Source of the DNA: Natranaerofaba carboxydovora
GTDB taxonomy: Bacteria; Bacillota; Natranaerobiia; Natranaerobiales; Natranaerofabaceae
Direction of reading: 5' to 3'
DNA: 64,000 nucleotides
Assembly: GCF_022539405.1 (NCBI RefSeq)
Contig: NZ_CP054394.1
Span: 1,056,501-1,120,500 of the forward strand
How positions within the stretch are numbered: position 1 is the stretch's first letter; every line of letters begins with the position of its first letter. A model generated the notes under the pieces. That model did not search any database. It worked only from the letters and a program-made list of their open reading frames with translations, and was not told the DNA's origin. Below, in pieces: positions 1 to 64,000 of this stretch. Made by a program: the position numbers and the translations under genes.

Positions 1-1304
1 AATCTGCCGTTGGTGTTGAGGTTCCTAACGATGTAGTTTCTGTTGTTTATATTAGAGACGTATTAGAAAGTGAAAAATTCCAGGAATCAATGTCTGCTCT
101 TACACTGGCTATAGGAAAAGATATAACGGGAGAGCCAGTGGTCGTAGACCTTTCAAAGATGCCTCATCTTCTTATTGCAGGGGCCACTGGAGCTGGTAAG
201 AGTGTATGTATCAATACATTGATTACAAGTATTTTATACAAAGCTAAACCTGATGAAGTAAAGTTCTTACTAGTTGACCCTAAAGTGGTTGAGCTAAAAT
301 CTTTTGATGGTCTGCCTCATTTGATAGCACCAGTTGTCACTGACCCCAAACAAGCAGCTTCTGCTTTAAAAAACATTGTGAAAGAGATGGAAGCTAGATA
401 TAGGTTATTTGCAGAAGCTGATGTTAGAGATATAAAAGGATATAACAAAAAACTTTCCCAGCAGGGAGAAAAAGAATTGCCCTATATAGTTGTTATCATA
501 GATGAGCTTGCTGACTTGATGATGGTTGCCCCTACAGAAGTAGAAGATGCAATTTTTAGACTTGCTCAAATGTCAAGAGCTGCCGGGATTCATCTTATTG
601 TAGCTACGCAGCGACCATCTGTTGACGTTATTACTGGAGTAATTAAGTCTAATATAACTTCTAGAATTGCTTTTGCTGTATCGTCTCAAACAGATTCTAG
701 GACAATCTTAGATAGCTCTGGTGCTGAGAAACTTCTAGGTGAAGGTGATATGCTCTATAGTCCTGTTAACAGTAATAAGGCAATTAGGATACAGGGAGCG
801 TTTATTTCTGACGATGAAGTTTCAATTCTAGCAGACAAGATTAAAGAACAGGCATCTCCTGAGTATAAAGAAGAGCTAATAGAAAACGGCAATGATGAGA
901 ACGAAAGTGTAGACAACTCTCAAAATGATGAGGACGAGTTACTAGAAGATGCTATTAAACTTGTATTAGAAACAAAACAGGCATCTATATCTTTGATTCA
1001 AAGAAGGTTTAGAGTTGGTTATACCAGGGCTGCTAGACTAATAGATGAGATGGAAAAAAGAGGGGTTGTAGGTGGGTTTGAAGGCAGTAAACCAAGGAAA
1101 ATTTTACTTAGTAAAGAGCAGATCAACAATTATATTGAAGAAAGGGAAAAAGAGGAAAGTGATTTAAACACTAATAATAAAAATGATGATGAAAAATCAA
1201 ATAATAACAAGAAGAATCAAAGTAAACATGATACGCACATTACAGAAAAAGAAAATTATGAGAAGAAGGATTCTGACAATGATGGTGAAAATAAAAGTAG
1301 ATAA
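1..1304 (+). CDS. spoIIIE: DNA translocase SpoIIIE/FtsK, 5' end cut off by window
   Basis: This is the C-terminal part of a hexameric ATP-driven DNA pump that moves chromosomal DNA through the division or sporulation septum. The frame is open from base 3, so the gene begins before the window; the ATG at 90 is internal. Walker A (GATGAGKS) is encoded at 180-203 and Walker B is in [12 protein letters not shown]. The gamma domain, a winged helix that in this family reads polar DNA motifs, lies near 940-1110 ([20 protein letters not shown]). A highly charged Lys/Glu/Asn tail of about 60 residues follows and is longer than usual. The membrane part is not in the window, so FtsK and SpoIIIE cannot be told apart for certain. 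Confidence 0.95.
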
Positions 1305-1423
1305 TATTTTGTGTATGTGAAGGATATTTACTGTAAATAAAGAAGTGTAAACAATGTTATGAATTTTAGCGAAAAACATTAATGGTTTTAGCCTTTTTCA
1401 CCTGAGAGGAGGCAGGCTATATT

Positions 1424-2401
1424 ATGAGTGATGAAAATGTAGATCGTTTAGGATCTAAGCTAAAACAGGCCCGAGAAAATATGGGGTATTCTATAGAAGA
1501 CATACAGAAGATTACAAAGCTAAGGGCAAAATATATTAAAGCAATTGAATCTAATGACTTTTCTGTTTTTTCAGGAGATGTTTATGCAAAGGGTTCAATA
1601 AGAAATTACGCGGATATTGTAGGGCTTGATCATGAAGAGCTGTGGGAGGAATATGAACTTTATTTTAAAATGGATGAAGATGAACAAGAAGAGCCTGAAT
1701 CAACAGCTGATAAAGACAAGAAGGAGAGACCAGGGCAGCCTCAAAAACCCCAAAAAGAAAAAAAGGAAAAATCTATTCCTATAGAACAGATTAGCGATAA
1801 TCCAATTATTAGCTCAGGGATTAAAAAAGGTCTAGTGGCTGTAATTTTATTGGTTGTTATAGTAGGTGGTATTTGGAGTGGTTATAATTTTATAATGTCC
1901 ATAGACTTAAATGGTGATGATAATGATTATATTGTAGAGAACGATAAGGATAAAGAAGAATTAGAAGATAAAGAAGACAAAGAGACGGAAAATGATGAGA
2001 ATGATATAGATGAAAAAGACGAAGAAAAAGAATTCGTCCAGGATGAAGAACAAGAGATTAATTTTGAATCAGTGGAAGAATATAATGACTGGGATTATTT
2101 TAATTATACTATAAGTAATGTAGATAATATTGAAATCGAAGGTAATATAGTGGAAGGTGAATGCTGGCTTGGAAATTTTATAATTGACGATGGAAGTGAG
2201 CCTGAAATGAGTGGAATGTATGGAGAGGGAGATAGTTTTTCTATAACTGCAGAAGAAGAATTTGTGGTATTGATTGGAAATCCTACTGCTATTGAATTAA
2301 TTATAAATGAAGAAAACTATGATTTTATATCAGATTTAGAAGAACATGATTACAGCACAACATCTCCATTTTATTTTAACATAGCTTTAGAAGAACAATA
2401 A
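1424..2401 (+). CDS. RodZ-like membrane protein with cytoplasmic HTH
   Basis: The N-terminus (residues about 8-75) is a Cro/CI-like helix-turn-helix of the kind found in RodZ/YmfM. A charged linker and one transmembrane segment (about 136-158) follow, then an extremely acidic linker (about 165-210) and a C-terminal extracytoplasmic domain resembling the RodZ C-terminal (DUF4115) domain. RodZ proteins connect the MreB cytoskeleton to cell-wall synthesis. The start has a GAGAGGAGG ribosome binding site. The position next to rimO and pgsA matches the ymfM neighbourhood of Firmicutes. The call rests on architecture and context; a general membrane-anchored regulator is the alternative. Confidence 0.8.
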   Translation: MSDENVDRLGSKLKQARENMGYSIEDIQKITKLRAKYIKAIESNDFSVFSGDVYAKGSIRNYADIVGLDHEELWEEYELYFKMDEDEQEEPESTADKDKKERPGQPQKPQKEKKEKSIPIEQISDNPIISSGIKKGLVAVILLVVIVGGIWSGYNFIMSIDLNGDDNDYIVENDKDKEELEDKEDKETENDENDIDEKDEEKEFVQDEEQEINFESVEEYNDWDYFNYTISNVDNIEIEGNIVEGECWLGNFIIDDGSEPEMSGMYGEGDSFSITAEEEFVVLIGNPTAIELIINEENYDFISDLEEHDYSTTSPFYFNIALEEQ

Positions 2402-2440
2402 TATAGTTTAGAAGGACAATGAGCAGGCAAAAAATATTTT

Positions 2441-2469
2441 TTGACAGTAATTTTTGTATATAATATACT
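2441..2469 (+). promoter_or_regulatory. sigma-A promoter for rimO-pgsA
   Basis: TTGACA at 2441-2446 and TATACT at 2464-2469 are separated by 17 bases, a near-consensus housekeeping promoter 31 bases before the rimO start. Confidence 0.75.
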
Positions 2470-2500
2470 TGCCTAAGAAAATTGAGATAAGGAAAGGTCG

Positions 2501-3862
2501 GTGCTAGTACTGAAAAAAGTAGGACTTATTTCACTTGGATGTGCCAAAAATCAAGTTGATTCTGAAGTAATGCTTGGACACTTAAAATCCCATAACTATC
2601 AACTAACAGAAGATAATTATCAAGCAGATGCTTTAATAGTAAATACCTGCGGGTTCATTGAAGATGCTAAAGAGGAATCTATAGAAGCTATTTTAAAAGC
2701 TTCTAGGTACAAAGAAGTTGGGGAATGTGATGTAATAATAGTATGTGGCTGTTTATCCCAGCGATACGAAAGTATGCTAAAAGAAGAAATGCCTGAGATA
2801 GATGTTTTGCTGGGTACTGACCAATGGGACAAAATAGGCGAAACTTTAGATAAATTTTTTGCCGGGAAAGAAGTTAAGGATGACTTTAGTAGAAAGACTG
2901 ATATGTATTCCCACGATGATCCAAGACTCTCTATTGATTACTCCGATTATAGAGGAAGTGCATATATAAAAATAGCTGAAGGTTGTGACAATCACTGTTC
3001 TTTTTGTGCAATTCCTTCAATCAGGGGCGGATTTAGAAGTAGGAGTATAGATTCAATAAAAAAAGAAGCAACAAAACTGGCAAGCGTCGGGGTTAGAGAG
3101 ATAAATCTGATAGCTCAGGACACTACAAGATATGGTCTGGATATATATGATGAATATAAATTAAGCGAACTTTTAGAAGAATTGACAACTATACCTGAGA
3201 TAACCTGGATTAGATTTTTGTATGGACATCCTTCAAGGATTGATGATAAACTAATAAACACAGTTTCAGCGAAGAATAAGATCTGTCCATATGTAGATTT
3301 ACCACTTCAACATATAAATGAAAAAGTTTTAAAAAGGATGAACCGGGGCGGTTCTAAACCTGAAATCAAACAACTCTTACAAAAGCTAAGAGCTAATATA
3401 CCTGATATTGTTATTAGGACTTCTTTCATGGTAGGTTTTCCAGGTGAAACCGAAGAGGAATTTAATGAACTGTTAGATTTTATACAAGAAATGAAATTTG
3501 ATCAAGCAGGGATTTTTAAATATTCAAAAGAAGAAAATACAAAGGCTTATGAATATAAAGATGAAGTTGATGAAGAAGAAAAAGAAAAAAGATACATAGA
3601 AGCAACCAAATTACAACAGGAGATAATGAAGGAGAAAAGAAGTAAATGGATTGGCAAAACATTTAAGGTGTTGATAGATGAAGAACTAGAAGATGAGCCA
3701 GGAACATATCTTGGAAGGACTAAGTATCAGGCTCCTGAAGTTGATGGGAGTGTTATAATTTCAGATAGCAACTTAGATGAAGGAAACTTTGTAAGTGTAA
3801 AGATAACTCAAATTTTAGAAAATGATTTAATTGGAGAAATAGACTATGAATTTAGCAAATAA
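2501..3862 (+). CDS. rimO: ribosomal protein S12 methylthiotransferase RimO
   Basis: Radical-SAM enzyme that methylthiolates an aspartate of ribosomal protein S12. The N-terminal methylthiotransferase domain has the three cluster cysteines C14, C50 and C84. The radical-SAM motif CDNHCSFC gives C162, C166 and C169. The C-terminal part is a TRAM RNA-binding domain. The overall form (SLGCAKNQVDSE start, IAEGCDNHCSFCAIPSIRG) is RimO rather than MiaB, and miaB itself is present at 61.8 kb. The start is GTG with AAGGAAAGG close upstream. The end overlaps pgsA by 17 bases, so the two are cotranscribed. Confidence 0.95.
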   Translation: MLVLKKVGLISLGCAKNQVDSEVMLGHLKSHNYQLTEDNYQADALIVNTCGFIEDAKEESIEAILKASRYKEVGECDVIIVCGCLSQRYESMLKEEMPEIDVLLGTDQWDKIGETLDKFFAGKEVKDDFSRKTDMYSHDDPRLSIDYSDYRGSAYIKIAEGCDNHCSFCAIPSIRGGFRSRSIDSIKKEATKLASVGVREINLIAQDTTRYGLDIYDEYKLSELLEELTTIPEITWIRFLYGHPSRIDDKLINTVSAKNKICPYVDLPLQHINEKVLKRMNRGGSKPEIKQLLQKLRANIPDIVIRTSFMVGFPGETEEEFNELLDFIQEMKFDQAGIFKYSKEENTKAYEYKDEVDEEEKEKRYIEATKLQQEIMKEKRSKWIGKTFKVLIDEELEDEPGTYLGRTKYQAPEVDGSVIISDSNLDEGNFVSVKITQILENDLIGEIDYEFSK

Positions 3863-4415
3863 AATTACAATAGCAAGAATAATATTGGCACCATTGTTTA
3901 TGATTTTTTTACTAATGCGACTACCTTATGGTGAATTTGTAGCCCTTGGGCTATTTGTAATCGCATCAGCTACAGATGCTCTAGATGGGTATATTGCAAG
4001 AAGTAGAAAGCAGATAACAAACTTTGGAAAATTTCTCGACCCTTTGGCTGATAAAATGCTTGTGTTAGCTGCTTTAATTGCCCTTGTAGGTATGGACAAA
4101 TTACATCCTTTTATAGCTTTTGTTATAATAGGAAGGGAATTTGCAGTTACTGGACTTAGGGTGATAGCAGCAGGGGAGAATATCGTTATTTCTGCTAGTA
4201 AACTGGGAAAATTAAAAACAATTACTCAGATTGTTGCTATCTCTGCTTTGATGTTTCAGGCAGGGTTAGAATCTGCTTGGAGTACAGCTTCTGAAGAACT
4301 TGTTTCAATGGGTTTACTAGTAAATATAAGTTTGGTTTTAGCAGTGGTCATTACAATAGTATCCGGAGTAGATTATTTTTACAAAAACAAAGATGTTATA
4401 AAACTTGGTAAATAG
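3846..4415 (+). CDS. pgsA: CDP-diacylglycerol-glycerol-3-phosphate phosphatidyltransferase
   Basis: Membrane enzyme that makes phosphatidylglycerol phosphate, the first committed step to phosphatidylglycerol and cardiolipin. The CDP-alcohol phosphatidyltransferase signature DG-x2-AR-x8-G-x3-D-x3-D is complete (D47, G48, A51, R52, G61, D65, D69). Several hydrophobic segments span the 189 residues, the usual length. The gene starts inside the end of rimO, with GGAG a few bases before the ATG. A terminator follows. Confidence 0.95.
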   Translation: MNLANKITIARIILAPLFMIFLLMRLPYGEFVALGLFVIASATDALDGYIARSRKQITNFGKFLDPLADKMLVLAALIALVGMDKLHPFIAFVIIGREFAVTGLRVIAAGENIVISASKLGKLKTITQIVAISALMFQAGLESAWSTASEELVSMGLLVNISLVLAVVITIVSGVDYFYKNKDVIKLGK

Positions 4416-4428
4416 AACAGATGATAAG

Positions 4429-4465
4429 AAAAGTCCTTACTAATAGGTATGGGCTTTTTTTTTGG
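4429..4465 (+). terminator. Rho-independent terminator after pgsA
   Basis: AAAAGTCCTTAC pairs with GTATGGGCTTTT around a TAATA loop, with one G-U pair and one mismatch, and runs into nine T residues. Confidence 0.8.
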
Positions 4466-4478
4466 TTTATTTAGTAAA

Positions 4479-4508
4479 TTGTTTGTAATACCCTGTTTAT
4501 GTTATAAT
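4479..4508 (+). promoter_or_regulatory. probable sigma-A promoter for the 4.5 kb gene pair
   Basis: A perfect TATAAT at 4503-4508 lies 30 bases before the ATG. The -35 is weak (TTGTTT, 4479-4484, spacer 18). The site follows the pgsA terminator, so it fits the start of a new transcript. Confidence 0.5.
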
Positions 4509-4537
4509 GTTTTATGTAAACTAGAAAGGGGATTAAA

Positions 4538-5086
4538 ATGAATAGAAAAAACTTTAAAGGCTCAATTGTAATCTTATCCTGCTTTGTTGCCCTGGGTTTA
4601 TTTTTTCTTGTTTTTTCTTTTTGGAACGATACTAAGTATAACCAACCTTTGTCAGAGTACCTTGAAAGTCAGGAACAGGTAATAGCATATGAGATAGAAG
4701 AAAATGATAATGATGGGTACAACATCGAAATAGAATTGGAGTATCATCCTTATTTAAATAGGACAATTATGGATGTTGAAGAGGAAATCAAAACAATTTT
4801 AGATGATAAAAAGAATGAACTAGTTTTTAAATATGATGAAAAAAATCAAAACCTGCAAAATGCATTCTATGATATTCATTTTATTCTTTATGAAGCTAAA
4901 GAAAGAGGGAATTACAGTGAAATGCAAGATGAGATAGATAAAATTTTGGAAAGCCATGAGCTTAACCATTATCAAATCCACATTTTGACTGACCAGAGGC
5001 TGTTAGTACAGATGGAAGATGATGATGGTTATTTGCTTTATCTGTTAGATAATAATTCTAAAGATAGTAATCAAGGGAGTGCTTAA
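4538..5086 (+). CDS. unknown single-pass membrane protein
   Basis: I do not recognise this 182-residue protein. An N-terminal membrane segment (about residues 9-28) is followed by an acidic domain of about 150 residues without cysteines, which by the positive-inside rule would lie outside the cell. The start has GAAAGGGG upstream. The stop codon is directly followed by the start of an FtsH-like protease whose ribosome binding site lies in this gene's last codons, so the two are almost certainly translated as a pair. The partner lacks the extracytoplasmic domain of normal FtsH, so this protein may supply a substrate-sensing part; that is inference. Confidence 0.75.
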   Translation: MNRKNFKGSIVILSCFVALGLFFLVFSFWNDTKYNQPLSEYLESQEQVIAYEIEENDNDGYNIEIELEYHPYLNRTIMDVEEEIKTILDDKKNELVFKYDEKNQNLQNAFYDIHFILYEAKERGNYSEMQDEIDKILESHELNHYQIHILTDQRLLVQMEDDDGYLLYLLDNNSKDSNQGSA

Positions 5087-5087
5087 T

Positions 5088-6575
5088 ATGTTAATTGAAC
5101 TAAGTTTGGGAGTTAGTATTGCAATTTTGATTGGACTTGCCTTGATAGGAGTTAATGTTGCACCTGTGATTTTTGTATTAGTGGTTGTCGGGGTGTTATA
5201 TTTTGTTGTATTTCCGATGAAGTCAAAGACCACAAATAGTTTTGTCAATATTTTAAGTGGAGGAAAAGAAGATGTAGTACCAAAAGTTCAATTTGAGGAA
5301 ATTGGAGGTCAGGATACAGCAATTAATGAACTAAGAGAAGCATTAGAATTTGTTAAGCGTCCAGAAGAAATTAAATCAATGGGGATTAGACCCCTAAAAG
5401 GGATCCTGTTAGAAGGGCCTTCTGGTACAGGTAAAACCCTTCTGGCTAAAGCAGCTTCTAATTATACTGATTCAGTTTTTATCCCGGCTTCAGGAAGTGA
5501 TTTTATTGAGATGTACGCAGGAGTTGGAGCTAAACGTATTAGAGATTTATTTAAAAAAGCTAAAAAAGAAGCTACAAAATTAAACAAAACAAGTGCTATA
5601 ATATTTATAGATGAGTTAGATATTTTGGGGGCGAAAAGAGGCTCTAACTCAAGCCATATGGAATATGACCAAACTTTAAATCAACTTCTAGTGGAAATGG
5701 ATGGACTAAAAATCAGCGAACAAGTTCAAATCCTTGTGATTGCCGCAACAAACAGACCGGAAATTTTGGATGATGCTCTTTTGAGACCTGGAAGATTTGA
5801 TAGAAGGGTAAGAGTAGATTTGCCTGACCGTCAAGGAAGACTTGAAATTATGAAACTTCACTGTAAGGACAAGCCTATAAAAGAAGAATTTGACTTTGAC
5901 TTGATAGCCCAGGAGACTATAGGGTTTTCGGGGGCACACCTTGAGAATGTTTCTAATGAAGCAGCTATTAAAGCTTTGAGAGAAAACAAAGAAGTAATAA
6001 CAGAGAGAGACTTTAGTGATGCTATAGAAAAAGTGATTATGGGAGAAAAATTAGAACGAAAACCCGGCAAAAATGATTATGAGAGAATTTCTGTTCATGA
6101 AATTGGACATGCATTAATAAGTGAAGTGGTAACACCTGGTTCTGTGGCTAAAGTGACTATAACAAGCAGGGGAAAAGCCCTTGGATATACACGTCATAAT
6201 CCAGTTGAAGAAAGCCTGCTTCGTACCCAAAATAGCCTAAAAAATCAGCTTGCTGTACTAGTAGCAGGAAGTATGGCAGAAGAGATGCTTTTGGGTGAAA
6301 AAAGTACTGGGAGCATGGATGACTTCCAAAAAGCTGCACAGCTTGCTACCGAAATGATAAAAGCAGGCATGTCAACACTAGGGATAGTAAGGTTTGAAAG
6401 TCTAACAAAAGACCAGGTTGACAAGGCAATACGAGAAATAATTAAAGAACAGCAGGAACGTGTAACAGATATATTGAAAAACAAAAGTGAAAAGCTTGAA
6501 TATTTAGTGGAAAAACTAAAAGAAGATGAACAGTTAACAGGTGAAGAATTACGTGAAGCTTTGGGAGTAGGATAG
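5088..6575 (+). CDS. short FtsH-like AAA+ zinc metalloprotease
   Basis: Membrane-bound ATP-dependent protease. Two hydrophobic segments fill residues 1-45 with almost no loop between them, so the usual extracytoplasmic domain is missing. The AAA+ domain has Walker A GPSGTGKT (110-117), Walker B IIFIDE (171-176) and the second region of homology with R233, R236 and R239. The zinc site is HEIGH (337-341) with a probable third ligand at D412 (STGSMDD). At 495 residues it is shorter than FtsH (about 600-650). ATG 5088 is chosen because AAGGGAG is 8-9 bases upstream; the GTG at 5079 overlaps that site. It is probably a paralogue of the main FtsH, which is not in this window. Confidence 0.88.
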   Translation: MLIELSLGVSIAILIGLALIGVNVAPVIFVLVVVGVLYFVVFPMKSKTTNSFVNILSGGKEDVVPKVQFEEIGGQDTAINELREALEFVKRPEEIKSMGIRPLKGILLEGPSGTGKTLLAKAASNYTDSVFIPASGSDFIEMYAGVGAKRIRDLFKKAKKEATKLNKTSAIIFIDELDILGAKRGSNSSHMEYDQTLNQLLVEMDGLKISEQVQILVIAATNRPEILDDALLRPGRFDRRVRVDLPDRQGRLEIMKLHCKDKPIKEEFDFDLIAQETIGFSGAHLENVSNEAAIKALRENKEVITERDFSDAIEKVIMGEKLERKPGKNDYERISVHEIGHALISEVVTPGSVAKVTITSRGKALGYTRHNPVEESLLRTQNSLKNQLAVLVAGSMAEEMLLGEKSTGSMDDFQKAAQLATEMIKAGMSTLGIVRFESLTKDQVDKAIREIIKEQQERVTDILKNKSEKLEYLVEKLKEDEQLTGEELREALGVG

Positions 6576-6592
6576 TCTTCTACTCCCTTTTT
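6563..6592 (+). terminator. terminator overlapping the end of the FtsH-like gene
   Basis: A perfect 8-bp stem (GGGAGTAG/CTACTCCC) with a 9-base loop is followed by five T residues. The stop codon is inside the loop, so the left arm is coding sequence. Confidence 0.85.
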
Positions 6593-6636
6593 ATTAAATA
6601 CGACAGAAAGATAAACTTAGAAAGGAGATATACATA

Positions 6637-7884
6637 ATGAAAGCTGAGATTATATCAGTTGGTACTGAGTTATTATTAGGGGAGATAACAAATACAAATG
6701 CTCAATTTATATCAAGAAGATTGGCTGAGATAGGAGTTAATATCTATTTTCATACCGCTGTAGGAGATAATCCCGAAAGACTTAGGAACACTTTGGATAT
6801 TGCTGCAAAACGATCTGACTTTATTGTGTTTACGGGTGGACTTGGTCCAACTCAGGATGATTTAACGAAAGAAGTAGTTACAAAATATTTCGACCTCAAA
6901 TTAGAAATGGATGAAAACTGGCTTAAAAAGTTAGAGAAGTTTTTTGAAGGTATGGGTAGGGCAATGAGTGAAAATAATAAGAAACAGGCCCTGGTGCCTG
7001 AAAACAGCTTGGTTTTGAGCAATGAATATGGTACGGCTCCAGGTATTCTTTTTGAAAAAAACAAAACTATGGTCGCTATGCTGCCTGGACCACCCCGGGA
7101 ATTAAACCCAATGATAGATAATGAGTTAATGCCTCTTCTGACTGCTAGACTAGAGCCGACGGATAAATCAAGAATTGTAAGCAGAGTTTTAAAGTTGATA
7201 GGGATTGGAGAATCAAAGGTAGATGAAATTTTAGCAGACTTATTAAAGCTAGATAATCCTACGGTTGCTACTCTTGTAAAGACTGGACAGCTGCACATAA
7301 GGATTACTGCTAAAGAGAGAAGCGAAATAAAGGCAAAAGAAAAAATAAGAGAAGTAGAGGATGAAATAAAATCGAGACTGGGCAAATTCATATTTGGAGC
7401 GGATGAGGACACCCTAGAAAAAGTAGTAGTCAACATTTTAAAAAAACATAACAAGACCCTTGCTGTTGCAGAATCTGTTACCGGTGGACTTATATCCCAT
7501 AAATTAACACAAGTAGAAGGAGCAAGCAATGTTATATTAGGCGGTATGGTTACTTATACTAAAAAAGCTAAGGAAGAATGGTTAGAAATAGATAGGCAAA
7601 TAATTGATGAAAATGATGCAGTTAATGAGAAATTGACAAAAGAGATGGCAGAAATGATTAGGAAAAAGAGTAAGGCTGATTATGGCCTTGGAGTTACTGG
7701 ATTTGCTGGTCCTACAGGAAATCAGGTCGGTCTTACTTATTTGGCTGTTTCTGACAGCGAAGGATGTTATACAAGAAAAATAAACTTACAAGGCTCTAGA
7801 GAACTTAACAAAGAGTGGATGTCTAACAGTGCTCTCGACTTGTTAAGAAAGAGAATAAAAAAATATAGTGATAGAGAAATATAG
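6637..7884 (+). CDS. cinA: CinA-family protein
   Basis: Two-domain CinA of 415 residues. The N-terminal domain (about 1-170, from VGTELLLGEITNTN) is of the molybdopterin-binding type and is associated with ADP-ribose/NMN pyrophosphatase activity. The C-terminal domain (about 255-410, AVAESVTGGLISHKLT and GVTGFAGPTG) is the PncC type that deamidates nicotinamide mononucleotide. The family recycles pyridine nucleotides, and the gene is often linked to recA and competence. The start has an AAAGGAGAT binding site. Only a metallophosphoesterase gene separates it from recA, the order seen in many Firmicutes. Confidence 0.93.
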   Translation: MKAEIISVGTELLLGEITNTNAQFISRRLAEIGVNIYFHTAVGDNPERLRNTLDIAAKRSDFIVFTGGLGPTQDDLTKEVVTKYFDLKLEMDENWLKKLEKFFEGMGRAMSENNKKQALVPENSLVLSNEYGTAPGILFEKNKTMVAMLPGPPRELNPMIDNELMPLLTARLEPTDKSRIVSRVLKLIGIGESKVDEILADLLKLDNPTVATLVKTGQLHIRITAKERSEIKAKEKIREVEDEIKSRLGKFIFGADEDTLEKVVVNILKKHNKTLAVAESVTGGLISHKLTQVEGASNVILGGMVTYTKKAKEEWLEIDRQIIDENDAVNEKLTKEMAEMIRKKSKADYGLGVTGFAGPTGNQVGLTYLAVSDSEGCYTRKINLQGSRELNKEWMSNSALDLLRKRIKKYSDREI

Positions 7885-7917
7885 AAAACAGAAATATAGC
7901 TGTATTGGTGGTGAGAA

Positions 7918-9318
7918 ATTATAATAAATGTTAGGCCGTACGCAAAAATAGTTATGGCTTCAATACTAGGAGCTTTCATGCTAGTTTCTGTATTTAGCAC
8001 GGCTATATATGATGTAGGTCCTTTTGAAATAAAGGTTGATGCACAAATTTGGCATGGTGGCCTAACGGAAGTTGAACTTACCCCTTTTGGGACTATGAGA
8101 GCGAATACACACATCTCTCCTTTGAAGATTGGAGTTAATCTTCAGCAGATTGACCTGGATGAGTTAAGTAGTTATCTTGAAGTCTCTGATACTGGCACCG
8201 ATGAATTCGCAGACAAATGGGAAGGAAAATTAATCTCCACAGCTAGAATTTTTACAATAAAAATCCTGGGACTTTCAGTTTTAGGGGGTTTTTTGGGGAC
8301 TTTAATTATAGGATATAGAGACAAAAAGAAATTAATCTTAGGGAGTGTTATTGGTTTTTTAGTTTTGGCACTGATATTGGCCGGTACAGTTTTTAGTTAT
8401 GACTACATGGCTTTTATGAATCCCGAATTTGAAGGGGCATTAGAATCTTTTCCCTGGATGATGGGAGTTATCGAAGAAAGTCTAACAAAAATTGGTGAAC
8501 TTGGAGAACAGTTAGAGATTATAAGCGTTAACCTATTTAATTTATTTCAAAGAATTGAAAATGTGGGGACCCTAGGTACTATTGATGGAGAATATCAGAT
8601 ACTTCATGTCTCCGATATTCATAATAACCCTGCAGCTTATGACTTTATCTTTCAGATTAGCAGTAGCTTTGGTGCAGATATGATTATAGACACAGGAGAC
8701 ATAACAGATTATGGTACACCGGTGGAAGCAGAACTAGCTAGCAGGATATATGAACTTGGGATCCCTTATATTTTTATACCGGGAAATCACGATTCCCCAC
8801 AGGTAGTAGAGAGGATGGAACAAATCCCAAATGTTATAATTTTAAGAGAAGATATTGTTGAAGTTATGGGTTTTAATATCGCAGGGATTGAAGATCCTTC
8901 TGCTATATCTACTGAAATGGCCGTAAGAAGTGAAGAAACCTTGATGGATTATACAACGCGGTTAGAAGATGTCATTGACAGCTCGGGTGTAGTTCCTGAT
9001 ATATTAGGGGTGCATCATCCTATGATAGCGAAAGAGTTTTTTTCTGAAACACCTATAGTATTAACCGGTCATACACATCAACAAGATATCGAGATCAAAG
9101 AAAACTCAACATTAATTAATGCTGGTACTACAGGGGCTGCTGGGATAAGAGGATTTCAGGTAGATGAAGATGTCCCTTTTAGCCTTGCGCTTTTGCACAT
9201 GAGTGAAGAGAAAGAGCTTTTGGCTGTTGACCTAATCGAAATTACTCATCTTGAAGGTGGATATCGGGTGGAACGGGTGATTCCGGGAAATATTGACATA
9301 GTGCCGGAAGAAAGCTAG
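7918..9318 (+). CDS. membrane-anchored calcineurin-like metallophosphoesterase
   Basis: The N-terminal part holds several membrane segments around an outside loop, and the C-terminal half is a metallophosphoesterase with the metal-binding motifs SDIHNN, DTGDITD, GNHDS, GVHHP and TGHTHQ all present. The substrate is unknown. The frame is open from 7915, but the first ATG (7954) has no ribosome binding site. A strong site, GGTGGTGA (7907-7914), instead precedes ATT 7918 and ATA 7921. An ATT start would give 466 residues beginning with a basic INVRPYAK stretch before the first membrane helix. If ATG 7954 is used, the protein has 454 residues. Confidence 0.82.
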   Translation: MIINVRPYAKIVMASILGAFMLVSVFSTAIYDVGPFEIKVDAQIWHGGLTEVELTPFGTMRANTHISPLKIGVNLQQIDLDELSSYLEVSDTGTDEFADKWEGKLISTARIFTIKILGLSVLGGFLGTLIIGYRDKKKLILGSVIGFLVLALILAGTVFSYDYMAFMNPEFEGALESFPWMMGVIEESLTKIGELGEQLEIISVNLFNLFQRIENVGTLGTIDGEYQILHVSDIHNNPAAYDFIFQISSSFGADMIIDTGDITDYGTPVEAELASRIYELGIPYIFIPGNHDSPQVVERMEQIPNVIILREDIVEVMGFNIAGIEDPSAISTEMAVRSEETLMDYTTRLEDVIDSSGVVPDILGVHHPMIAKEFFSETPIVLTGHTHQQDIEIKENSTLINAGTTGAAGIRGFQVDEDVPFSLALLHMSEEKELLAVDLIEITHLEGGYRVERVIPGNIDIVPEES

Positions 9319-9409
9319 AATTAGATCTATACCCCAAAAATACTTGGTAAATTTAGAGTATGGGGAATAAAAAGCCTATAAGGCATAATATAGATTGGGA
9401 GGGGAAATA

Positions 9410-10513
9410 ATGGAAAAACAAAAAGCTCTAGACGTCGCCCTTCAACAAATTGAAAAGCAATTTGGGAAGGGTTCAATTATGAAGTTAGGTGAATCTTCGG
9501 CTAAGATGAATGTAGCTACCATTCCTACAGGCGCCTTGTCTATAGATGTTGCACTTGGTATTGGTGGAGTGCCAAGAGGTAGGGTGGTGGAAGTTTATGG
9601 CCCTGAATCCTCGGGAAAAACTACTGTGGCCCTTCATATTGTAGCAGAAGCCCAAAAAAATGGTGGTAATGCAGCTTTTATTGATGCAGAACATGCTCTA
9701 GATCCCAGCTACGCCTCAAATTTGGGAGTAAATACGGAAGAATTATTGGTTTCTCAGCCTGATACCGGTGAACAGGCCCTTGAGATTGCAGAAGCTCTTG
9801 TTAGAAGTGGAGCAGTAGATGTTGTAGTAGTTGATTCAGTGGCAGCTCTTGTACCCAAGGCAGAGATTGAAGGTGAAATGGGAGATTCCCATGTAGGGCT
9901 TCAGGCTAGATTAATGTCGCAAGCTCTTCGTAAACTTTCTGGTTCAATTAGCAAGTCTAAAACAACAGCATTATTCATCAATCAGATAAGAGAAAAAGTT
10001 GGTGTGATGTTTGGAAACCCTGAAACCACTCCCGGTGGTAGAGCTCTTAAATTTTATTCCTCTGTAAGGATGGAAGTAAGAAGAACTGAATCATTAAAAA
10101 AAGGAAATGATATTATTGGGAATAGGACAAGGATAAAAGTTGTTAAAAACAAACTAGCACCGCCGTTTAGAAAAGCTGAGTTTGACATAATGTATGGTGA
10201 GGGCATCTCTAGAGAAGGAGATTTACTTGACCTGGCAAGTGATCTTGGAATTGTTAGCAAATCAGGGCCATGGTATTCTTATGGCGAGGACAGGCTAGGC
10301 CAGGGTAAAGAAAATGCAAAGAAATACTTGCAAGATAACCCGGAAATAGCTCAGGCAATTGAACTCCAGGTAAAAAAACATTATAACCTGGATTTTGAGG
10401 AAACACCTGATTCGGAGAAAGAAGACAAAGAAAACGGCAAAAAAGCAGGGGATACAAATAATAAAAGTAAAAAGGACAAAAGCGAAAAAGAAGATATGAA
10501 GGCTGAAGAATAA
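9410..10513 (+). CDS. recA: recombinase RecA
   Basis: Forms filaments on single-stranded DNA for homologous recombination and triggers LexA cleavage. Walker A GPESSGKT is at residues 64-71, and the core matches RecA throughout ([29 protein letters not shown]). The last 40 residues are an unusually long tail rich in Lys, Glu and Asp. The start is ATG 9410 with GGAGGGG 5 bases upstream; an in-frame TTG at 9395 overlaps that site and is unlikely. The stop overlaps the recX start by one base (TAATG). No GAAC-N4-GTTC LexA site is visible in the 90 bases upstream. Confidence 0.98.
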
Positions 10514-10992
10514 TGAACAGCGATGAATGGTTAGAAGCAAAAGAGTTAGAAGAAAAAGGATTTAATCAAGCCTTGAAATATCTTACTTATAGGCCTAGAA
10601 CTGTATCAGAAGTGAAGAATCATCTAAAGAAAAAAGGTTATTCTAGCCGGGTAATAAACTTAGTAGTGGAGAAATTAAGCGAGATTAATTACTTAAATGA
10701 TTATCAGTATGCTGTAGATTGGTTAAACTATCAGATTTCTAATAGTAAAGACGGCCCCAAATTATTGGAATATAAGTTAAAACAAAAAGGCATTTCTCAA
10801 GACATCGTTAAACATGCTATTCATGAAATTATCGATGAAGATAAAGAGTTAAATTTAGCTAGAAAAGCTTTTAAAAAAAAATACAACAGTGAAATATCAA
10901 CTTTAACTTATGAAGAAAAACAAAAAGTTGGTGCTTATTTACAGAGAAAAGGCTTTTCTTATGAAATAATAGTTAATATTTTAGATTTTTAA
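10513..10992 (+). CDS. recX: RecX, RecA modulator
   Basis: Small helical protein of 159 residues that regulates RecA filaments by direct binding. It has the RecX repeats of three-helix units (for example YLTYRPRTVSEVKNHL and VGAYLQRKGFSYEIIVNIL). The start codon overlaps the recA stop codon, so expression is translationally coupled, as in many Firmicutes. A terminator follows the stop directly. Confidence 0.93.
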   Translation: MNSDEWLEAKELEEKGFNQALKYLTYRPRTVSEVKNHLKKKGYSSRVINLVVEKLSEINYLNDYQYAVDWLNYQISNSKDGPKLLEYKLKQKGISQDIVKHAIHEIIDEDKELNLARKAFKKKYNSEISTLTYEEKQKVGAYLQRKGFSYEIIVNILDF

Positions 10993-11016
10993 AGAACCCC
11001 TTGTAGGGTCCTTTTT
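10991..11016 (+). terminator. terminator after recX
   Basis: AAAGAACCC and GGGTCCTTT form a stem with one A-C mismatch around a 6-base loop, followed by T residues. Confidence 0.75.
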
Positions 11017-11017
11017 C

Positions 11018-11046
11018 TTGACATTGGTTATAAATAGGTATAAAAT
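11018..11046 (+). promoter_or_regulatory. sigma-A promoter for rny
   Basis: TTGACA (11018-11023), a 17-base spacer and TAAAAT (11041-11046). It lies straight after the recX terminator and implies an untranslated leader of about 180 bases before rny. That AT-rich leader shows no structure that I recognise. Confidence 0.65.
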
Positions 11047-11235
11047 TGAGGAGAAAATCTAGTGTATTGGGTTTAGTATTTATCGGTATCTGTAGTATTC
11101 TTTGTTAGGTTTCATTGGATAAATTAATTAATTTTTAGTTTATTTTATTAATTAGAATTTGTAAGTTCAGTCAAAATTAGAAAAAATATGTTGTCCGGTT
11201 TTTATTTATAATATCATGAAAAGATGGGGAGGTGG

Positions 11236-12783
11236 ATGTTAATTAACAACTTAATAGTGATCGCACTACCTTTAGCAGCTGTTCTTATTGGTATTATTCT
11301 TGGCTATTTTATCCGCAAAATTATTGCTGAAGCTAAAATTACTTCCGCTGAAGAGGATGCTAAGCGTATAATTAGTGAAGCCGAAAAGCAGGGCGAATCT
11401 ATGAAACGCGAAGCTATCCTTGAAGCCAAGGAAGATATTCATAAACAGCGTAAAGAATTAGAAAAAGAAAGTCGTGACAGAAGGTCAGAACTCCAAAGAC
11501 AGGAGAGAAGACTAGAGCAGAAAGAAGAATCTTTAGAAAAAAACAGAAAACGCATTGAACAAAAAGAAAAAGAGCTTGTAGAAAAAGAAGAAGAGCTAGC
11601 TAATAGAGAAGAAGAACTTAACGAACTACACAAAAAGCAGCTTGCTGAATTAGAGAGGATATCTGGTCTTACAACACAGGATGCTAAAGAACTGCTTTTA
11701 AATCGTGTTGAAGAAGAAATGACCAAGGAGAAAGCAAAATTAATCAAAGAAGCTGAACAGGAAGCAAAAGAAGAAGCTGACAAACGAGCTAGGGAGATAA
11801 TTACAACAGCTATACAAAGATGCGCAGTTGACCATGTTGCAGAATCGACTGTATCGGTGGTATCCCTTCCAAATGATGAGATGAAAGGAAGAATTATAGG
11901 TCGTGAAGGTAGAAATATCAGAACTCTTGAGACTTTGACTGGAATAGACCTAATTATTGATGATACCCCGGAAGCTGTTATATTATCTGGATTTGATCCT
12001 ATAAGACGAGAGATAGCAAGGATTGCTCTTGAAAGGCTTGTTTCTGATGGCAGAATACATCCAGCAAGAATTGAAGAAATGGTAGAAAAAGCAAACAAAG
12101 AAGTGGAAGAAAACATCAGAGAAGAGGGTGAACAAGCAGTTTTAGATGTAGGAGTACACAAACTTCACCCTGAACTGATAAAGCTTCTTGGAAGGCTTAA
12201 ATACAGAAGCAGTTATGGACAAAATGTTCTTCAGCATTCTATAGAAGTATGTCATTTAGCTATTATCATGGCAAATGAATTAGGGGTAGACCCCGCGATT
12301 GCAAAACGTGCCGGACTTTTGCATGACATTGGAAAAGCAGTTGATCACGAAATGGAAGGTAATCATGTTGCAATAGGAGCCGATTTGGCCAAAAAATATG
12401 GAGAAGGCCCCGATGTAATACATGCTATTGCCGCCCATCATGGGGATGAGGAGCCTGAATCTTTATCAGCTGTTTTCGTACAGACTGCTGATGCAGTCTC
12501 TGCAGCTAGGCCAGGGGCAAGGAGAGAGACTCTTGAAGCCTATATTAAGAGACTAGAAAAGCTTGAAGAGTTGGCAGATTCTTTTGAAAGTGTTGACAAA
12601 GCTTATGCTATTCAGGCCGGACGTGAGATACGTATTATGGTGAAACCTGACAAAGTCGAAGATACTGGAAGTATTAATGTCGCTAGAGATATAGTTAAAA
12701 AGATAGAGGAAGAACTTGAATATCCAGGCCAAATTAAGGTAACAGTAATTCGTGAGACCCGTGCAGTGGATTATGCAAAATGA
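11236..12783 (+). CDS. rny: ribonuclease Y
   Basis: Membrane-anchored endoribonuclease that starts mRNA decay in Firmicutes. Order of parts: N-terminal membrane helix (about 4-25), long charged coiled coil (about 30-190), KH RNA-binding domain ([10 protein letters not shown], 218-227) and HD metal-dependent catalytic domain (HDIGK from residue 363). At 515 residues it has the usual length. ATG 11236 makes the protein begin directly with the membrane helix, as in known RNase Y proteins; an in-frame ATG at 11224 lies before the GGGGAGGTGG binding site. The ymdB gene follows, a pairing conserved in the phylum. Confidence 0.96.
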
Positions 12784-12788
12784 TTAAT

Positions 12789-12829
12789 AATAAGTGTCCC
12801 TTTAGGTTTAATAGGGACACTTATTTTAC
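12789..12829 (+). terminator. terminator after rny
   Basis: A perfect 12-bp stem (AATAAGTGTCCC/GGGACACTTATT) with a 13-base loop and T-rich tail. Read-through to ymdB is possible, since no clear promoter is seen before ymdB. Confidence 0.85.
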
Positions 12830-12874
12830 TTTAGTCATCTTAGATAAAACTCGTGGGCGATAGGGGGAAATTTA

Positions 12875-13657
12875 ATGCGTTTATTAATGGTTGGTGATAT
12901 TGTGGGAAGGCCGGGAAGAAACTGTGCTCGGGATTTATTACCCAAAATAAAAGAAAACTATAAGGTTGATTTTGTAATAGCAAATGGTGAAAATGCAGCA
13001 GGTGGACTTGGTATTAACAGAAAGACAGCTGATGAACTCTTTAATTATGAAATAGATGTTTTAACAATGGGTAATCATGTTTGGGACAAAAAAGAGATTT
13101 ATAATTTTGTTGATAGTGAAGAAAGACTATTGGTGCCTGCTAACTATCCTCCTGGTACTCCTGGTAAAGGATACAAAGTATATGAAAAAAATGGTGTTAA
13201 GATAGGCGTTATAAACTTATCCGGTAGGGTTTTTATGGAAGAGTTAGACTGTCCTTTTAGAGCTGCGGATGAGATAATTAAGTCAATTGCTCATAAGACA
13301 GAAATGATTTTCTTAGATTTTCATGCTGAAGCCACATCAGAAAAATTAGCTCTAGCTTATTACTTAGATGGACGTATTTCTGCCTTAATTGGTACTCATA
13401 CACATGTCCAGACTGCTGATGAAAGGATCTTTACTAATGGACTTGCATATTTAACTGATGTTGGAATGACTGGTCCAATTGAATCAATTTTGGGAATGGA
13501 ACACGAAAGTATTGTGAAAAAATTTCTAACTAAACTTCCCTGTAGATTTGAAGTTGCCGGTGGAGATGTGCAGTTAAATGCTGCGGTTATTGACATTGAT
13601 GAAAAGAGTGGCAAATCTACAAATATAGAAAGAATATTCGAAACTCATAATTTTTAA
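12875..13657 (+). CDS. ymdB: YmdB-family metallophosphoesterase
   Basis: Member of the YmdB/TIGR00282 family; the B. subtilis protein is a cyclic-nucleotide phosphodiesterase that affects biofilm and motility decisions. Metal-binding motifs are visible: GDIVGRPGR at the N-terminus, NGENAAGG, GNHVWD, DFHAEATSEK and GTHTHVQTAD. The length of 260 residues is normal. The start has a TAGGGGG binding site. Its place after rny and before spoVS is the conserved order. Confidence 0.95.
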   Translation: MRLLMVGDIVGRPGRNCARDLLPKIKENYKVDFVIANGENAAGGLGINRKTADELFNYEIDVLTMGNHVWDKKEIYNFVDSEERLLVPANYPPGTPGKGYKVYEKNGVKIGVINLSGRVFMEELDCPFRAADEIIKSIAHKTEMIFLDFHAEATSEKLALAYYLDGRISALIGTHTHVQTADERIFTNGLAYLTDVGMTGPIESILGMEHESIVKKFLTKLPCRFEVAGGDVQLNAAVIDIDEKSGKSTNIERIFETHNF

Positions 13658-13675
13658 AAAAAGTTTAATTGAGAA

Positions 13676-13702
13676 AAAGGAAATATTTTTCTTTTGTCGA
13701 AA
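13676..13702 (+). promoter_or_regulatory. candidate sigma-H promoter for spoVS
   Basis: AAAGGAAAT (13676-13684), 11 bases, then GTCGAAA (13696-13702). This fits the known B. subtilis sigma-H pattern RNAGGAWWW-N11-12-RNNGAAT except for the last base. spoVS is sigma-H dependent in B. subtilis, which supports the call. Confidence 0.55.
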
Positions 13703-13752
13703 AAATTACTAAGGGAATAAATACAATAGTAGCTTGAGGAGGTATCAAGGTT

Positions 13753-14013
13753 ATGGAGGTATTAAAAGTTTCAGCAAAATCAAATCCTAACTCTGTTGCA
13801 GGTGCTTTAGCAGGTGTTGTTAGAGAAAGAAATAGTGCGGAAATTCAGGCTATAGGTGCCGGTGCACTTAATCAATCAGTTAAGGCAGTAGCAATAGCAA
13901 GAGGATTTGTGGCACCTAGTGGAATGGATCTTATCTGTATTCCTGCTTTTACGGACATAGAGATTGATGGGGAGGAAAGGACAGCAATAAAACTAATTGT
14001 ACAGCCTCGTTAA
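13753..14013 (+). CDS. spoVS: stage V sporulation protein S
   Basis: Small Alba-like nucleic-acid-binding protein of 86 residues that influences septation and later sporulation stages. The sequence is almost entirely the conserved family core (EVLKVSAKSNPNSVAGALAG, GAGALNQSVKAVAIARG). GAGGAGGT lies before the ATG. It is direct evidence of a spore-forming ancestry. A terminator follows. Confidence 0.97.
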   Translation: MEVLKVSAKSNPNSVAGALAGVVRERNSAEIQAIGAGALNQSVKAVAIARGFVAPSGMDLICIPAFTDIEIDGEERTAIKLIVQPR

Positions 14014-14016
14014 AGT

Positions 14017-14042
14017 AAAGGCGCCTTTAGGGCGCTTTTTTT
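14017..14042 (+). terminator. terminator after spoVS
   Basis: AAAGGCGCC and GGGCGCTTT form a GC-rich stem around a TTTA loop, followed by a T run. Confidence 0.85.
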
Positions 14043-14093
14043 GTAAGAATTTTTATATTTTTTAGTATAATATAATTATGTAGAGATAATCTT

Positions 14094-14312
14094 AGATTCT
14101 GATGCAAAAGTTAATTTGCTTGAATAGAATGATTTTTTTGGTACATCTATAATTCAAAAAAGTTCGATATACGGCTACCTGATTAATCGCTCATCCTGAG
14201 CTAAATCAACTAATGCCATCCTGGCATTAGGCCTATATCTTACTTTTTCTCATTAAGATGTATTTTGCAAAAAAATCATAAAATCCGCAAATTAACTTTT
14301 GCACCAGAATCT
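14094..14312. mobile_element. 219-bp palindromic MITE-like element
   Basis: The ends are 26-base inverted repeats (14094-14119 and 14287-14312) that match at 25 of 26 positions. Inner parts of the arms also match imperfectly to about 14175 and 14231 (shared ATGATTTTTTTG, TACATCT, AAAAAGT, GATATA and GGC blocks), so the whole unit can fold on itself. The centre has two small hairpins with identical TCC loops (14189-14201 and 14210-14230). No reading frame is present. The outer bases (GATTCTGATGCAAAAGTT) recall the ends of IS6-family elements, but only loosely. No clean 8-base target duplication is seen. It fills the gap between spoVS and the PHP gene. Confidence 0.6.
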
Positions 14313-14345
14313 AAATTAAACTAACTATTAAGTAGGTGTTTTTTT

Positions 14346-15191
14346 ATGGCAAATAAAGAAGAGAAAAGAGTTGACTTACATATTCACTCAACTTATTCGG
14401 ACGGGATTTTTACCCCGTATGAAATAGCTAACAAAGCCTATCAGAGTGGGCTTTCGGCGATTGCTATAACTGATCATGATACTATTTTGGGTCTTCAAGA
14501 ATTGAAAAAAATTGATTTTATTGAAGTGATTCCCGGTATTGAAATTTCTTCAAAATATGAAGGTGTAGAATACCATATATTAGGCTACTTCATTGATCCT
14601 CTTAATGAAAAATTAGCCGTCCAGCTAGAAAGTTATAAGCAAATAAGGGAGAATCGAGTTAAAAATATATTGGATCAATTAGGTAGTATTGGTATTGAAA
14701 TAGATTATCAAGAGATCAAAAATTTATCGAAAGATGGAACCATAGGTAGGCCCCATATTGCAAGAAAACTTGTAGAAAAAGGATATGTACAGAGTGAGAA
14801 TGAAGCCTTTGATGAACTTCTAGAACCAGCAAGACCAGGATTCGTGCCAAGATCCAAGGTTAACCCCAAAGATGCTATAAACCTGATTAAAGAAAGTGGC
14901 GGGCTGTCCTTTTTGGCTCACCCGGACCATTCAAATGATAACACTTCACAACTACTAGATGTGTTTATTGAATGGGGAATAGATGGTATTGAGATTAGTC
15001 ACCCCAGTCAAGTAAGCGTTGAAAGACAAATGTACTGGTATAAGATAGCTAAGGATAATGGACTTTTGGTAAGTGGTGGTTCTGATTATCATGGTGATGA
15101 TGACCCACCGGTTCAAATTGGTGACGTGTATGTACCTTATTCGTATTTAGAGGATATGAAAGAAAAACTATGTAAAAAAGATAGTTCATAA
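14346..15191 (+). CDS. PHP-domain phosphoesterase (YciV/TrpH type)
   Basis: Metal-dependent phosphoesterase of the PHP superfamily. Visible metal-site motifs are DLHIHSTYSDG (residues about 10-20), TDHDT, the HILGYF region, FLAHPDH and GSDYHGDD. YciV-type relatives degrade short RNA or 3',5'-nucleotide bisphosphates; the substrate here cannot be read from sequence. The length is 281 residues. AGGTG lies about 10 bases before the ATG. It stands alone, with the MITE-like element before it and a 188-base gap after it. Confidence 0.88.
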   Translation: MANKEEKRVDLHIHSTYSDGIFTPYEIANKAYQSGLSAIAITDHDTILGLQELKKIDFIEVIPGIEISSKYEGVEYHILGYFIDPLNEKLAVQLESYKQIRENRVKNILDQLGSIGIEIDYQEIKNLSKDGTIGRPHIARKLVEKGYVQSENEAFDELLEPARPGFVPRSKVNPKDAINLIKESGGLSFLAHPDHSNDNTSQLLDVFIEWGIDGIEISHPSQVSVERQMYWYKIAKDNGLLVSGGSDYHGDDDPPVQIGDVYVPYSYLEDMKEKLCKKDSS

Positions 15192-15379
15192 GGAAATAAT
15201 TTAAGTATAATGAAACATTTAATAAAAAAATTATTAAAATATAGTAGAAAAAAGGAATTATAAGATTGGACTAGAATATAAGGATTAGACTATGAATTGG
15301 CGTAAAAATTGGCACAAGGATTATGTTTGCAATCTAAAATTGGACTTTGAAAGCCTGATGCTCACGGAGGTGTATCAAT

Positions 15380-16351
15380 TTGGAATTTTATCTAGAACGG
15401 GATAAAGACATTCCTTTATATGTGCAAATTAAAAACAATATTAAACGATTTGTAGAGACAGGCGCCTGGGAAAGAGGGAAACGACTTCCTACAGAAAGAG
15501 ATTTGGCTAAACAACTTAATGTTAGCAGAAATACTGTCAGTATGGCCTATAAGGAGCTTGAGGCAGAGGGGGTCCTTGTTAGTCACCAGGGGAGAGGAAC
15601 TTTTGTTGCTGATTTGGATGATAGTATTCAACATGAAAGCAGAAAAGAAAGGCTTTTAAAGATTATTGATATAGCAATGGAAGAGGCTTCTCAGCTAGGA
15701 TTTAACATTGACGAATATCTTGCTATAACTCATGTTCGCGCCAGAGAGAAAAAAGAACTACTTAACAGGGTAAAAATTGCTTTTATTGAATGTAACCAAG
15801 AACAAGTTGAATACTTTGCTAACGAACTGCAGCTAGATTCTGGAGTTTCTATAACTCCAGTACTATTAGATGATTTTAAAGAAAGGCCCAATCATTACAA
15901 AAAAGTTCTAGAAGATGTAGATATTGTGATATCAACTTTCTTTCACCTGGCTGAGATCAAAAAAATACTTGGAACACAGAAAAAAGATATCCTTGCTATT
16001 GCTCTAGAATTACAGCTTGAAACTGTTGTTAAAATAGCGCGTCTAAAGCCAGGTTCGGATGTTGGGTTAGTTTGCAAATCTAAAAACTTTGCTGACAAAT
16101 TTTTTAAATCTTTAGATGCGGCAGGAATTGACCATCTAAATGTAAAATATACTACTACTGAAGATTTTGATGAAGTAAACAAGTTTATATCTTCAGTTGA
16201 TGAAATTATAGTAAGTCCAGGTAGAAGAAAGGAAATTGAACAGCTTATTGATGAGGACAGAAATTTAGTGGAGGTGATATTTAAGCCGGATAGAGCTTCA
16301 ATTAACTTACTAAAAGCAACCCTCATGGATCTTAAACAAAAAATTAGTTAG
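15380..16351 (+). CDS. GntR-family transcriptional regulator, likely of the kor operon
   Basis: The N-terminal 75 residues are a typical GntR winged helix (PLYVQIKNNIKRF, GKRLPTERDLAKQLNVSRNTVSMAYKELE, GRGTFV). The C-terminal 240 residues are not an FCD, UTRA or aminotransferase domain; they look like an alpha/beta ligand-binding fold and I do not recognise the family. The start is TTG with GGAGGTG 7 bases upstream. The stop is 15 bases before korD, with korD's binding site in between, so the regulator is probably cotranscribed with korDABC and may sense a pathway metabolite. Confidence 0.85.
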   Translation: MEFYLERDKDIPLYVQIKNNIKRFVETGAWERGKRLPTERDLAKQLNVSRNTVSMAYKELEAEGVLVSHQGRGTFVADLDDSIQHESRKERLLKIIDIAMEEASQLGFNIDEYLAITHVRAREKKELLNRVKIAFIECNQEQVEYFANELQLDSGVSITPVLLDDFKERPNHYKKVLEDVDIVISTFFHLAEIKKILGTQKKDILAIALELQLETVVKIARLKPGSDVGLVCKSKNFADKFFKSLDAAGIDHLNVKYTTTEDFDEVNKFISSVDEIIVSPGRRKEIEQLIDEDRNLVEVIFKPDRASINLLKATLMDLKQKIS

Positions 16352-16366
16352 GAGTGATCTAAAGCT

Positions 16367-16585
16367 ATGGTAGATGCTAAAAAATCACCAGTCTCTGTTG
16401 CAGGCAAATGGTGCAAAGGCTGTGGAATATGCATAGAATTTTGTCCCAAGAAAGTATTAGACTTTGATTCCAAGGGTAAATCTTATGTCAAAAACCCAGA
16501 GGATTGTAATAAATGTCAACAATGTGAACTTCGCTGCCCGGATTTTGCGATTGTTGTAAAAAAGGGGGAGAAAGATAATGAGTGA
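16367..16585 (+). CDS. korD: 2-oxoacid:ferredoxin oxidoreductase, ferredoxin-like delta subunit
   Basis: Small 72-residue protein with two 4Fe-4S motifs, CKGCGICIEFCP and CNKCQQCELRCP, which carries electrons from the active site to ferredoxin. It overlaps korA by 8 bases. The subunit order delta-alpha-beta-gamma is that of 2-oxoglutarate (KGOR) rather than pyruvate enzymes. Confidence 0.92.
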   Translation: MVDAKKSPVSVAGKWCKGCGICIEFCPKKVLDFDSKGKSYVKNPEDCNKCQQCELRCPDFAIVVKKGEKDNE

Positions 16586-17720
16586 AAAAAAGCCACAATT
16601 AATCCAAGGAAATGAAGCTTGTGTAAAAGCTGCAATTGCAGCAGGTATTAAATTTTTTGCAGGTTATCCCATAACCCCATCAAGTGAAATAGCCGAAGGA
16701 TTAGCAGAAGAGCTTCCAAAGGTAAGTGGTAGATTCATACAAATGGAAGATGAAATCGCAAGCATGGGGGCGATAATAGGTGGTTCTTTAGCCGGGGCAA
16801 AGAGTATGACGGCAACAAGTGGCCCGGGTTTTTCTTTGAAACAGGAGAATCTAGGTTTTGCTGCCATGGCTGAAGTGCCCTGTGTTGTAGTTAACGTTCA
16901 AAGAGGTGGCCCAAGTACAGGTGCGCCTACGCTGCCATCACAGGGTGACATGATGCAGGCCAAATGGGGTACCCATGGAGATCATCCGGCTATAGCTTTG
17001 TGCCCAGCTTCTGTTAGGGAGACTTTTGACTTAACAGTAAGGGCGATAAATCTTTCAGAAAAATACAGAACTCCTGTTGTATTACTAATAGATGAAGTAA
17101 TAGGTCATATGAGAGAAAATGTAGTTTTACCAACACAGGATGAACTAGAGATTGTAGAAAGGAAAAAACCTGCAAAAGATCTTGATAATTACCTACCTTA
17201 CAAAGCAGATGACGATATGATTCCTCCCATGGCAAATTATGGAGAAGGGTATCTATTCCATGTAACAGGTCTATCTCACGATGAAACAGGATTTCCCGAC
17301 CTAAAAAACCCAGATGTAATTGGAGGCCTAACAGAAAGGCTAGTAAATAAAGTAGAAGATAACAAAGATGATATTGTTGAATATAGTACAGAGAACTTAG
17401 ATGATGCAGAAGTAGTAATTGTTGCATACGGTTCAGCAGCTAGGACTGCAGCTACTGCCATGGATCAAGCCAGAGAAAAAGGGATAAAAACTGGCCTTAT
17501 TACCCTGAAAACCATTTGGCCATTCCCTGAAGAAATACTAACTGACCTACTAAAAGATGTAAAAACTGTAGTTGTTCCAGAAATGAACCTTGGTCAAATA
17601 AAAGGTGAAATAAAGAACTGTATCAACCTATCTCAAAATATAGTAGGTGTAAATAGAGTAGACGGGGAGCTTATAACCCCAGCAGAAATTTTAGAAGCTA
17701 TCGTTAAGGAGGAATCCTAA
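16578..17720 (+). CDS. korA: 2-oxoglutarate:ferredoxin oxidoreductase alpha subunit
   Basis: Alpha subunit (380 residues) of the thiamine-diphosphate enzyme that oxidatively decarboxylates 2-oxoglutarate to succinyl-CoA and reduces ferredoxin. The family start (GNEACVKAAIAAGIKFFAGYPITPSSEIAE), the catalytic region (MEDEIASMGAIIGGSLAGAKSMTATSGPG) and a C-terminal transketolase-like domain (IVAYGSAARTA) are all visible. GGGGGAG in the end of korD serves the start. The succinyl-CoA product is the substrate of the mutase encoded downstream. 2-oxoglutarate specificity is inferred from subunit layout and context. Confidence 0.93.
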   Translation: MSEKKPQLIQGNEACVKAAIAAGIKFFAGYPITPSSEIAEGLAEELPKVSGRFIQMEDEIASMGAIIGGSLAGAKSMTATSGPGFSLKQENLGFAAMAEVPCVVVNVQRGGPSTGAPTLPSQGDMMQAKWGTHGDHPAIALCPASVRETFDLTVRAINLSEKYRTPVVLLIDEVIGHMRENVVLPTQDELEIVERKKPAKDLDNYLPYKADDDMIPPMANYGEGYLFHVTGLSHDETGFPDLKNPDVIGGLTERLVNKVEDNKDDIVEYSTENLDDAEVVIVAYGSAARTAATAMDQAREKGIKTGLITLKTIWPFPEEILTDLLKDVKTVVVPEMNLGQIKGEIKNCINLSQNIVGVNRVDGELITPAEILEAIVKEES

Positions 17721-17721
17721 A

Positions 17722-18555
17722 ATGGCAGTTCATTTGAGAAAATACTTGCGTCTTAATAAATTACCTCATATATGGTGCCCCGGATGCGGGCATGGGATAA
17801 TATTGAATAGTCTGATAAGAGCTATAGATGAAGTGGGCTTAGATCAGGAAAAGACTGTAGTAGTATCTGGAATAGGTTGTTCTTCTAGAGCAACAGGTTA
17901 TCTAAACTTTAATACTCTTCACACTACCCATGGTAGGGCAATGGCATTTGCCACAGGTGTTAAGTTAGGTAACCCTGACTTAAATGTAATTGTACTCTCA
18001 GGTGATGGTGACAGTGCAGCAATTGGAGGTAACCACCTGATCCATGCAGCTAGAAGGAATATAGATATAACAACAGTTGTATTTAATAACAACATATATG
18101 GCATGACCAGCGGCCAGTACTCACCCCTTACACCAAAGGGTGCCTATGGTACAACTGCTCCATACGGAAATGTTGACCAGGCATTTAATTTATGTGATCT
18201 TATGATTTCTTCTGGAGCATCTTACGTTGGACGTGGTGCAACCTATCATGCAAAACAGCTAACCACTTTGATAACTTCTGCTTTAGATCACAAAGGATTT
18301 TCTTTTGTTGAAGGTATTAGCCAATGTCCTACTTATTATGGTAGAAGGAATAACCTAAAGACAGCAGTAGACATGTTACAGTGGCAAAAGGACGTAACTA
18401 TCAAAAAGAAGGCTGCCGAGAAGCTATCACCAGAAGAACAACAAGAAAAGATAATGATCGGAGAGCTTCACAAAGTTGCAGATAGACCTGAATACGTAGA
18501 AGAATACGAAAAAGTTATCGAAAAGGTCAGTAAGAAGGAGGGGACAACAGGATGA
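17722..18555 (+). CDS. korB: 2-oxoglutarate:ferredoxin oxidoreductase beta subunit
   Basis: Beta subunit (277 residues) that binds thiamine diphosphate and Mg2+: the motif GDGDSAAIGGNHLIHAARRN followed by NNNIYGMTSGQ is complete. WCPGCGHGI near the N-terminus is the conserved Cys-containing entry of this family. The start follows the korA stop by one base, and the end overlaps korC by 4 bases, so the complex is made from one mRNA. Confidence 0.94.
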   Translation: MAVHLRKYLRLNKLPHIWCPGCGHGIILNSLIRAIDEVGLDQEKTVVVSGIGCSSRATGYLNFNTLHTTHGRAMAFATGVKLGNPDLNVIVLSGDGDSAAIGGNHLIHAARRNIDITTVVFNNNIYGMTSGQYSPLTPKGAYGTTAPYGNVDQAFNLCDLMISSGASYVGRGATYHAKQLTTLITSALDHKGFSFVEGISQCPTYYGRRNNLKTAVDMLQWQKDVTIKKKAAEKLSPEEQQEKIMIGELHKVADRPEYVEEYEKVIEKVSKKEGTTG

Positions 18556-19091
18556 AAAAATTTGAAATGAGACTTAGTGGATCAGGTGGTCAGGGTCTAA
18601 TTCTTGCCGGGATAATTTTGGGAGCAGCAGCAACTAAAGAAGGTAAGAACGTAGTTCAGACCCAAAGCTATGGCCCTGAGGCCAGAGGCGGAGCTAGTAA
18701 ATCAGAAGTATTGATAAGTGATGAGAGAATTGATTATCCAAAAGTAACAGAGCCGGATTTTTTATTAGCTCTAACAGAAGAGGCTCTAAACAAATATATA
18801 ACTGACATTAAGGAAGATGGAATGGTTATAGTTGACGACAGTGTGGACTGTGACGGGGTAGATTCAAAAGTAAAGAACTTGTACAGCGTTCCTATATTAA
18901 GTACTGCTAAAGAAAAGCTTAAACCTATAGTAGCTAACATGGTAGCTCTTGGCGCCATTGTGGCGTGCAGTGATGTGACATCTCCTGATGCTACTAAGGA
19001 AGCGATAAAAGAAAATGTGCCTCCCGGTACTGAAGATCTTAATATTAAAGCTTTTGAGGCCGGGTACGATCTTGGGAAAAATTCCCTATAA
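18552..19091 (+). CDS. korC: 2-oxoglutarate:ferredoxin oxidoreductase gamma subunit
   Basis: Gamma subunit (179 residues) with the family pattern SGSGGQGLILAGIILGAAA, SYGPEARGGASKSEV and NMVALGAI. It completes the four-subunit enzyme. The start overlaps the korB stop (ATGA). The glutamate dehydrogenase gene follows 20 bases after the stop. Confidence 0.94.
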   Translation: MKKFEMRLSGSGGQGLILAGIILGAAATKEGKNVVQTQSYGPEARGGASKSEVLISDERIDYPKVTEPDFLLALTEEALNKYITDIKEDGMVIVDDSVDCDGVDSKVKNLYSVPILSTAKEKLKPIVANMVALGAIVACSDVTSPDATKEAIKENVPPGTEDLNIKAFEAGYDLGKNSL

Positions 19092-19111
19092 GGGTATTAG
19101 GAGGCGTCTTG

Positions 19112-20362
19112 ATGGCTGAAAACCTCAATATTTTTAAAATTGTTCAAAATCAGATTAAAGAAGCGGTTAAACTTCTTGGAATTGACTTTACTGTGTATGA
19201 GATCTTAAAAGAGCCTGATCGGGTGATTGAGGTTTCTTTCCCAGTGAAAATGGATGATGGTTCTATTAAAGTTTTTAAGGGTCTTCGCTCACAGCACAGT
19301 AACGCCCTTGGCCCATACAAGGGTGGACTTCGATTTCATCCCACTGTTGAGTTAGATGAAGCAAAAGCCCTATCTATGTGGATGACTATTAAATGTGCAG
19401 TGGTGGGAGTTCCTTATGGTGGTGCAAAAGGAGGAGTCGAGTGTAACCCCAAAAACCTTACTGAGAGAGAACAGGAACGTATTAGTCGAGAATTCATAAA
19501 AAATATTGCAAGTGATGTAGGGCCAGAAAAGGATATTCCAGCTCCTGATGTTTATACTAATCCTCAAGTTATGGCCTGGATGATGGATGAATTCAGTAAA
19601 GTTAGAGGTTATAACAATTTTGGCCTCATAACTGGTAAGCCTTTGATTGTTGGTGGTTCAAAAGGTCGCTCTGAAGCAACAGGGAGAGGTTGTGTTATAG
19701 TAACTAGAGAAGCAATTAAAGCGCTAGAATATGACATGAATGATGTGAGGGTAGCAATACAGGGTTTTGGAAACGCTGGAAGTGTTGCAGCCAGGTTATT
19801 ACATGATTTGGGTGCAAAAATTGTTGCCTGTAATGATTCATCTGCTGGTATTTATAATCCTGATGGTATTGATCCATATGATTTATTGGAATACAAATCA
19901 GATATGGGCTCTGTTAAAAACTATCCAGGGACACAAGAAGTTACTAATGATGAGCTGCTGACCTTAGATTGTGATGTTTTGATTCCTGCTGCACTTGAGA
20001 ATCAAATTACTGGTGAAAATGCCCAAAATATTAAAGCGAAAATAATTGGTGAGGCTGCTAATGGACCGACAACTCCAGAAGCAGATAAAATCCTTTTTGA
20101 AAGAGGGATCCTTACCCTGCCGGACATCTTGGCAAATGCAGGTGGGGTTACAGTAAGTTATTTTGAATGGGTGCAAAATTTGATGAACTATTACTGGACT
20201 GAACAAGAGGTAAATGAACGTATGGAGCAGATGATGATGGAAGCTTTTGAAGCGTGTTACAAAACCCACTTAAACTACGGTGTACACATGAGGCTTGCTG
20301 CTTATCTTCTCGCAGTTCAAAGATTAGGTGAAGCAATGCGGATAAGAGGATGGCTTGATTAA
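19112..20362 (+). CDS. gdhA: glutamate dehydrogenase
   Basis: Oxidative deamination of glutamate to 2-oxoglutarate and ammonia, or the reverse. The hexameric GDH core is clear: GPYKGGLRFHP, the catalytic lysine in GVPYGGAKGGV, the PAPDVYTNPQVMAWMMDEF block and the Rossmann motif GFGNAGSVAA. The length of 416 residues fits the NAD-linked RocG/GudB type. ATG 19112 is 7 bases from AGGAGG; an in-frame TTG at 19109 is too close. Lying directly behind korC, it can feed 2-oxoglutarate to the Kor enzyme, so a catabolic role is likely. A strong terminator follows. Confidence 0.95.
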   Translation: MAENLNIFKIVQNQIKEAVKLLGIDFTVYEILKEPDRVIEVSFPVKMDDGSIKVFKGLRSQHSNALGPYKGGLRFHPTVELDEAKALSMWMTIKCAVVGVPYGGAKGGVECNPKNLTEREQERISREFIKNIASDVGPEKDIPAPDVYTNPQVMAWMMDEFSKVRGYNNFGLITGKPLIVGGSKGRSEATGRGCVIVTREAIKALEYDMNDVRVAIQGFGNAGSVAARLLHDLGAKIVACNDSSAGIYNPDGIDPYDLLEYKSDMGSVKNYPGTQEVTNDELLTLDCDVLIPAALENQITGENAQNIKAKIIGEAANGPTTPEADKILFERGILTLPDILANAGGVTVSYFEWVQNLMNYYWTEQEVNERMEQMMMEAFEACYKTHLNYGVHMRLAAYLLAVQRLGEAMRIRGWLD

Positions 20363-20365
20363 ATT

Positions 20366-20396
20366 ACTCCGGCCCTTTTTGGCCGGGGTATTTTAG
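20366..20396 (+). terminator. terminator after glutamate dehydrogenase
   Basis: ACTCCGGCC and GGCCGGGGT form a 9-bp stem with one G-U pair around CTTTTT, followed by ATTTTAG. Confidence 0.85.
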
Positions 20397-20481
20397 ATCT
20401 TTTAAATAAATTTTTTCTTTTAGCAGGATTTTTAAGAAATATTTAGAATAATTGTCTATCAGAATTGGGATGTGACTACAT

Positions 20482-20548
20482 TCTCAGGTGGCATGGTTGC
20501 ATGCCCGAGATCAAAAATTGGCACCACTTTTTGTGCTTTGAATTTTTT
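20482..20548 (+). promoter_or_regulatory. structured leader upstream of methylmalonyl-CoA mutase
   Basis: A hairpin (GGCATG/CATGCC with GTTG loop, 20490-20505, enclosed by TCTC/GAGA at 20482-20510) is followed by a terminator-like hairpin: AAAAATT, GCAC, loop, GTGC, then AATTTTTT (20513-20548). It lies 80 bases before the mutase start. The layout suggests an attenuator or riboswitch. I do not see the conserved elements of a cobalamin riboswitch, and there is no room for a T-box specifier stem. Confidence 0.45.
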
Positions 20549-20631
20549 AAAAGTTGGAAAAATTCAATCTTATCAAGTTATTTTTTAATAATTATTAACT
20601 ATTAACTAACAAATACAAGGAGGGATTTTTG

Positions 20632-22299
20632 TTGACAAAGGAGATTGAAGATAGGTTTGAGCAGTGGAAGTCCACAACACTTAAAAAAGTGTTGGACAAA
20701 TTTCCAGAGAGAAAAGAAGAATTTGAGACCCCTTCTGGAATCTCGGTAGATTCATTATATCTCCCAATAGGTGATAACCAGGTAGATTATGTTAATGATC
20801 TTGGATTTCCAGGAGAATTTCCTTATACCAGGGGTATTCAGCCGACTATGTATAGAGGACGTTTATGGACTATGCGTCAGTATGCTGGGTTTGCATCAGC
20901 AGAGGAAACAAACAAAAGATTTAGATATTTGTTAGAACAGGGTCAAACAGGACTAAGTGTTGCATTTGACCTGCCAACCCAGATAGGTTTTGATTCTGAT
21001 CATGCCATGGCAAAAAGTGAAGTTGGAAAAGTAGGAGTTGCAATAGATTCTATAGAAGATATGGAAAGGCTTTTGTATCAGATACCGCTAGACAAAGTTA
21101 GTACATCTATGACGATAAACTCCCCCGCAGCGGTTCTCTTGGCAATGTATATTGCAGTTGCTGAGAAGCAGGGTGTGTCTCCTGACAAACTTAGGGGGAC
21201 TATCCAAAATGATATTTTAAAGGAATATGTAGCCCGCGGAACTTATATCTTTCCCCCGGAAGAATCAATGCGTCTCATAACAGACGTTATAGAATACTGC
21301 AGTCAGGAAGTTCCTAACTGGAATACGATAAGTATTAGTGGCTATCACATTCGTGAAGCAGGGAGTACTGCTATTCAAGAAATAGCTTTTACTCTTGCTA
21401 ATGGACTAGAGTATGTTAAAGCAGCTATTGACAGTGGTTTAGAAGTTGATAAGTTTGCTCCAAGGTTGTCTTTCTTCTTTAATTCACACTTGGACTTTAT
21501 TGAAGAGATTGCGAAGTTTAGAGCTGCAAGAAGGCTTTGGGCCAAATTGATGAAAGAACGCTTTGGTGCCGAAGATGAAAGAAGCTTGAGACTTAGATTC
21601 CATACTCAGACTGCAGGATGTACGCTAACTGCTCAGCAGCCAAATAACAATATTGTAAGAGTTGCTATGCAGGCTTTAGCTGCAGTACTTGGTGGGACTC
21701 AGTCGCTACACACTAACTCAAGAGATGAAGCTCTATCACTGCCTACAGAAGAATCTGTACAGATAGCTCTTAGAACCCAACAGATAATTGCCCACGAAAG
21801 TGGAGTGACAGATACCCCAGATCCATTTGGTGGAAGCTATTATCTAGAGTCCTTAACTGATAAGCTAGAAGATGAAGCTGTGAAATTAATAAATAAAATA
21901 GATGAACTCGGTGGAGTGCCACAGGCTATAGAAAAAGGTTTTATTCAGAAGGAAATCCAAGATAGCTCGTTCAAATGGCAAAAAGCAGTAGAAGAGAAAG
22001 AAAGGGTTATAGTTGGAGTAAATGAATATCAAACCGAAGAAGAGGAGAAAGATTTAGATACTCTTGAGGTCGATCAGGAAGTATCCAATAGACAAGAAAA
22101 GCATCTAAAAGAGCTTAGAGAAAAGCGTGATAATGACAAAGTGAATACTTCCCTTGAAAAATTAAAAGAAGCTGCAAAAGGTGAAGATAACCTTATGCCT
22201 TATATTAAGGATGCAGTTAAGTCTTATGCTACCTTAGGAGAAATATGTGGTACATTAAGAGAAGTATTTGGAGAGTATGAAGCAGATAGCTACATTTAA
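20632..22299 (+). CDS. methylmalonyl-CoA mutase, large (catalytic) subunit
   Basis: Catalytic TIM-barrel part of the B12-dependent mutase that interconverts succinyl-CoA and (R)-methylmalonyl-CoA. The residues that mark methylmalonyl-CoA mutases are present: the Tyr of WTMRQYAGF and the Arg of [16 protein letters not shown]; related isobutyryl-CoA mutases have Phe and Gln at these places. The active-site His is in SGYHIREAG. The 555 residues lack the cobalamin domain, which is the next gene. Two adjacent TTG codons (20629 and 20632) follow AAGGAGGG; the second has the better spacing. Confidence 0.94.
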
Positions 22300-22320
22300 A
22301 TAAAGGGGGTTACTTGAGTT

Positions 22321-22707
22321 ATGGAGCCAATTCGTGTGGTAGTAGCAAAGCCTGGCTTAGATGGGCATGATAGAGGTGCCAAATTTATAGCCAGGGCTTT
22401 AAGGGATGCAGGAATGGAAGTTATATATACAGGCCTTAGACAAACTCCGGAGCAAATTGTAACTGTAACTTTGCAGGAAGATGCTAGAGTGGTATGTCTT
22501 AGCTGCTTATCCGGAGCTCATAATGATCTATTCCCGGAAGTTGTTAAATTACTAAAAGAAAAAGGTGCAGATGATGTGTTAGTACTTGGTGGTGGTATAA
22601 TTCCTGAAAAAGACATTCCTCACCTAAAAGAACAGGGAATTGCTGAGATATTTACACCGGGTGCGACAAGTGAAGAAATTATTAAATTTATAGAGTCAAA
22701 AGCATAA
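22321..22707 (+). CDS. methylmalonyl-CoA mutase, cobalamin-binding subunit
   Basis: The B12-binding half of the mutase as a separate 128-residue protein. The base-off/His-on motif DxHxxG is in [11 protein letters not shown], followed by SCLSGAH and the glycine-rich LVLGGGI. An in-frame stop at 22315 fixes the ATG at 22321, which has AAAGGGGG about 11 bases upstream. It is cotranscribed with the large subunit 21 bases upstream. Confidence 0.94.
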
Positions 22708-22777
22708 AAAAATGATAAAATATGACGTAAATTGAATTATAATCTAGTAATGAATAATTAAAGAAAGGAGGTTAACA

Positions 22778-23182
22778 ATGGTAGAAAAGGTAGATCACAT
22801 AGGTGTGGCAGTTAATAATATCGATGATGCACTTAAGTTTTACACTGAGAATTTGGGTATGGAATGTAAAGATGTAGAAGAAGTTCCACAGCAAAAGGTT
22901 AAAGTTGCTTTTTTGCCAGTAGGTGAAAGCAAAATAGAACTTTTGGAACCTTCTTCAGATGAAAGTCCTGTTAAAAAGTTTTTAGACAAAAAAGGAGAAG
23001 GGGTTCATCATATTGCCCTACATGTTGATAATATCGAAAAAAAGCTTGAAGAATTAAAGAATAAAGGTGTAAAATTGATTGATGAAGAACCAAGAGATGG
23101 GGCTCATGGGGCAAAGATAGCTTTTATCCATCCAAAAAGTACTGGAGGTACACTTGTAGAATTATGTCAAAAGCGAAATTAA
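22778..23182 (+). CDS. mce: methylmalonyl-CoA epimerase
   Basis: Converts (R)- to (S)-methylmalonyl-CoA, linking mutase and decarboxylase. It is a 134-residue vicinal-oxygen-chelate fold protein. Metal ligands are seen in VDHIGVAV (His), GVHHIALHV (His) and the C-terminal TLVELCQ (Glu). The start has AAAGGAGG. The 70 bases upstream hold an AT-rich stretch with a TATAAT-like sequence and no terminator, so it is probably part of the mutase transcript. Confidence 0.94.
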   Translation: MVEKVDHIGVAVNNIDDALKFYTENLGMECKDVEEVPQQKVKVAFLPVGESKIELLEPSSDESPVKKFLDKKGEGVHHIALHVDNIEKKLEELKNKGVKLIDEEPRDGAHGAKIAFIHPKSTGGTLVELCQKRN

Positions 23183-23209
23183 GGAAATTAAGGTAGGGGG
23201 TATTGAACT

Positions 23210-24769
23210 ATGACTTCAGAAGAATCAAATAAGAGCTTGGACGTACTCCATCAAGAAAAAGAAAAACTTCGTGAAGGAGGCGGCCAAAAAAGAATTGCAA
23301 AACAACATGAAAAAGGAAAAAAGACAGCAAGAGAACGTCTTGAAGCCCTCTTAGACAAGGACAGTTTTGTAGAGCTTAATTTATTTGTCAAGCATAGACA
23401 TACTGACTTTGGTTTGGATAAAACTGAAGCACCTGGAGAGGGTGTTGTTACAGGCTATGGGACAATTGAAGGGCGACTTGTGTATGTATATGCTCAGGAC
23501 TTTACCGTATTAGGTGGAGCCCTTGGTGAGATGCATTCATACAAAATTTGTAGAGTAATGGATCTTGCAAGAAAATCAGGTGCTCCTATGATAGGACTTA
23601 ATGATTCTGGTGGTGCAAGAATACAAGAGGGTGTAGATGCTCTTAGTGGATATGGTGAGATCTTTTATAGGAACACCATTAGCTCGGGCGTTATACCTCA
23701 AATATCCGCTATAATGGGGCCATGCGCAGGTGGAGCCGTTTATTCGCCAGCCCTTACAGACTTTGTATTTATGGTTAGAGAAAGCAGTCAGATGTTTATT
23801 ACAGGTCCTCAGGTTATAAAAACCGTTACAGGTGAGGAGATAACCTTTGAGGAGCTTGGAGGAGCAGATACCCACAATACAACCAGTGGAGTTGGCCATT
23901 TTGCTTGTGATAGTGACCAAGAATGTCTTGACAAAATTAAAGAATTGCTGAAATTTTTACCTTCTAATAACAAAGAAGATCCTCCAAGAATAGAACCAAC
24001 CGACGATCCAAACAGAAAAGAACCTGACCTAGATCAAATTGTACCAATTAATCCAAATAAACCATACGATGTTAGGGACGTAATCGAAAGGATTGTTGAC
24101 GACAAGTATTTCTTTGAAGTGCAGGAAGCCTATGCAAAAAATATGGTAGTAGGATTTGCGTATCTTAATGGAAAACCTATTGGAATAATTGCAAACCAGG
24201 CTGCACATCTTGCAGGTTGTCTTGATATTAATGCATCAGACAAAGCTTCAAGGTTTATACGTTTTTGTGACAGTTTCAATATACCTATTTTGAGCTTTGT
24301 AGATGTTCCTGGATATCTGCCTGGTACCAATCAAGAGTATGGAGGTATAATTAGACATGGTGCCAAGCTGCTGTATGCTTATTCAGAGGCAACAGTACCC
24401 AAATTAACAGTAATCCTAAGAAAAGCTTATGGAGGAGCTTATGTTGCCATGTGCTCAAAATCCCTTGGAGCTGACATGTCATTTGCCTGGCCTACAGCTG
24501 AGATTGCAGTTATGGGGCCAGAAGGTGCTGCTAATATAATCTTTAAGAAAGATATAGAAAATGCTGAAGACAAACAACAAGCGAGAGAAGATAAAATACA
24601 AGATTATAGAAATCAGATTGCTAATCCTTATGTGGCAGCTTCAAGAGGTATGGTAGAAGATATTATTGATCCAAAAGAAAGTAGACCAAGACTGATTTAT
24701 GCTCTTGAAGCCATGCTTACTAAGAGTGAAGGTAGACCTTCTAAAAAACATGGCAATATACCAGTTTAG
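23210..24769 (+). CDS. mmdA: methylmalonyl-CoA decarboxylase alpha (carboxyltransferase) subunit
   Basis: Moves the carboxyl group from (S)-methylmalonyl-CoA to the biotin of the carrier subunit, giving propionyl-CoA. The 519-residue acyl-CoA carboxyltransferase has both crotonase-like halves: GLNDSGGARIQEGVDAL and MGPCAGGAVYSPALTDF in the first, and VDVPGYLPGTNQEYGGIIRHGAK and RKAYGGAYVAM in the second. No biotin carboxylase gene is nearby, while membrane beta and gamma subunits are, so a Na+-pumping decarboxylase is meant rather than an ATP-using propionyl-CoA carboxylase. Confidence 0.95.
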   Translation: MTSEESNKSLDVLHQEKEKLREGGGQKRIAKQHEKGKKTARERLEALLDKDSFVELNLFVKHRHTDFGLDKTEAPGEGVVTGYGTIEGRLVYVYAQDFTVLGGALGEMHSYKICRVMDLARKSGAPMIGLNDSGGARIQEGVDALSGYGEIFYRNTISSGVIPQISAIMGPCAGGAVYSPALTDFVFMVRESSQMFITGPQVIKTVTGEEITFEELGGADTHNTTSGVGHFACDSDQECLDKIKELLKFLPSNNKEDPPRIEPTDDPNRKEPDLDQIVPINPNKPYDVRDVIERIVDDKYFFEVQEAYAKNMVVGFAYLNGKPIGIIANQAAHLAGCLDINASDKASRFIRFCDSFNIPILSFVDVPGYLPGTNQEYGGIIRHGAKLLYAYSEATVPKLTVILRKAYGGAYVAMCSKSLGADMSFAWPTAEIAVMGPEGAANIIFKKDIENAEDKQQAREDKIQDYRNQIANPYVAASRGMVEDIIDPKESRPRLIYALEAMLTKSEGRPSKKHGNIPV

Positions 24770-24789
24770 AAAAAGGGTGTGAGGCTTTT

Positions 24790-25263
24790 ATGAGTGAAGA
24801 AGTATTATCTGGATTGCAGGTTACAGCACTTGGTTTTGCTATAGTAATAATTGCACTATTTTTGCTTTACTTAATTATTGTGGGGCTTAGCAGGTTTTTA
24901 AATCCAGAGGCTACTGGGGCTGGTTCTAGCCAAGTACCGACGGTAAAAGCTAACCAAACTAACAAGGAAGCTACAGTCCAAAAACATGACACTAAAATCA
25001 GCAAAGAAGAGAACAAACAAGAAACTAAAGATGAGACTTATGATGTAACTGGTGGTGAAGAAACAATTAATAATAAAGAAGATGAATGCTTAGATTATAC
25101 TACTATTGCTGCTATATCTGCATCAATAAGCATGATGCTAGGTACTAGTGAAGGTGGTTTTAGAATTAGAAGTATAAAACCGATAAAACGAAATGATGAA
25201 CTATCATTTTGGACAATATCTGGTAGAGAAAATTTGATGAAACCCCATCACGATATTAATTAA
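24790..25263 (+). CDS. methylmalonyl-CoA decarboxylase OadG-type membrane subunit
   Basis: Small subunit with one N-terminal membrane helix (about residues 10-36: VTALGFAIVIIALFLLYLII) and a soluble tail, the OadG/MmdD layout that holds the decarboxylase together. The linker is charged, and the C-terminal block (about 105-157: YTTIAAISASISMMLG and FRIRSIKPI) resembles the C-terminal parts of such subunits. The length is 157 residues. It sits between the alpha subunit and the biotin carrier, as in other mmd operons. Confidence 0.85.
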   Translation: MSEEVLSGLQVTALGFAIVIIALFLLYLIIVGLSRFLNPEATGAGSSQVPTVKANQTNKEATVQKHDTKISKEENKQETKDETYDVTGGEETINNKEDECLDYTTIAAISASISMMLGTSEGGFRIRSIKPIKRNDELSFWTISGRENLMKPHHDIN

Positions 25264-25280
25264 GGAAAGGGGAGAAAGAA

Positions 25281-25698
25281 ATGAAAAAAATTTCGTGTTA
25301 GCGTTGAAGGAAAAACTTATGAAGTTGAAGTAGAAGAGATAGGAGAGGAAACTACCTCTACCCCACCTCCCCCATCTCAGCAGGAATCAAAACCTGAACC
25401 TAAGCCAAAGCAAGAACAGCCTAAAGCACCACCAAAACCTGAGAAAAAAGAAGAACCTGCCAAAAAGCCAGCTGCGTCGGGAGGAGGAAATAGTGTAAAT
25501 GCTCCGATGCCTGGAACTGTTCTAGATATTAAGGTTAGTGAAGGAGATCAAATCCAGGCAGGTCAGGTTGTTTTAGTGTTAGAAGCTATGAAAATGGAAA
25601 ATGAGATCAAAGCCTCCGGGGAAGGAACCGTTAAGGAAATTCTAGTGAGAAAACAAGATAGTGTTGATTCAGGTGATCCTCTGATCGTCTTAGAATAG
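25281..25698 (+). CDS. mmdC: biotin carrier subunit of the decarboxylase, frame broken in A7 near start
   Basis: Carries carboxybiotin from the alpha to the beta subunit. The biotinyl domain (about residues 70-138) has the acceptor lysine in EAMKME (K104). A Pro/Lys-rich flexible linker precedes it. The only start with a binding site (GGGGAGAAAG) is ATG 25281, but reading from it gives a stop after six codons. The real frame begins right after a run of seven A residues (25284-25290); with six A residues it reads [15 protein letters not shown], a normal start for this family, and gives 138 residues. The later in-frame ATG (25507) would remove the linker and has no binding site. Sequencing error, mutation or slippage are possible. 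Confidence 0.85.
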
Positions 25699-25709
25699 GG
25701 GGCAGATAT

Positions 25710-26846
25710 ATGATTGTAATGTGGGATAAAGTTCTAAGTTTTTTTGCATCAACAGGATTTACGGAACTTGATTTGCCAAGGTTGATAATGATATTTATAT
25801 CTCTTATATTGCTATATTTGGCAATTTATAAAAAATATGAGCCATTATTACTAGTTCCTATTAGCTTTGGTATGTTACTTATTAACCTTCCCCTGGGTGA
25901 ATTAATGGGTTCACCAACAAATGGTGAGCCAGGTGGGTTGCTTTGGTATCTATACCAGCCTGTAGCATGGGGAGTGTATCCACCACTAATCTTTTTGGGA
26001 GTGGGAGCTCTTACTGACTTTGGCCCACTTATAGCAAACCCTAAGACCTTTCTGTTGGGTGCAGCAGCTCAGTTTGGTATTTTTGCTACCTTGATAGGAG
26101 CTTTGTTTTTAGGGTTTTCCCCGGCAGAGGCTGGCTCTATAGGAATCATAGGTGGTGCGGACGGGCCTACAAGTATATTTTTGACAAGTCAACTAGCACC
26201 CGAACTGCTTGGACCGGTGGCGATAGCTGCTTATTCTTACATGGCTCTTGTACCGGTGATTCAGCCACCGATAATGAAGTTATTTACTAATGAGTCAGAG
26301 AGAAAAATTGTAATGGAGCAGTTAAGGCCCGTTTCTAAGAAAGAAAGAGTGGCATTCCCTATAACTGTTACGATTTTGGTAGGACTTTTGATCCCGACTT
26401 CTCTTCCTTTGATAGGAATGTTAATGCTTGGTAATTTATTTAGGGAATGTGGAGTAACCGATAGATTAAGTAAGGCAGCTCAAAACGAAATAAATAATAT
26501 AGTAGTTATATTTTTAGGAGTAACTGTAGGAGCAACTGCTGATGCTGCAAGCTTTTTGCAGCTTGATACTATAATGATCATAGTACTTGGATTAGGCGCA
26601 TTTGCTGTCGGAACAGCTGTTGGGGTTTTACTTGGTAAGCTAATGTGTAAACTTACAGGTGGCAAAATAAATCCACTTATTGGTTCTGCAGGAGTCTCAG
26701 CAGTGCCTATGGCAGCCAGAGTTTCTCAAGCAGTTGGTCAAGAAGAAAACCCACAAAACTTCTTATTAATGCATGCTATGGGTCCAAACGTAGCTGGAGT
26801 TATAGGTTCTGCTGTAGCAGCAGGAATACTGCTTGCTATGCTGTAG
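25710..26846 (+). CDS. mmdB: Na+-translocating decarboxylase beta subunit
   Basis: Integral membrane subunit that decarboxylates carboxybiotin and exports Na+. It is 378 residues with about ten hydrophobic segments. The family signature [13 protein letters not shown], whose Asp is required for Na+ transport in OadB, is complete, as is the [12 protein letters not shown] region. A second Asn/Gly motif is seen near [24 protein letters not shown] precedes the ATG. It is the last gene of the operon, and a terminator follows about 60 bases later. Confidence 0.95.
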
Positions 26847-26904
26847 TTAAAATATTTATATAGGCTATTATAATTTAAGTTAATAATTAAACTATAATAT
26901 TTTA

Positions 26905-26961
26905 GGCAGACTTGCTTATCAGGCAGACTTTCTTATCTGAAGTGAGTCTGCCTTTTTTTAA
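26905..26961 (+). terminator. terminator after mmdB with a duplicated left arm
   Basis: AGTCTGCCT (26946-26954) followed by T residues pairs perfectly with AGGCAGACT. The left arm occurs twice as a 17-base tandem repeat (26905-26921 and 26922-26938, one mismatch), so two alternative 9-bp stems are possible. Confidence 0.8.
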
Positions 26962-26990
26962 TATATTATGATACAGTAGAAGGAAAAAAT

Positions 26991-26999
26991 GGTATAATA
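26991..26999 (+). promoter_or_regulatory. extended -10 promoter for the 27 kb signalling genes
   Basis: TGGTATAAT, a perfect TATAAT (26994-26999) with the TGn extension, 54 bases before the TTG start. No clear -35 is seen. Confidence 0.55.
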
Positions 27000-27052
27000 G
27001 TAGAAGATATTACTAAGCAGGATATTACGGGTTGTAATGGGGTGACTATATC

Positions 27053-28846
27053 TTGGAGTTTAACAAAGAATCAATTGCCAAAATTTTGGATGTTATAGGT
27101 GCTCTTGTAATTATAATGGATAGCAATGGTAAAATTGAATATTTTAATCCTGAATGTGAAGCATTAACGGGGTTTACATTTGAAGAAGTTAAAGATTGCT
27201 ATGTTTGGGATGTATTAATAACTGAGGAAGAAAAAGATACAGTTAAACAAGTTTTTAATGAATTAAACTTGGGTCAGTTCCCAAATTATAATGAAAATTA
27301 TTGGCAGACAAAAACCGGCAAAAAGAGACTAATAGATTGGCGAAATACAGTTATAACTGATGATAATAACGAAATGAAATACATAGTAGGGACAGGCATT
27401 GATATTACAGATAATAAACAAAAGGAAGATGAAATCTTAGAAACTAAGCTGTTGTTAGAAGAAACATTAAATTCAATACCGGATATTATAGCTATCCAAA
27501 AACCAGACTATTCTATCATTAGATATAATGAAGCAGGTTATAAATTTGTGAATAAAACACCTCATGAAGTGTATGGAGAAAAGTGTTACAAGCTTATTAA
27601 TAAAAATGAACCCTGCGAAGATTGTGCTACTACTAAAACACTAGAGACCAAAAAATTTGAAAAAAGTGAAAAGTATTTCCCAGAGTATGATCTTTATCTT
27701 GAAACAAGGGCGACACCGGTGCTAGATGAAGATGGAGAAATATTATATATAGTTGAACAGATTCGTGATATAACTGATCATAAAAAAGCCCTAAATGCTT
27801 TAAAAGAAAATGAACAGAAATTTTATTATTTAAGCTATCACGATAGATTGACAGGTCTATATAACCGTATATATCTTGAAGATGAGATAATACGCCAAAA
27901 CCACCAGTCAAATATTCCGATAAGTATCATAATGGCGGATGTAAATGGACTAAAACTTATCAATGATACTTATGGGCGTGACGTTGGAGATAAAATACTA
28001 ATTTGTGTTGCTAATATATTTAGGAAATTATGTCGAGAAGAAGACATTATTGCTCGCTGGGGAGAAGATGATTTTGTTGTTATTTTACCTAAAACAACTG
28101 AAGCTGAAGCATCAGAGCTTGCCAAGAAGCTAAAGGATGAATGCAGCAAACATCAGGTAGAAGAAGAAATACCGATAAAAATTGCTGTAAGCACTGCTGT
28201 ATTCGTCGAAAACAAAACAGATTTTGATCAGGTACTAAAAGAGGCAGAAGATAATATGTATAAGAATAAATTAGTAGAGAATGAGAGCAGTAGGAGCGAT
28301 ATAATTTCAGCACTGCTAGGTACTTTAAAAGAAAAGAGTGATGAAACCGAAGAACATGCATTAAGAATGACCCATATTGGCTTTCGGTTTGCCGAGAAAT
28401 TAGGTCTATCTTATTCAGATATAGACAGGCTATCTATACTTGCAACTATGCACGACATAGGCAAAGTTATAGTCCCAGAAGATGTACTAAAAAAGCCAGG
28501 CAAGTTGTCTGAAGAGGAATGGGAGAAAATAAAACAGCATCCAATAACCGGAAGCCGTATAGCGAGTACCACTGAAAACCTGGTCCATATTGCAGAAGGG
28601 ATTGCATCTCATCATGAACGCTGGGATGGCAAGGGATATCCAAAAGGCTTGAAAGGAGAAGAAATTCCTCTTTTGGCAAGGATTATCGCTATTATTGATG
28701 CTTATGATGTAATGACTACAGGAAGGACATATCAAGAAGCAAAAACCAAAGAAGAAGCTTTAGAAGAGATCAAAAGATGTGCCGGGACTCAGTTTGATCC
28801 CGAGTTAGCACATGCTTTTGTGGAATTAATGGAGGAAGATATATAA
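27053..28846 (+). CDS. PAS-PAS-GGDEF(degenerate)-HD-GYP protein
   Basis: Cytoplasmic c-di-GMP protein of 597 residues: PAS about 1-120, PAS about 130-245, GGDEF about 260-410, HD-GYP about 420-590. The cyclase motif is GEDDF (337-341) instead of GGDEF, so synthesis is probably weak or lost, while the inhibitory c-di-GMP site R328-x2-D331 is kept. The HD-GYP phosphodiesterase motifs HDIGK and HHERWDGKGYP are intact. The second PAS has a cysteine pattern (C178, C188, C191) that recurs in the protein starting at 40.3 kb. The start is TTG with TGGGGTGA upstream. The next gene starts directly after its stop codon. Confidence 0.9.
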   Translation: MEFNKESIAKILDVIGALVIIMDSNGKIEYFNPECEALTGFTFEEVKDCYVWDVLITEEEKDTVKQVFNELNLGQFPNYNENYWQTKTGKKRLIDWRNTVITDDNNEMKYIVGTGIDITDNKQKEDEILETKLLLEETLNSIPDIIAIQKPDYSIIRYNEAGYKFVNKTPHEVYGEKCYKLINKNEPCEDCATTKTLETKKFEKSEKYFPEYDLYLETRATPVLDEDGEILYIVEQIRDITDHKKALNALKENEQKFYYLSYHDRLTGLYNRIYLEDEIIRQNHQSNIPISIIMADVNGLKLINDTYGRDVGDKILICVANIFRKLCREEDIIARWGEDDFVVILPKTTEAEASELAKKLKDECSKHQVEEEIPIKIAVSTAVFVENKTDFDQVLKEAEDNMYKNKLVENESSRSDIISALLGTLKEKSDETEEHALRMTHIGFRFAEKLGLSYSDIDRLSILATMHDIGKVIVPEDVLKKPGKLSEEEWEKIKQHPITGSRIASTTENLVHIAEGIASHHERWDGKGYPKGLKGEEIPLLARIIAIIDAYDVMTTGRTYQEAKTKEEALEEIKRCAGTQFDPELAHAFVELMEEDI

Positions 28847-30367
28847 ATGTGTAAAGAAAATCAGGAAAACATATTGATAATTGATGACACCCCTTCTTAT
28901 CTGAAATTATTAATTAATATGTTAAGAGAACGTGGGTACAAAGTCCAGGGGTTTCAGCGTGGCAGTCATGGATTAAAAGCAGCTACCAAAAACCCACCTG
29001 ATTTAATACTTTTGGATATTAATATGCCTGAAATGAGTGGTTTTGAGGTATGTGAACACCTTAAAGCTGACGAAAATCTCAAAAATATTCCTGTTATTTT
29101 TATCAGCAGTTTGATAGGAACCAAAGAAAAAGTTAAGGCTTTTGATCTTGGTGCTGTGGATTACTTGACTAAGCCCTTTCAACTAGATGAAGCAAAAGCT
29201 AGAATAGAAACCCACCTTAATATGAGAAAACTCCAAAAACAACTAGAAGAAAAAAATCAAACTTTAAGAGAAAATGAGGCTAAGTTTCGTGCAATAAGTG
29301 ATATGGCCTTAGATGCTGTTATAATGATTGATGAAAATGCAAAGACAGTCTACTGGAATACTGCCGCAGAAAAAATGTTTGGATATAAAAGAACAGAAGT
29401 TATTGGCATAGATCCTCATGATTTTATTATGCCAGAAAAATATAAAACAGATTACATAAAAGGTTTTAAATCTTTCGTCCACACAGGACATGGAAATGCA
29501 ATTGGAAAAGTTTTGGAGTTAACTGCTAAAAATAAAAATGGTGAAGAATTCCCTATAGAGATTGCCCTATCATCTATTAATATGGGTGATAAATATTGGG
29601 CATCAGCTATAATACGTGATATATCCGAGCGAAAAAATGCAGAAGAAGTTATAAATGAATATGCCAGAGAAATTGATAAAAAAAACCGTTACCTTGAAGA
29701 AATGGTTCAAGAAAAAGTTGAGGAAATTTCCAACTCACAGATAGCAACAATTATTGCACTTGCAAACCTTGCAGAATCTCGTGATGATGAAACAGGACAG
29801 CATATTGAAAGAACCCAATCATTTTGTTTTTTCTTGGCAACAGAACTAAAAGAAGAATCTAAATATGAAGATATAATTGATGAAGCTTATATAGAAAATT
29901 TGACCAGGGCAGCACCACTTCATGATATCGGAAAGGTTGGAGTATCGGATAATATTTTGTTAAAGCCAGGAAAACTAACTACCGAGGAATTTGAGATAAT
30001 AAAAAGCCATACAACAATAGGAGCCAAAACCCTAAAGGAAGTTAAGGCCAGTTATCCTAATAATGAATTTATAAATATGGGGATAAATATTGCTAGATCA
30101 CACCATGAAAGGTGGAATGGCAGTGGTTATCCAGATGGTTTGTCAAAAGATCAGATCCCTTTAAGCGCACGCATAATGGCAGTAGCTGATGTATATGATG
30201 CCTTAAGAACAAAAAGAGTTTACAAACCAGCCTTTTCTCACGAAAAAGCCTTTAAGATTATTAATGAAGAGAAAGGCAAGCATTTTGATCCAGTGATAGT
30301 AGATGCATTTAATCAGATTCATGAAGGTTTCGAAGAAATTAGTGACAGTATGAGTGATAATGTATGA
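28847..30367 (+). CDS. response regulator with PAS and HD-GYP domains
   Basis: 506 residues. The receiver domain (about 8-125) has D13/D14, phosphoacceptor D57 in LLDINMPEMSG and the Lys of TKPF. A PAS domain follows (about 145-265), then a coiled coil and an HD-GYP domain (about 300-495) with HDIGK and HHERWNGSGYP. This RpfG-like layout makes it a c-di-GMP phosphodiesterase controlled by phosphorylation. ATG 28847 lies right behind the stop of the previous gene, so the two are translationally coupled. No histidine kinase gene is adjacent. Confidence 0.92.
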   Translation: MCKENQENILIIDDTPSYLKLLINMLRERGYKVQGFQRGSHGLKAATKNPPDLILLDINMPEMSGFEVCEHLKADENLKNIPVIFISSLIGTKEKVKAFDLGAVDYLTKPFQLDEAKARIETHLNMRKLQKQLEEKNQTLRENEAKFRAISDMALDAVIMIDENAKTVYWNTAAEKMFGYKRTEVIGIDPHDFIMPEKYKTDYIKGFKSFVHTGHGNAIGKVLELTAKNKNGEEFPIEIALSSINMGDKYWASAIIRDISERKNAEEVINEYAREIDKKNRYLEEMVQEKVEEISNSQIATIIALANLAESRDDETGQHIERTQSFCFFLATELKEESKYEDIIDEAYIENLTRAAPLHDIGKVGVSDNILLKPGKLTTEEFEIIKSHTTIGAKTLKEVKASYPNNEFINMGINIARSHHERWNGSGYPDGLSKDQIPLSARIMAVADVYDALRTKRVYKPAFSHEKAFKIINEEKGKHFDPVIVDAFNQIHEGFEEISDSMSDNV

Positions 30368-30487
30368 TATAACAAATGTCGACACAAAATTACATATAAT
30401 TAACAGGTGAAAGGATGGTTAGCATAGAAATAAATTTCAGATACAAGATTGAAAATTTTTAATATTTGTAGGGAGTGCCCTTGGAAT

Positions 30488-33223
30488 ATGTTTCGAAATA
30501 TTGCAAATTATGATAAAGATCAGTTAAGATCTATTATAGATTCTTTACCTGTTAGTGTATGTATTTTAGATAAAAAAGGAAATATTGAAAATGCGAATGA
30601 ATTATGGTTTGATTTGTCCAAAGAATTTTACTTTGACAAACAAAAACTTAATTGTGGACTTAGCTATTTTGATTATCTAAATGAGTTATGTGGAATTGAT
30701 AATGAAACGAAAACAAAATTAAGAGAAGGAATTAATATACTAATAAAAAAGGAAAAAAATAATTTTGAGTTAACTTATCCTTTGTATACTTTAAATAATA
30801 AAGAGCATTGGTTTACAGTCCGGGCTAATTATTATCCTGATGACCACAAGGTTATACTTATTTATGAGGAGGTCACAGAAAAAAAACAACTTGAAAATAA
30901 ATATGAGTCTAGTATTAAAAAATTGCAAGAACGAATTAAGGAGTTTGAGTGTTTAAACAAAATTAGCAATGTAACTGCTAGAGATGACTATACTTTAGAA
31001 GAACTTTTTGATTATATAGTGAATATGCTTCCTTCATATTGGCATTATCCTGAAAATGTTTGCGCGAGGATAATATTAGAGGACAAAAAATTTCAAACAA
31101 GTTTTTTTAGAGAAACTAAATGGAAACTTAGCAGTGAAATAATTGTAAATGATAAAAAAGTTGGAAGCCTGGATATTTTTTATATAGAAGAGTCAGTGCA
31201 ATATAATAAAGACCCTTTTTTGGCAGAAGAAAAAGAGTTAATTAAATCTATATCAAAAATGCTTTCAAATTTTGTAATTAGAAAGAAATATAAAAAAGAA
31301 CTAACAGAGAGTAGAGAGTATTTGCAAACAACTATGATGTCAGTTGGAGATGGAATAATATCTACCGACACTTCTGGTGTAGTTATAAATATTAATCAGC
31401 AGGCAGAAAGAATAACAGGAAGTGCTAATGAAGCTTCTATAGGTAGGCCGATAGACGAGATCTTACTACTTAATAATGATGACGACGACAGAGAATCTAT
31501 ATCAAATTATGTTAATAAAGCAATAAAAACAGGTGAAAAAGTTTTTCTAAGTGAAATATCTATATTGCGAAAGGATAGACAACAGGCTCAAATCGATCTA
31601 AGTATTATACCTGTCTGTAATGATAAAAATGATATTACCGGGATTGTTATAACTTTTTCTGATATAACAGAACAAAAGATGGCTAAAGATGAACTAAAGA
31701 AGAACGAAAAAGGCTTAGAAAAATTGGTTGGTTTATTCCAAAAAGCACTCTCGATTCAAGAACTTCAGGACTTTGCTCTTGAGGAAGCAGTGAATTTGAC
31801 AGGTAGTAAATTAGGGCATTATTATGAATATGATGAAAGAAATAAGGAATTCAAATTAATTTCTTTTACAAAAAATGTTATGAAAAATTGTGATGTAAAA
31901 GAGTTTGATAAATCCATAAAATTAGAGGACGCAGGGATATGGGCAGAAACCGTTCGACAGAGAATTCCGGTAGTTATAAATGATTATGAAGCTCCATATC
32001 TACTTAAAAAAGGATACCCCAATGGTCACGCAAAAATCAGAAGATATATGGGTGTGCCAATCATTAGGGGAAATAAAATTGTAGCTGTGATAGGAGTAGC
32101 AAATAAAGAAAATTTTTATACACAAAATGATGTTTTGCAACTTACTTTGTTTATGGACAAGGTTTGGGAGGTACTCAAACGAAAGCAGGCTGAAAAGGAA
32201 CTTAAATATATAGGCTCTAAGGACAAATTAACTAAGCTGTATAACAGAAGCTATATTGATGAAAAATTACAAACCTTAAACCAGACAGAATACTTACCTT
32301 TAAGCATAATAATAATCGATATAAACGGTCTGAAGATTATAAATGATACTTATGGTCATAGCAAAGGAGATGAACTTCTCCTAAAAACAGCAGAAGTTAT
32401 TAAAAAAATAAGTCGTAACAAAGATATAACTGGTCGTTGGGGTGGAGATGAACTCATTATTCTTATGCCAAATACTGATATGTATATGGCAGAAGATATT
32501 TCTAAAAAAATTAAAAATGAAAGCAGTGAAATATTTTTGGATTCCATAAAACTAAAAATATCTTTAGGTAGGGCTACTAAAGAAGATGTCCACGAACCCT
32601 ATGAACAATTTGTTAAAAGAGCAGAGGACAGGCTGAATAAAAACAAATTAGGTGAAAGTGAAAGTTCAAAAAGTGATATAATATCTGCTTTATTAATGAC
32701 TTTAAAAGAAAAAAGTGATGAAACAGAAGCCCATGCATGGAGGATGACTAAACTTTGTTTTAAATTTGGTGAATATCTTGGCCTGTCAAATTCTGAATTA
32801 GATAGCTTATCTCTTCTTGCTACAATTCATGATATAGGGAAAGTAGCAATTGCAGAAGATATATTAAAAAAACCTGCAAAATTAACTCAGAAAGAATGGG
32901 AAAAAATCAAAGAACATCCGGAAATAGGAAGAAGAATAGCCAGCAGTTCAGTAGATTTGAATCATATCGCAGAAGAAATTGCAACTCACCATGAACGGTG
33001 GGATGGAAAAGGCTATCCATATGGATTAAAAGGGGAGGAAATACCACTTCTTTCAAGGATTATAGCGATAGTTGATACTTTTGATGTTATGACAAACAAA
33101 AGATCATACAAAGAGGCAGTCTCACAAGAAGAAGCTTTAAATGAAATCAAAAGATGTGCTGGTTCACAATTTGATCCTGAATTAGCCAGAAAATTTATAG
33201 AAGTAATAAAGACAAGCAAATAA
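30488..33223 (+). CDS. PAS-PAS-GAF-GGDEF-HD-GYP protein
   Basis: Large sensor for c-di-GMP turnover of about 911 residues: PAS near the N-terminus, a coiled segment with a divergent sensor region, a second PAS (GDGIISTDTSGVVININQQA), a GAF domain (about 410-560), then GGDEF and HD-GYP. The cyclase motif is GGDEL with the inhibitory RNKD five residues before it, close to functional. HD-GYP motifs HDIGK and HHERWDGKGYP are intact. The GAF domain closely resembles the one in the phosphatase starting at 53.8 kb. An in-frame TTG at 30449 lacks a binding site; ATG 30488 has GGGAG, although 12 bases away, so the start is uncertain. Confidence 0.88.
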   Translation: MFRNIANYDKDQLRSIIDSLPVSVCILDKKGNIENANELWFDLSKEFYFDKQKLNCGLSYFDYLNELCGIDNETKTKLREGINILIKKEKNNFELTYPLYTLNNKEHWFTVRANYYPDDHKVILIYEEVTEKKQLENKYESSIKKLQERIKEFECLNKISNVTARDDYTLEELFDYIVNMLPSYWHYPENVCARIILEDKKFQTSFFRETKWKLSSEIIVNDKKVGSLDIFYIEESVQYNKDPFLAEEKELIKSISKMLSNFVIRKKYKKELTESREYLQTTMMSVGDGIISTDTSGVVININQQAERITGSANEASIGRPIDEILLLNNDDDDRESISNYVNKAIKTGEKVFLSEISILRKDRQQAQIDLSIIPVCNDKNDITGIVITFSDITEQKMAKDELKKNEKGLEKLVGLFQKALSIQELQDFALEEAVNLTGSKLGHYYEYDERNKEFKLISFTKNVMKNCDVKEFDKSIKLEDAGIWAETVRQRIPVVINDYEAPYLLKKGYPNGHAKIRRYMGVPIIRGNKIVAVIGVANKENFYTQNDVLQLTLFMDKVWEVLKRKQAEKELKYIGSKDKLTKLYNRSYIDEKLQTLNQTEYLPLSIIIIDINGLKIINDTYGHSKGDELLLKTAEVIKKISRNKDITGRWGGDELIILMPNTDMYMAEDISKKIKNESSEIFLDSIKLKISLGRATKEDVHEPYEQFVKRAEDRLNKNKLGESESSKSDIISALLMTLKEKSDETEAHAWRMTKLCFKFGEYLGLSNSELDSLSLLATIHDIGKVAIAEDILKKPAKLTQKEWEKIKEHPEIGRRIASSSVDLNHIAEEIATHHERWDGKGYPYGLKGEEIPLLSRIIAIVDTFDVMTNKRSYKEAVSQEEALNEIKRCAGSQFDPELARKFIEVIKTSK

Positions 33224-33255
33224 GAAGATAGATTGAATTAAAAAAATTAGTTTTA

Positions 33256-33313
33256 ACCACCCTATGGTTTAAATATAAATTATAAAAACCTATACTAAAC
33301 CAAGCGGGGTGGT
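33256..33313 (+). promoter_or_regulatory. hairpin covering the ribosome binding site of the VanW gene
   Basis: ACCACCC (33256-33262) and TGGTTTA (33265-33271) can pair with GGGTGGT (33307-33313) and TAAACCA (33296-33302), giving two 7-bp helices around a small internal loop. The right arm contains the GGGGTGG binding site of the gene starting at 33321. It could block translation, or act as a DNA operator. Confidence 0.5.
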
Positions 33314-33320
33314 ATTATTT

Positions 33321-34787
33321 ATGCTTTTTTTAAGCTTAAAAAATAGTAAGTTCAAAACTCCATTAATAATTTTGGTTATATTTTTTGCAATAATTGCAGC
33401 ATTATTAGCTGCTGGAGCAATTTATAGATCTAGCTATGATAACAAAGTTCATCCCGGAATTAAAATAACCGATAGATCAAAAAATGATGCACCTAAAGAT
33501 ATTATAAACAAATATGTTGGAGAAAGAGATGTAAATGAAGTAAGTTCTTATCTAAAAGAACAGCTAAATTCCGAAGATAATAAAATTGTTTTTGAATATG
33601 AAAACGATGACGAAGATTATAAATGGGAATATAGTTTTGATAAGTTAAATATTGATTATTTAATTGATGATACCATTGAAGAGATTGTTGAAGATTGGCA
33701 ATCTCTTAGTAACATTGATATATTAGCTGACATGCTTGGGATCGTACCATATGAGGAAGAAAAAAGTATAGTTTCAGAGATAGAAAAAGAGAAAACTATA
33801 AATGAAATAGAAAATATAAATGATGAATTGAAATTAGACCCCAAAGAAGCTAAATTTTCTCTTGATAAGGAAACTAATGAATTGGAAATAATTGAATCAA
33901 TTAATGGTAAAGCCGTAAATATCAATAAGACTTATGAAGAAGTTGAAGAACTAATAAAATATCACTATGGATTATTATTTGAAGAGAATCAAGTGACTAT
34001 CCCTTTGATTGTAGAAGAAAAGCCCCCAGAAACTACTACTAGTGATTTAGAAAATATGGAAATTGAAGCGATGGTAAGTAGTTTTTATACTGAGTTTGAT
34101 GAAGAAAAGGAGGGAAGGACTCATAATATAAACCTTGCATCAGAATATTTTTATAATTTGATTGTTGGACCAGAAGAGGTTACTTCTTTTAATGAAATCA
34201 TAGATGACTTAAGGCAAAAAGAAAAACTAAGAAAGGCGCCAATTATTGTGGATGAGGAATTCGTTGATGGAGTGGGTGGAGGATTATGTCAGGTATCTTC
34301 AACTTTTTATAATTCAGCATTAAAGGCCGGGCTAAATATTCTAGAAAGACATAATCACAGTAGGCCAGTTAGTTATCTTCCCGTTGGAAGAGATGCAGCT
34401 GTAGCAGAGAAATATTTGGATCTAAAAGTGCAAAATCCCTATGACAATCATTTATTGATATTCTCATATACAGAGGATAATAGACTGTACTTCAAGATAT
34501 TTGGTCATGAAAAATATGAAGACCTGGATGAACGATATGAAATTGTAACTGCTGATTATGAGGAAAAACAGCCTCCAACAGAATATGTAGAAGCAGAAAA
34601 CTCCAACGATTGTAATGAAGGTGAAGAAGTAATAAAACAGGAAGGAAGTCCGGGTTATGAAATTAGTACCTGGAGATACAAAAAAGATGAACAAGGAAAT
34701 GTAGTTGATAGACAATTTTTGTATACTGACAATTATGCAACAATTCCAACTATTATTGAAATTTGCAATAATAAAACACAAGAGTGA
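33321..34787 (+). CDS. VanW-family membrane-anchored protein
   Basis: 488 residues with an N-terminal membrane anchor (about 12-34), an extracytoplasmic acidic region of about 200 residues that looks like the peptidoglycan-binding domain found before VanW domains, and the VanW domain (about 250-400) with GGGLCQVSSTFYNSALKAGL and ERHNHSRPVSYLPVGRDAAV. A Cys-containing C-terminal extension follows (NDCNEGEEVI). VanW proteins occur in vancomycin-resistance clusters and as cell-envelope proteins of spore formers; their activity is unknown. No van resistance genes are nearby, so resistance should not be assumed. ATG 33321 has GGGGTGG 8 bases upstream. Confidence 0.85.
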   Translation: MLFLSLKNSKFKTPLIILVIFFAIIAALLAAGAIYRSSYDNKVHPGIKITDRSKNDAPKDIINKYVGERDVNEVSSYLKEQLNSEDNKIVFEYENDDEDYKWEYSFDKLNIDYLIDDTIEEIVEDWQSLSNIDILADMLGIVPYEEEKSIVSEIEKEKTINEIENINDELKLDPKEAKFSLDKETNELEIIESINGKAVNINKTYEEVEELIKYHYGLLFEENQVTIPLIVEEKPPETTTSDLENMEIEAMVSSFYTEFDEEKEGRTHNINLASEYFYNLIVGPEEVTSFNEIIDDLRQKEKLRKAPIIVDEEFVDGVGGGLCQVSSTFYNSALKAGLNILERHNHSRPVSYLPVGRDAAVAEKYLDLKVQNPYDNHLLIFSYTEDNRLYFKIFGHEKYEDLDERYEIVTADYEEKQPPTEYVEAENSNDCNEGEEVIKQEGSPGYEISTWRYKKDEQGNVVDRQFLYTDNYATIPTIIEICNNKTQE

Positions 34788-34858
34788 TAAATCACCCCAA
34801 ATAAAGAGATAAAATAATATATTTAGTCATAACAGAGTTTATTTTCTGAATTCGGCGT

Positions 34859-34893
34859 TTGACATTGACTAGGTTGTCAAATTGCAATACAAT
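34859..34893 (+). promoter_or_regulatory. pduL promoter with a palindrome over the -35 box
   Basis: TTGACT (34865-34870), 17 bases and TACAAT (34888-34893) form a good sigma-A promoter. TTGACA (34859-34864) and TTGTCAA (34874-34880) make an inverted repeat around the -35 box, as expected for a repressor site. Confidence 0.55.
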
Positions 34894-34966
34894 GTAATTA
34901 GAATTACTCGTAACAATAAAAGTTTATTTACAGTAATTAATTGCATATAAAGGAGAGTAATTCATC

Positions 34967-35563
34967 ATGTTTGAAGTTGTAGTAGGAGTATCAAGTAGGC
35001 ACGTACACCTTACGCAAGAACATTTGGAAATATTATTTGGACCAGGATATAAATTAACACCACTTCGTGAATTAAACCAACCCGGTCAATATGCTGCAGA
35101 AGAAACTGTAACCCTTGTAGGTACAAAAGGTAGCATCAACCGTGTAAGAATTCTTGGGCCTGTAAGAAGTAATAGTCAGGTAGAGATCTCCCTTACTGAT
35201 GCTTTTGTATTAGGAATTAATCCACCTATTAGAGATTCAGGGGACATTGAAGACTCTTCACCGGTAATACTTGAAGGTCCTGAAGGTGAAATAGAACTAA
35301 GCGAAGGTGCAATAGTTGCCAAAAGACATATACACATGCATACTGAAGACGCTGATAAATTATCCCTTAAAGATAAAGACCATGTCACTGTTGAAGTAGA
35401 TGGCGAAAGAGGTCTAATATTTAAGAATGTTCTTGTCAGAGTGAAAGATTCTTATGAATGTGAATTCCATGTTGATACCGATGAAGCAAATGCTGCTGGT
35501 CTTAAAACTGGTGATAAAGTTAAGATTATCCCCCAAAAAGCACTTCAAGAAGCTTTTAAGTAA
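34967..35563 (+). CDS. pduL: phosphate propanoyltransferase, PduL family
   Basis: Exchanges CoA for phosphate on a short acyl group (propionyl-CoA or acetyl-CoA to the acyl phosphate). The 198-residue protein has the PduL zinc-binding histidines (SSRHVHL and AKRHIHMH) and typical blocks such as LNQPGQYAAEETV and LGPVRSNSQVEIS. No shell-targeting peptide or microcompartment gene is seen, so it probably works free in the cytoplasm, where it could convert propionyl-CoA from the decarboxylase to propionyl phosphate for ATP formation. That link is inferred from the neighbourhood; acetyl-CoA is the alternative substrate. Confidence 0.93.
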   Translation: MFEVVVGVSSRHVHLTQEHLEILFGPGYKLTPLRELNQPGQYAAEETVTLVGTKGSINRVRILGPVRSNSQVEISLTDAFVLGINPPIRDSGDIEDSSPVILEGPEGEIELSEGAIVAKRHIHMHTEDADKLSLKDKDHVTVEVDGERGLIFKNVLVRVKDSYECEFHVDTDEANAAGLKTGDKVKIIPQKALQEAFK

Positions 35564-35570
35564 AAAAACC

Positions 35571-35618
35571 ATTAAAAAAGGCACTAAAAAAGTCACAAAA
35601 AAAGTTACTAAAAAAAGC
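35571..35618 (+). repeat. four 12-base A-rich tandem repeats after pduL
   Basis: Four imperfect units of the type ACTAAAAAAGTC at 35571, 35583, 35595 and 35607 lie between the pduL stop and its terminator; the last unit forms part of the terminator stem. Confidence 0.7.
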
Positions 35619-35638
35619 CCTTGGGTGGGCTTTTTTTT
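35610..35638 (+). terminator. terminator after pduL
   Basis: AAAAAAAGCCC and GGGCTTTTTTT form an 11-bp stem around TTGGGT and end in T residues. It faces the - strand zinc-ribbon gene and, being symmetrical, may serve both strands. Confidence 0.85.
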
Positions 35639-35645
35639 AGTATAG

Positions 35646-35897
35646 TCAAAAGTCCAATTTGTTAACATTAATAGTCCAGGTTTTATCACAATAAGGGCAA
35701 ACGATTTCATGTACACAGTTGCCTTTTTTGTTAGTCTGTCGTCCTATCTCTTCATAAGGCGCATAAGGCCCGAATAAACTCTCGATATAACCTGAATCTT
35801 CTAAAACTTCCTTACAGTTAGGACATGACTCTTCTAATGTTATTAGTCCGTTACAAACAGGGCATATATTATCATTTGTATAATCATTTGTATAAAT
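35646..35897 (-). CDS. zinc-ribbon protein, apparent ATT start
   Basis: An 83-residue protein with four zinc-binding cysteines early (ICPVC and SCPNC: C12, C15, C25, C28), a conserved-looking middle (LFGPYAPYEEIG) and three more (C61, C67, C70). It resembles small zinc-ribbon proteins of Bacilli and Clostridia without known function. The frame has no ATG, GTG or TTG before the first cysteines. GGAGG (35910-35906) is 8 bases from ATT 35897. An ATG at 35901 is one base out of frame and reaches a stop after five codons; losing one T of TTT would join it to the frame. Either an ATT start or a one-base frameshift is needed. Confidence 0.72.
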   Translation of the reverse strand: MYTNDYTNDNICPVCNGLITLEESCPNCKEVLEDSGYIESLFGPYAPYEEIGRQTNKKGNCVHEIVCPYCDKTWTINVNKLDF

Positions 35898-35942
35898 CCA
35901 TAATACCTCCTTTGCTCTGGAAAATTTTTTTTCTGTACAGGG

Positions 35943-35971
35943 ATAATATAGCTTATCATTATTCTAACCAA
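35943..35971 (-). promoter_or_regulatory. promoter for the zinc-ribbon gene
   Basis: On the - strand TTGGTT (35971-35966), 17 bases and TATTAT (35948-35943) lie about 45 bases before the proposed start. Confidence 0.5.
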
Positions 35972-36222
35972 ATATCTTAAAAACTCATCTGGTGCTTTTT
36001 TGCCAGTTTGACCTATCCTGTGAAATAAAGGTATTTAGCAAAATTTGTCGAATAATATTAAAACCACACTGTTAAAAGTAAAAACTCATAATGCAAAAAG
36101 TCTGTCGCATAAGTAGTATTTATGCATGCAATTAAAACAAAGGTTGTTCATATAATTTTTTGTAATAGAATAAATGATTATAAATATTACCAATTATAAC
36201 GAGGGTAGAAAGGTGAAATTTA
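35972..36222. other. AT-rich gap before the prepilin peptidase gene
   Basis: I see no gene here in either direction. A small hairpin GCATAA/TTATGC is at 36107-36125. An AT-rich stretch near 36160-36190 could hold the promoter of the peptidase gene, but no hexamer pair is convincing. Confidence 0.5.
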
Positions 36223-36990
36223 TTGGGATTTATTGACTTCTATATTTTTTTCATTGTATTTTTACTTGGCATCGTAGTAGGGTCATTTTTAAATGTATGT
36301 ATATATAGGATTCCAAGAAATGAAACTGTAGTATATAATTCTTCTTCTTGTACGGAATGTGAGACAAAACTAAAGCCTTTTGATTTAATTCCTGTGTTTA
36401 GTTATTTATTTTTGAAAGGAAAATGCAGATACTGCAGCTCCCAAATAACCCCTCGCTATCCTCTTGTAGAAGCTCTTACAGGAATTATTTTTGTAATTAG
36501 CTATGTTTATTTTGGAATTGGTTTATTATTAATTAAATACTTATTTATCTTTTCGATCTTGATTGTCATATCATTTATTGACATTGATAATCGAATTATT
36601 CCAAATAAGCTTGTGCTAATATTACTTGTCTGGGCTATAATATGGCAGATTATTTATCCTGAGATTTCATTATATGATGGTGGCCTTGGTGCTGTTATTG
36701 GTGGAGGCTTATTTTTTTTCATTGCAGTTATTAGCCGCGGTGGAATGGGTGGCGGAGATATAAAGCTTATGTTTGCTGCCGGGTTTTTGTTAGGTGGAGC
36801 ATTAACAGCCCTTACTATTTTAATTGCTTCAATTATTGGGAGTATAGTTGGTGTTACTCTAATGGCGCTAAAGCTAAAAGATAGAAAAGATCCTATACCT
36901 TTTGGGCCCTTTATCTGTCTTGGAATATTCATGTCAGTCATCTTTGGGGATCAGCTATTAAATTTGTATCTAGAATATCTTTTGGTTTAA
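36223..36990 (+). CDS. pilD: type IV prepilin peptidase
   Basis: Aspartic membrane peptidase that removes the leader of prepilins and methylates the new N-terminus. The 255-residue protein has several membrane helices, the zinc motif CTEC...CRYC in the cytoplasmic loop, the first catalytic Asp in SFIDIDNRIIPN and the second in GGMGGGDIKL. The start is TTG with AAAGGTG 7 bases upstream. It opens the pilus region and would process the pilins encoded at 37.8, 42.7, 43.2 and 44.7 kb. Confidence 0.95.
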   Translation: MGFIDFYIFFIVFLLGIVVGSFLNVCIYRIPRNETVVYNSSSCTECETKLKPFDLIPVFSYLFLKGKCRYCSSQITPRYPLVEALTGIIFVISYVYFGIGLLLIKYLFIFSILIVISFIDIDNRIIPNKLVLILLVWAIIWQIIYPEISLYDGGLGAVIGGGLFFFIAVISRGGMGGGDIKLMFAAGFLLGGALTALTILIASIIGSIVGVTLMALKLKDRKDPIPFGPFICLGIFMSVIFGDQLLNLYLEYLLV

Positions 36991-37001
36991 TAAGACAAGA
37001 A

Positions 37002-37031
37002 TTGACATTTGATGTTGAATTTTGATATAAA
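37002..37031 (+). promoter_or_regulatory. promoter for the HTH membrane protein
   Basis: TTGACA (37002-37007), 18 bases, TATAAA (37026-37031). The leader then holds a 17-base palindrome at 37053-37069 (AAATAACT-A-AGTTATTT). Confidence 0.55.
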
Positions 37032-37097
37032 TAAAGAAAACTAACTGGGTCTAAATAACTAAGTTATTTTGGCGTGTTTTAAAAGGGGCGTTTTGTA

Positions 37098-37679
37098 GTG
37101 GTAAAATGGCTTAGGATTGACCAAATCTCAAAAAGGACAGGCATACCTGAAAGTACTATCAAAAACTATGTTAAAACTTATGATGACTATTTTGATTATG
37201 AAGATAATATTAATAATGAAAACTCTGATAATCATAATGGGGTGCTATATCACCCAGAAGCTTGTGAAAAAGTCCTGAGAATATATGAACTAAGCCAGCA
37301 GGATTACTCAGAAGAAAAAATTAAACAAGCCCTGAATAATGAGTTTAATAACAGCATAGACCTAGTAGAAGCAGATGATGGACTAAATAATAGGGAAAAA
37401 GTCCTATCTCAGAACATGAAAATTTTTACAGAAGCATTTGAAAAAATAGTCCAACAGCGCCAGGAGATAAATAGCCTACGAGACAGAATAGATAAATTAG
37501 AAAATGAACAAAAAGATGTAAACCAAAAATTCGATGTAGAAATAACCCAGTTAAAAAGAGGAAAATCCAAAAGAGAAGATAATAAAATATTAGGTTTTTC
37601 GCCAGGGGAGTTGTTGATAATCCCTCTGATTGTAGCTGCATCAATAGTGATTGCGATTACTGTATTAGAATATTTTTAG
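37098..37679 (+). CDS. MerR-like HTH protein with C-terminal membrane anchor
   Basis: 193 residues. The N-terminal 75 resemble a MerR-type DNA-binding domain (WLRIDQISKRTGIPESTIKNYVK, then YHPEACEKVLRIYEL). An acidic linker and a coiled coil (about 115-155) follow, and the C-terminal hydrophobic segment (about 168-190: GELLIIPLIVAASIVIAITVL) should anchor it in the membrane with the DNA-binding domain inside. The start is GTG behind AAAGGGG. It precedes the major pilin gene, so a role in pilin regulation is a reasonable guess; the specific function is unknown. Confidence 0.75.
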   Translation: MVKWLRIDQISKRTGIPESTIKNYVKTYDDYFDYEDNINNENSDNHNGVLYHPEACEKVLRIYELSQQDYSEEKIKQALNNEFNNSIDLVEADDGLNNREKVLSQNMKIFTEAFEKIVQQRQEINSLRDRIDKLENEQKDVNQKFDVEITQLKRGKSKREDNKILGFSPGELLIIPLIVAASIVIAITVLEYF

Positions 37680-37724
37680 GGGTACGTTAACCTAAAATGA
37701 TAATAATTATCAAGAAATAATTAT

Positions 37725-37752
37725 TTGTAGGACGTCCTATATATGGTATAAT
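37725..37752 (+). promoter_or_regulatory. strong pilin promoter with an internal palindrome
   Basis: TTGTAG (37725-37730), 16 bases, then TATAAT (37747-37752) with the TGG extension. The spacer contains a perfect 12-base palindrome, TAGGACGTCCTA (37728-37739), touching the -35 box; a regulator bound there would control the pilin. Confidence 0.65.
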
Positions 37753-37795
37753 ATAGATATAAATAGGAATATATAAAGGGGAGGAGAGAAGAAAA

Positions 37796-38137
37796 ATGTT
37801 TAAATACTTAAGTAAGAAAATTAATAAAGAAGAAGAGGGTTTCACCCTTGTCGAACTTATGGTAGTTGTTGCAATTATAGGTATATTGGTAGCGATAGCA
37901 ATACCGGCTTATCAGAATATAACAAAAACTGCGGAAGATACAGCTAAAGATGCGGACAGAAGAGTGGTAAGGTCAGCTATGGATATGTACCGCACTGAAC
38001 ATAGGGATTCAGGATATGATTTTGGCGAAGTTAATAAAGAAAACTTTCAAGACTACTTCGAAGATTATATTGATGAAGATGTTGACTGGGATAATCTTTG
38101 GGAAAACGTTGAAGATATGTTTGACAACGGAGGATAA
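37796..38137 (+). CDS. pilA: type IV pilin, probable major pilin
   Basis: 113 residues. The prepilin leader ends at G15 and the mature protein begins [20 protein letters not shown], with Glu5 and a hydrophobic helix as in all type IV pilins. The rest is short and very acidic ([21 protein letters not shown]), with no cysteines. It has its own strong promoter, a GGGGAGGAGAG binding site and a terminator directly behind, which is the pattern of a highly expressed single-gene unit and supports the major pilin role. Confidence 0.93.
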
Positions 38138-38158
38138 TTTTCTAACAGACAATTTTCT

Positions 38159-38188
38159 AATTTCCTGCTACTAGCAGGGAATTTTTTT
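38159..38188 (+). terminator. terminator after the pilin gene
   Basis: AATTTCCTGCT pairs with AGCAGGGAATT (one G-U pair) around ACT, followed by seven T residues. Confidence 0.85.
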
Positions 38189-38252
38189 CTTTACAAAAAA
38201 TTTGAACACAAAATAAATTCATTTTGGCTAACTTTAGGGCAGGTGAAAATTA

Positions 38253-40151
38253 TTGTTCTTTAAACTTGAATCAAGCAACCAAGTTTCACTTCCTGCTTTT
38301 GCGTTGATGATAACATTAGCTTTGCTGCCACTTCTTGATGGCGGATTTGATCATAATGTTATGTACTGGGTTTTGTTTTTGTTATTGATTGTGTCACTAA
38401 TAACATTTACTACAAACAAAATAAATATTTTAATTGATTTATACCACCCGCTTTTTTGGTATGTGCTATTTTTTTTATGGTGTGGTATTAGTATTATATG
38501 GTCGCTGAACCCACATCGTACCTTAGTGGAGTTTTTGCAGCTCGGCATTTATGGTTTGGTTTTTATGTTAGCGCTTACTCTTAGTGAGGATAATGTTTAT
38601 AGAGTTGCCAGGATAATAGTAATCACAGGTTTTGGGATAGCTCTTTTTGGTATAAGTGAATATTTGATTATTTCTACAGGCAGGATAGAGAGTACTTTTA
38701 CAAACTCTAACCCTCTAGGTACTTATCTGCTTCTTATATTTTTACTATTATGGGGATACAATCTTAAACGCTCTAATGTTTTATTATATTTGCCTTCTAT
38801 AATAATTTTATCAGCGTTATTTTTATCTGGATCTAGGGGTGCTTTTATTAGCTTAGCTCTTTCACTGCCTTTTGTGTTGATAGGGGCTAGAGATAAAAGA
38901 GAGTTATTTTCTTCAGTGTTAAAAACTATAATATGTTTTGTCCTTGCAGTTATGCTAACCCACGGCATAATGGCTGTAGCACCGTATGTGCAGGGTGTTG
39001 TAAGTGATGAGGGAAGGCAATTTGTAGAGCATGTTACAAGAGCGGATTCATTTGTGGCAAGGTCAGGGGCTGGAAGATTAGAATTTTGGAAAGTTGGCGC
39101 AAGGCTTGGAGCTTCAGAACCTATACTTGGACATGGTCTTGGGACTTTTTATACAGCTTATTTTCTAGAATATGTTGATGGGAGATGGTTTTCTCGCTTT
39201 GCCCATAATCATTATATTCAAATGATGGCTGAAAATGGTCTTGTGGGGCTATTTTTGTTTATGGGTTTTATATTCTCAATATTTAGAGGAGCAGTTTATA
39301 AATACATACAAAGAAAAGACTCAATTTATTTTGCAGGGATTGTAGCAGCGATGGTCGCATTTTTAATACATATAGGAGCAGAATTTAGTTTTAACTTTCC
39401 AGGGGCTGCTGTTATATTTTTTGCCGCTGCTGGAGTAATGTGTAGAAATATAAATTGGGGTGATATGAATATACGCAATGCTACAATGATAAATTTAAGC
39501 TTTATTAGTAATAATGCAAGAAAGATTCGAAATTTGTTAACTGATAAATATATTGGTTATAAATTTGTCTCAGTGATGCTTATGTTTTTATTAATTCTAA
39601 CGGCCTGGCAGTATACAGGTACAATAATACATGAAAGAGGAGTTAGTTACGAAGATGAGGGAGAGCTGTATAAAGCAGCTGAAACCTATGATATAGCAAA
39701 TACTATATACCCCATAGATTCAGAAGTATATTCTTATGCTTCAAATGCTTATTGGCAGCTTTACAAAAAAACAGAAAATGAAAGCGATACAGAAAAGTTT
39801 TTGAATAAGTCTCTGTCTAGGTTAGAGCAGGCAGTAGAGCTTAGTCCTGTAGATAGTGTATTACAGAATATTTTAGCTGACACATATAAGGAAGCTGGAT
39901 ATTATGATAAAGCGGAAAAACATTTCCAATATGCTGTTGATTATGCTGGATTTAGGATAGAGATGTATCTTCATTTAGCATTATTTTATCTAGAGCAAGA
40001 TCAGACTCAAAATGCAAAGGAAGTACTGATAGAAGGACTAGAAATAAAAGAAGATGCCAGGGATAGTGCTAGAAGCTCTGAAGAAGCAGAAGGTGTTGAA
40101 TCAAATATAGTGCTGATGAAAGCCTTGCTAGAGAACTTAAAGGATAGTTAG
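38253..40151 (+). CDS. O-antigen ligase/Wzy-like membrane protein with TPR tail
   Basis: 632 residues with about ten membrane helices and the Wzy_C/O-antigen-ligase region (about 180-370, with SGSRGAFISL and GHGLGTFYTAY followed by RFAHNHYIQMMAENG). After a further helix (about 445-460) comes a soluble C-terminal part with TPR-like repeats (GELYKAAETYDIANTIYP, LQNILADTYKEAGYYDKAEKHFQYAV). Proteins of this class attach polymers to lipid carriers, or glycans to pilins (PilO/PglL type). Its position directly after the pilin suggests pilin glycosylation, but other glycan transfer is possible. The start is TTG behind AGGTGA. Confidence 0.85.
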   Translation: MFFKLESSNQVSLPAFALMITLALLPLLDGGFDHNVMYWVLFLLLIVSLITFTTNKINILIDLYHPLFWYVLFFLWCGISIIWSLNPHRTLVEFLQLGIYGLVFMLALTLSEDNVYRVARIIVITGFGIALFGISEYLIISTGRIESTFTNSNPLGTYLLLIFLLLWGYNLKRSNVLLYLPSIIILSALFLSGSRGAFISLALSLPFVLIGARDKRELFSSVLKTIICFVLAVMLTHGIMAVAPYVQGVVSDEGRQFVEHVTRADSFVARSGAGRLEFWKVGARLGASEPILGHGLGTFYTAYFLEYVDGRWFSRFAHNHYIQMMAENGLVGLFLFMGFIFSIFRGAVYKYIQRKDSIYFAGIVAAMVAFLIHIGAEFSFNFPGAAVIFFAAAGVMCRNINWGDMNIRNATMINLSFISNNARKIRNLLTDKYIGYKFVSVMLMFLLILTAWQYTGTIIHERGVSYEDEGELYKAAETYDIANTIYPIDSEVYSYASNAYWQLYKKTENESDTEKFLNKSLSRLEQAVELSPVDSVLQNILADTYKEAGYYDKAEKHFQYAVDYAGFRIEMYLHLALFYLEQDQTQNAKEVLIEGLEIKEDARDSARSSEEAEGVESNIVLMKALLENLKDS

Positions 40152-40219
40152 AAAATAGAGTAAATGATGATTAACTGTTTTTTGATTTTTCTTTTGTTAT
40201 GTGCTGGAAATAGATTGTG

Positions 40220-40247
40220 TTGTTATATAAAGGAATTATGATAAAAT
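40220..40247 (+). promoter_or_regulatory. promoter for the 40.3 kb GGDEF/HD-GYP gene
   Basis: TTGTTA (40220-40225), 16 bases, TAAAAT (40242-40247) preceded by TGA, an extended -10 form. Confidence 0.5.
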
Positions 40248-40310
40248 AAAATCAAGCACTTATAACAGATAGGACTAAAGTAGCAGAGCCTATTGTGGGA
40301 GGCGGTAGGA

Positions 40311-42683
40311 GTGTTACGGGGAAAAGATTTAAACTCAATAGAATTAGTTTCTAAAGCTACGGAAGAACTTTTTCAGATGGCAGTAGGTGAGATAGATTTT
40401 CAACAGATTGCTGACTGGATGTTGGAGATTTCTAAATCAAAATTTGTAGTTTTTAATATATACCAAGACAGAAAGGTTACAACCAAGGCAATATCAGGTC
40501 TTCCGGGAGTTATTGATAGAGCTTCTAAAATGTTAGGCTTCGAAATTATTGATAAGGAATGGGATGCTAATCCCAATAGGTTAGAAGCCATTAATAACAA
40601 TAAAGTTATTTGTTTTAATAATCTTTATGATGCCTGTAACGGGGAAATATCTCATAATACGGCTGCTATTATAGAAAAGACTTTTAAGTTAGGAAATATA
40701 TATGTTATTGAAATCTCCTATAGAAATAAGGCTGTAGGGGACTTTCATATTTTTATGTCTAAAGAGGCTGAACTCGAAAATGAGGAGTTAGTCAAACTAT
40801 ATGCTAACCAGGTCGGTAATACTATAGTTCGTGCTCAAACAGAAGAGAAGCTACAAAAGTCAGAACAGGAAAAAATATTAATACTTGAAAATATTGAAGA
40901 ACTAGTTTCTTACCAGGATAGAGAATTGAATATTGTTTGGGCCAATAATGCAGCTTGTAGGAGTGTAAATCAATCTTATGAAGACCTTGTAGGCAATAAA
41001 TGTTATGAGGTATGGCATGGCAGACAAACTCCCTGCAATGGTTGCCCCGTAGTTAAATGTATAAACACAGGGAAAGTTGAATCAGGAGAAATATCAACGC
41101 CTGATGGACGTTACTGGCATATAACAAGCTCGCCTATCAAGGACGATAACGGTAATGTAAATGGTGCTATTGAAACAACTCTAGAAATTACAAACTTGAA
41201 AATAGCTCAAAAGCAAATTAAAGGCGCCTACAAACAGCTAGAAGATATTATTGAGTCTTTGCCTGATGCAACCTTTGTAATTGATAATGAAGGTAAAGTA
41301 ATTCAGTGGAACAAGGGCATGGAATTAATGACTAAAGTATCCAAAAAGGATATTATAGGGAAAGGTAATTATGAATATGCTAAAGCTCTTTATGGAGAAA
41401 GAAGGCCAATCTTGATAGATGCTGCTCTTTTTGGTGAAAAAGTTTTGTCAAGGTGGATGGGAAAATATGACTCTCTTCACTGGATAGGTGAAACTATATA
41501 TTCAGAAAGTTATGTACCAAATATTTATGGAGGCAAAGGAGCATATCTACGAGGATCAGCTTCCAAATTAAGGGATGAAAATGGCAATGTAACAGGAGCT
41601 ATAACGATCATACAAGATATTACTTACCAAAAACAAGCTGAAGAGAAAATTCGTTATTTGAGTTTCTACGATAGCTTAACAGGTCTATATAACCGTGCTT
41701 TTATAGAAGAGGAAATAAAACGCTTAGATGTAAAGAGAAACCTTCCATTAAGTATAATAGTAATAGATGTAAATGGCTTAAAGTTGGTTAATGATGCTTT
41801 TGGACACGAAGCAGGGGATGAGCTGCTAATTAAAGCAGGAGAAGCAATAAAAAAGGCTTGTAGAAAAGAAGATATTGTTGCCAGATGGGGTGGGGATGAG
41901 TTTGCAATATTGCTGCCAAAAACATCACCTGAAAAAGCAAAAGATGCAACAAAGCGTGTTAGACAAAACTGCAAAGAAGTGTTAATCAAATCAATCCCAC
42001 TAAAAATGGCGGTTGGATATGCGACAAAACTCGATACAAAGGAAAATATCCATGACATTTATAAAAGATCAGAAGACCATATGTATAAAAATAAATTAAA
42101 GGAAAGTAGTAAAGATCGAGAGAAAGTTATATCGGCCCTATTAAAAACACTTAAAGAAAAAAGTGATGAATCAGAAGAACATATCAACAATCTTATTAAT
42201 TTAAGCAAAGACTTTGGCAAAGCAATAAACTTAGGAGAAGCTGAGCTAGAAAAGCTAGTCTTGTTAGCTTCTGTTCACGATATAGGGAAGGTTATAATTT
42301 CAGAAGAAATTTTTGCTAAAGCTGAGAATTTGACAGAAGAAGATTGGGATAGTATTAAAACTCACTGTGAAGCCGGATATCAAATAGCCCGTTCATCGGA
42401 AAGTTTTGCCCATATAGCTGAGGAGATTTTGACTCATCATGAAAACTTTGATGGCAGTGGATATCCTCAGGGCTTAGCAAAAGCAAAGATCCCTTATTTC
42501 GCAAGGATTATATCAGTGTTAGATGCTTTTGTAGTCATGACAGCCGGTAGAGTTTATAAAGAACCAATTTCAGAGCAAGAGGCCTTAGCAGAGCTAAAAA
42601 AATGTGCCGGAACTCAATTTGACCCTGGCCTGGTTAAAGAATTTGAAAATTTTCTTGAGAAAAATAGAAAGATAACCGTTTAA
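40311..42683 (+). CDS. GAF-PAS-PAS-GGDEF-HD-GYP protein
   Basis: 790 residues: a GAF-like sensor (about 5-180), a PAS with a cysteine cluster (CYEVWHGRQTPCNGCPVVKC), a second PAS with the GKGNYEYAKALYGERRP motif shared with the protein starting at 59.4 kb, then GGDEF and HD-GYP. The GGDEF motif (RWGGDEF) and inhibitory RKED are intact, and so are HDIGK and HHENFDGSGYP. It should be able to make and break c-di-GMP. The gene sits between pilus genes. The start is GTG 40311, 8 bases from GGAGG; the in-frame TTG at 40293 precedes that site. Confidence 0.9.
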   Translation: MLRGKDLNSIELVSKATEELFQMAVGEIDFQQIADWMLEISKSKFVVFNIYQDRKVTTKAISGLPGVIDRASKMLGFEIIDKEWDANPNRLEAINNNKVICFNNLYDACNGEISHNTAAIIEKTFKLGNIYVIEISYRNKAVGDFHIFMSKEAELENEELVKLYANQVGNTIVRAQTEEKLQKSEQEKILILENIEELVSYQDRELNIVWANNAACRSVNQSYEDLVGNKCYEVWHGRQTPCNGCPVVKCINTGKVESGEISTPDGRYWHITSSPIKDDNGNVNGAIETTLEITNLKIAQKQIKGAYKQLEDIIESLPDATFVIDNEGKVIQWNKGMELMTKVSKKDIIGKGNYEYAKALYGERRPILIDAALFGEKVLSRWMGKYDSLHWIGETIYSESYVPNIYGGKGAYLRGSASKLRDENGNVTGAITIIQDITYQKQAEEKIRYLSFYDSLTGLYNRAFIEEEIKRLDVKRNLPLSIIVIDVNGLKLVNDAFGHEAGDELLIKAGEAIKKACRKEDIVARWGGDEFAILLPKTSPEKAKDATKRVRQNCKEVLIKSIPLKMAVGYATKLDTKENIHDIYKRSEDHMYKNKLKESSKDREKVISALLKTLKEKSDESEEHINNLINLSKDFGKAINLGEAELEKLVLLASVHDIGKVIISEEIFAKAENLTEEDWDSIKTHCEAGYQIARSSESFAHIAEEILTHHENFDGSGYPQGLAKAKIPYFARIISVLDAFVVMTAGRVYKEPISEQEALAELKKCAGTQFDPGLVKEFENFLEKNRKITV

Positions 42684-42730
42684 TTATTTAAACTTATAAT
42701 AAGCATTTATAAGTCCTGGTGGTGTTTAAG

Positions 42731-43186
42731 TTGTCGAAAATTTTGATAAAGAATAATAAAGGTCTTTCATTAATTGAAATGATAATTGCTATGGCTATAT
42801 TAGCTATAATTGCTGTTACTATGGTAAGGGCTTTTTCTACTGGGGCAATACAAATGTTCACTACCAGTTCAAGAGACGAAGCCAAAGCAAAAACCTCAGA
42901 AATAATTGAGTTTTTATATGAAGAAGAGCCTTATAGCAGTACTGATGAAGTAAAAGTTAAGATTGAAGAAATGTATGAGGATAGTTTTGAAAATAGCTCA
43001 GGGGTTTTTAATGATGACCAGGGAGAAGAAGTTACTATTGATATTACAGAAATTCAATCAGTTGATCCAGATGGTATCCTTAAATTAGATGATGACATAA
43101 GTGGTTTTAAAATAGATATTGAATATACTTATCAGAGTAGAGAAAAATCATTTGAAGCTTCTTATTATTTAAGAAGAAGCAATTGA
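42731..43186 (+). CDS. minor pilin/pseudopilin
   Basis: 151 residues. A short basic leader ends in NNKG and the mature part begins LSLIEMIIAMAILAIIAVTMV, the prepilin signature with Glu5. The remainder is acidic, without cysteines. The start is TTG 42731, with GGTGGTG 6-7 bases upstream; in-frame GTG codons at 42719 and 42722 overlap that site. It is the first of three minor pilin-like genes (the third is inverted) that probably form the pilus-tip priming complex. Confidence 0.85.
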   Translation: MSKILIKNNKGLSLIEMIIAMAILAIIAVTMVRAFSTGAIQMFTTSSRDEAKAKTSEIIEFLYEEEPYSSTDEVKVKIEEMYEDSFENSSGVFNDDQGEEVTIDITEIQSVDPDGILKLDDDISGFKIDIEYTYQSREKSFEASYYLRRSN

Positions 43187-43214
43187 AAATTTGGTAATCT
43201 TAGGTGGTGTATTT

Positions 43215-44138
43215 ATGGATTTTAAAAACCAAAAAGGAGCCGCTCTTATGTATGTGCTTATGGTAATGATAGTACTTACTATATTAAGTGTTCCTTTCTT
43301 GCATATGATAATGTCTGATACCAGGCAAAGTATAGCAAGAGAGGATAGTACTTTGGCATTTCAAAATGCTAGGTCAGCAGCTTCTATTGCTTATGATATT
43401 TTTAGCAAAGAAGACGTGGAATTTGAGGATGAGGTATATTACGTTAATGAAGACTTTAACTTTGAAAAGGGTATTGATAAGAAAGACAATAGAACAAGGG
43501 CAAAAATAGAAATAGATATAGAAGATAATGAAATATTAGCAGTAGTAACGGGATATGCCGGACATAATAATGAAGTCGAAGAGGAGATTGTTTTAGAATT
43601 ATTATTAGGAAATGGTGGCCCGGGTGAACCTGGTATTCCTGGAGGCCCTGGAGGGGACCCTCCAAGTGAAACTGGTATTTATGAAGATGGAGATGTTGAC
43701 AATAACATATTAGATAAAACAAAAGGATTAAAAACTGATAATGGGAATAATATTCATATTACTGAAGAAGTTGTTAAAATGGAGGGCTCTAATACACTTA
43801 CATTTTATTCTAGAAGAAATTTTGGTACTTCAGGTGGTTTGAGATTAGAAATATCCAACACGGATGTAGTTAATTTTTGTATAGAAAATAATATTCCTGC
43901 TCAAACTGAATTAATTATTAATGCGAACAATGTTAATCTATATGTAGGGGGAGAAATACGAGGTAAAGTTGAAATAAATGATGCAGAAAATGTTAATTAT
44001 TATGTAGGAGGGCAAGTAAAAGGGCAAGGTGATCTGAAAATAAATGCAGACAATATCACTGAGTTTAGTAGTAATGATGACCCAGGAATTTGTTTCCAAA
44101 ACATTAGTACAGGTGATCAAGATATAATCTTACGTTAA
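43215..44138 (+). CDS. PilX-like pilus assembly protein with collagen-like segment
   Basis: 307 residues. The N-terminus (NQKGAALMYVLMVMIVLTILSV) resembles PilX-type minor pilins that lack Glu5. The middle (about residues 135-152) holds a Gly-Xaa-Yaa run of about five triplets rich in Pro (GGPGEPGIPGGPGGDPP). The C-terminal half has spaced repeats such as NVNLYVGGEIRG and NVNYYVGGQVKG, which look like a beta-solenoid. ATG 43215 follows GGTGGTG. It belongs with the preceding minor pilin, and converges on an inverted minor pilin gene. Confidence 0.8.
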   Translation: MDFKNQKGAALMYVLMVMIVLTILSVPFLHMIMSDTRQSIAREDSTLAFQNARSAASIAYDIFSKEDVEFEDEVYYVNEDFNFEKGIDKKDNRTRAKIEIDIEDNEILAVVTGYAGHNNEVEEEIVLELLLGNGGPGEPGIPGGPGGDPPSETGIYEDGDVDNNILDKTKGLKTDNGNNIHITEEVVKMEGSNTLTFYSRRNFGTSGGLRLEISNTDVVNFCIENNIPAQTELIINANNVNLYVGGEIRGKVEINDAENVNYYVGGQVKGQGDLKINADNITEFSSNDDPGICFQNISTGDQDIILR

Positions 44139-44160
44139 GCTAAATTTATCTTTACTGGGC

Positions 44161-44718
44161 TTAGCGATGGTACCATAACACATTGAAGTCATCAGAATTT
44201 TCCTCTGTATCTACTATTTCAACTTTTGAGAATCTTGGATCAAGTAATGTAACCTCTGAAGATAATTGGTAATACTTATCGTCATATTCAACTTCAATCA
44301 AATATTCAAACCTTCTATTTCCTTTTTTATCAAAACTTAAACTTGAAATATTACTGGCTATTTCAGTTTTGGATGAATTTTCTTCTAGATAAACTTTTCC
44401 ATTACTTTCATCAAAATAAATAAGATTAAAATCATCTTTGCTATCTACTTCGTTTAGATTTTCAAGGATATCACTGCAAACATTATCACTATCATTACTT
44501 AATACAACAACCATTGCTCTAGAGGTTTGCTTTTCTATATTAGTGGCAATAATTCTAGCTTTACTTTGTGCATCTACTCGGCTAGTACCGTCTTGAAATG
44601 TTTTTAATCCAAAACTAAATACTAAATAAGCCGATGACATAACAATACTTAAGACAGCTATCACAATCACAAGCTCTATTAAAGTTATACCTTTATTGTT
44701 AATTGTTTTTGAAATAAT
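44161..44718 (-). CDS. inverted minor pilin (PilW/PulJ-like), apparent ATT start
   Basis: 185 residues if started at ATT 44718. The prepilin signature NNKG|ITLIELVIVIAVLSIV is complete only when the frame is extended upstream of the first GTG (44670), which lies inside the membrane helix. An in-frame TAA at 44721-44719 leaves only ATT 44718 or ATT 44715 as possible starts, and AGGGTGA (44730-44724) is correctly spaced for them. The rest is acidic with one cysteine, like PilW-type minor pilins. It is the only pilus gene on the - strand. Confidence 0.78.
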   Translation of the reverse strand: MISKTINNKGITLIELVIVIAVLSIVMSSAYLVFSFGLKTFQDGTSRVDAQSKARIIATNIEKQTSRAMVVVLSNDSDNVCSDILENLNEVDSKDDFNLIYFDESNGKVYLEENSSKTEIASNISSLSFDKKGNRRFEYLIEVEYDDKYYQLSSEVTLLDPRFSKVEIVDTEENSDDFNVLWYHR

Positions 44719-44937
44719 TTATATCACCCTCATATTTTAACCGTGTACTCTATTATATCATCAAAATTAAAAATCTAAAAAGTAATTGTTTTGAATTTAT
44801 ATAGTTTCAATTTAAACTTAACAATGGATTTACTTTGATAAAACAGGAAATCTATTGTTATTTGTAGAACTATATTTTGTCATAGATAGGTAAATAATGT
44901 GAGTGCGCTAAATCAATATAGAAAGGACAAGATTTTT

Positions 44938-46050
44938 ATGAGCGATAGAAAAAGTTTCAAAGAAGCACCATCTGAGTATCCTGTAGACTTAGATGTTCTT
45001 CTAAAAGCTACTGCAAAAGTAGAAGGCTCTGACTTACACCTTGCTGTAGGGATACCACCTATGGTTAGAACCAAAGGCAGGCTGCTTGCTCTTGATTATC
45101 CTGTTTTTAAACCTGAAGTATTAGAGAATCTATTATACAATATTTTGGATGATGATAATATTAAACAATTTGAAGAAAAACTTGAATTAGACATTTCTTA
45201 TTCCATTGATGGAGTGGCTCGTTTTAGGTGTAACATAATGAAGCAGAGGGGAAGTGTGGCAGCAGTTTTTAGGGTTGTGCCTTATGATATACCTGAGCTT
45301 GATAGTCTTGGGTTTCCAGAGAAGGTCAAAGACCTGTGTCACTTGAACAGGGGAATTGTACTTGTGACAGGGCCTACCGGAAGTGGAAAATCAACAACTC
45401 TTGCTGCAATGATTAATAAGATTAATAGTGAACGTAGATTAAATATAGTCACAGTAGAAGACCCGATAGAATTCCTCCACAAGCACAAAAAGTCAGTAGT
45501 TAAACAAAGAGAAGTAGGAATAGACACTAACTCTTTTTCCAATGCTTTGCGCCATGTCCTTCGTCACGACCCGGATGTTATCTTGATTGGAGAGATGAGA
45601 GATTTGGAGAGTATCTCCATAGCTCTTACCGCTGCAGAGACTGGACACCTTGTATTCTCGACCTTACATACTCAGACAGCTCCCCTTACTATCAGTAGGA
45701 TTGTAGATGTATTTGACTCACACCAGAGAAAACAGGTTAGACAGCAACTAGCCAACTCCTTTAGAGGGGTTGTAGCCCAGCAGCTATTACCCACAGCAGA
45801 TGGAAAAGGCCGAGTGCCAGCTGTAGAACTTATGACAGATACCTCTGCTGTCAAAAACTTAATCAGAGAAGAAAAGGAACACCAGCTATACAGCACTATA
45901 CAGACAAGCAGAAACCTGGGTATGCAGACAATGGATCAAGCCCTTGCAGACCTATATCTAAAAGGAAAAGTAACAAAAGAAACAGTCCTTGAGCGCTGTA
46001 TAGATAAGAGTGAGATTGAGAGACTTATCCAAAAAGGACAATTTGGTTAA
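44938..46050 (+). CDS. pilT: type IV pilus retraction ATPase PilT
   Basis: Hexameric ATPase that depolymerises the pilus for twitching motility. 370 residues from ATG 44938, with GSDLHLAVGIPPMVR at the N-terminus, Walker A GPTGSGKST (145-153), the Asp box, Walker B (VILIGEMRD) and the His box (HLVFSTLHT). AAAGGA lies 10 bases before ATG 44938; an in-frame GTG at 44899 would add 13 residues. It implies that the pili retract. Confidence 0.94.
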   Translation: MSDRKSFKEAPSEYPVDLDVLLKATAKVEGSDLHLAVGIPPMVRTKGRLLALDYPVFKPEVLENLLYNILDDDNIKQFEEKLELDISYSIDGVARFRCNIMKQRGSVAAVFRVVPYDIPELDSLGFPEKVKDLCHLNRGIVLVTGPTGSGKSTTLAAMINKINSERRLNIVTVEDPIEFLHKHKKSVVKQREVGIDTNSFSNALRHVLRHDPDVILIGEMRDLESISIALTAAETGHLVFSTLHTQTAPLTISRIVDVFDSHQRKQVRQQLANSFRGVVAQQLLPTADGKGRVPAVELMTDTSAVKNLIREEKEHQLYSTIQTSRNLGMQTMDQALADLYLKGKVTKETVLERCIDKSEIERLIQKGQFG

Positions 46051-46119
46051 GATTTGATTTAGCAAAGAAGTTATTTTATAGAAGGAAAAGGAGGTTTTTA
46101 GTCGAATTGTACTATTAAC

Positions 46120-46230
46120 CACCTGAAAATGGCGAAGATAGGTAGTAAGACCTAGTGCCTATTTAAGACCTAACGCCCATTTAAGACCTAGTGCCTATTT
46201 GCCAGGCTGCTTGAATTTCAGGTGCCTGGC
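46120..46230 (+). promoter_or_regulatory. repeat-containing structured leader between pilT and the pilP-like gene
   Basis: Three tandem 18-base units (AAGACCTAGTGCCTATTT type) occupy 46147-46200. Directly behind is a hairpin GCCAGGC/GCCTGGC (46201-46207, 46224-46230). CACCTGAAA (46120-46128) can pair with TTTCAGGTG (46216-46224), which lies in that hairpin's loop, so the two pairings compete or form a pseudoknot. No T run follows, so a plain terminator is unlikely. Confidence 0.5.
46147..46200 (+). repeat. three 18-base tandem repeats
   Basis: Units at 46147-46164, 46165-46182 and 46183-46200; the first and third are identical, and the middle one differs at three positions. No spacers, so not a CRISPR array. 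Confidence 0.85.
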
Positions 46231-46272
46231 TTTACTTGTTATTAGGAAAGCTATAAGAAAGGGGTATAATTT

Positions 46273-46791
46273 TTGGAAGAAAACAATTTAGAACAGGATA
46301 GATTTGATAAACTTAAAAAAAAGATTTCATCAAATAAAAGGCTAGTTGTTTTAATTGGGATACTTATATTTTTGACTGCTTTTGCGATTACTCTTAACTT
46401 TATTGTATTTGGTTCTGTGAATGATTCTCCTCCTGAGGAAGTAGATGCTGATAAGGAGAATTTGGTTGAAGAAGATGATGAAGCAGATGAAGAGATAGAT
46501 ATGGATAAAGCAGTAGAACTTCTACCTTCTAATGATAATGATCTGGATGAAAAAGAAGATTATAAAGATAGGGATGGAGCTTCTTTGGATCCTTTTTCGG
46601 GACCTATGGAACTAAAAGGTGTGGTTATTGAAGGTGGAGGAGATAACTATGCAATCATCCTGGCAGATGGCAGAAGACGTATTGCCAAAGAAGGAGATAT
46701 CATATTTGGTGGTTGGGAAGTTTTAGAGGTTTCAAGGAATACAGTTGTACTTCAGTCAGGGGATAGAGACACAGAGCTTGAATTGGATTAA
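46273..46791 (+). CDS. PilP/GspC-like pilus assembly protein
   Basis: 172 residues: cytoplasmic N-terminus, one membrane helix (about 24-45), a very acidic linker (about 53-100) and a compact C-terminal beta domain (about 115-172: LKGVVIEGGGDNYAIILADGRRRIAKEGDIIFGGWEVLEVSRNTVVL). That domain has the look of PilP or GspC homology-region domains, which join the inner-membrane pilus platform to a secretin. The start is TTG with AAAGGGG 8 bases away. Assignment is by fold-like pattern and position. Confidence 0.7.
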   Translation: MEENNLEQDRFDKLKKKISSNKRLVVLIGILIFLTAFAITLNFIVFGSVNDSPPEEVDADKENLVEEDDEADEEIDMDKAVELLPSNDNDLDEKEDYKDRDGASLDPFSGPMELKGVVIEGGGDNYAIILADGRRRIAKEGDIIFGGWEVLEVSRNTVVLQSGDRDTELELD

Positions 46792-46844
46792 TTAAATCAT
46801 TACTTTTAAATTATAATTTTATTTTGGATAGGAGAATTAAAAGT

Positions 46845-47936
46845 ATGAAAACAGCAAAGCTAGCTATACATACGCGGTTTTTAATATTACCAGTTTTTAT
46901 AATGTCTATAATACTTATGTTTGTTTTTTCTAATGTTAATGGGAACATTGACTCGGTATCTGCTTCAAGTTCATTAGAATCATTTGAAATGGCTAATGGG
47001 ACGGCTTCCGGAGAAGAATGGGATCCTGACAGTGAACTAGTTGACCCCGGCAATATTACTGTTGATGTTAGAGACAGTGATATAAGGGATGCTTTATCTA
47101 TTATAGCAATAAAGATGGATGTTAATATAATATTCACAGAAGAACCTGTCGATGTGACCTTTCAGGTGGATAATGTGCCACCAAGAGAAGCATTAGAACT
47201 ATTGGTCCAAAAAGAAGGCTTAAACTATATAGAAGATGGGAATATAATTGTTGTTGGTAGTGGGGAGCGGCTGCAGGAGGACTTTTTTAGTCGTATGGAG
47301 CTTACCAGGTTTGATTTGTCTTATATAACATCCGAGCAGTTAGATGGGATAATTCAGGATATGGGTATTGATGTAGAAACTATTGTAATTGAAGATAACC
47401 CAGAGAGTATCTGGGTTCAGGGAACTTCTTTTTCACTGGTCAAAATAAAAGAGCTGGTGAATTCAATTGATCGGGAAGAGAACAGAGGAAGTATTGATGA
47501 CCTAGATTCTGAAGAAACCACTACCTTTACATTTAGCTTTCAAAACATTGTTGCTGAAGATGCTGTAGAAAGGCTTGAGGCTTATGGATTTGATGATGTA
47601 CAGACGGTTACCAGTAATCTTTCGGAGTTTAGTAACGAATTGATAGTAATTGTACCACCTCACAAAGAAGATGAGGTATATGAAAGCTTGTCAAGCATTG
47701 ATGAAGCTGGAGGGAGAGCAAGAGCTCCTATAACAACGGCAAGAGGGGAGAATGCATGGGAGGAACTTGCAGCTAAGAGAAGGCTTTTGAGTGATATGAC
47801 GGATTTATCTGTTGATGATATGTTCATCTCAGAAAATATATCTGGAGATGAAGAAGAACCTCATCATGTGCTTTGGACAGATAAGCCAGCTGACAAAATA
47901 AATTATCTACAGAATTTAGTTGAAAGTTTTGAATAG
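46845..47936 (+). CDS. secretin N-domain protein without the secretin pore
   Basis: 363 residues with an N-terminal membrane segment or signal (about 13-34), followed by secretin-type N domains: an STN-like domain (ITVDVRDSDIRDALSIIAIKMDVNIIF...), an N1-like domain (FDLSYITSEQLDGIIQDMG...IWVQGTSFSLVKIKELVNSID) and another copy (FSFQNIVAEDAVERLEAYGF). The C-terminal beta-barrel of PilQ/GspD is absent, as expected where there is no outer membrane. GGAG lies 10 bases before ATG 46845. It is placed where pilQ would be in a diderm locus. Confidence 0.75.
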   Translation: MKTAKLAIHTRFLILPVFIMSIILMFVFSNVNGNIDSVSASSSLESFEMANGTASGEEWDPDSELVDPGNITVDVRDSDIRDALSIIAIKMDVNIIFTEEPVDVTFQVDNVPPREALELLVQKEGLNYIEDGNIIVVGSGERLQEDFFSRMELTRFDLSYITSEQLDGIIQDMGIDVETIVIEDNPESIWVQGTSFSLVKIKELVNSIDREENRGSIDDLDSEETTTFTFSFQNIVAEDAVERLEAYGFDDVQTVTSNLSEFSNELIVIVPPHKEDEVYESLSSIDEAGGRARAPITTARGENAWEELAAKRRLLSDMTDLSVDDMFISENISGDEEEPHHVLWTDKPADKINYLQNLVESFE

Positions 47937-47968
47937 CAAAGCATGCTTGTTGAAGGGAGCTTTGGTTT

Positions 47969-49180
47969 ATGGCTACTTATAGCTATGAAATAGTTGATAG
48001 AAGTGGGGCTATATCAACGGGTAATATAGAAGCAGAAAGTGAAAATGAAGCTGTCGAAAGACTTAGGGGTATGGGTTATTATATTACCGAAATAAAAGAG
48101 GTGAAAAGCTCTAGCTTCAACCAATTGCAGAATTTAACACCGAGGAAAAAAGTTAAGCTTGCTGATCTAAGCATGTTTAGTAGACAGCTTGCTTCTATGT
48201 TAGAAGCAGGCATTCCCCTTGCCCGCTCCCTTGCTACCTTAAGTAAACAAACCACTAGCCCAACCTTAAAAAAAACAATTGAAGAAGTGGCAGATAGTGT
48301 TGAATCAGGCAATAGCTTTTCTGACTCGCTAAGTGAACATCCAAGGGTTTTTAGCAACCTTTATGTGGGTATGGTTAACTCTGGAGAAGTAGGCGGTAAT
48401 TTGGAAGAAGCCCTTACCAGGTTATCTGATCAATTGGATAAAGACAAAGCTTTGCAGGATAATATTAAGTCTGCAACTTTTTATCCTATTATGGTTGTAG
48501 CTTTTGCCTTCTTAATACTTCTTGCAATGATGATATTTGTTGTGCCAATTTTTGTTGAAATGTTTCCACCTGATACTGTACTTCCCCTTCCTACGAGAAT
48601 TGTAATAGCTTTTTCTGATTCTTTAAGATTCTTTTGGTATATATGGCTTTTGATGGGAGTGTTAATTGCGGCTTCTGTAAGATATTATATTAGGTCTTCA
48701 ACTGGAGGTTATTTTATCAGCAGGATCAAGTTAAAGCTGCCTGTATTTGGAGACTTATTTCAAAAAGCATTAGTTGCAAGATTTGCAAGGACATTAGCAA
48801 CCTTACTTGCTGGTGGCCTTCCTGTACTGCAGGCTTTAGAAAGTGCTAGTCAGTCTTCTGGAAGTGTTATCTTAGAAGAACATGTAGATGCTGCCAAAGA
48901 ACAGATACAGGAAGGAAGTAACATAGCTGATCCACTTGCTGAAAGCGCTATGTTTCCTCCAATGGTTATCCAAATGATTTCTATTGGTGAAGAAAGTGGT
49001 CAGTTATCTTCACTTTTGGATAGAATAGCTGACTTTTATGAAAAAGAAGTAGAATCCCTCACAAAAGGCCTTACAGCTATGCTTGAACCTTTTTTGTTGG
49101 TTTTTATTGGAGTTGTAGTTGGAGGTATTGTAATATCTCTTTACCTACCTATATTTACTGCCATTACAGAAGTAGTATAG
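47969..49180 (+). CDS. pilC: type IV pilus platform protein PilC
   Basis: Polytopic inner-membrane protein on which the pilus is built. 403 residues with two copies of the GspF domain (about 70-190 and 270-395; for example FSRQLASMLEAGIPLARSL and FARTLATLLAGGLPVLQAL) and three main hydrophobic segments. The N-terminal soluble part begins MATYSYEIVDRSG. AAGGGAG precedes the ATG. Confidence 0.95.
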   Translation: MATYSYEIVDRSGAISTGNIEAESENEAVERLRGMGYYITEIKEVKSSSFNQLQNLTPRKKVKLADLSMFSRQLASMLEAGIPLARSLATLSKQTTSPTLKKTIEEVADSVESGNSFSDSLSEHPRVFSNLYVGMVNSGEVGGNLEEALTRLSDQLDKDKALQDNIKSATFYPIMVVAFAFLILLAMMIFVVPIFVEMFPPDTVLPLPTRIVIAFSDSLRFFWYIWLLMGVLIAASVRYYIRSSTGGYFISRIKLKLPVFGDLFQKALVARFARTLATLLAGGLPVLQALESASQSSGSVILEEHVDAAKEQIQEGSNIADPLAESAMFPPMVIQMISIGEESGQLSSLLDRIADFYEKEVESLTKGLTAMLEPFLLVFIGVVVGGIVISLYLPIFTAITEVV

Positions 49181-49226
49181 TTGGTGAGGATAGCGCAAAT
49201 TTATGATTTCTGGAGGAATTAGCTAG

Positions 49227-50615
49227 ATGTTAAAAAAGTTGTTAGGTAAAAAAAATATAATTGGGCTAGAAATAAATGACAAAGAAATAAAGGCTGTCGA
49301 GTTAAGTGAAAGAAAAGGACAGATTGATATAGTGAATTTTGGCAGTAAAAACCTTCCAAAAGGTGCGGTTAAGGAAGGTATCGTGGTTAAACCTGATATA
49401 GTGGGACAAACACTTGCAGAGTTGTGGCAGGAGTCAAAATTTAAAGAACGCAACGTGGTGATGGGGCTAGCAAATCAAAATGTACTGGTTAGATTTACGA
49501 GTTTTCCAAAAGTGGATAAATCAAAATTGGACAATATGATTAAATACCAGGCAAGTGAATATATGCCAGTTTCTCTTGACAAAGACACCGTGGTATTTGA
49601 CTATTCCATAATTGGTGAGACTGTTCAGAGTGATAACGATATGTGGGAGGTTTTAATGGTAGCTGGCAAAAGAGATATGATAGATGGTTTTATTACTTCC
49701 CTAAAAATAGCAGGACTAAATCCTAAAGAAATAGAGGTGCTTCCATTAAGCCTATTGGGGCTATTAAATGTTCAGAATGAGAAGAAAGTAGTAGCTATAG
49801 TTGATATATCTTATGGCATAAGTAATCTCTTGATAGTTGACAGCAAAAAACCACGCCTTGCCAGAATGATGCCTACTGCTTATGAAGATGAAAGTGAAGA
49901 AGAAAGTGAAGATGAAAAAGTTAAAGAGGATAGAAAAGAAGACGAAGACAAGGACAAAGAAAAAGAAAAAGAAGAGAGCAAAGAAGAGACTAACGAAGAC
50001 TTTGAAATGATAGGAGAAAAGGAAGTAAAAGAAAAAGAGGCTGAAGCAGAATATGCAAAGAATGAGATAGAAGAAGGGAAAGAAGAAGCAGCGGCATCTG
50101 TAACCGATAATAGCGAAGATATGAGAATAGACTCAGAAGATGAATTAGTGGAAGAGCTAGACGTTGAAATAATAGATGATCCAGAGGCTTATATAAATGA
50201 AGAGATGGAAGAAGAAACAGTCGAAGAACCTGTTAATGATATGAATCAAGATGATGATGAAGAAATAAAATTATTTTTAGCTAAAGAAGAAAGAGAATTA
50301 GAGGAAGAGAAGATTCAGGAAGAAACAGAAGAATACATGGATACATGGAATTTCATGCTGGTGAATAATATCAGGGTTTCTGTAGATTTTTATCAATCCA
50401 GGGGAAGTGTAGAGCCTGTCGAGAAAATCCTGTTATGTGGGAAAAACACAGATGATGAAAATTTAATATCTTCTATTGAAAGCCAGGTTGGAGTAGATGT
50501 AGAAGTTATTGATCCTTTAAAAGTACTAGCCATTAATAATTCTGTTGATAAAGACATTAATGCAACAGAGTACTCGCTATGTCTATGCCTAGCATACAAT
50601 GGATTGGAGGTATAA
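49227..50615 (+). CDS. pilM: PilM-like ATPase with a large acidic insertion
   Basis: Actin-like cytoplasmic protein that binds the PilN tail and couples motor and platform. 462 residues. The N-terminal lobe is normal (IIGLEINDKEIKAVEL, KYQASEYMPVSLDKDTVVFDY, VVAIVDISYGISNLLIV). Between about residues 215 and 375 lies an insertion of roughly 150 residues made mostly of Glu, Asp and Lys; the fold then resumes with NNIRVSVDFYQSRG and KILLCG. The GGAGG for the next gene overlaps its 3' end. The insertion is far longer than in usual PilM proteins (about 350 residues). Confidence 0.88.
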   Translation: MLKKLLGKKNIIGLEINDKEIKAVELSERKGQIDIVNFGSKNLPKGAVKEGIVVKPDIVGQTLAELWQESKFKERNVVMGLANQNVLVRFTSFPKVDKSKLDNMIKYQASEYMPVSLDKDTVVFDYSIIGETVQSDNDMWEVLMVAGKRDMIDGFITSLKIAGLNPKEIEVLPLSLLGLLNVQNEKKVVAIVDISYGISNLLIVDSKKPRLARMMPTAYEDESEEESEDEKVKEDRKEDEDKDKEKEKEESKEETNEDFEMIGEKEVKEKEAEAEYAKNEIEEGKEEAAASVTDNSEDMRIDSEDELVEELDVEIIDDPEAYINEEMEEETVEEPVNDMNQDDDEEIKLFLAKEERELEEEKIQEETEEYMDTWNFMLVNNIRVSVDFYQSRGSVEPVEKILLCGKNTDDENLISSIESQVGVDVEVIDPLKVLAINNSVDKDINATEYSLCLCLAYNGLEV

Positions 50616-50618
50616 TAT

Positions 50619-51254
50619 TTGGAAACTATAAGCCTTTTACCTCCGGAGATCAAAGAAAAAAATCAAAGAAGACAACAGGTTATACTATTGGCATTTGTTT
50701 CTTCGTTAATGTTGATTTTGTTTGCTATAGTTTATACAGGGCTTATTATTTATACAGGAAGTGTCGACACACAAATTGATGAAATAACCGAGGAAAGAAA
50801 AGAGGTACAAAGACAGATTGAAAGTTTAGAGCCCTATCGTCAAATAAATAATTTGATAATTAACTATGATGATACTATCGAGAGTTCTGTAGGTGATATG
50901 CCTAATTGGGGCTATTTGATGAATGATATAAGTCAAAATATATCAAATGAATTATGGTTTTTTTATTTTTATATGGTTGATGGTGAGTACAATAATGATA
51001 ATGATGATAACGGTGGTAGCGAAAATAAAAAAGGAGAACTAAATATAAATGGTTATGCCTTACGACACGAAGATGTCGCCAATTGGCTTGACGAACTTGA
51101 ACAGAATAAACAGCTAACTGAGGTAGAACTTGAATATATAATTGAATCAACTGATGATAGAGATGATAGGGAAGTGGTAGAATTTTATATTACAGCCCGG
51201 GTGATACCTGATGAATTCAAAAGCCCTCTAGAAAGAGAGGGATTAACTAAATGA
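50619..51254 (+). CDS. pilN: PilN-like pilus assembly protein
   Basis: 211 residues. The cytoplasmic N-terminus METISLLPPEIKEKN holds the PilM-binding motif of PilN (xINLLP type). One membrane helix (about 21-44), a coiled coil and a C-terminal alpha/beta domain follow (FYFYMVDGEY, ELNINGYALRHEDVANWLDEL). The start is TTG with GGAGG 8 bases upstream. The stop overlaps the pilO start. Confidence 0.85.
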   Translation: METISLLPPEIKEKNQRRQQVILLAFVSSLMLILFAIVYTGLIIYTGSVDTQIDEITEERKEVQRQIESLEPYRQINNLIINYDDTIESSVGDMPNWGYLMNDISQNISNELWFFYFYMVDGEYNNDNDDNGGSENKKGELNINGYALRHEDVANWLDELEQNKQLTEVELEYIIESTDDRDDREVVEFYITARVIPDEFKSPLEREGLTK

Positions 51255-51808
51255 ATCTAAATATAGATATAAAGTCAATAAAATTGAATAAAAAAGCTAG
51301 AACGATATTATTTATTATAGCGGGGTTTTTGTTATTTTTGCTCCTCTTTTATGTGACCTATATGCAGTTTCAAAGCTTAGCTGATTCTAGGGAAGAATTA
51401 GCTTATGAAAAAGAAAACCTCTCAGAAGAGAAGTCAGAGCTAGCCTGGTTACAAGAATTAAAAGAAAATGAATCACTAATGAAAGAGCAAATAACAGTAC
51501 TACAAAATGCGCTTCCTGAATCTTCAGAGAAAAGCAATATTATTAGATACATACGAGGCTCTATTCATAGCAGTGGTAATATCCTAGACATTAATTTCGA
51601 AAGCCAAGTGTCAAATGAGAATTATATTGAACAGCCTATTCATATAGTTTTTGAGGGAAGATATGAAGGCTTAGTTAGTCTTATTAATAACCTAAATACC
51701 TCACCAAGGGCATTTAGGATTGATGAGATTGAGATTTATAGTGGTAGCGAGGGACTTCCCCAAATTATGGCTGATGTATATGTTAGTGCTTTTTATTTAA
51801 ATAAATAA
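51251..51808 (+). CDS. pilO: PilO-like pilus assembly protein
   Basis: 185 residues: a short N-terminal cytoplasmic tail, one membrane helix (about 15-37), a coiled coil (about 40-85) and a ferredoxin-like C-terminal domain (HIVFEGRYEGLVSLINNLNTSPRAFRIDEI). It pairs with PilN in the platform. The start overlaps the pilN stop by four bases (ATGA), so the partners are coupled. Confidence 0.85.
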   Translation: MNLNIDIKSIKLNKKARTILFIIAGFLLFLLLFYVTYMQFQSLADSREELAYEKENLSEEKSELAWLQELKENESLMKEQITVLQNALPESSEKSNIIRYIRGSIHSSGNILDINFESQVSNENYIEQPIHIVFEGRYEGLVSLINNLNTSPRAFRIDEIEIYSGSEGLPQIMADVYVSAFYLNK

Positions 51809-51906
51809 CTAATGTTTAATAAAATTAAAACTGTTTTTTTATATTTAATATTAATGTTTTGATTGGCATAAAAATTATTTTATTCTTTATTAGAGGTGGG
51901 TTTATT

Positions 51907-53604
51907 TTGGCGCCAAAGAAATCATATTTTACGGATTTTTTGATTGAGATGGGCGAATTGACAGATGAACAGCTTCAGGATGCTGTGGAAAAACAAAAAA
52001 ATTCTACGGAGAAAAAATATCTTGGGCAAATACTTGTTGAACTTGGTTATGTTAGCGAAGAGGCTATTACAAGAGCGGTAGCAGCTCAGGCTGGCGTTCC
52101 CTTCGTTAGTTTAGAAGAATACTCCATTGATGAAGCGGCTACCAAATTGCTTAATGCCTCCCAGATAAAAAAATATGAGGCTTTGCCTATTGGGTTTGAA
52201 AGTGAAAAGCTTGTAATCGCAATGGCTCAGCCTAGAAATATTATATCAATTGATGATTTGCGAATAATTACTGGTTATGAAATAAAGCCTGTAATTGTTA
52301 CTGACAGTCAGCTAAAAGAAAGTATCAGAAAATATACTGATGCTGACTTAGACTTTGATGATACAGATCTTGCTGAAGAAGTAGAAGAGATGACTTCGAA
52401 TGAAGAAGTGATAACAGCAGAAGGTGAAACAGGAGATGACAGACCTGCTGTTAAACTTGTTAATTTAATCTTTGCAAGGGCAGTTAGAGCAGGAGCAAGC
52501 GATATTCATTTGGAGCCTCAAGAAAAGGGTTTTAGAGTTCGCTTTAGAATAGATGGTGTGCTTCATGAAGTAATGCAGCCCCCTAGAAGGATGCATCCTT
52601 CAGTTATATCAAGGGTAAAGGTTATGAGTAATATGGATATTGCAGAAAAAAGAATCCCTCAAGACGGAAGGATAACTTTAAAAGTAGAAAATAGGACAAT
52701 TGATGTTAGGGTAGCATCCTTACCAACTGCTTTTGGAGAAAAGATAACTTTGAGAATTCTTGACAGATCTGTGGGAGTCTTTACTTTAGAAGAACTAGGT
52801 ATCCCAGCAAAAGACCTGGACAAATTATACAAAGTATTAAGACAGCCCTATGGCTTTGTCCTTGCTACAGGACCTACTGGAAGCGGTAAAAGCACAACTT
52901 TGTACGCCATATTAAGCCACTTAAACAATGTCAATAAACATATTGTAACAATGGAAGACCCTATTGAAAGACGTATGGGTGGGATTAACCAGGTACAGGT
53001 GAATGAGCAGGCAGGCCTCACCTTTGCTTCAGGTCTAAGATCTCTTTTGCGTAATGACCCTGACATCGCTCTTGTAGGGGAGATAAGGGATATAGAGACA
53101 GCTAAAATTTCTGTTGAGGCTTCGCTAACAGGACACCTTGTTCTCTCGACTCTTCATACTAATGAAGCTGCAGGCGCAATCTCAAGGATGAATGATATGG
53201 GGATAGAACCATATCTTACAGCATCATCATTGGTCTGTGTTGTTGGTCAGCGGCTTGTAAGAACATTATGTAATAACTGCAAAGTACCATATGAGTACCA
53301 AACAGAAGAATTGCTAAAAAGAGTCCCTAATTTCCCTATCAATGAAGATGAAGAGAGTATTCAACTTTATAGGCATGAAGGGTGTGAAAGCTGCGGTGAT
53401 ACGGGCTACAAAGGTAGAGCCGGAGTATATGAAGTTCTTATAGCATCTGATGAGATAGCAAGGCTAACAGTTGACAAGGCTTCAACTAAAGAAATTTCAA
53501 ACAAGGCCAAATCTGAAGGAATGACTCCAATGATACAACATGGTTTTACAAAAGTTAGAGAAGGTGTTACTACTTTGGAGGAAGTCTTAAGGGTGATTGT
53601 ATAA
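51907..53604 (+). CDS. pilB: type IV pilus assembly ATPase PilB
   Basis: Motor ATPase for pilus extension. 565 residues from TTG 51907, which has GAGGTGGG 6-7 bases upstream. The N-terminal MshEN-type domain (about 5-150: TDFLIEMGELTDEQLQDAV and LGQILVELGYVSEEAITRAV) is a c-di-GMP-binding fold in MshE relatives. Walker A GPTGSGKST is at 322-330, Walker B is in RNDPDIALVGEIRD, and the zinc cysteines are CNNC and CESC. It closes the pilus operon and is followed by a terminator. Binding of c-di-GMP would fit the many c-di-GMP enzymes nearby, but is inference. Confidence 0.95.
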   Translation: MAPKKSYFTDFLIEMGELTDEQLQDAVEKQKNSTEKKYLGQILVELGYVSEEAITRAVAAQAGVPFVSLEEYSIDEAATKLLNASQIKKYEALPIGFESEKLVIAMAQPRNIISIDDLRIITGYEIKPVIVTDSQLKESIRKYTDADLDFDDTDLAEEVEEMTSNEEVITAEGETGDDRPAVKLVNLIFARAVRAGASDIHLEPQEKGFRVRFRIDGVLHEVMQPPRRMHPSVISRVKVMSNMDIAEKRIPQDGRITLKVENRTIDVRVASLPTAFGEKITLRILDRSVGVFTLEELGIPAKDLDKLYKVLRQPYGFVLATGPTGSGKSTTLYAILSHLNNVNKHIVTMEDPIERRMGGINQVQVNEQAGLTFASGLRSLLRNDPDIALVGEIRDIETAKISVEASLTGHLVLSTLHTNEAAGAISRMNDMGIEPYLTASSLVCVVGQRLVRTLCNNCKVPYEYQTEELLKRVPNFPINEDEESIQLYRHEGCESCGDTGYKGRAGVYEVLIASDEIARLTVDKASTKEISNKAKSEGMTPMIQHGFTKVREGVTTLEEVLRVIV

Positions 53605-53623
53605 ATAATATTGTAAATTCTTG

Positions 53624-53654
53624 CCCCTACTAAATAAAAGAGTAGGGGTTTTTA
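53624..53654 (+). terminator. terminator after pilB
   Basis: CCCCTACT/AGTAGGGG, a perfect 8-bp stem with a 9-base loop and five T residues. Confidence 0.85.
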
Positions 53655-53719
53655 TTATTATAAAAAAATACCACATTTAAAAAAGGGGAAGTGGGGATAA
53701 GTTTAGAAGTATATAACGG

Positions 53720-53736
53720 AAATTGTCAGACAATTT
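53720..53736. promoter_or_regulatory. 17-base palindrome before the phosphatase gene
   Basis: AAATTGTC-A-GACAATTT is perfect and 45 bases before the ATG; a candidate operator. Confidence 0.4.
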
Positions 53737-53781
53737 ATTTAAACCCAATTTTTAACGTATTTATTTAAAGGAGAATCTTGA

Positions 53782-56619
53782 ATGACTTATGATTATTATG
53801 ATTTTAAAAACTGCCTTGAAGAATGTAAACAATTTGTGAGAAAAGCCAGAGATATTGTATTTACAACTAATGAGCAAGGTGAACTAACTTATGTGTCACC
53901 TAACTGCAAAGAAATTTTGGGCTATGATCAGGATGAAGTTACAGGCAAAAGAGTTTTTGAGCTTTTACATCGTGATGATGTCGTTAATCTCAATAATATT
54001 TTGGGTGACCTGCTAAAATATGAAAACATTGAAGAAGAAGTTGAGTTTAGGATAATAGACAAAAATAGAAAATTGCGCTGGTTTTCAACTAATCCGGTAA
54101 TTTTAAAGAAAAACGAAGAAAAAACTATTATATTGAATATGGCGAGAGATATTACAAAAAGAATAAACACTGAACTCGAATTAAAAAATAGTGAGAAACA
54201 ATATAGGACTCTATTTGAAAATACCGGAACAGCAACTCTTGTAATTGAAGAAGATGGTACAATTTCGCTTGTTAACCAAAATATGGTTAAATTGAGTGGG
54301 TACTCTAAAGACGAAATAGAAAATAAGATGTTGATCGGTGACATCATTTCACCAAAACAAAGAGAAAGAATATTACAATATCATAAATTACGCCGGGAAG
54401 ACAGCAGCAAAGCACCTAAAAATTATGAATTTATATTTGTAACAAAAGATGGGGAAGAAAGAAATGCCCTTATGAATATTGATGTTATCCCCGAGACAAA
54501 TCAGAGTATTGCCTCTATAATAGATATAACTGAACGCAAGGAAATGTTTGAAGAGCTAAGGATCAAAGACCAGGCAATTCTATCTTCTTTAGATGCAATT
54601 GCAATTTCTGATCTTGAAGGTGAGATAACGTATGTTAATCCTTCTTTTTTATCCATGTGGGGATATGATTATGAAAATGAAATAATTGGGAACTCTCTTT
54701 TAGATTTTTTGGGGAGCAGTAAGGATGCAGCTGAAATATTAGATTCTTTGTCTTACAAGGGTGATTGGGAAGGTGACCTGGTTGACATGAAAAAGGATGG
54801 AGAAACTATAAATATCCATCTTTCGATGGCTCTTGTCTACGGCGAAGATGATGAACCAATCGGTATAATTGCTTCCTATATTGAAATAACAGAGCGTAAA
54901 AAAGCTGCAGATGAATTAAAAAAGAATGAAGCAAGACTGCAAAGTCTTGTTGACCTATTTCAACACGAAACAGAAGACATTCAGGACTTGCAGCATTATG
55001 CAGTTAATGTAGCTGCCCAGTTAACTGATAGTGAATATGCGCACTTTTATGATTACGATTATCAACAACAGGAAATTCAGCTTTATTCTTATTCCTCGAA
55101 TGTTTTCAATGAATGTAAAGTATCTGGCTACAGCAAAAAAATCAAACTTGAGGATGCAGGTTTGTGGGCTGATACTATACGTAAGAAAGAACCTGTTGTT
55201 ATAAATGATTACCAAAATGATGATAGAATAATAAAAAGACAACCTGAAGGGCATGTTGAAATCAGGCGTTATCTAGGAGTGCCGGTATTAAGGGAAAACA
55301 AAATTGTCGCTGTTATTGGTGTGGCAAATAAAGATACAGATTATAATTATTCGGACATACTCCAACTAAGGTTATTTATCGATAATGTGTGGGAAGTTAT
55401 TGAGCGCAGGATGGCTGAAAAAAAGCTTGAAAAATATGCAAAAGAACTAGAAAATACCAAGCGACAATTAGATGAGGAGATTGTTAAAGCAAGGAATATA
55501 CATGAAAGGACTTTCTTGACCGAGATACCTGACATAGAAGGAATATCTTTAGAGGCCCATTTTCATCCAGCCAGGGGTCTTGGGGGAGACTTTTATAATT
55601 TTATTAGAATTAATGACAAGCTAATTATTTTTTTGTCAGATGTATCAGGGCATGGATTAGATGGGACTATTATAAGCGTATTTGTAAAAGAAACTATTGA
55701 AAGTTATCTTGCCCTAAAGCCTGATGAAGTAAATCCAGAAAAAATACTTACTCACATTAATAATCAATATAGAAGAGATAACTATCCAGATGACTATTTT
55801 GTTTGTATATTTTTGGCAGTGTTAAACCTTACTACATATGAGCTAATTTATTCAGGGGCTAGTATGCACAACACTTCTTTGGTAAGACTAGGAAATGGGA
55901 AAAAAGCTACATTAGAAAGCCAGGGACCACCTATTTCTTCAGCTATTTCTACAGAATTAATGGATTTTGAAGAGGGCAGAATTCAATTGACACCTGATAC
56001 TAGTGTTATGTTTTTTACGGATGGAATAGCTGAACAAGAGATAAAGGGAAGTAATGGTGTGGAATTTTATGAGGATAGGTTAAAAGAAGTATTTTATGAA
56101 AATAGTCATCTTCCCCCAGAAATACTTAAACAGATAATAAAGGAGGACTTTAGAAAACATAATAATGGGTCCTTGCAGGGAGATGATGATATAACTTATG
56201 TATTGTTACATCTAGAACCCGAAGAAATCTCTGAATATAGGTGGGAGTTTAATAGTAACTTTGAAGAATTAAAAAAACTTAATGAAGATGTCTTACCATT
56301 AATAATTGATTACCTAAATGAAGAATGCATCTTTCAAGGCTTGTATGAGCTTGTTGCTAACGCGATAGAGCATGGTAATAAATTTGATCCAGACAAAAAA
56401 GTCATAATTAAGCTAAAAATTACTAATCATTATATTGTTGCAGGTGTGTTTGATGAAGGGGAAGGGTTTGATTGGCAAAAAATTTACGACAATCTGACCG
56501 ATATTGATCATAGTGGTGAGAGAGGTAGAGGAATAATTATGACAAAAATGCTTTGTAAAAAACTTTTGTACAATGAAAAAGGAAACGAAGCATATTTAGT
56601 TATGGAAAACAATATATGA
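53782..56619 (+). CDS. PAS-PAS-PAS-GAF sensor fused to PP2C phosphatase and HATPase kinase domain
   Basis: 945 residues: three PAS domains (about 15-130, 140-255, 265-370), a GAF domain (about 390-540), a SpoIIE/RsbU-type PP2C phosphatase (about 570-800, with GGDFYNF, SDVSGHG, FFTDGIAEQ and GDDDITYVLL) and a C-terminal RsbW/SpoIIAB-type ATPase (about 825-945, with ELVANAIEHGN, DEGEGFDW and GRGIIM). In partner-switching systems the phosphatase and kinase act on the same STAS protein in opposite directions; here both are in one chain. No STAS or sigma-factor gene is adjacent. ATG 53782 has AAAGGAGA upstream. Confidence 0.9.
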   Translation: MTYDYYDFKNCLEECKQFVRKARDIVFTTNEQGELTYVSPNCKEILGYDQDEVTGKRVFELLHRDDVVNLNNILGDLLKYENIEEEVEFRIIDKNRKLRWFSTNPVILKKNEEKTIILNMARDITKRINTELELKNSEKQYRTLFENTGTATLVIEEDGTISLVNQNMVKLSGYSKDEIENKMLIGDIISPKQRERILQYHKLRREDSSKAPKNYEFIFVTKDGEERNALMNIDVIPETNQSIASIIDITERKEMFEELRIKDQAILSSLDAIAISDLEGEITYVNPSFLSMWGYDYENEIIGNSLLDFLGSSKDAAEILDSLSYKGDWEGDLVDMKKDGETINIHLSMALVYGEDDEPIGIIASYIEITERKKAADELKKNEARLQSLVDLFQHETEDIQDLQHYAVNVAAQLTDSEYAHFYDYDYQQQEIQLYSYSSNVFNECKVSGYSKKIKLEDAGLWADTIRKKEPVVINDYQNDDRIIKRQPEGHVEIRRYLGVPVLRENKIVAVIGVANKDTDYNYSDILQLRLFIDNVWEVIERRMAEKKLEKYAKELENTKRQLDEEIVKARNIHERTFLTEIPDIEGISLEAHFHPARGLGGDFYNFIRINDKLIIFLSDVSGHGLDGTIISVFVKETIESYLALKPDEVNPEKILTHINNQYRRDNYPDDYFVCIFLAVLNLTTYELIYSGASMHNTSLVRLGNGKKATLESQGPPISSAISTELMDFEEGRIQLTPDTSVMFFTDGIAEQEIKGSNGVEFYEDRLKEVFYENSHLPPEILKQIIKEDFRKHNNGSLQGDDDITYVLLHLEPEEISEYRWEFNSNFEELKKLNEDVLPLIIDYLNEECIFQGLYELVANAIEHGNKFDPDKKVIIKLKITNHYIVAGVFDEGEGFDWQKIYDNLTDIDHSGERGRGIIMTKMLCKKLLYNEKGNEAYLVMENNI

Positions 56620-56732
56620 GATATTAAGGAATCATTAGGTAAAGCTAAAAAAGGGAAGGGAGCTAAGGATTAAATAAAGAACATATTATCATGGTAGATT
56701 ATATTTTATTATATATAGAGGAGATGTTTATT

Positions 56733-57344
56733 ATGATATCATGTGTTTTTTTAGCTGCAGGTATGTCAAAAAGATTTAACCAAAATAAGCTTTTGGCTGA
56801 TCTTAAGGATGGTACTGTGATAGAATACTCCCTTAAACAAGTCCAGGAATCAGATGTTTCTGAAATAATAGTAGTTCTTGGATGGCAGGCTGTTTTAGTT
56901 GAGAAAAAATTAAAAAATAGTGAAGTCATAGGTGATAAGTCTTCAAGCTTACCCCCAATAAAACATGTATATGCCCCTTATTATAATTTTGGTCAAGCTC
57001 ATTCACTAAAAGCTGGATTAAAAAAAGTTAATAAGAAGGCCAAAGGAGTTTTATTTTACTTAGCTGATCAGCCATTTGTTAAAGTAAAAACAATAAATGA
57101 TCTTATTGAGCATTTTAATAACAGTTCGAGTGAGGCAGCATATCCTGTTTACAATGGAAAAAGGGGAAACCCGGTTGTTTTTGACAAATCGATGTTTTCT
57201 GAGCTTTATAAATTATCAGGTGATGAAGGTGGTAGATCCCTTCTAAAACATGCTAAAACTTCATTTATTGAAACTGATGATTCTGAGATATTATTTGATA
57301 TAGATAATCAGGAGGACCATAACATGGCAATAGAAAAATTGTGA
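56733..57344 (+). CDS. MobA/MocA-like nucleotidyltransferase
   Basis: 203 residues with the NTP-transferase start CVFLAAGMSKRFNQNKLL, the metal-binding LADQPFV and the YPVYNGKRGNPVVF block that typify MocA-like molybdenum cofactor cytidylyl- or guanylyltransferases. No other molybdenum genes are in the window, so the substrate is open. ATG 56733 has GAGGAG 9 bases upstream; in-frame ATGs at 56691 and 56724 lack a well-placed site. Confidence 0.85.
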   Translation: MISCVFLAAGMSKRFNQNKLLADLKDGTVIEYSLKQVQESDVSEIIVVLGWQAVLVEKKLKNSEVIGDKSSSLPPIKHVYAPYYNFGQAHSLKAGLKKVNKKAKGVLFYLADQPFVKVKTINDLIEHFNNSSSEAAYPVYNGKRGNPVVFDKSMFSELYKLSGDEGGRSLLKHAKTSFIETDDSEILFDIDNQEDHNMAIEKL

Positions 57345-57444
57345 AATAATTCATCAAAATAGAAATGAATTGTGAATTTATGATTTAAAATATAAGAGAA
57401 ATCTGATAAAATAAGTGAAAAAATATACTTGCATCAAATAACAA

Positions 57445-57474
57445 TTATCATTAATATTTTCTTGTTATCATTAA
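57445..57474. repeat. two 10-base direct repeats before the chemoreceptor gene
   Basis: TTATCATTAA occurs at 57445-57454 and 57465-57474, starting exactly 20 bases apart (two helical turns), 30 bases before the TTG start. It may bind a dimeric regulator. Confidence 0.5.
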
Positions 57475-57503
57475 ATTAAATTTTTTTGTTGGGAGGGACC
57501 TAT

Positions 57504-59180
57504 TTGTCAAAAGAGAATATCAAACACGGCAGTATCATCGTCAAGTTTACTTTAATTGTTATCCTAGTAGTTGCGGCTACTGTATCTATAATAGCTTTTT
57601 ATGGTTATAGCCAGTCTAGGGAGATGATAATGTCCTCCGAACGGGAAGCATTAGAGGACAATGTAGATTTTGCAATTGACAGTTTGACAGGAGCAAGTGC
57701 TATCGCCTTTGAGGAATCAGATTATCAGGGGGATGCCATAAACCATCTATACGATCTTACCGATGAAATGATAATAGACCGGGTAGTAGGCTCTTCAGGT
57801 GTTTTATATGGAGTGAATAATGAGGGAGAGATTAGATTTCATACTGATGAAAATATGAGAGGAGAACATGTTAGCGACACTTTTATGAATGAGTTAGCTG
57901 ATAAAAACGAAGAATTTGAATACATAGAAGATGAAACAAGATACCTGGTTTCTTTTAGGCCTTGGGATGATATGTACGTTATTGGTAGAATTAACCTTGA
58001 TGAAATTCAAAGTCAAGTTAGTAATGTTAGGACAGTTTCCATGTTAATTGCAGCAGCTGGAATAATAGTATCAACAGGTGCTTTAGTCATGATCTTCAAA
58101 ACATCGATTAATTCACCAATTAAGAAATTGCAAGATCAAATGAATTTACTTGAAAATGGAGATCTTAAAGCAAATTTTGACCATAAGAAAAACGATGAGA
58201 TGGGACTTATATCAAAGGCTTTTAACACGGCGGTTAGTGAACTAAAGAATATGATTAATCATATACAAGAAAAAATACAAAGTATACTTGGTAAGTCTCA
58301 GCAGATCGACTCTAATGTTAAGCAAACGATAGATTCTATCAACCAAACATCTTCTGCTGTTAATGAGATCGCAAATGGTGCCACAGACCAAGCCGATGAT
58401 ATTGCAAACAGTATGGAGAAGCTTGATGACTTAAGCTCATTGATTGACAAGTCAACAGAGAACTCAAAGGAAGCAGGCTATAGTATAGATGAGATTAAAG
58501 AGAGTATAGATAACTTAGGCACTGAATTTAATGACCTGAAAGGAAACTTTGAAGAAAATAAAAACTTCTTTACCAAGTTAGAAAACAATATTTCAACATT
58601 ACAGGAAGAAAGTAAAAGTATTGAAGAGATAGTAAATGATATTAAAGAAATATCTGATCAGACAAACCTTTTGGCACTAAATGCTTCAATCGAATCGGCA
58701 AGAGCAGGAGAACACGGGGAAGGATTTGCTGTAGTAGCAGATGAAGTTAGGACCCTTGCAGAAAACTCTGTTGAGTCAACAGAGAAAATAGAGAGCATAA
58801 TAAAATCAATCAAAGAAAATATAGAAAGTACCAATGAGACGACTGAATCAAATAAAGAAAAAATAGATAAAGCAGAAACTTCGATTTTTCAGGTGGAAGA
58901 AGTTTTTGAAAAAACCAAAGAGTACCTTGGTAATGTTATATCAAAACTTGAAACTCTAAATGATAATATAAGCAAAATCTCTGATACCAAAGAAGACGTT
59001 TATCAGAAGTTTCAAGATATTTCAGCTGTGACAGAAGAAACCACGGCCTCTGTAGAAGAAGTCTCGGCTTCTTTTGAAGAACAGGTGAGTACATTAGAAA
59101 GTGTAGGTGAAGAGATAGAAAGTTTACGAAAAGAAATTGAAACAATAACGGATTATCTAGATAGCAATTTTTCGACGTAA
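57504..59180 (+). CDS. methyl-accepting chemotaxis protein
   Basis: 558 residues. An N-terminal membrane helix (about 13-34), an extracytoplasmic sensor of about 140 residues resembling a single Cache/sCache domain, a second helix (about 172-195), a HAMP region and a long cytoplasmic coiled coil follow. The signalling tip is intact ([40 protein letters not shown]). The start is TTG 57504 with GGGAGGG 6 bases away. It may steer flagella or pili; no che genes are in the window. Confidence 0.92.
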
Positions 59181-59208
59181 TAAGATGCAGAATACTATTT
59201 TTTAATTT

Positions 59209-59242
59209 TAGCCGGAGGGTGTAAAAAACCTTCGGCTTTTTT
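59209..59242 (+). terminator. terminator after the chemoreceptor gene
   Basis: GCCGGAGG (59211-59218) pairs with CCTTCGGC (59229-59236), with one G-U pair, followed by six T residues. Confidence 0.8.
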
Positions 59243-59352
59243 ATAGTTTTAAAAATAGGCCTAAAAGATTAAAGGAAAATTTTTAGCCAAATAGAAAAAT
59301 ATATTTAATTTTAAAAATTTAAATTTTTTGATACAGGTAAGGGTGATTATTT

Positions 59353-61257
59353 ATGACTTATGGAGACAATTATGCCGAATTAAAGGCTATATTGAACTTT
59401 TTACCAGATGCCACTTTTGCTATTGATACTGAAGGGAAAGTAATCCTTTGGAATCAGGCTATGGAAGATATGACGGGAATAAAAGCAAAAGATATTCTAG
59501 GAAAGGGGAATTATGAATATACTATTCCGTTTTATGGTGAGCGTAGACCAATGTTAGTTGATATGGCTTTAAATTATGACCCTGAAATTGAAAATTATTA
59601 TTCAAACATTTCCCTACAAGATGAACATACATTGGTCGGCGAGAATTTTTGTCCTAATGTTGGAGAGTCAGGGATATATGCCTGGGCGAAAGCATCAAGG
59701 CTATATGATAGTGATGGAAATGTTATAGGGGCAATCGAGTCTATCCGGGACATTATGGACCGAGTTATGGCAGAAGAAAATTTACGAAACACCCTAAGTT
59801 ATTTGGACGATGTAATAGAGTCTTTGCCAGATGCTACTTTAGTTATTGATACTAAGGGCAGAGTAGTATATTGGAACAGAGCTATGGAAGAGATGACAGG
59901 AATAAAAAAGGAAAACATATTAGGCAAAGGTGATTATGAGTACGCTCTGCCATTTTATGGGGAAAGAAGGCCTGTTCTTGCTGACTTGGCCCTTATCCCG
60001 AGTGATAGTGACCAGTATAAGAGGCTAAAAGAAAATTATGATATAAGCTATGTTGAAGAAGATACTTTGACAGGGGAAGTATATTGTCCTGAGACTTACG
60101 GCGGTCGTGGTGCTTATTTGTTTGCAACTGCTTCAAAACTTCGTGATACATCAGGAAATATAGTGGGAGCAATAGAAACAATACGTGATATTACAGAGAG
60201 AAAACAGGTTGAAGAAAAGATAAAGTATTTAAGTTTTAATGATAATCTAACTGGTTTATATAACAGAGCTTATTTAGAAGAAGAGATTAAAAGACTTGAT
60301 ACTGCTAGACAGCATCCTTTGTGTATAATAATGGCTGACCTTAACGGGTTAAAACTGGTAAATGATACATATGGTCATGATATGGGCGATGAGATGCTTA
60401 AATGTGCGGCCAACATCCTGAAAGAGTCCTGTCGCAAAGAAGATTTGATTGCTAGGTGGGGCGGGGATGAGTTTGTAATTTTGTTACCAAAAACATCTAT
60501 GGATGTAGCTAAAATGATATGCGAAAGGATTAATAAAAAATGTGAAAACAGTTTTGTTAAAGATGTACCTATATCTATAGCTTTAGGGGTTTCACTAAAA
60601 GAAGAAGAGAATAAAAATTTTTCTGCTTTTCTAAAAGAAGCAGAAGATAATATGTATAAACAAAAACTTGCAGAAAGCCGAAGCGCTAGAAGTGCTGTCT
60701 TAAACACACTTCTAAAAACCCTTGAATCTAAAAGCTTTGAAACTGAAGAGCACATAAAGCAAATGCAGGAAGCTGCCTTGGCTATTGGCAAACAACTAAC
60801 ACTGTCTGAATTTGACCTTAACAGGTTAAAACTTGTAGTTACACTTCATGATATAGGTAAAATTAACATACCACAAGAAGTGTTAACAAAAGAAGGTCCA
60901 CTTACAAAAGAGGAGTGGGAGCAAATGAAAGAACATCCGGAGATAGGATATAGAATAGTGCGCTCGACAGATGAATTTTCTCATGTTGCTGAAGAGATTT
61001 TGTCACACCACGAGTACTGGGATGGTAATGGCTATCCCAAAGGTTTAAAAGGTGATGAAATACCACTACTCGCAAGGATAACGTCAATTGCAGACGCTTA
61101 TGTTGTAATGAAAAACGGCAGACCACACAAAAAGCCTAAATCAACAAAAGAGATAATTGCAGAATTTAATAGATGTTCTGGATCTCAGTTTGATCCTCAT
61201 TTAGTAGATGTTTTTTTAGATATCATAAAAGGTAATGAGTTATCCTATGAGGGGTGA
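59353..61257 (+). CDS. PAS-PAS-GGDEF-HD-GYP protein
   Basis: 634 residues. Two tandem PAS domains (about 8-140 and 150-290) are similar to each other and carry the motif GKGNYEY/GKGDYEY-x4-YGERRP. GGDEF (RWGGDEF, with inhibitory RKED before it) and HD-GYP (HDIGK, HHEYWDGNGYP) are both intact, so both synthesis and breakdown of c-di-GMP are possible. AAGGGTGA lies before the ATG. A broken response regulator gene follows 9 bases after the stop. Confidence 0.92.
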   Translation: MTYGDNYAELKAILNFLPDATFAIDTEGKVILWNQAMEDMTGIKAKDILGKGNYEYTIPFYGERRPMLVDMALNYDPEIENYYSNISLQDEHTLVGENFCPNVGESGIYAWAKASRLYDSDGNVIGAIESIRDIMDRVMAEENLRNTLSYLDDVIESLPDATLVIDTKGRVVYWNRAMEEMTGIKKENILGKGDYEYALPFYGERRPVLADLALIPSDSDQYKRLKENYDISYVEEDTLTGEVYCPETYGGRGAYLFATASKLRDTSGNIVGAIETIRDITERKQVEEKIKYLSFNDNLTGLYNRAYLEEEIKRLDTARQHPLCIIMADLNGLKLVNDTYGHDMGDEMLKCAANILKESCRKEDLIARWGGDEFVILLPKTSMDVAKMICERINKKCENSFVKDVPISIALGVSLKEEENKNFSAFLKEAEDNMYKQKLAESRSARSAVLNTLLKTLESKSFETEEHIKQMQEAALAIGKQLTLSEFDLNRLKLVVTLHDIGKINIPQEVLTKEGPLTKEEWEQMKEHPEIGYRIVRSTDEFSHVAEEILSHHEYWDGNGYPKGLKGDEIPLLARITSIADAYVVMKNGRPHKKPKSTKEIIAEFNRCSGSQFDPHLVDVFLDIIKGNELSYEG

Positions 61258-61266
61258 AGTGAAGAC

Positions 61267-61598
61267 ATGACAGATGGTGCTGATGGTAATAAAAATAAAC
61301 TACGAGCAATTACTTTAGATGATGAATATGTGTCATTACAACAGTTTGAATATTTAACAAATGACATAAAAGAGCTTGAGATAATTAATACATTTACAGA
61401 TCCCCAAAAAGCACTAGAATATATGATGGCTAATTCTGAAAAGATTGATATTGCTTTTCTTGATATTGAGATGCCTGCAATGAATGGTTTGACTATAACG
61501 AGAGGGAATTAAATAATCCAATAGTAAAAGTAAATGATGAAGTAATAGATCTCTCATTAGAAAAAGATATCCAGCTAGTTGATGTATTAGCATTTTAG
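61267..61598 (+). pseudogene. response regulator remnant
   Basis: The first 77 or so residues are a receiver domain with acidic D18/D19 and phosphoacceptor D66 in FLDIEMPAMNG, then the frame ends at 61512. From about 61496 another frame continues (NERELNNPIVKVNDEVIDLS...LVDVLAF, stop at 61596-61598) and looks like the C-terminal piece of a response regulator with a DNA-binding or activator domain. The second half of the receiver (Thr and Lys positions) is missing. It looks like an internal deletion combined with a frame change, so the protein should be inactive. Confidence 0.65.
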
Positions 61599-61775
61599 CT
61601 AAAACTGCGTTGTCCAAAAATAGATTCTAGTTTATCTACGACATCTACCTGATGTTTTTTTATGTTCTTTTTTTATGTTTAAAAATACTAATATGTTATA
61701 ATCTAAAGAGGAAAAGACAAGAGGTTTAACTTTGGTAGTTTTTTGGATGCCTGTAAGTAGGAGGGTTAATTATTT

Positions 61776-63170
61776 ATGAATACACTAGGCTATTTTAATA
61801 TTGAAGTTTTTGGCTGTCAGATGAATGAGCATGACGCAGAAGTGTTAAGAGGGATGTTAAGTCAAATGGGATATGAAGAGACTTCCTCTGAAGAAGAGGC
61901 TGACGTGCTTTTGTTAAATACTTGTGCTGTTAGAGAAAAAGCAGAACACAAAGTGCTTGCTAAGATAGGTATGCTTAAAGAGCTCAAGGAAAAAAAGCCT
62001 AACATGGTTATAGGTATCTGTGGCTGTATGGTGCAACAACAGTGGATGGCAGATAAGATAAAAAGAGACTTTCACCATATAGATTTAGTTTTTGGAACTC
62101 ATAACCTGCATTATTTCCCACATCTTTTCAGGCAGGTTGTCGAAGAAGGTAAGAGAGTCTTTGATGTATGGGAAAGCGAGTCAGGTATAGTAGAAGAGCT
62201 TCCAAAACAAAGAACAAGTGGCATAAAGGCCTGGGTCGTGATAACATACGGGTGCAATAATTTTTGCAGCTACTGTATTGTCCCTTATGTAAGAGGAAGA
62301 GAAAGAAGCAGAAAAATTGAAGACATAGAAAAAGAAGTTCTTGATTTGGCAAGTAAAGGATTTAAAGAAGTAACCCTTCTTGGTCAAAATGTGGATAGCT
62401 ACGGGAAAGACATGGGTCTAAAAGGTGGATTTACCCAGCTTTTAAAAAGGCTTGATGAAATAGATGGTATTGAAAGAATTAGGTTTATGACAAGTCATCC
62501 TAGAGATTTTGATGAGGAGCTAATTGAATTTATATCAAAATCAAAGCGGGTATGTGAGCATATACACCTGCCGATACAAGCGGGGAGTAACAATATTCTA
62601 AAGAAAATGAATCGGGGTTATACAAAAGAAGAGTATATGGAGCTAATAGAAAGGATTAGGGAATACATACCACACGTTAGTGTTACTACAGACATAATGG
62701 TAGGTTTTCCCGGTGAGAGTGAAGAAGATTTTAACGATACCCTTGATGTTGTCAAAAAGGTTAGATTTGATAACGCTTACACTTTTGTGTATTCTAAGAG
62801 AAAAGGAACTCCGGCAGCTGAGATGGAAGATCAGGTAGATGAAAAGGTAAAAAAAGAAAGAATTCAAAAGCTAATAAGTGAACAGCAGCAAATTTCTCTT
62901 GAGATTAATAAAGAAATGATGGGAAAAACTTTTGAAATCCTTGTTGAAGGTACTAGCAAAAATGATTCATCCGTTTTTACCGGAAGAACTAGAACTAATA
63001 AAATAGTTCATTTTAGACCAAATAATACTGATAATAAGGACTTAGAGGATAATAATGAAGCTTTAGACAGTGAAAAATTAGTAGGAAATCTTGTAAATGT
63101 CAAAATAACAGAAGCCAAAAGCTACACCATATTCGGCAGTCTTCAAGATGGTTTGCTTGGAGGGAACTAA
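61776..63170 (+). CDS. miaB: tRNA-2-methylthio-N6-dimethylallyladenosine synthase MiaB
   Basis: Radical-SAM methylthiotransferase that modifies A37 of tRNAs reading UNN codons. 464 residues with the N-terminal cluster cysteines (FGCQMNEHD, LNTCAVR, GICGCMVQQ), the SAM cluster in GCNNFCSYCIVPYVRGRERSR (split here as family motif CNNFCSYC) and a C-terminal TRAM domain. GGAGGG lies 10 bases before the ATG. The mutS gene starts directly behind it, the usual order in Clostridia. Confidence 0.96.
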   Translation: MNTLGYFNIEVFGCQMNEHDAEVLRGMLSQMGYEETSSEEEADVLLLNTCAVREKAEHKVLAKIGMLKELKEKKPNMVIGICGCMVQQQWMADKIKRDFHHIDLVFGTHNLHYFPHLFRQVVEEGKRVFDVWESESGIVEELPKQRTSGIKAWVVITYGCNNFCSYCIVPYVRGRERSRKIEDIEKEVLDLASKGFKEVTLLGQNVDSYGKDMGLKGGFTQLLKRLDEIDGIERIRFMTSHPRDFDEELIEFISKSKRVCEHIHLPIQAGSNNILKKMNRGYTKEEYMELIERIREYIPHVSVTTDIMVGFPGESEEDFNDTLDVVKKVRFDNAYTFVYSKRKGTPAAEMEDQVDEKVKKERIQKLISEQQQISLEINKEMMGKTFEILVEGTSKNDSSVFTGRTRTNKIVHFRPNNTDNKDLEDNNEALDSEKLVGNLVNVKITEAKSYTIFGSLQDGLLGGN

Positions 63171-63171
63171 A

Positions 63172-64000
63172 TTGGCTAAGAAAAAAATAACTCCTATGCT
63201 TCAGCAGTTTTTAGATATAAAAAAAGAAAATCCAGACTCCATCTTGTTTTTTAGGGTGGGGGATTTTTATGAGATGTTTTTTGATGATGCAGAGATTGCT
63301 GCAAGAGAGCTTGAAATAGTATTGACTAGCAGAGATGCAGGGGAGGATGACCCTATCCCTCTTGCCGGTGTTCCTTATCATTCCTGTGAAACTTACATAG
63401 CTCGCCTTTTAGAAAAGGGGTACAAAGTAGCAATCTGTGATCAGGTAGAAGACCCAAGAAAAGCTAAAGGTCTTGTGAAAAGGGAAGTAACCCAGATAGT
63501 TACACCTGGTACTGTCTTAGACACGAATATGCTAAATGAGAAAGAAAACAACTATATTGCTTCAGTATATCTACAAAAGAATGGAGCAGGTCTTTCTTTT
63601 GTAGATGTATCTACCGGGGAATTTTTGGTGACAGAATTTAGAGAAGGCTCATTAAAGGGCCTAAAAGATGAAATACTTCGTATAAATCCAAAAGAAATAA
63701 TAATGACCGAAAAAACAAAAAGCTCTCCTCTTGCAAAAGAGCTTGAAAATAGAAACATTTTGATAACAAAATCATCTGATAGTATTTTTTATCATTCAAA
63801 TGCAAATAAAAATCTTTTAGAGCACTTTAATACATATTCCCTTGAAGGTTTTGGCCTTGGTGAAATGAATTTGGCGATTAGAGCAGCAGGTGCACTGCTT
63901 GATCACTTACATGAAACTCAAAAGAACAGTCTTGAACATATAAAAAAGATAAATCCTTATACTACTGATTCTTATCTTGTTATGGATATTAATACGAGAA
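63172..64000 (+). CDS. mutS: DNA mismatch repair protein MutS, 3' part outside window
   Basis: First 276 residues of MutS. The mismatch-recognition domain is present (TPMLQQFLDIK near the start, then FFRVGDFYEMFFDDAE with the Phe-x-Glu that contacts mispaired bases, PLAGVPYHS, VAICDQVEDP and VTPGTVLD). The TTG start at 63172 is 7 bases behind GGAGGG, which lies inside the end of miaB. The ATPase domain is beyond the window. Confidence 0.96.
   Translation, partial: MAKKKITPMLQQFLDIKKENPDSILFFRVGDFYEMFFDDAEIAARELEIVLTSRDAGEDDPIPLAGVPYHSCETYIARLLEKGYKVAICDQVEDPRKAKGLVKREVTQIVTPGTVLDTNMLNEKENNYIASVYLQKNGAGLSFVDVSTGEFLVTEFREGSLKGLKDEILRINPKEIIMTEKTKSSPLAKELENRNILITKSSDSIFYHSNANKNLLEHFNTYSLEGFGLGEMNLAIRAAGALLDHLHETQKNSLEHIKKINPYTTDSYLVMDINTR

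Follow-up and report, generated by a model that had tools for sequence, protein, structure and literature searches.

Methylmalonyl-CoA decarboxylase (MMD) is a Na+ pump, and its class and two-step mechanism are described in PMC8473912. The DNA analysed here, referred to as the window, is a 64,000-nucleotide stretch of the Natranaerofaba carboxydovora genome. On its forward strand lies an operon which shares with the Na+-translocating MMD of the Veillonella/Propionigenium type both the subunit set and the order MmdA, OadG-like protein, biotin carrier and OadB. The genes for the methylmalonyl-CoA mutase large chain (20629-22299; TIGR00641, 828.4 bits, over cut-off), the mutase B12-binding chain (22321-22707; TIGR00640, 165.1 bits, over cut-off) and methylmalonyl-CoA epimerase (22778-23182; TIGR03081, 179.1 bits, over cut-off) come first, upstream of the MMD genes, and the gene order of the operon recurs in G001 and G002, both members of the same taxonomic order. 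These are followed by an MmdA-like carboxyltransferase subunit (23210-24769; PF01039, 687.4 bits; TIGR01117, 898.5 bits, below the cut-off of 998.8), an OadG-like small membrane subunit (24790-25263; PF04277, 37.9 bits, cut-off 27; TIGR01195, 23 bits, below cut-off), the biotin carrier, and an OadB-like Na+-pump decarboxylase beta subunit (25710-26846; TIGR01109, 504 bits, cut-off 190.6). With respect to the gamma subunit, a biotinyl domain with the motif EAMKM is common to the described enzymes and to this locus. In contrast to the described enzymes, MmdA scores too low for the curated threshold of TIGR01117 and the carrier too low for that of NF047903 (the carrier scoring 87.5 bits against 200 for the latter), and in this record the carrier is one base off frame at its start codon. 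We take the carrier gene to encode the biotin subunit of a Na+-pump-type MMD operon.

The start codon of the carrier gene (ATG, 25281-25283) has a purine-rich ribosome-binding stretch upstream and is followed by a run of seven A residues (25284-25290), after which comes TTTCGTGTTAG. As recorded, the carrier cannot be read from this start codon, and the ATG-started frame (25281-25301, plus strand) reads MKKISC and then stops, a frame of six codons. The carrier frame itself (25291-25698, plus strand) comprises 135 codons without a second break and a TAG stop codon at 25696-25698. It encodes a linker rich in proline and lysine, then a C-terminal biotinyl domain with EAMKM around the lysine (PF00364, E 2.5e-21, 75.7 bits, cut-off 22.1). 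Directly upstream of 25291 there is an in-frame TGA at 25282, and no ATG, GTG or TTG occurs in the frame before 25507; up to 25510 the only start-like codons in frame are ATA at 25339 and ATG at 25507, the latter within the biotinyl domain. The 408-nt stretch stayed open in 6 of 20,000 mononucleotide shuffles, and the open carrier frame is more than chance. A shift of -1 leads into a frame with a stop after 16 codons, so only the net loss of one base, or the gain of two, opens the gene. With six A residues in place of seven, the ATG joins the carrier frame and a protein of 138 residues results. The preliminary description had placed a frame break at the A7 run next to the ATG, had stated that removal of one A restores a 138-residue biotin carrier in an otherwise intact operon, and had named polymerase slippage, a +1 ribosomal shift and a homopolymer sequencing error as candidate causes. 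The break and its repair were borne out by the reading of the frames, the flanking genes were open with no sign of decay, and the list of causes was the right one. The whole-genome record also carries A7, although this is the same record as the window and not an independent read.

Homologous loci were then compared. The carrier was matched in 59 of 61 genomes, the 60 relatives including two of the same order and none of the same family or genus. A scan of viral contigs confirmed no viral relatives. A set of 109 loci was picked by similarity: 29 are from the 61-genome search, and the other 80 are the best of 470 found in a wider search. Some of these loci share a genome or belong to genomes that are almost identical, and severely damaged homologues may be under-represented. 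Start codon and biotinylation motif were found in one open frame in all 109. The in-frame start lay at most 10 codons from the aligned N-terminus in 107, and for L106 and L108 the nearest start used was more than 10 codons above the aligned stretch. The motif was MKM in 106 loci and LKM or LKL in three (L023, L027 and L028). G001, the nearest same-order genome, reads GTG-A6-TTTCGTGT (full read GTGAAAAAATTTCGTGT), that is, the same bases with six A residues, and G002 reads ATG-AAGAAG-TTTCG with no A run (full read ATGAAGAAGTTTCG). Seven A residues near the start occur in three loci (L031, L062 and L095), and all three are in frame. The frame break with a complete protein behind it is thus absent from every relative read; as far as these 109 loci go the break is peculiar to this record, and a conserved site for slippage or frameshifting appears to be lacking among them. 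The preliminary description had named six A residues in all close relatives as a result that would refute it. G001 has six and G002 has no run, which comes near to that result without reaching it in full, the 60 relatives searched all lying outside the genus and family.

To lose the carrier should be very costly, judging from the gene content of the genome. PF00364 matched at six places, and MKM is present in the carrier only. A second biotin carrier acting as backup was considered and rejected, the other five places having no MKM and reading, by sequence, as two GcvH-like and three HlyD/RND-adaptor-like proteins. The genome encodes a biotin ligase that scores over its cut-off, and MmdA is the only PF01039 protein in the genome at E <= 0.001. 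No accC was found in the genome, where the best match scored 64.7 bits (cut-off 626.5); we take this match, in a 1,087-aa frame, for carbamoyl-phosphate synthase. A type II fatty-acid synthesis (FASII) cluster is nevertheless kept at G000:C1:906001-922000 (L163:4735-11045; G000 denotes the present genome), whose genes read as plsX, fabH, fabK, fabD, fabG, acpP and fabF, of which fabD and fabF exceed curated cut-offs and fabK was called by position and a nitronate-monooxygenase-type domain. With biotin ligase and FASII retained, neither accC nor a second PF01039 protein found, and no other biotinyl carrier to stand in, a true null should be very costly, and the carrier would probably be essential to the cell. 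The cost ascribed to an inactive carrier in the preliminary description holds more strongly than was claimed there, this carrier being the only one found in the genome.

Taken with these observations, the seventh A is probably an error in the recorded consensus, which would give the homopolymer one base too many, and we infer that the record carries a base which the cell's own DNA lacks. The cell's gene would then have six A residues and yield a 138-residue product, an ordinary MMD-type carrier in an otherwise open operon, which would shuttle CO2 on biotin between the MmdA carboxyltransferase and the OadB membrane Na+ pump. This reading is favoured by the intact frames of all 109 loci together with the A6 of G001 and the missing run of G002, by the lack of a second break in the carrier frame, by the open flanking genes and by the expected cost of a null. 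It is also favoured by two published statements: unclustered frameshifts confirmed by BLASTp are expected to be sequencing errors and not genuine indels (Antonov et al., PMC3711429), and the commonest residual errors of assemblies made from long reads only are homopolymer-length errors (PMC8812927).

Against an error in the record stands its general state, which does not look laden with errors of this kind. In a 464-kb sample (about 14% of the genome), made up of the window and 20 stretches of 20 kb, 251 A7, 40 A8 and 2 A9 runs were counted in the sense strand within ORFs of 100 aa or more, these ORFs being open by construction. A genome-wide search for the pattern GG-N8-ATG-A7, which requires GG at a fixed distance and catches only part of all ATG-A7 starts, returned 14 sites; ten read as intact starts, one is the carrier and three read as no starts. 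Among the 11 sites with A7 or A8 that read as true starts, only the carrier gene is broken. L156, which would give 132 codons from an A8 run with one more base, was considered as a second gene broken likewise and rejected, lying inside an open frame read as hslU, and L152 and L160 were likewise read as no starts.

The same 464 kb were audited for frame breaks with a home-made coding HMM of unknown sensitivity, which reported 72 frame events; seven at fragment ends were dropped and 65 examined. Seven of the 65 were flagged for lack of a nearby start and one more was viewed by eye, and of these eight, two read as ordinary gene junctions (L128 and L136). The remaining six were the carrier, a RecB/AddA-like gene, a Maf-like gene, a P-type ATPase, a sigma-factor fragment and a response-regulator fragment. 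The RecB/AddA-like gene (L126:92-3732, minus strand) is in two frames with a nearly continuous profile (TIGR00609 positions 7-625, then 635-1076). The gene with the Maf-like N-terminal piece (PF20157; L135:4218-7240, minus strand) passes into another frame where A5 runs occur, and its second piece had no NCBIfam or Pfam family match at the thresholds used. The heavy-metal P-type ATPase remnant (L126:19029-19998, minus strand; TIGR01525 positions 40-178, then 378-560) changes frame at a gap where about 200 central profile positions are missing. A sigma-70 region-4 fragment without a proper start (L131:10768-11037, minus strand) lies behind an A7-ATG stretch, and at 61258-61595 of the window a truncated response-regulator receiver domain runs into an unrelated short frame and is probably a gene remnant. 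A genome full of homopolymer errors was not seen in this audit. The RecB-like and Maf-like breaks, the other apparent single-base breaks in the sample, are not on runs of six or more, and together with the genes damaged otherwise they argue against an error in the record, real decay evidently occurring. Overall, the finding of a few damaged genes of mixed kind with no obvious load of homopolymer errors is neutral between residual error and real mutation.

A real and recent slip mutation in the sequenced stock, either fixed or carried by the majority of a mixed A6/A7 population, would switch the carrier off, in principle reversibly. The other damaged genes in the 464-kb sample fit such an event, and in PMC2831843 A runs of 3-7 are given as over-represented in prokaryotic genes, preferentially at 5' ends, and the Listeria inlA change from A7 to A6 as having arisen at least twice. 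The mutation would, however, have struck the only carrier found in a genome which keeps biotin ligase and FASII, none of the 109 other loci is broken, and the rest of the operon bears no sign of decay. We therefore regard a slip mutation in the stock as unlikely.

Alternatively, the A7 run could be real and the product rescued, with RNA polymerase dropping one A in some transcripts or the ribosome shifting by +1, in which case the site would set the amount of carrier. The locus does resemble genes with programmed slippage on A or T runs and phase-variable genes with a 5' homopolymer, in that an A run lies right behind the start codon and the gene is one base off frame; it differs from them in having no run conserved in relatives and in encoding a housekeeping enzyme subunit. 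Beyond the run the protein is preserved in full and, reading the sequence, the lysine codon AAA in the P site can pair anew one base further on in the A7. Poly(A) transcript slippage is mentioned for Buchnera genes in PMC2831843. The runs screened for functional slippage by Baranov et al. (PMC1088944) were A9/T9, longer than the run found here. No conserved slippery run was detected, given the reads of G001 and G002 and the in-frame A7 loci, nor a conserved +1 shift site, with 0 of 109 loci out of frame, and the RNA fold of 25240-25400 was unremarkable (z -1.43, equalled or bettered by 16 of 200 shuffles). Elsewhere in the genome, open frames run straight through A7 and A8 runs. No locus of the 109, which come from other genera, was in a phase-variable OFF state. 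Rescue of a real A7 is accordingly improbable, and the earlier proposal that slippage sets the amount of carrier found no support in the 109 unbroken loci, the two same-order genomes or the 251 in-ORF A7 runs. Finally, use of a shortened carrier from an internal start at ATA 25339 or ATG 25507 is very improbable: both codons are in the carrier frame, but ATA is a very weak start codon, ATG 25507 is residue 73 whereas the biotinyl domain, as matched by Pfam, starts at residue 68, so that the fold would be cut, and the N-terminal stretch of the MKKF...YEVEVEE type, present at most loci listed, would be lost. A homopolymer-length error in the recorded consensus is the reading we favour.

The absence of accC was also surveyed across the 61 genomes using a threshold of E <= 1e-60. 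Thirteen were without accC (G000, G004, G011, G019, G022, G031, G036, G037, G038, G039, G046, G057 and G059), and fabD was present in all of these except G037, giving 12 of 61 genomes with fabD and no accC. An MmdA-type carboxyltransferase was found in 11 of these 12, so that 11 of the 61 genomes, the present one included, combine fabD and an MmdA-like protein without accC. In 11 of the 12 other accC-lacking genomes (not G019) a protein is 62-72% identical to the MmdA of G000 over at least 510 aligned positions. The AccD-type matches of G001 and G002, by comparison, share 23-24% identity with MmdA and lie in frames of 592 and 971 aa, and no such match was seen in the other 12 accC-lacking genomes, G036 excepted. 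In G036 a frame of 629 aa encodes a protein with 23% identity, and there is a partial one besides; this genome has five PF01039 matches, and its carrier match is interrupted by an internal TAG. G019 has fabD and is without accC, a PF01039 protein or a carrier match. An MMD-type carrier at E <= 1e-20 was present in 11 of 13 accC-lacking genomes versus 15 of 48 others (one-sided Fisher test, 0.00075). In four of the 48 (G007, G024, G025 and G027) the only accC match is in a frame of 1,155 to 1,160 aa, about as long as pyruvate carboxylase; with these four counted as accC-lacking, the carrier is in 15 of 17 versus 11 of 44 (p 9e-6). Both tests ignore phylogeny, and the threshold and the regrouping were chosen after seeing the data. 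Within 1.5 kb of the carrier in ten accC-lacking relatives, MmdA and OadB were both present in six, MmdA alone in G031 and G038, and OadB alone in G011 and G057.

Fatty-acid synthesis in G000 apparently proceeds without the usual acetyl-CoA carboxylase. To some extent, malonyl- or acetyl-CoA is also accepted by MMD and by the transcarboxylase related to it. We tentatively suggest that the MMD complex may be the cell's source of malonyl-CoA, carboxylating acetyl-CoA in place of an ATP-driven acetyl-CoA carboxylase. MMD might run backwards on the Na+ gradient to form malonyl-CoA from acetyl-CoA, or a carboxyl group might be passed from methylmalonyl-CoA to acetyl-CoA, the mutase and epimerase being encoded in the same operon. 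What makes this a testable proposal is that 12 of 61 genomes have fabD and no accC and that an MmdA-like carboxyltransferase is present in 11 of them. Against it, MMD is also common in accC-bearing genomes, and G019 has fabD with neither accC nor a PF01039 protein; either that draft is incomplete or another route exists. A literature search covering titles and the beginnings of abstracts, with most subscription journals outside it, returned no paper on fatty-acid synthesis via MMD replacing acetyl-CoA carboxylase. The bolder form of the proposal, in which slippage at the A7 run would gate fatty-acid synthesis, we consider very unlikely.

An annotation made from this record would drop the one biotin acceptor that was found for this organism, and with a real A7 run the whole of the cell's biotin chemistry would depend on the rescue of one subunit. 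The side result on accC and MmdA outweighs the extra A in importance. A FASII cluster without a detectable acetyl-CoA carboxylase poses a testable question as to the source of malonyl-CoA, for which the Na+-type decarboxylase is the leading candidate.
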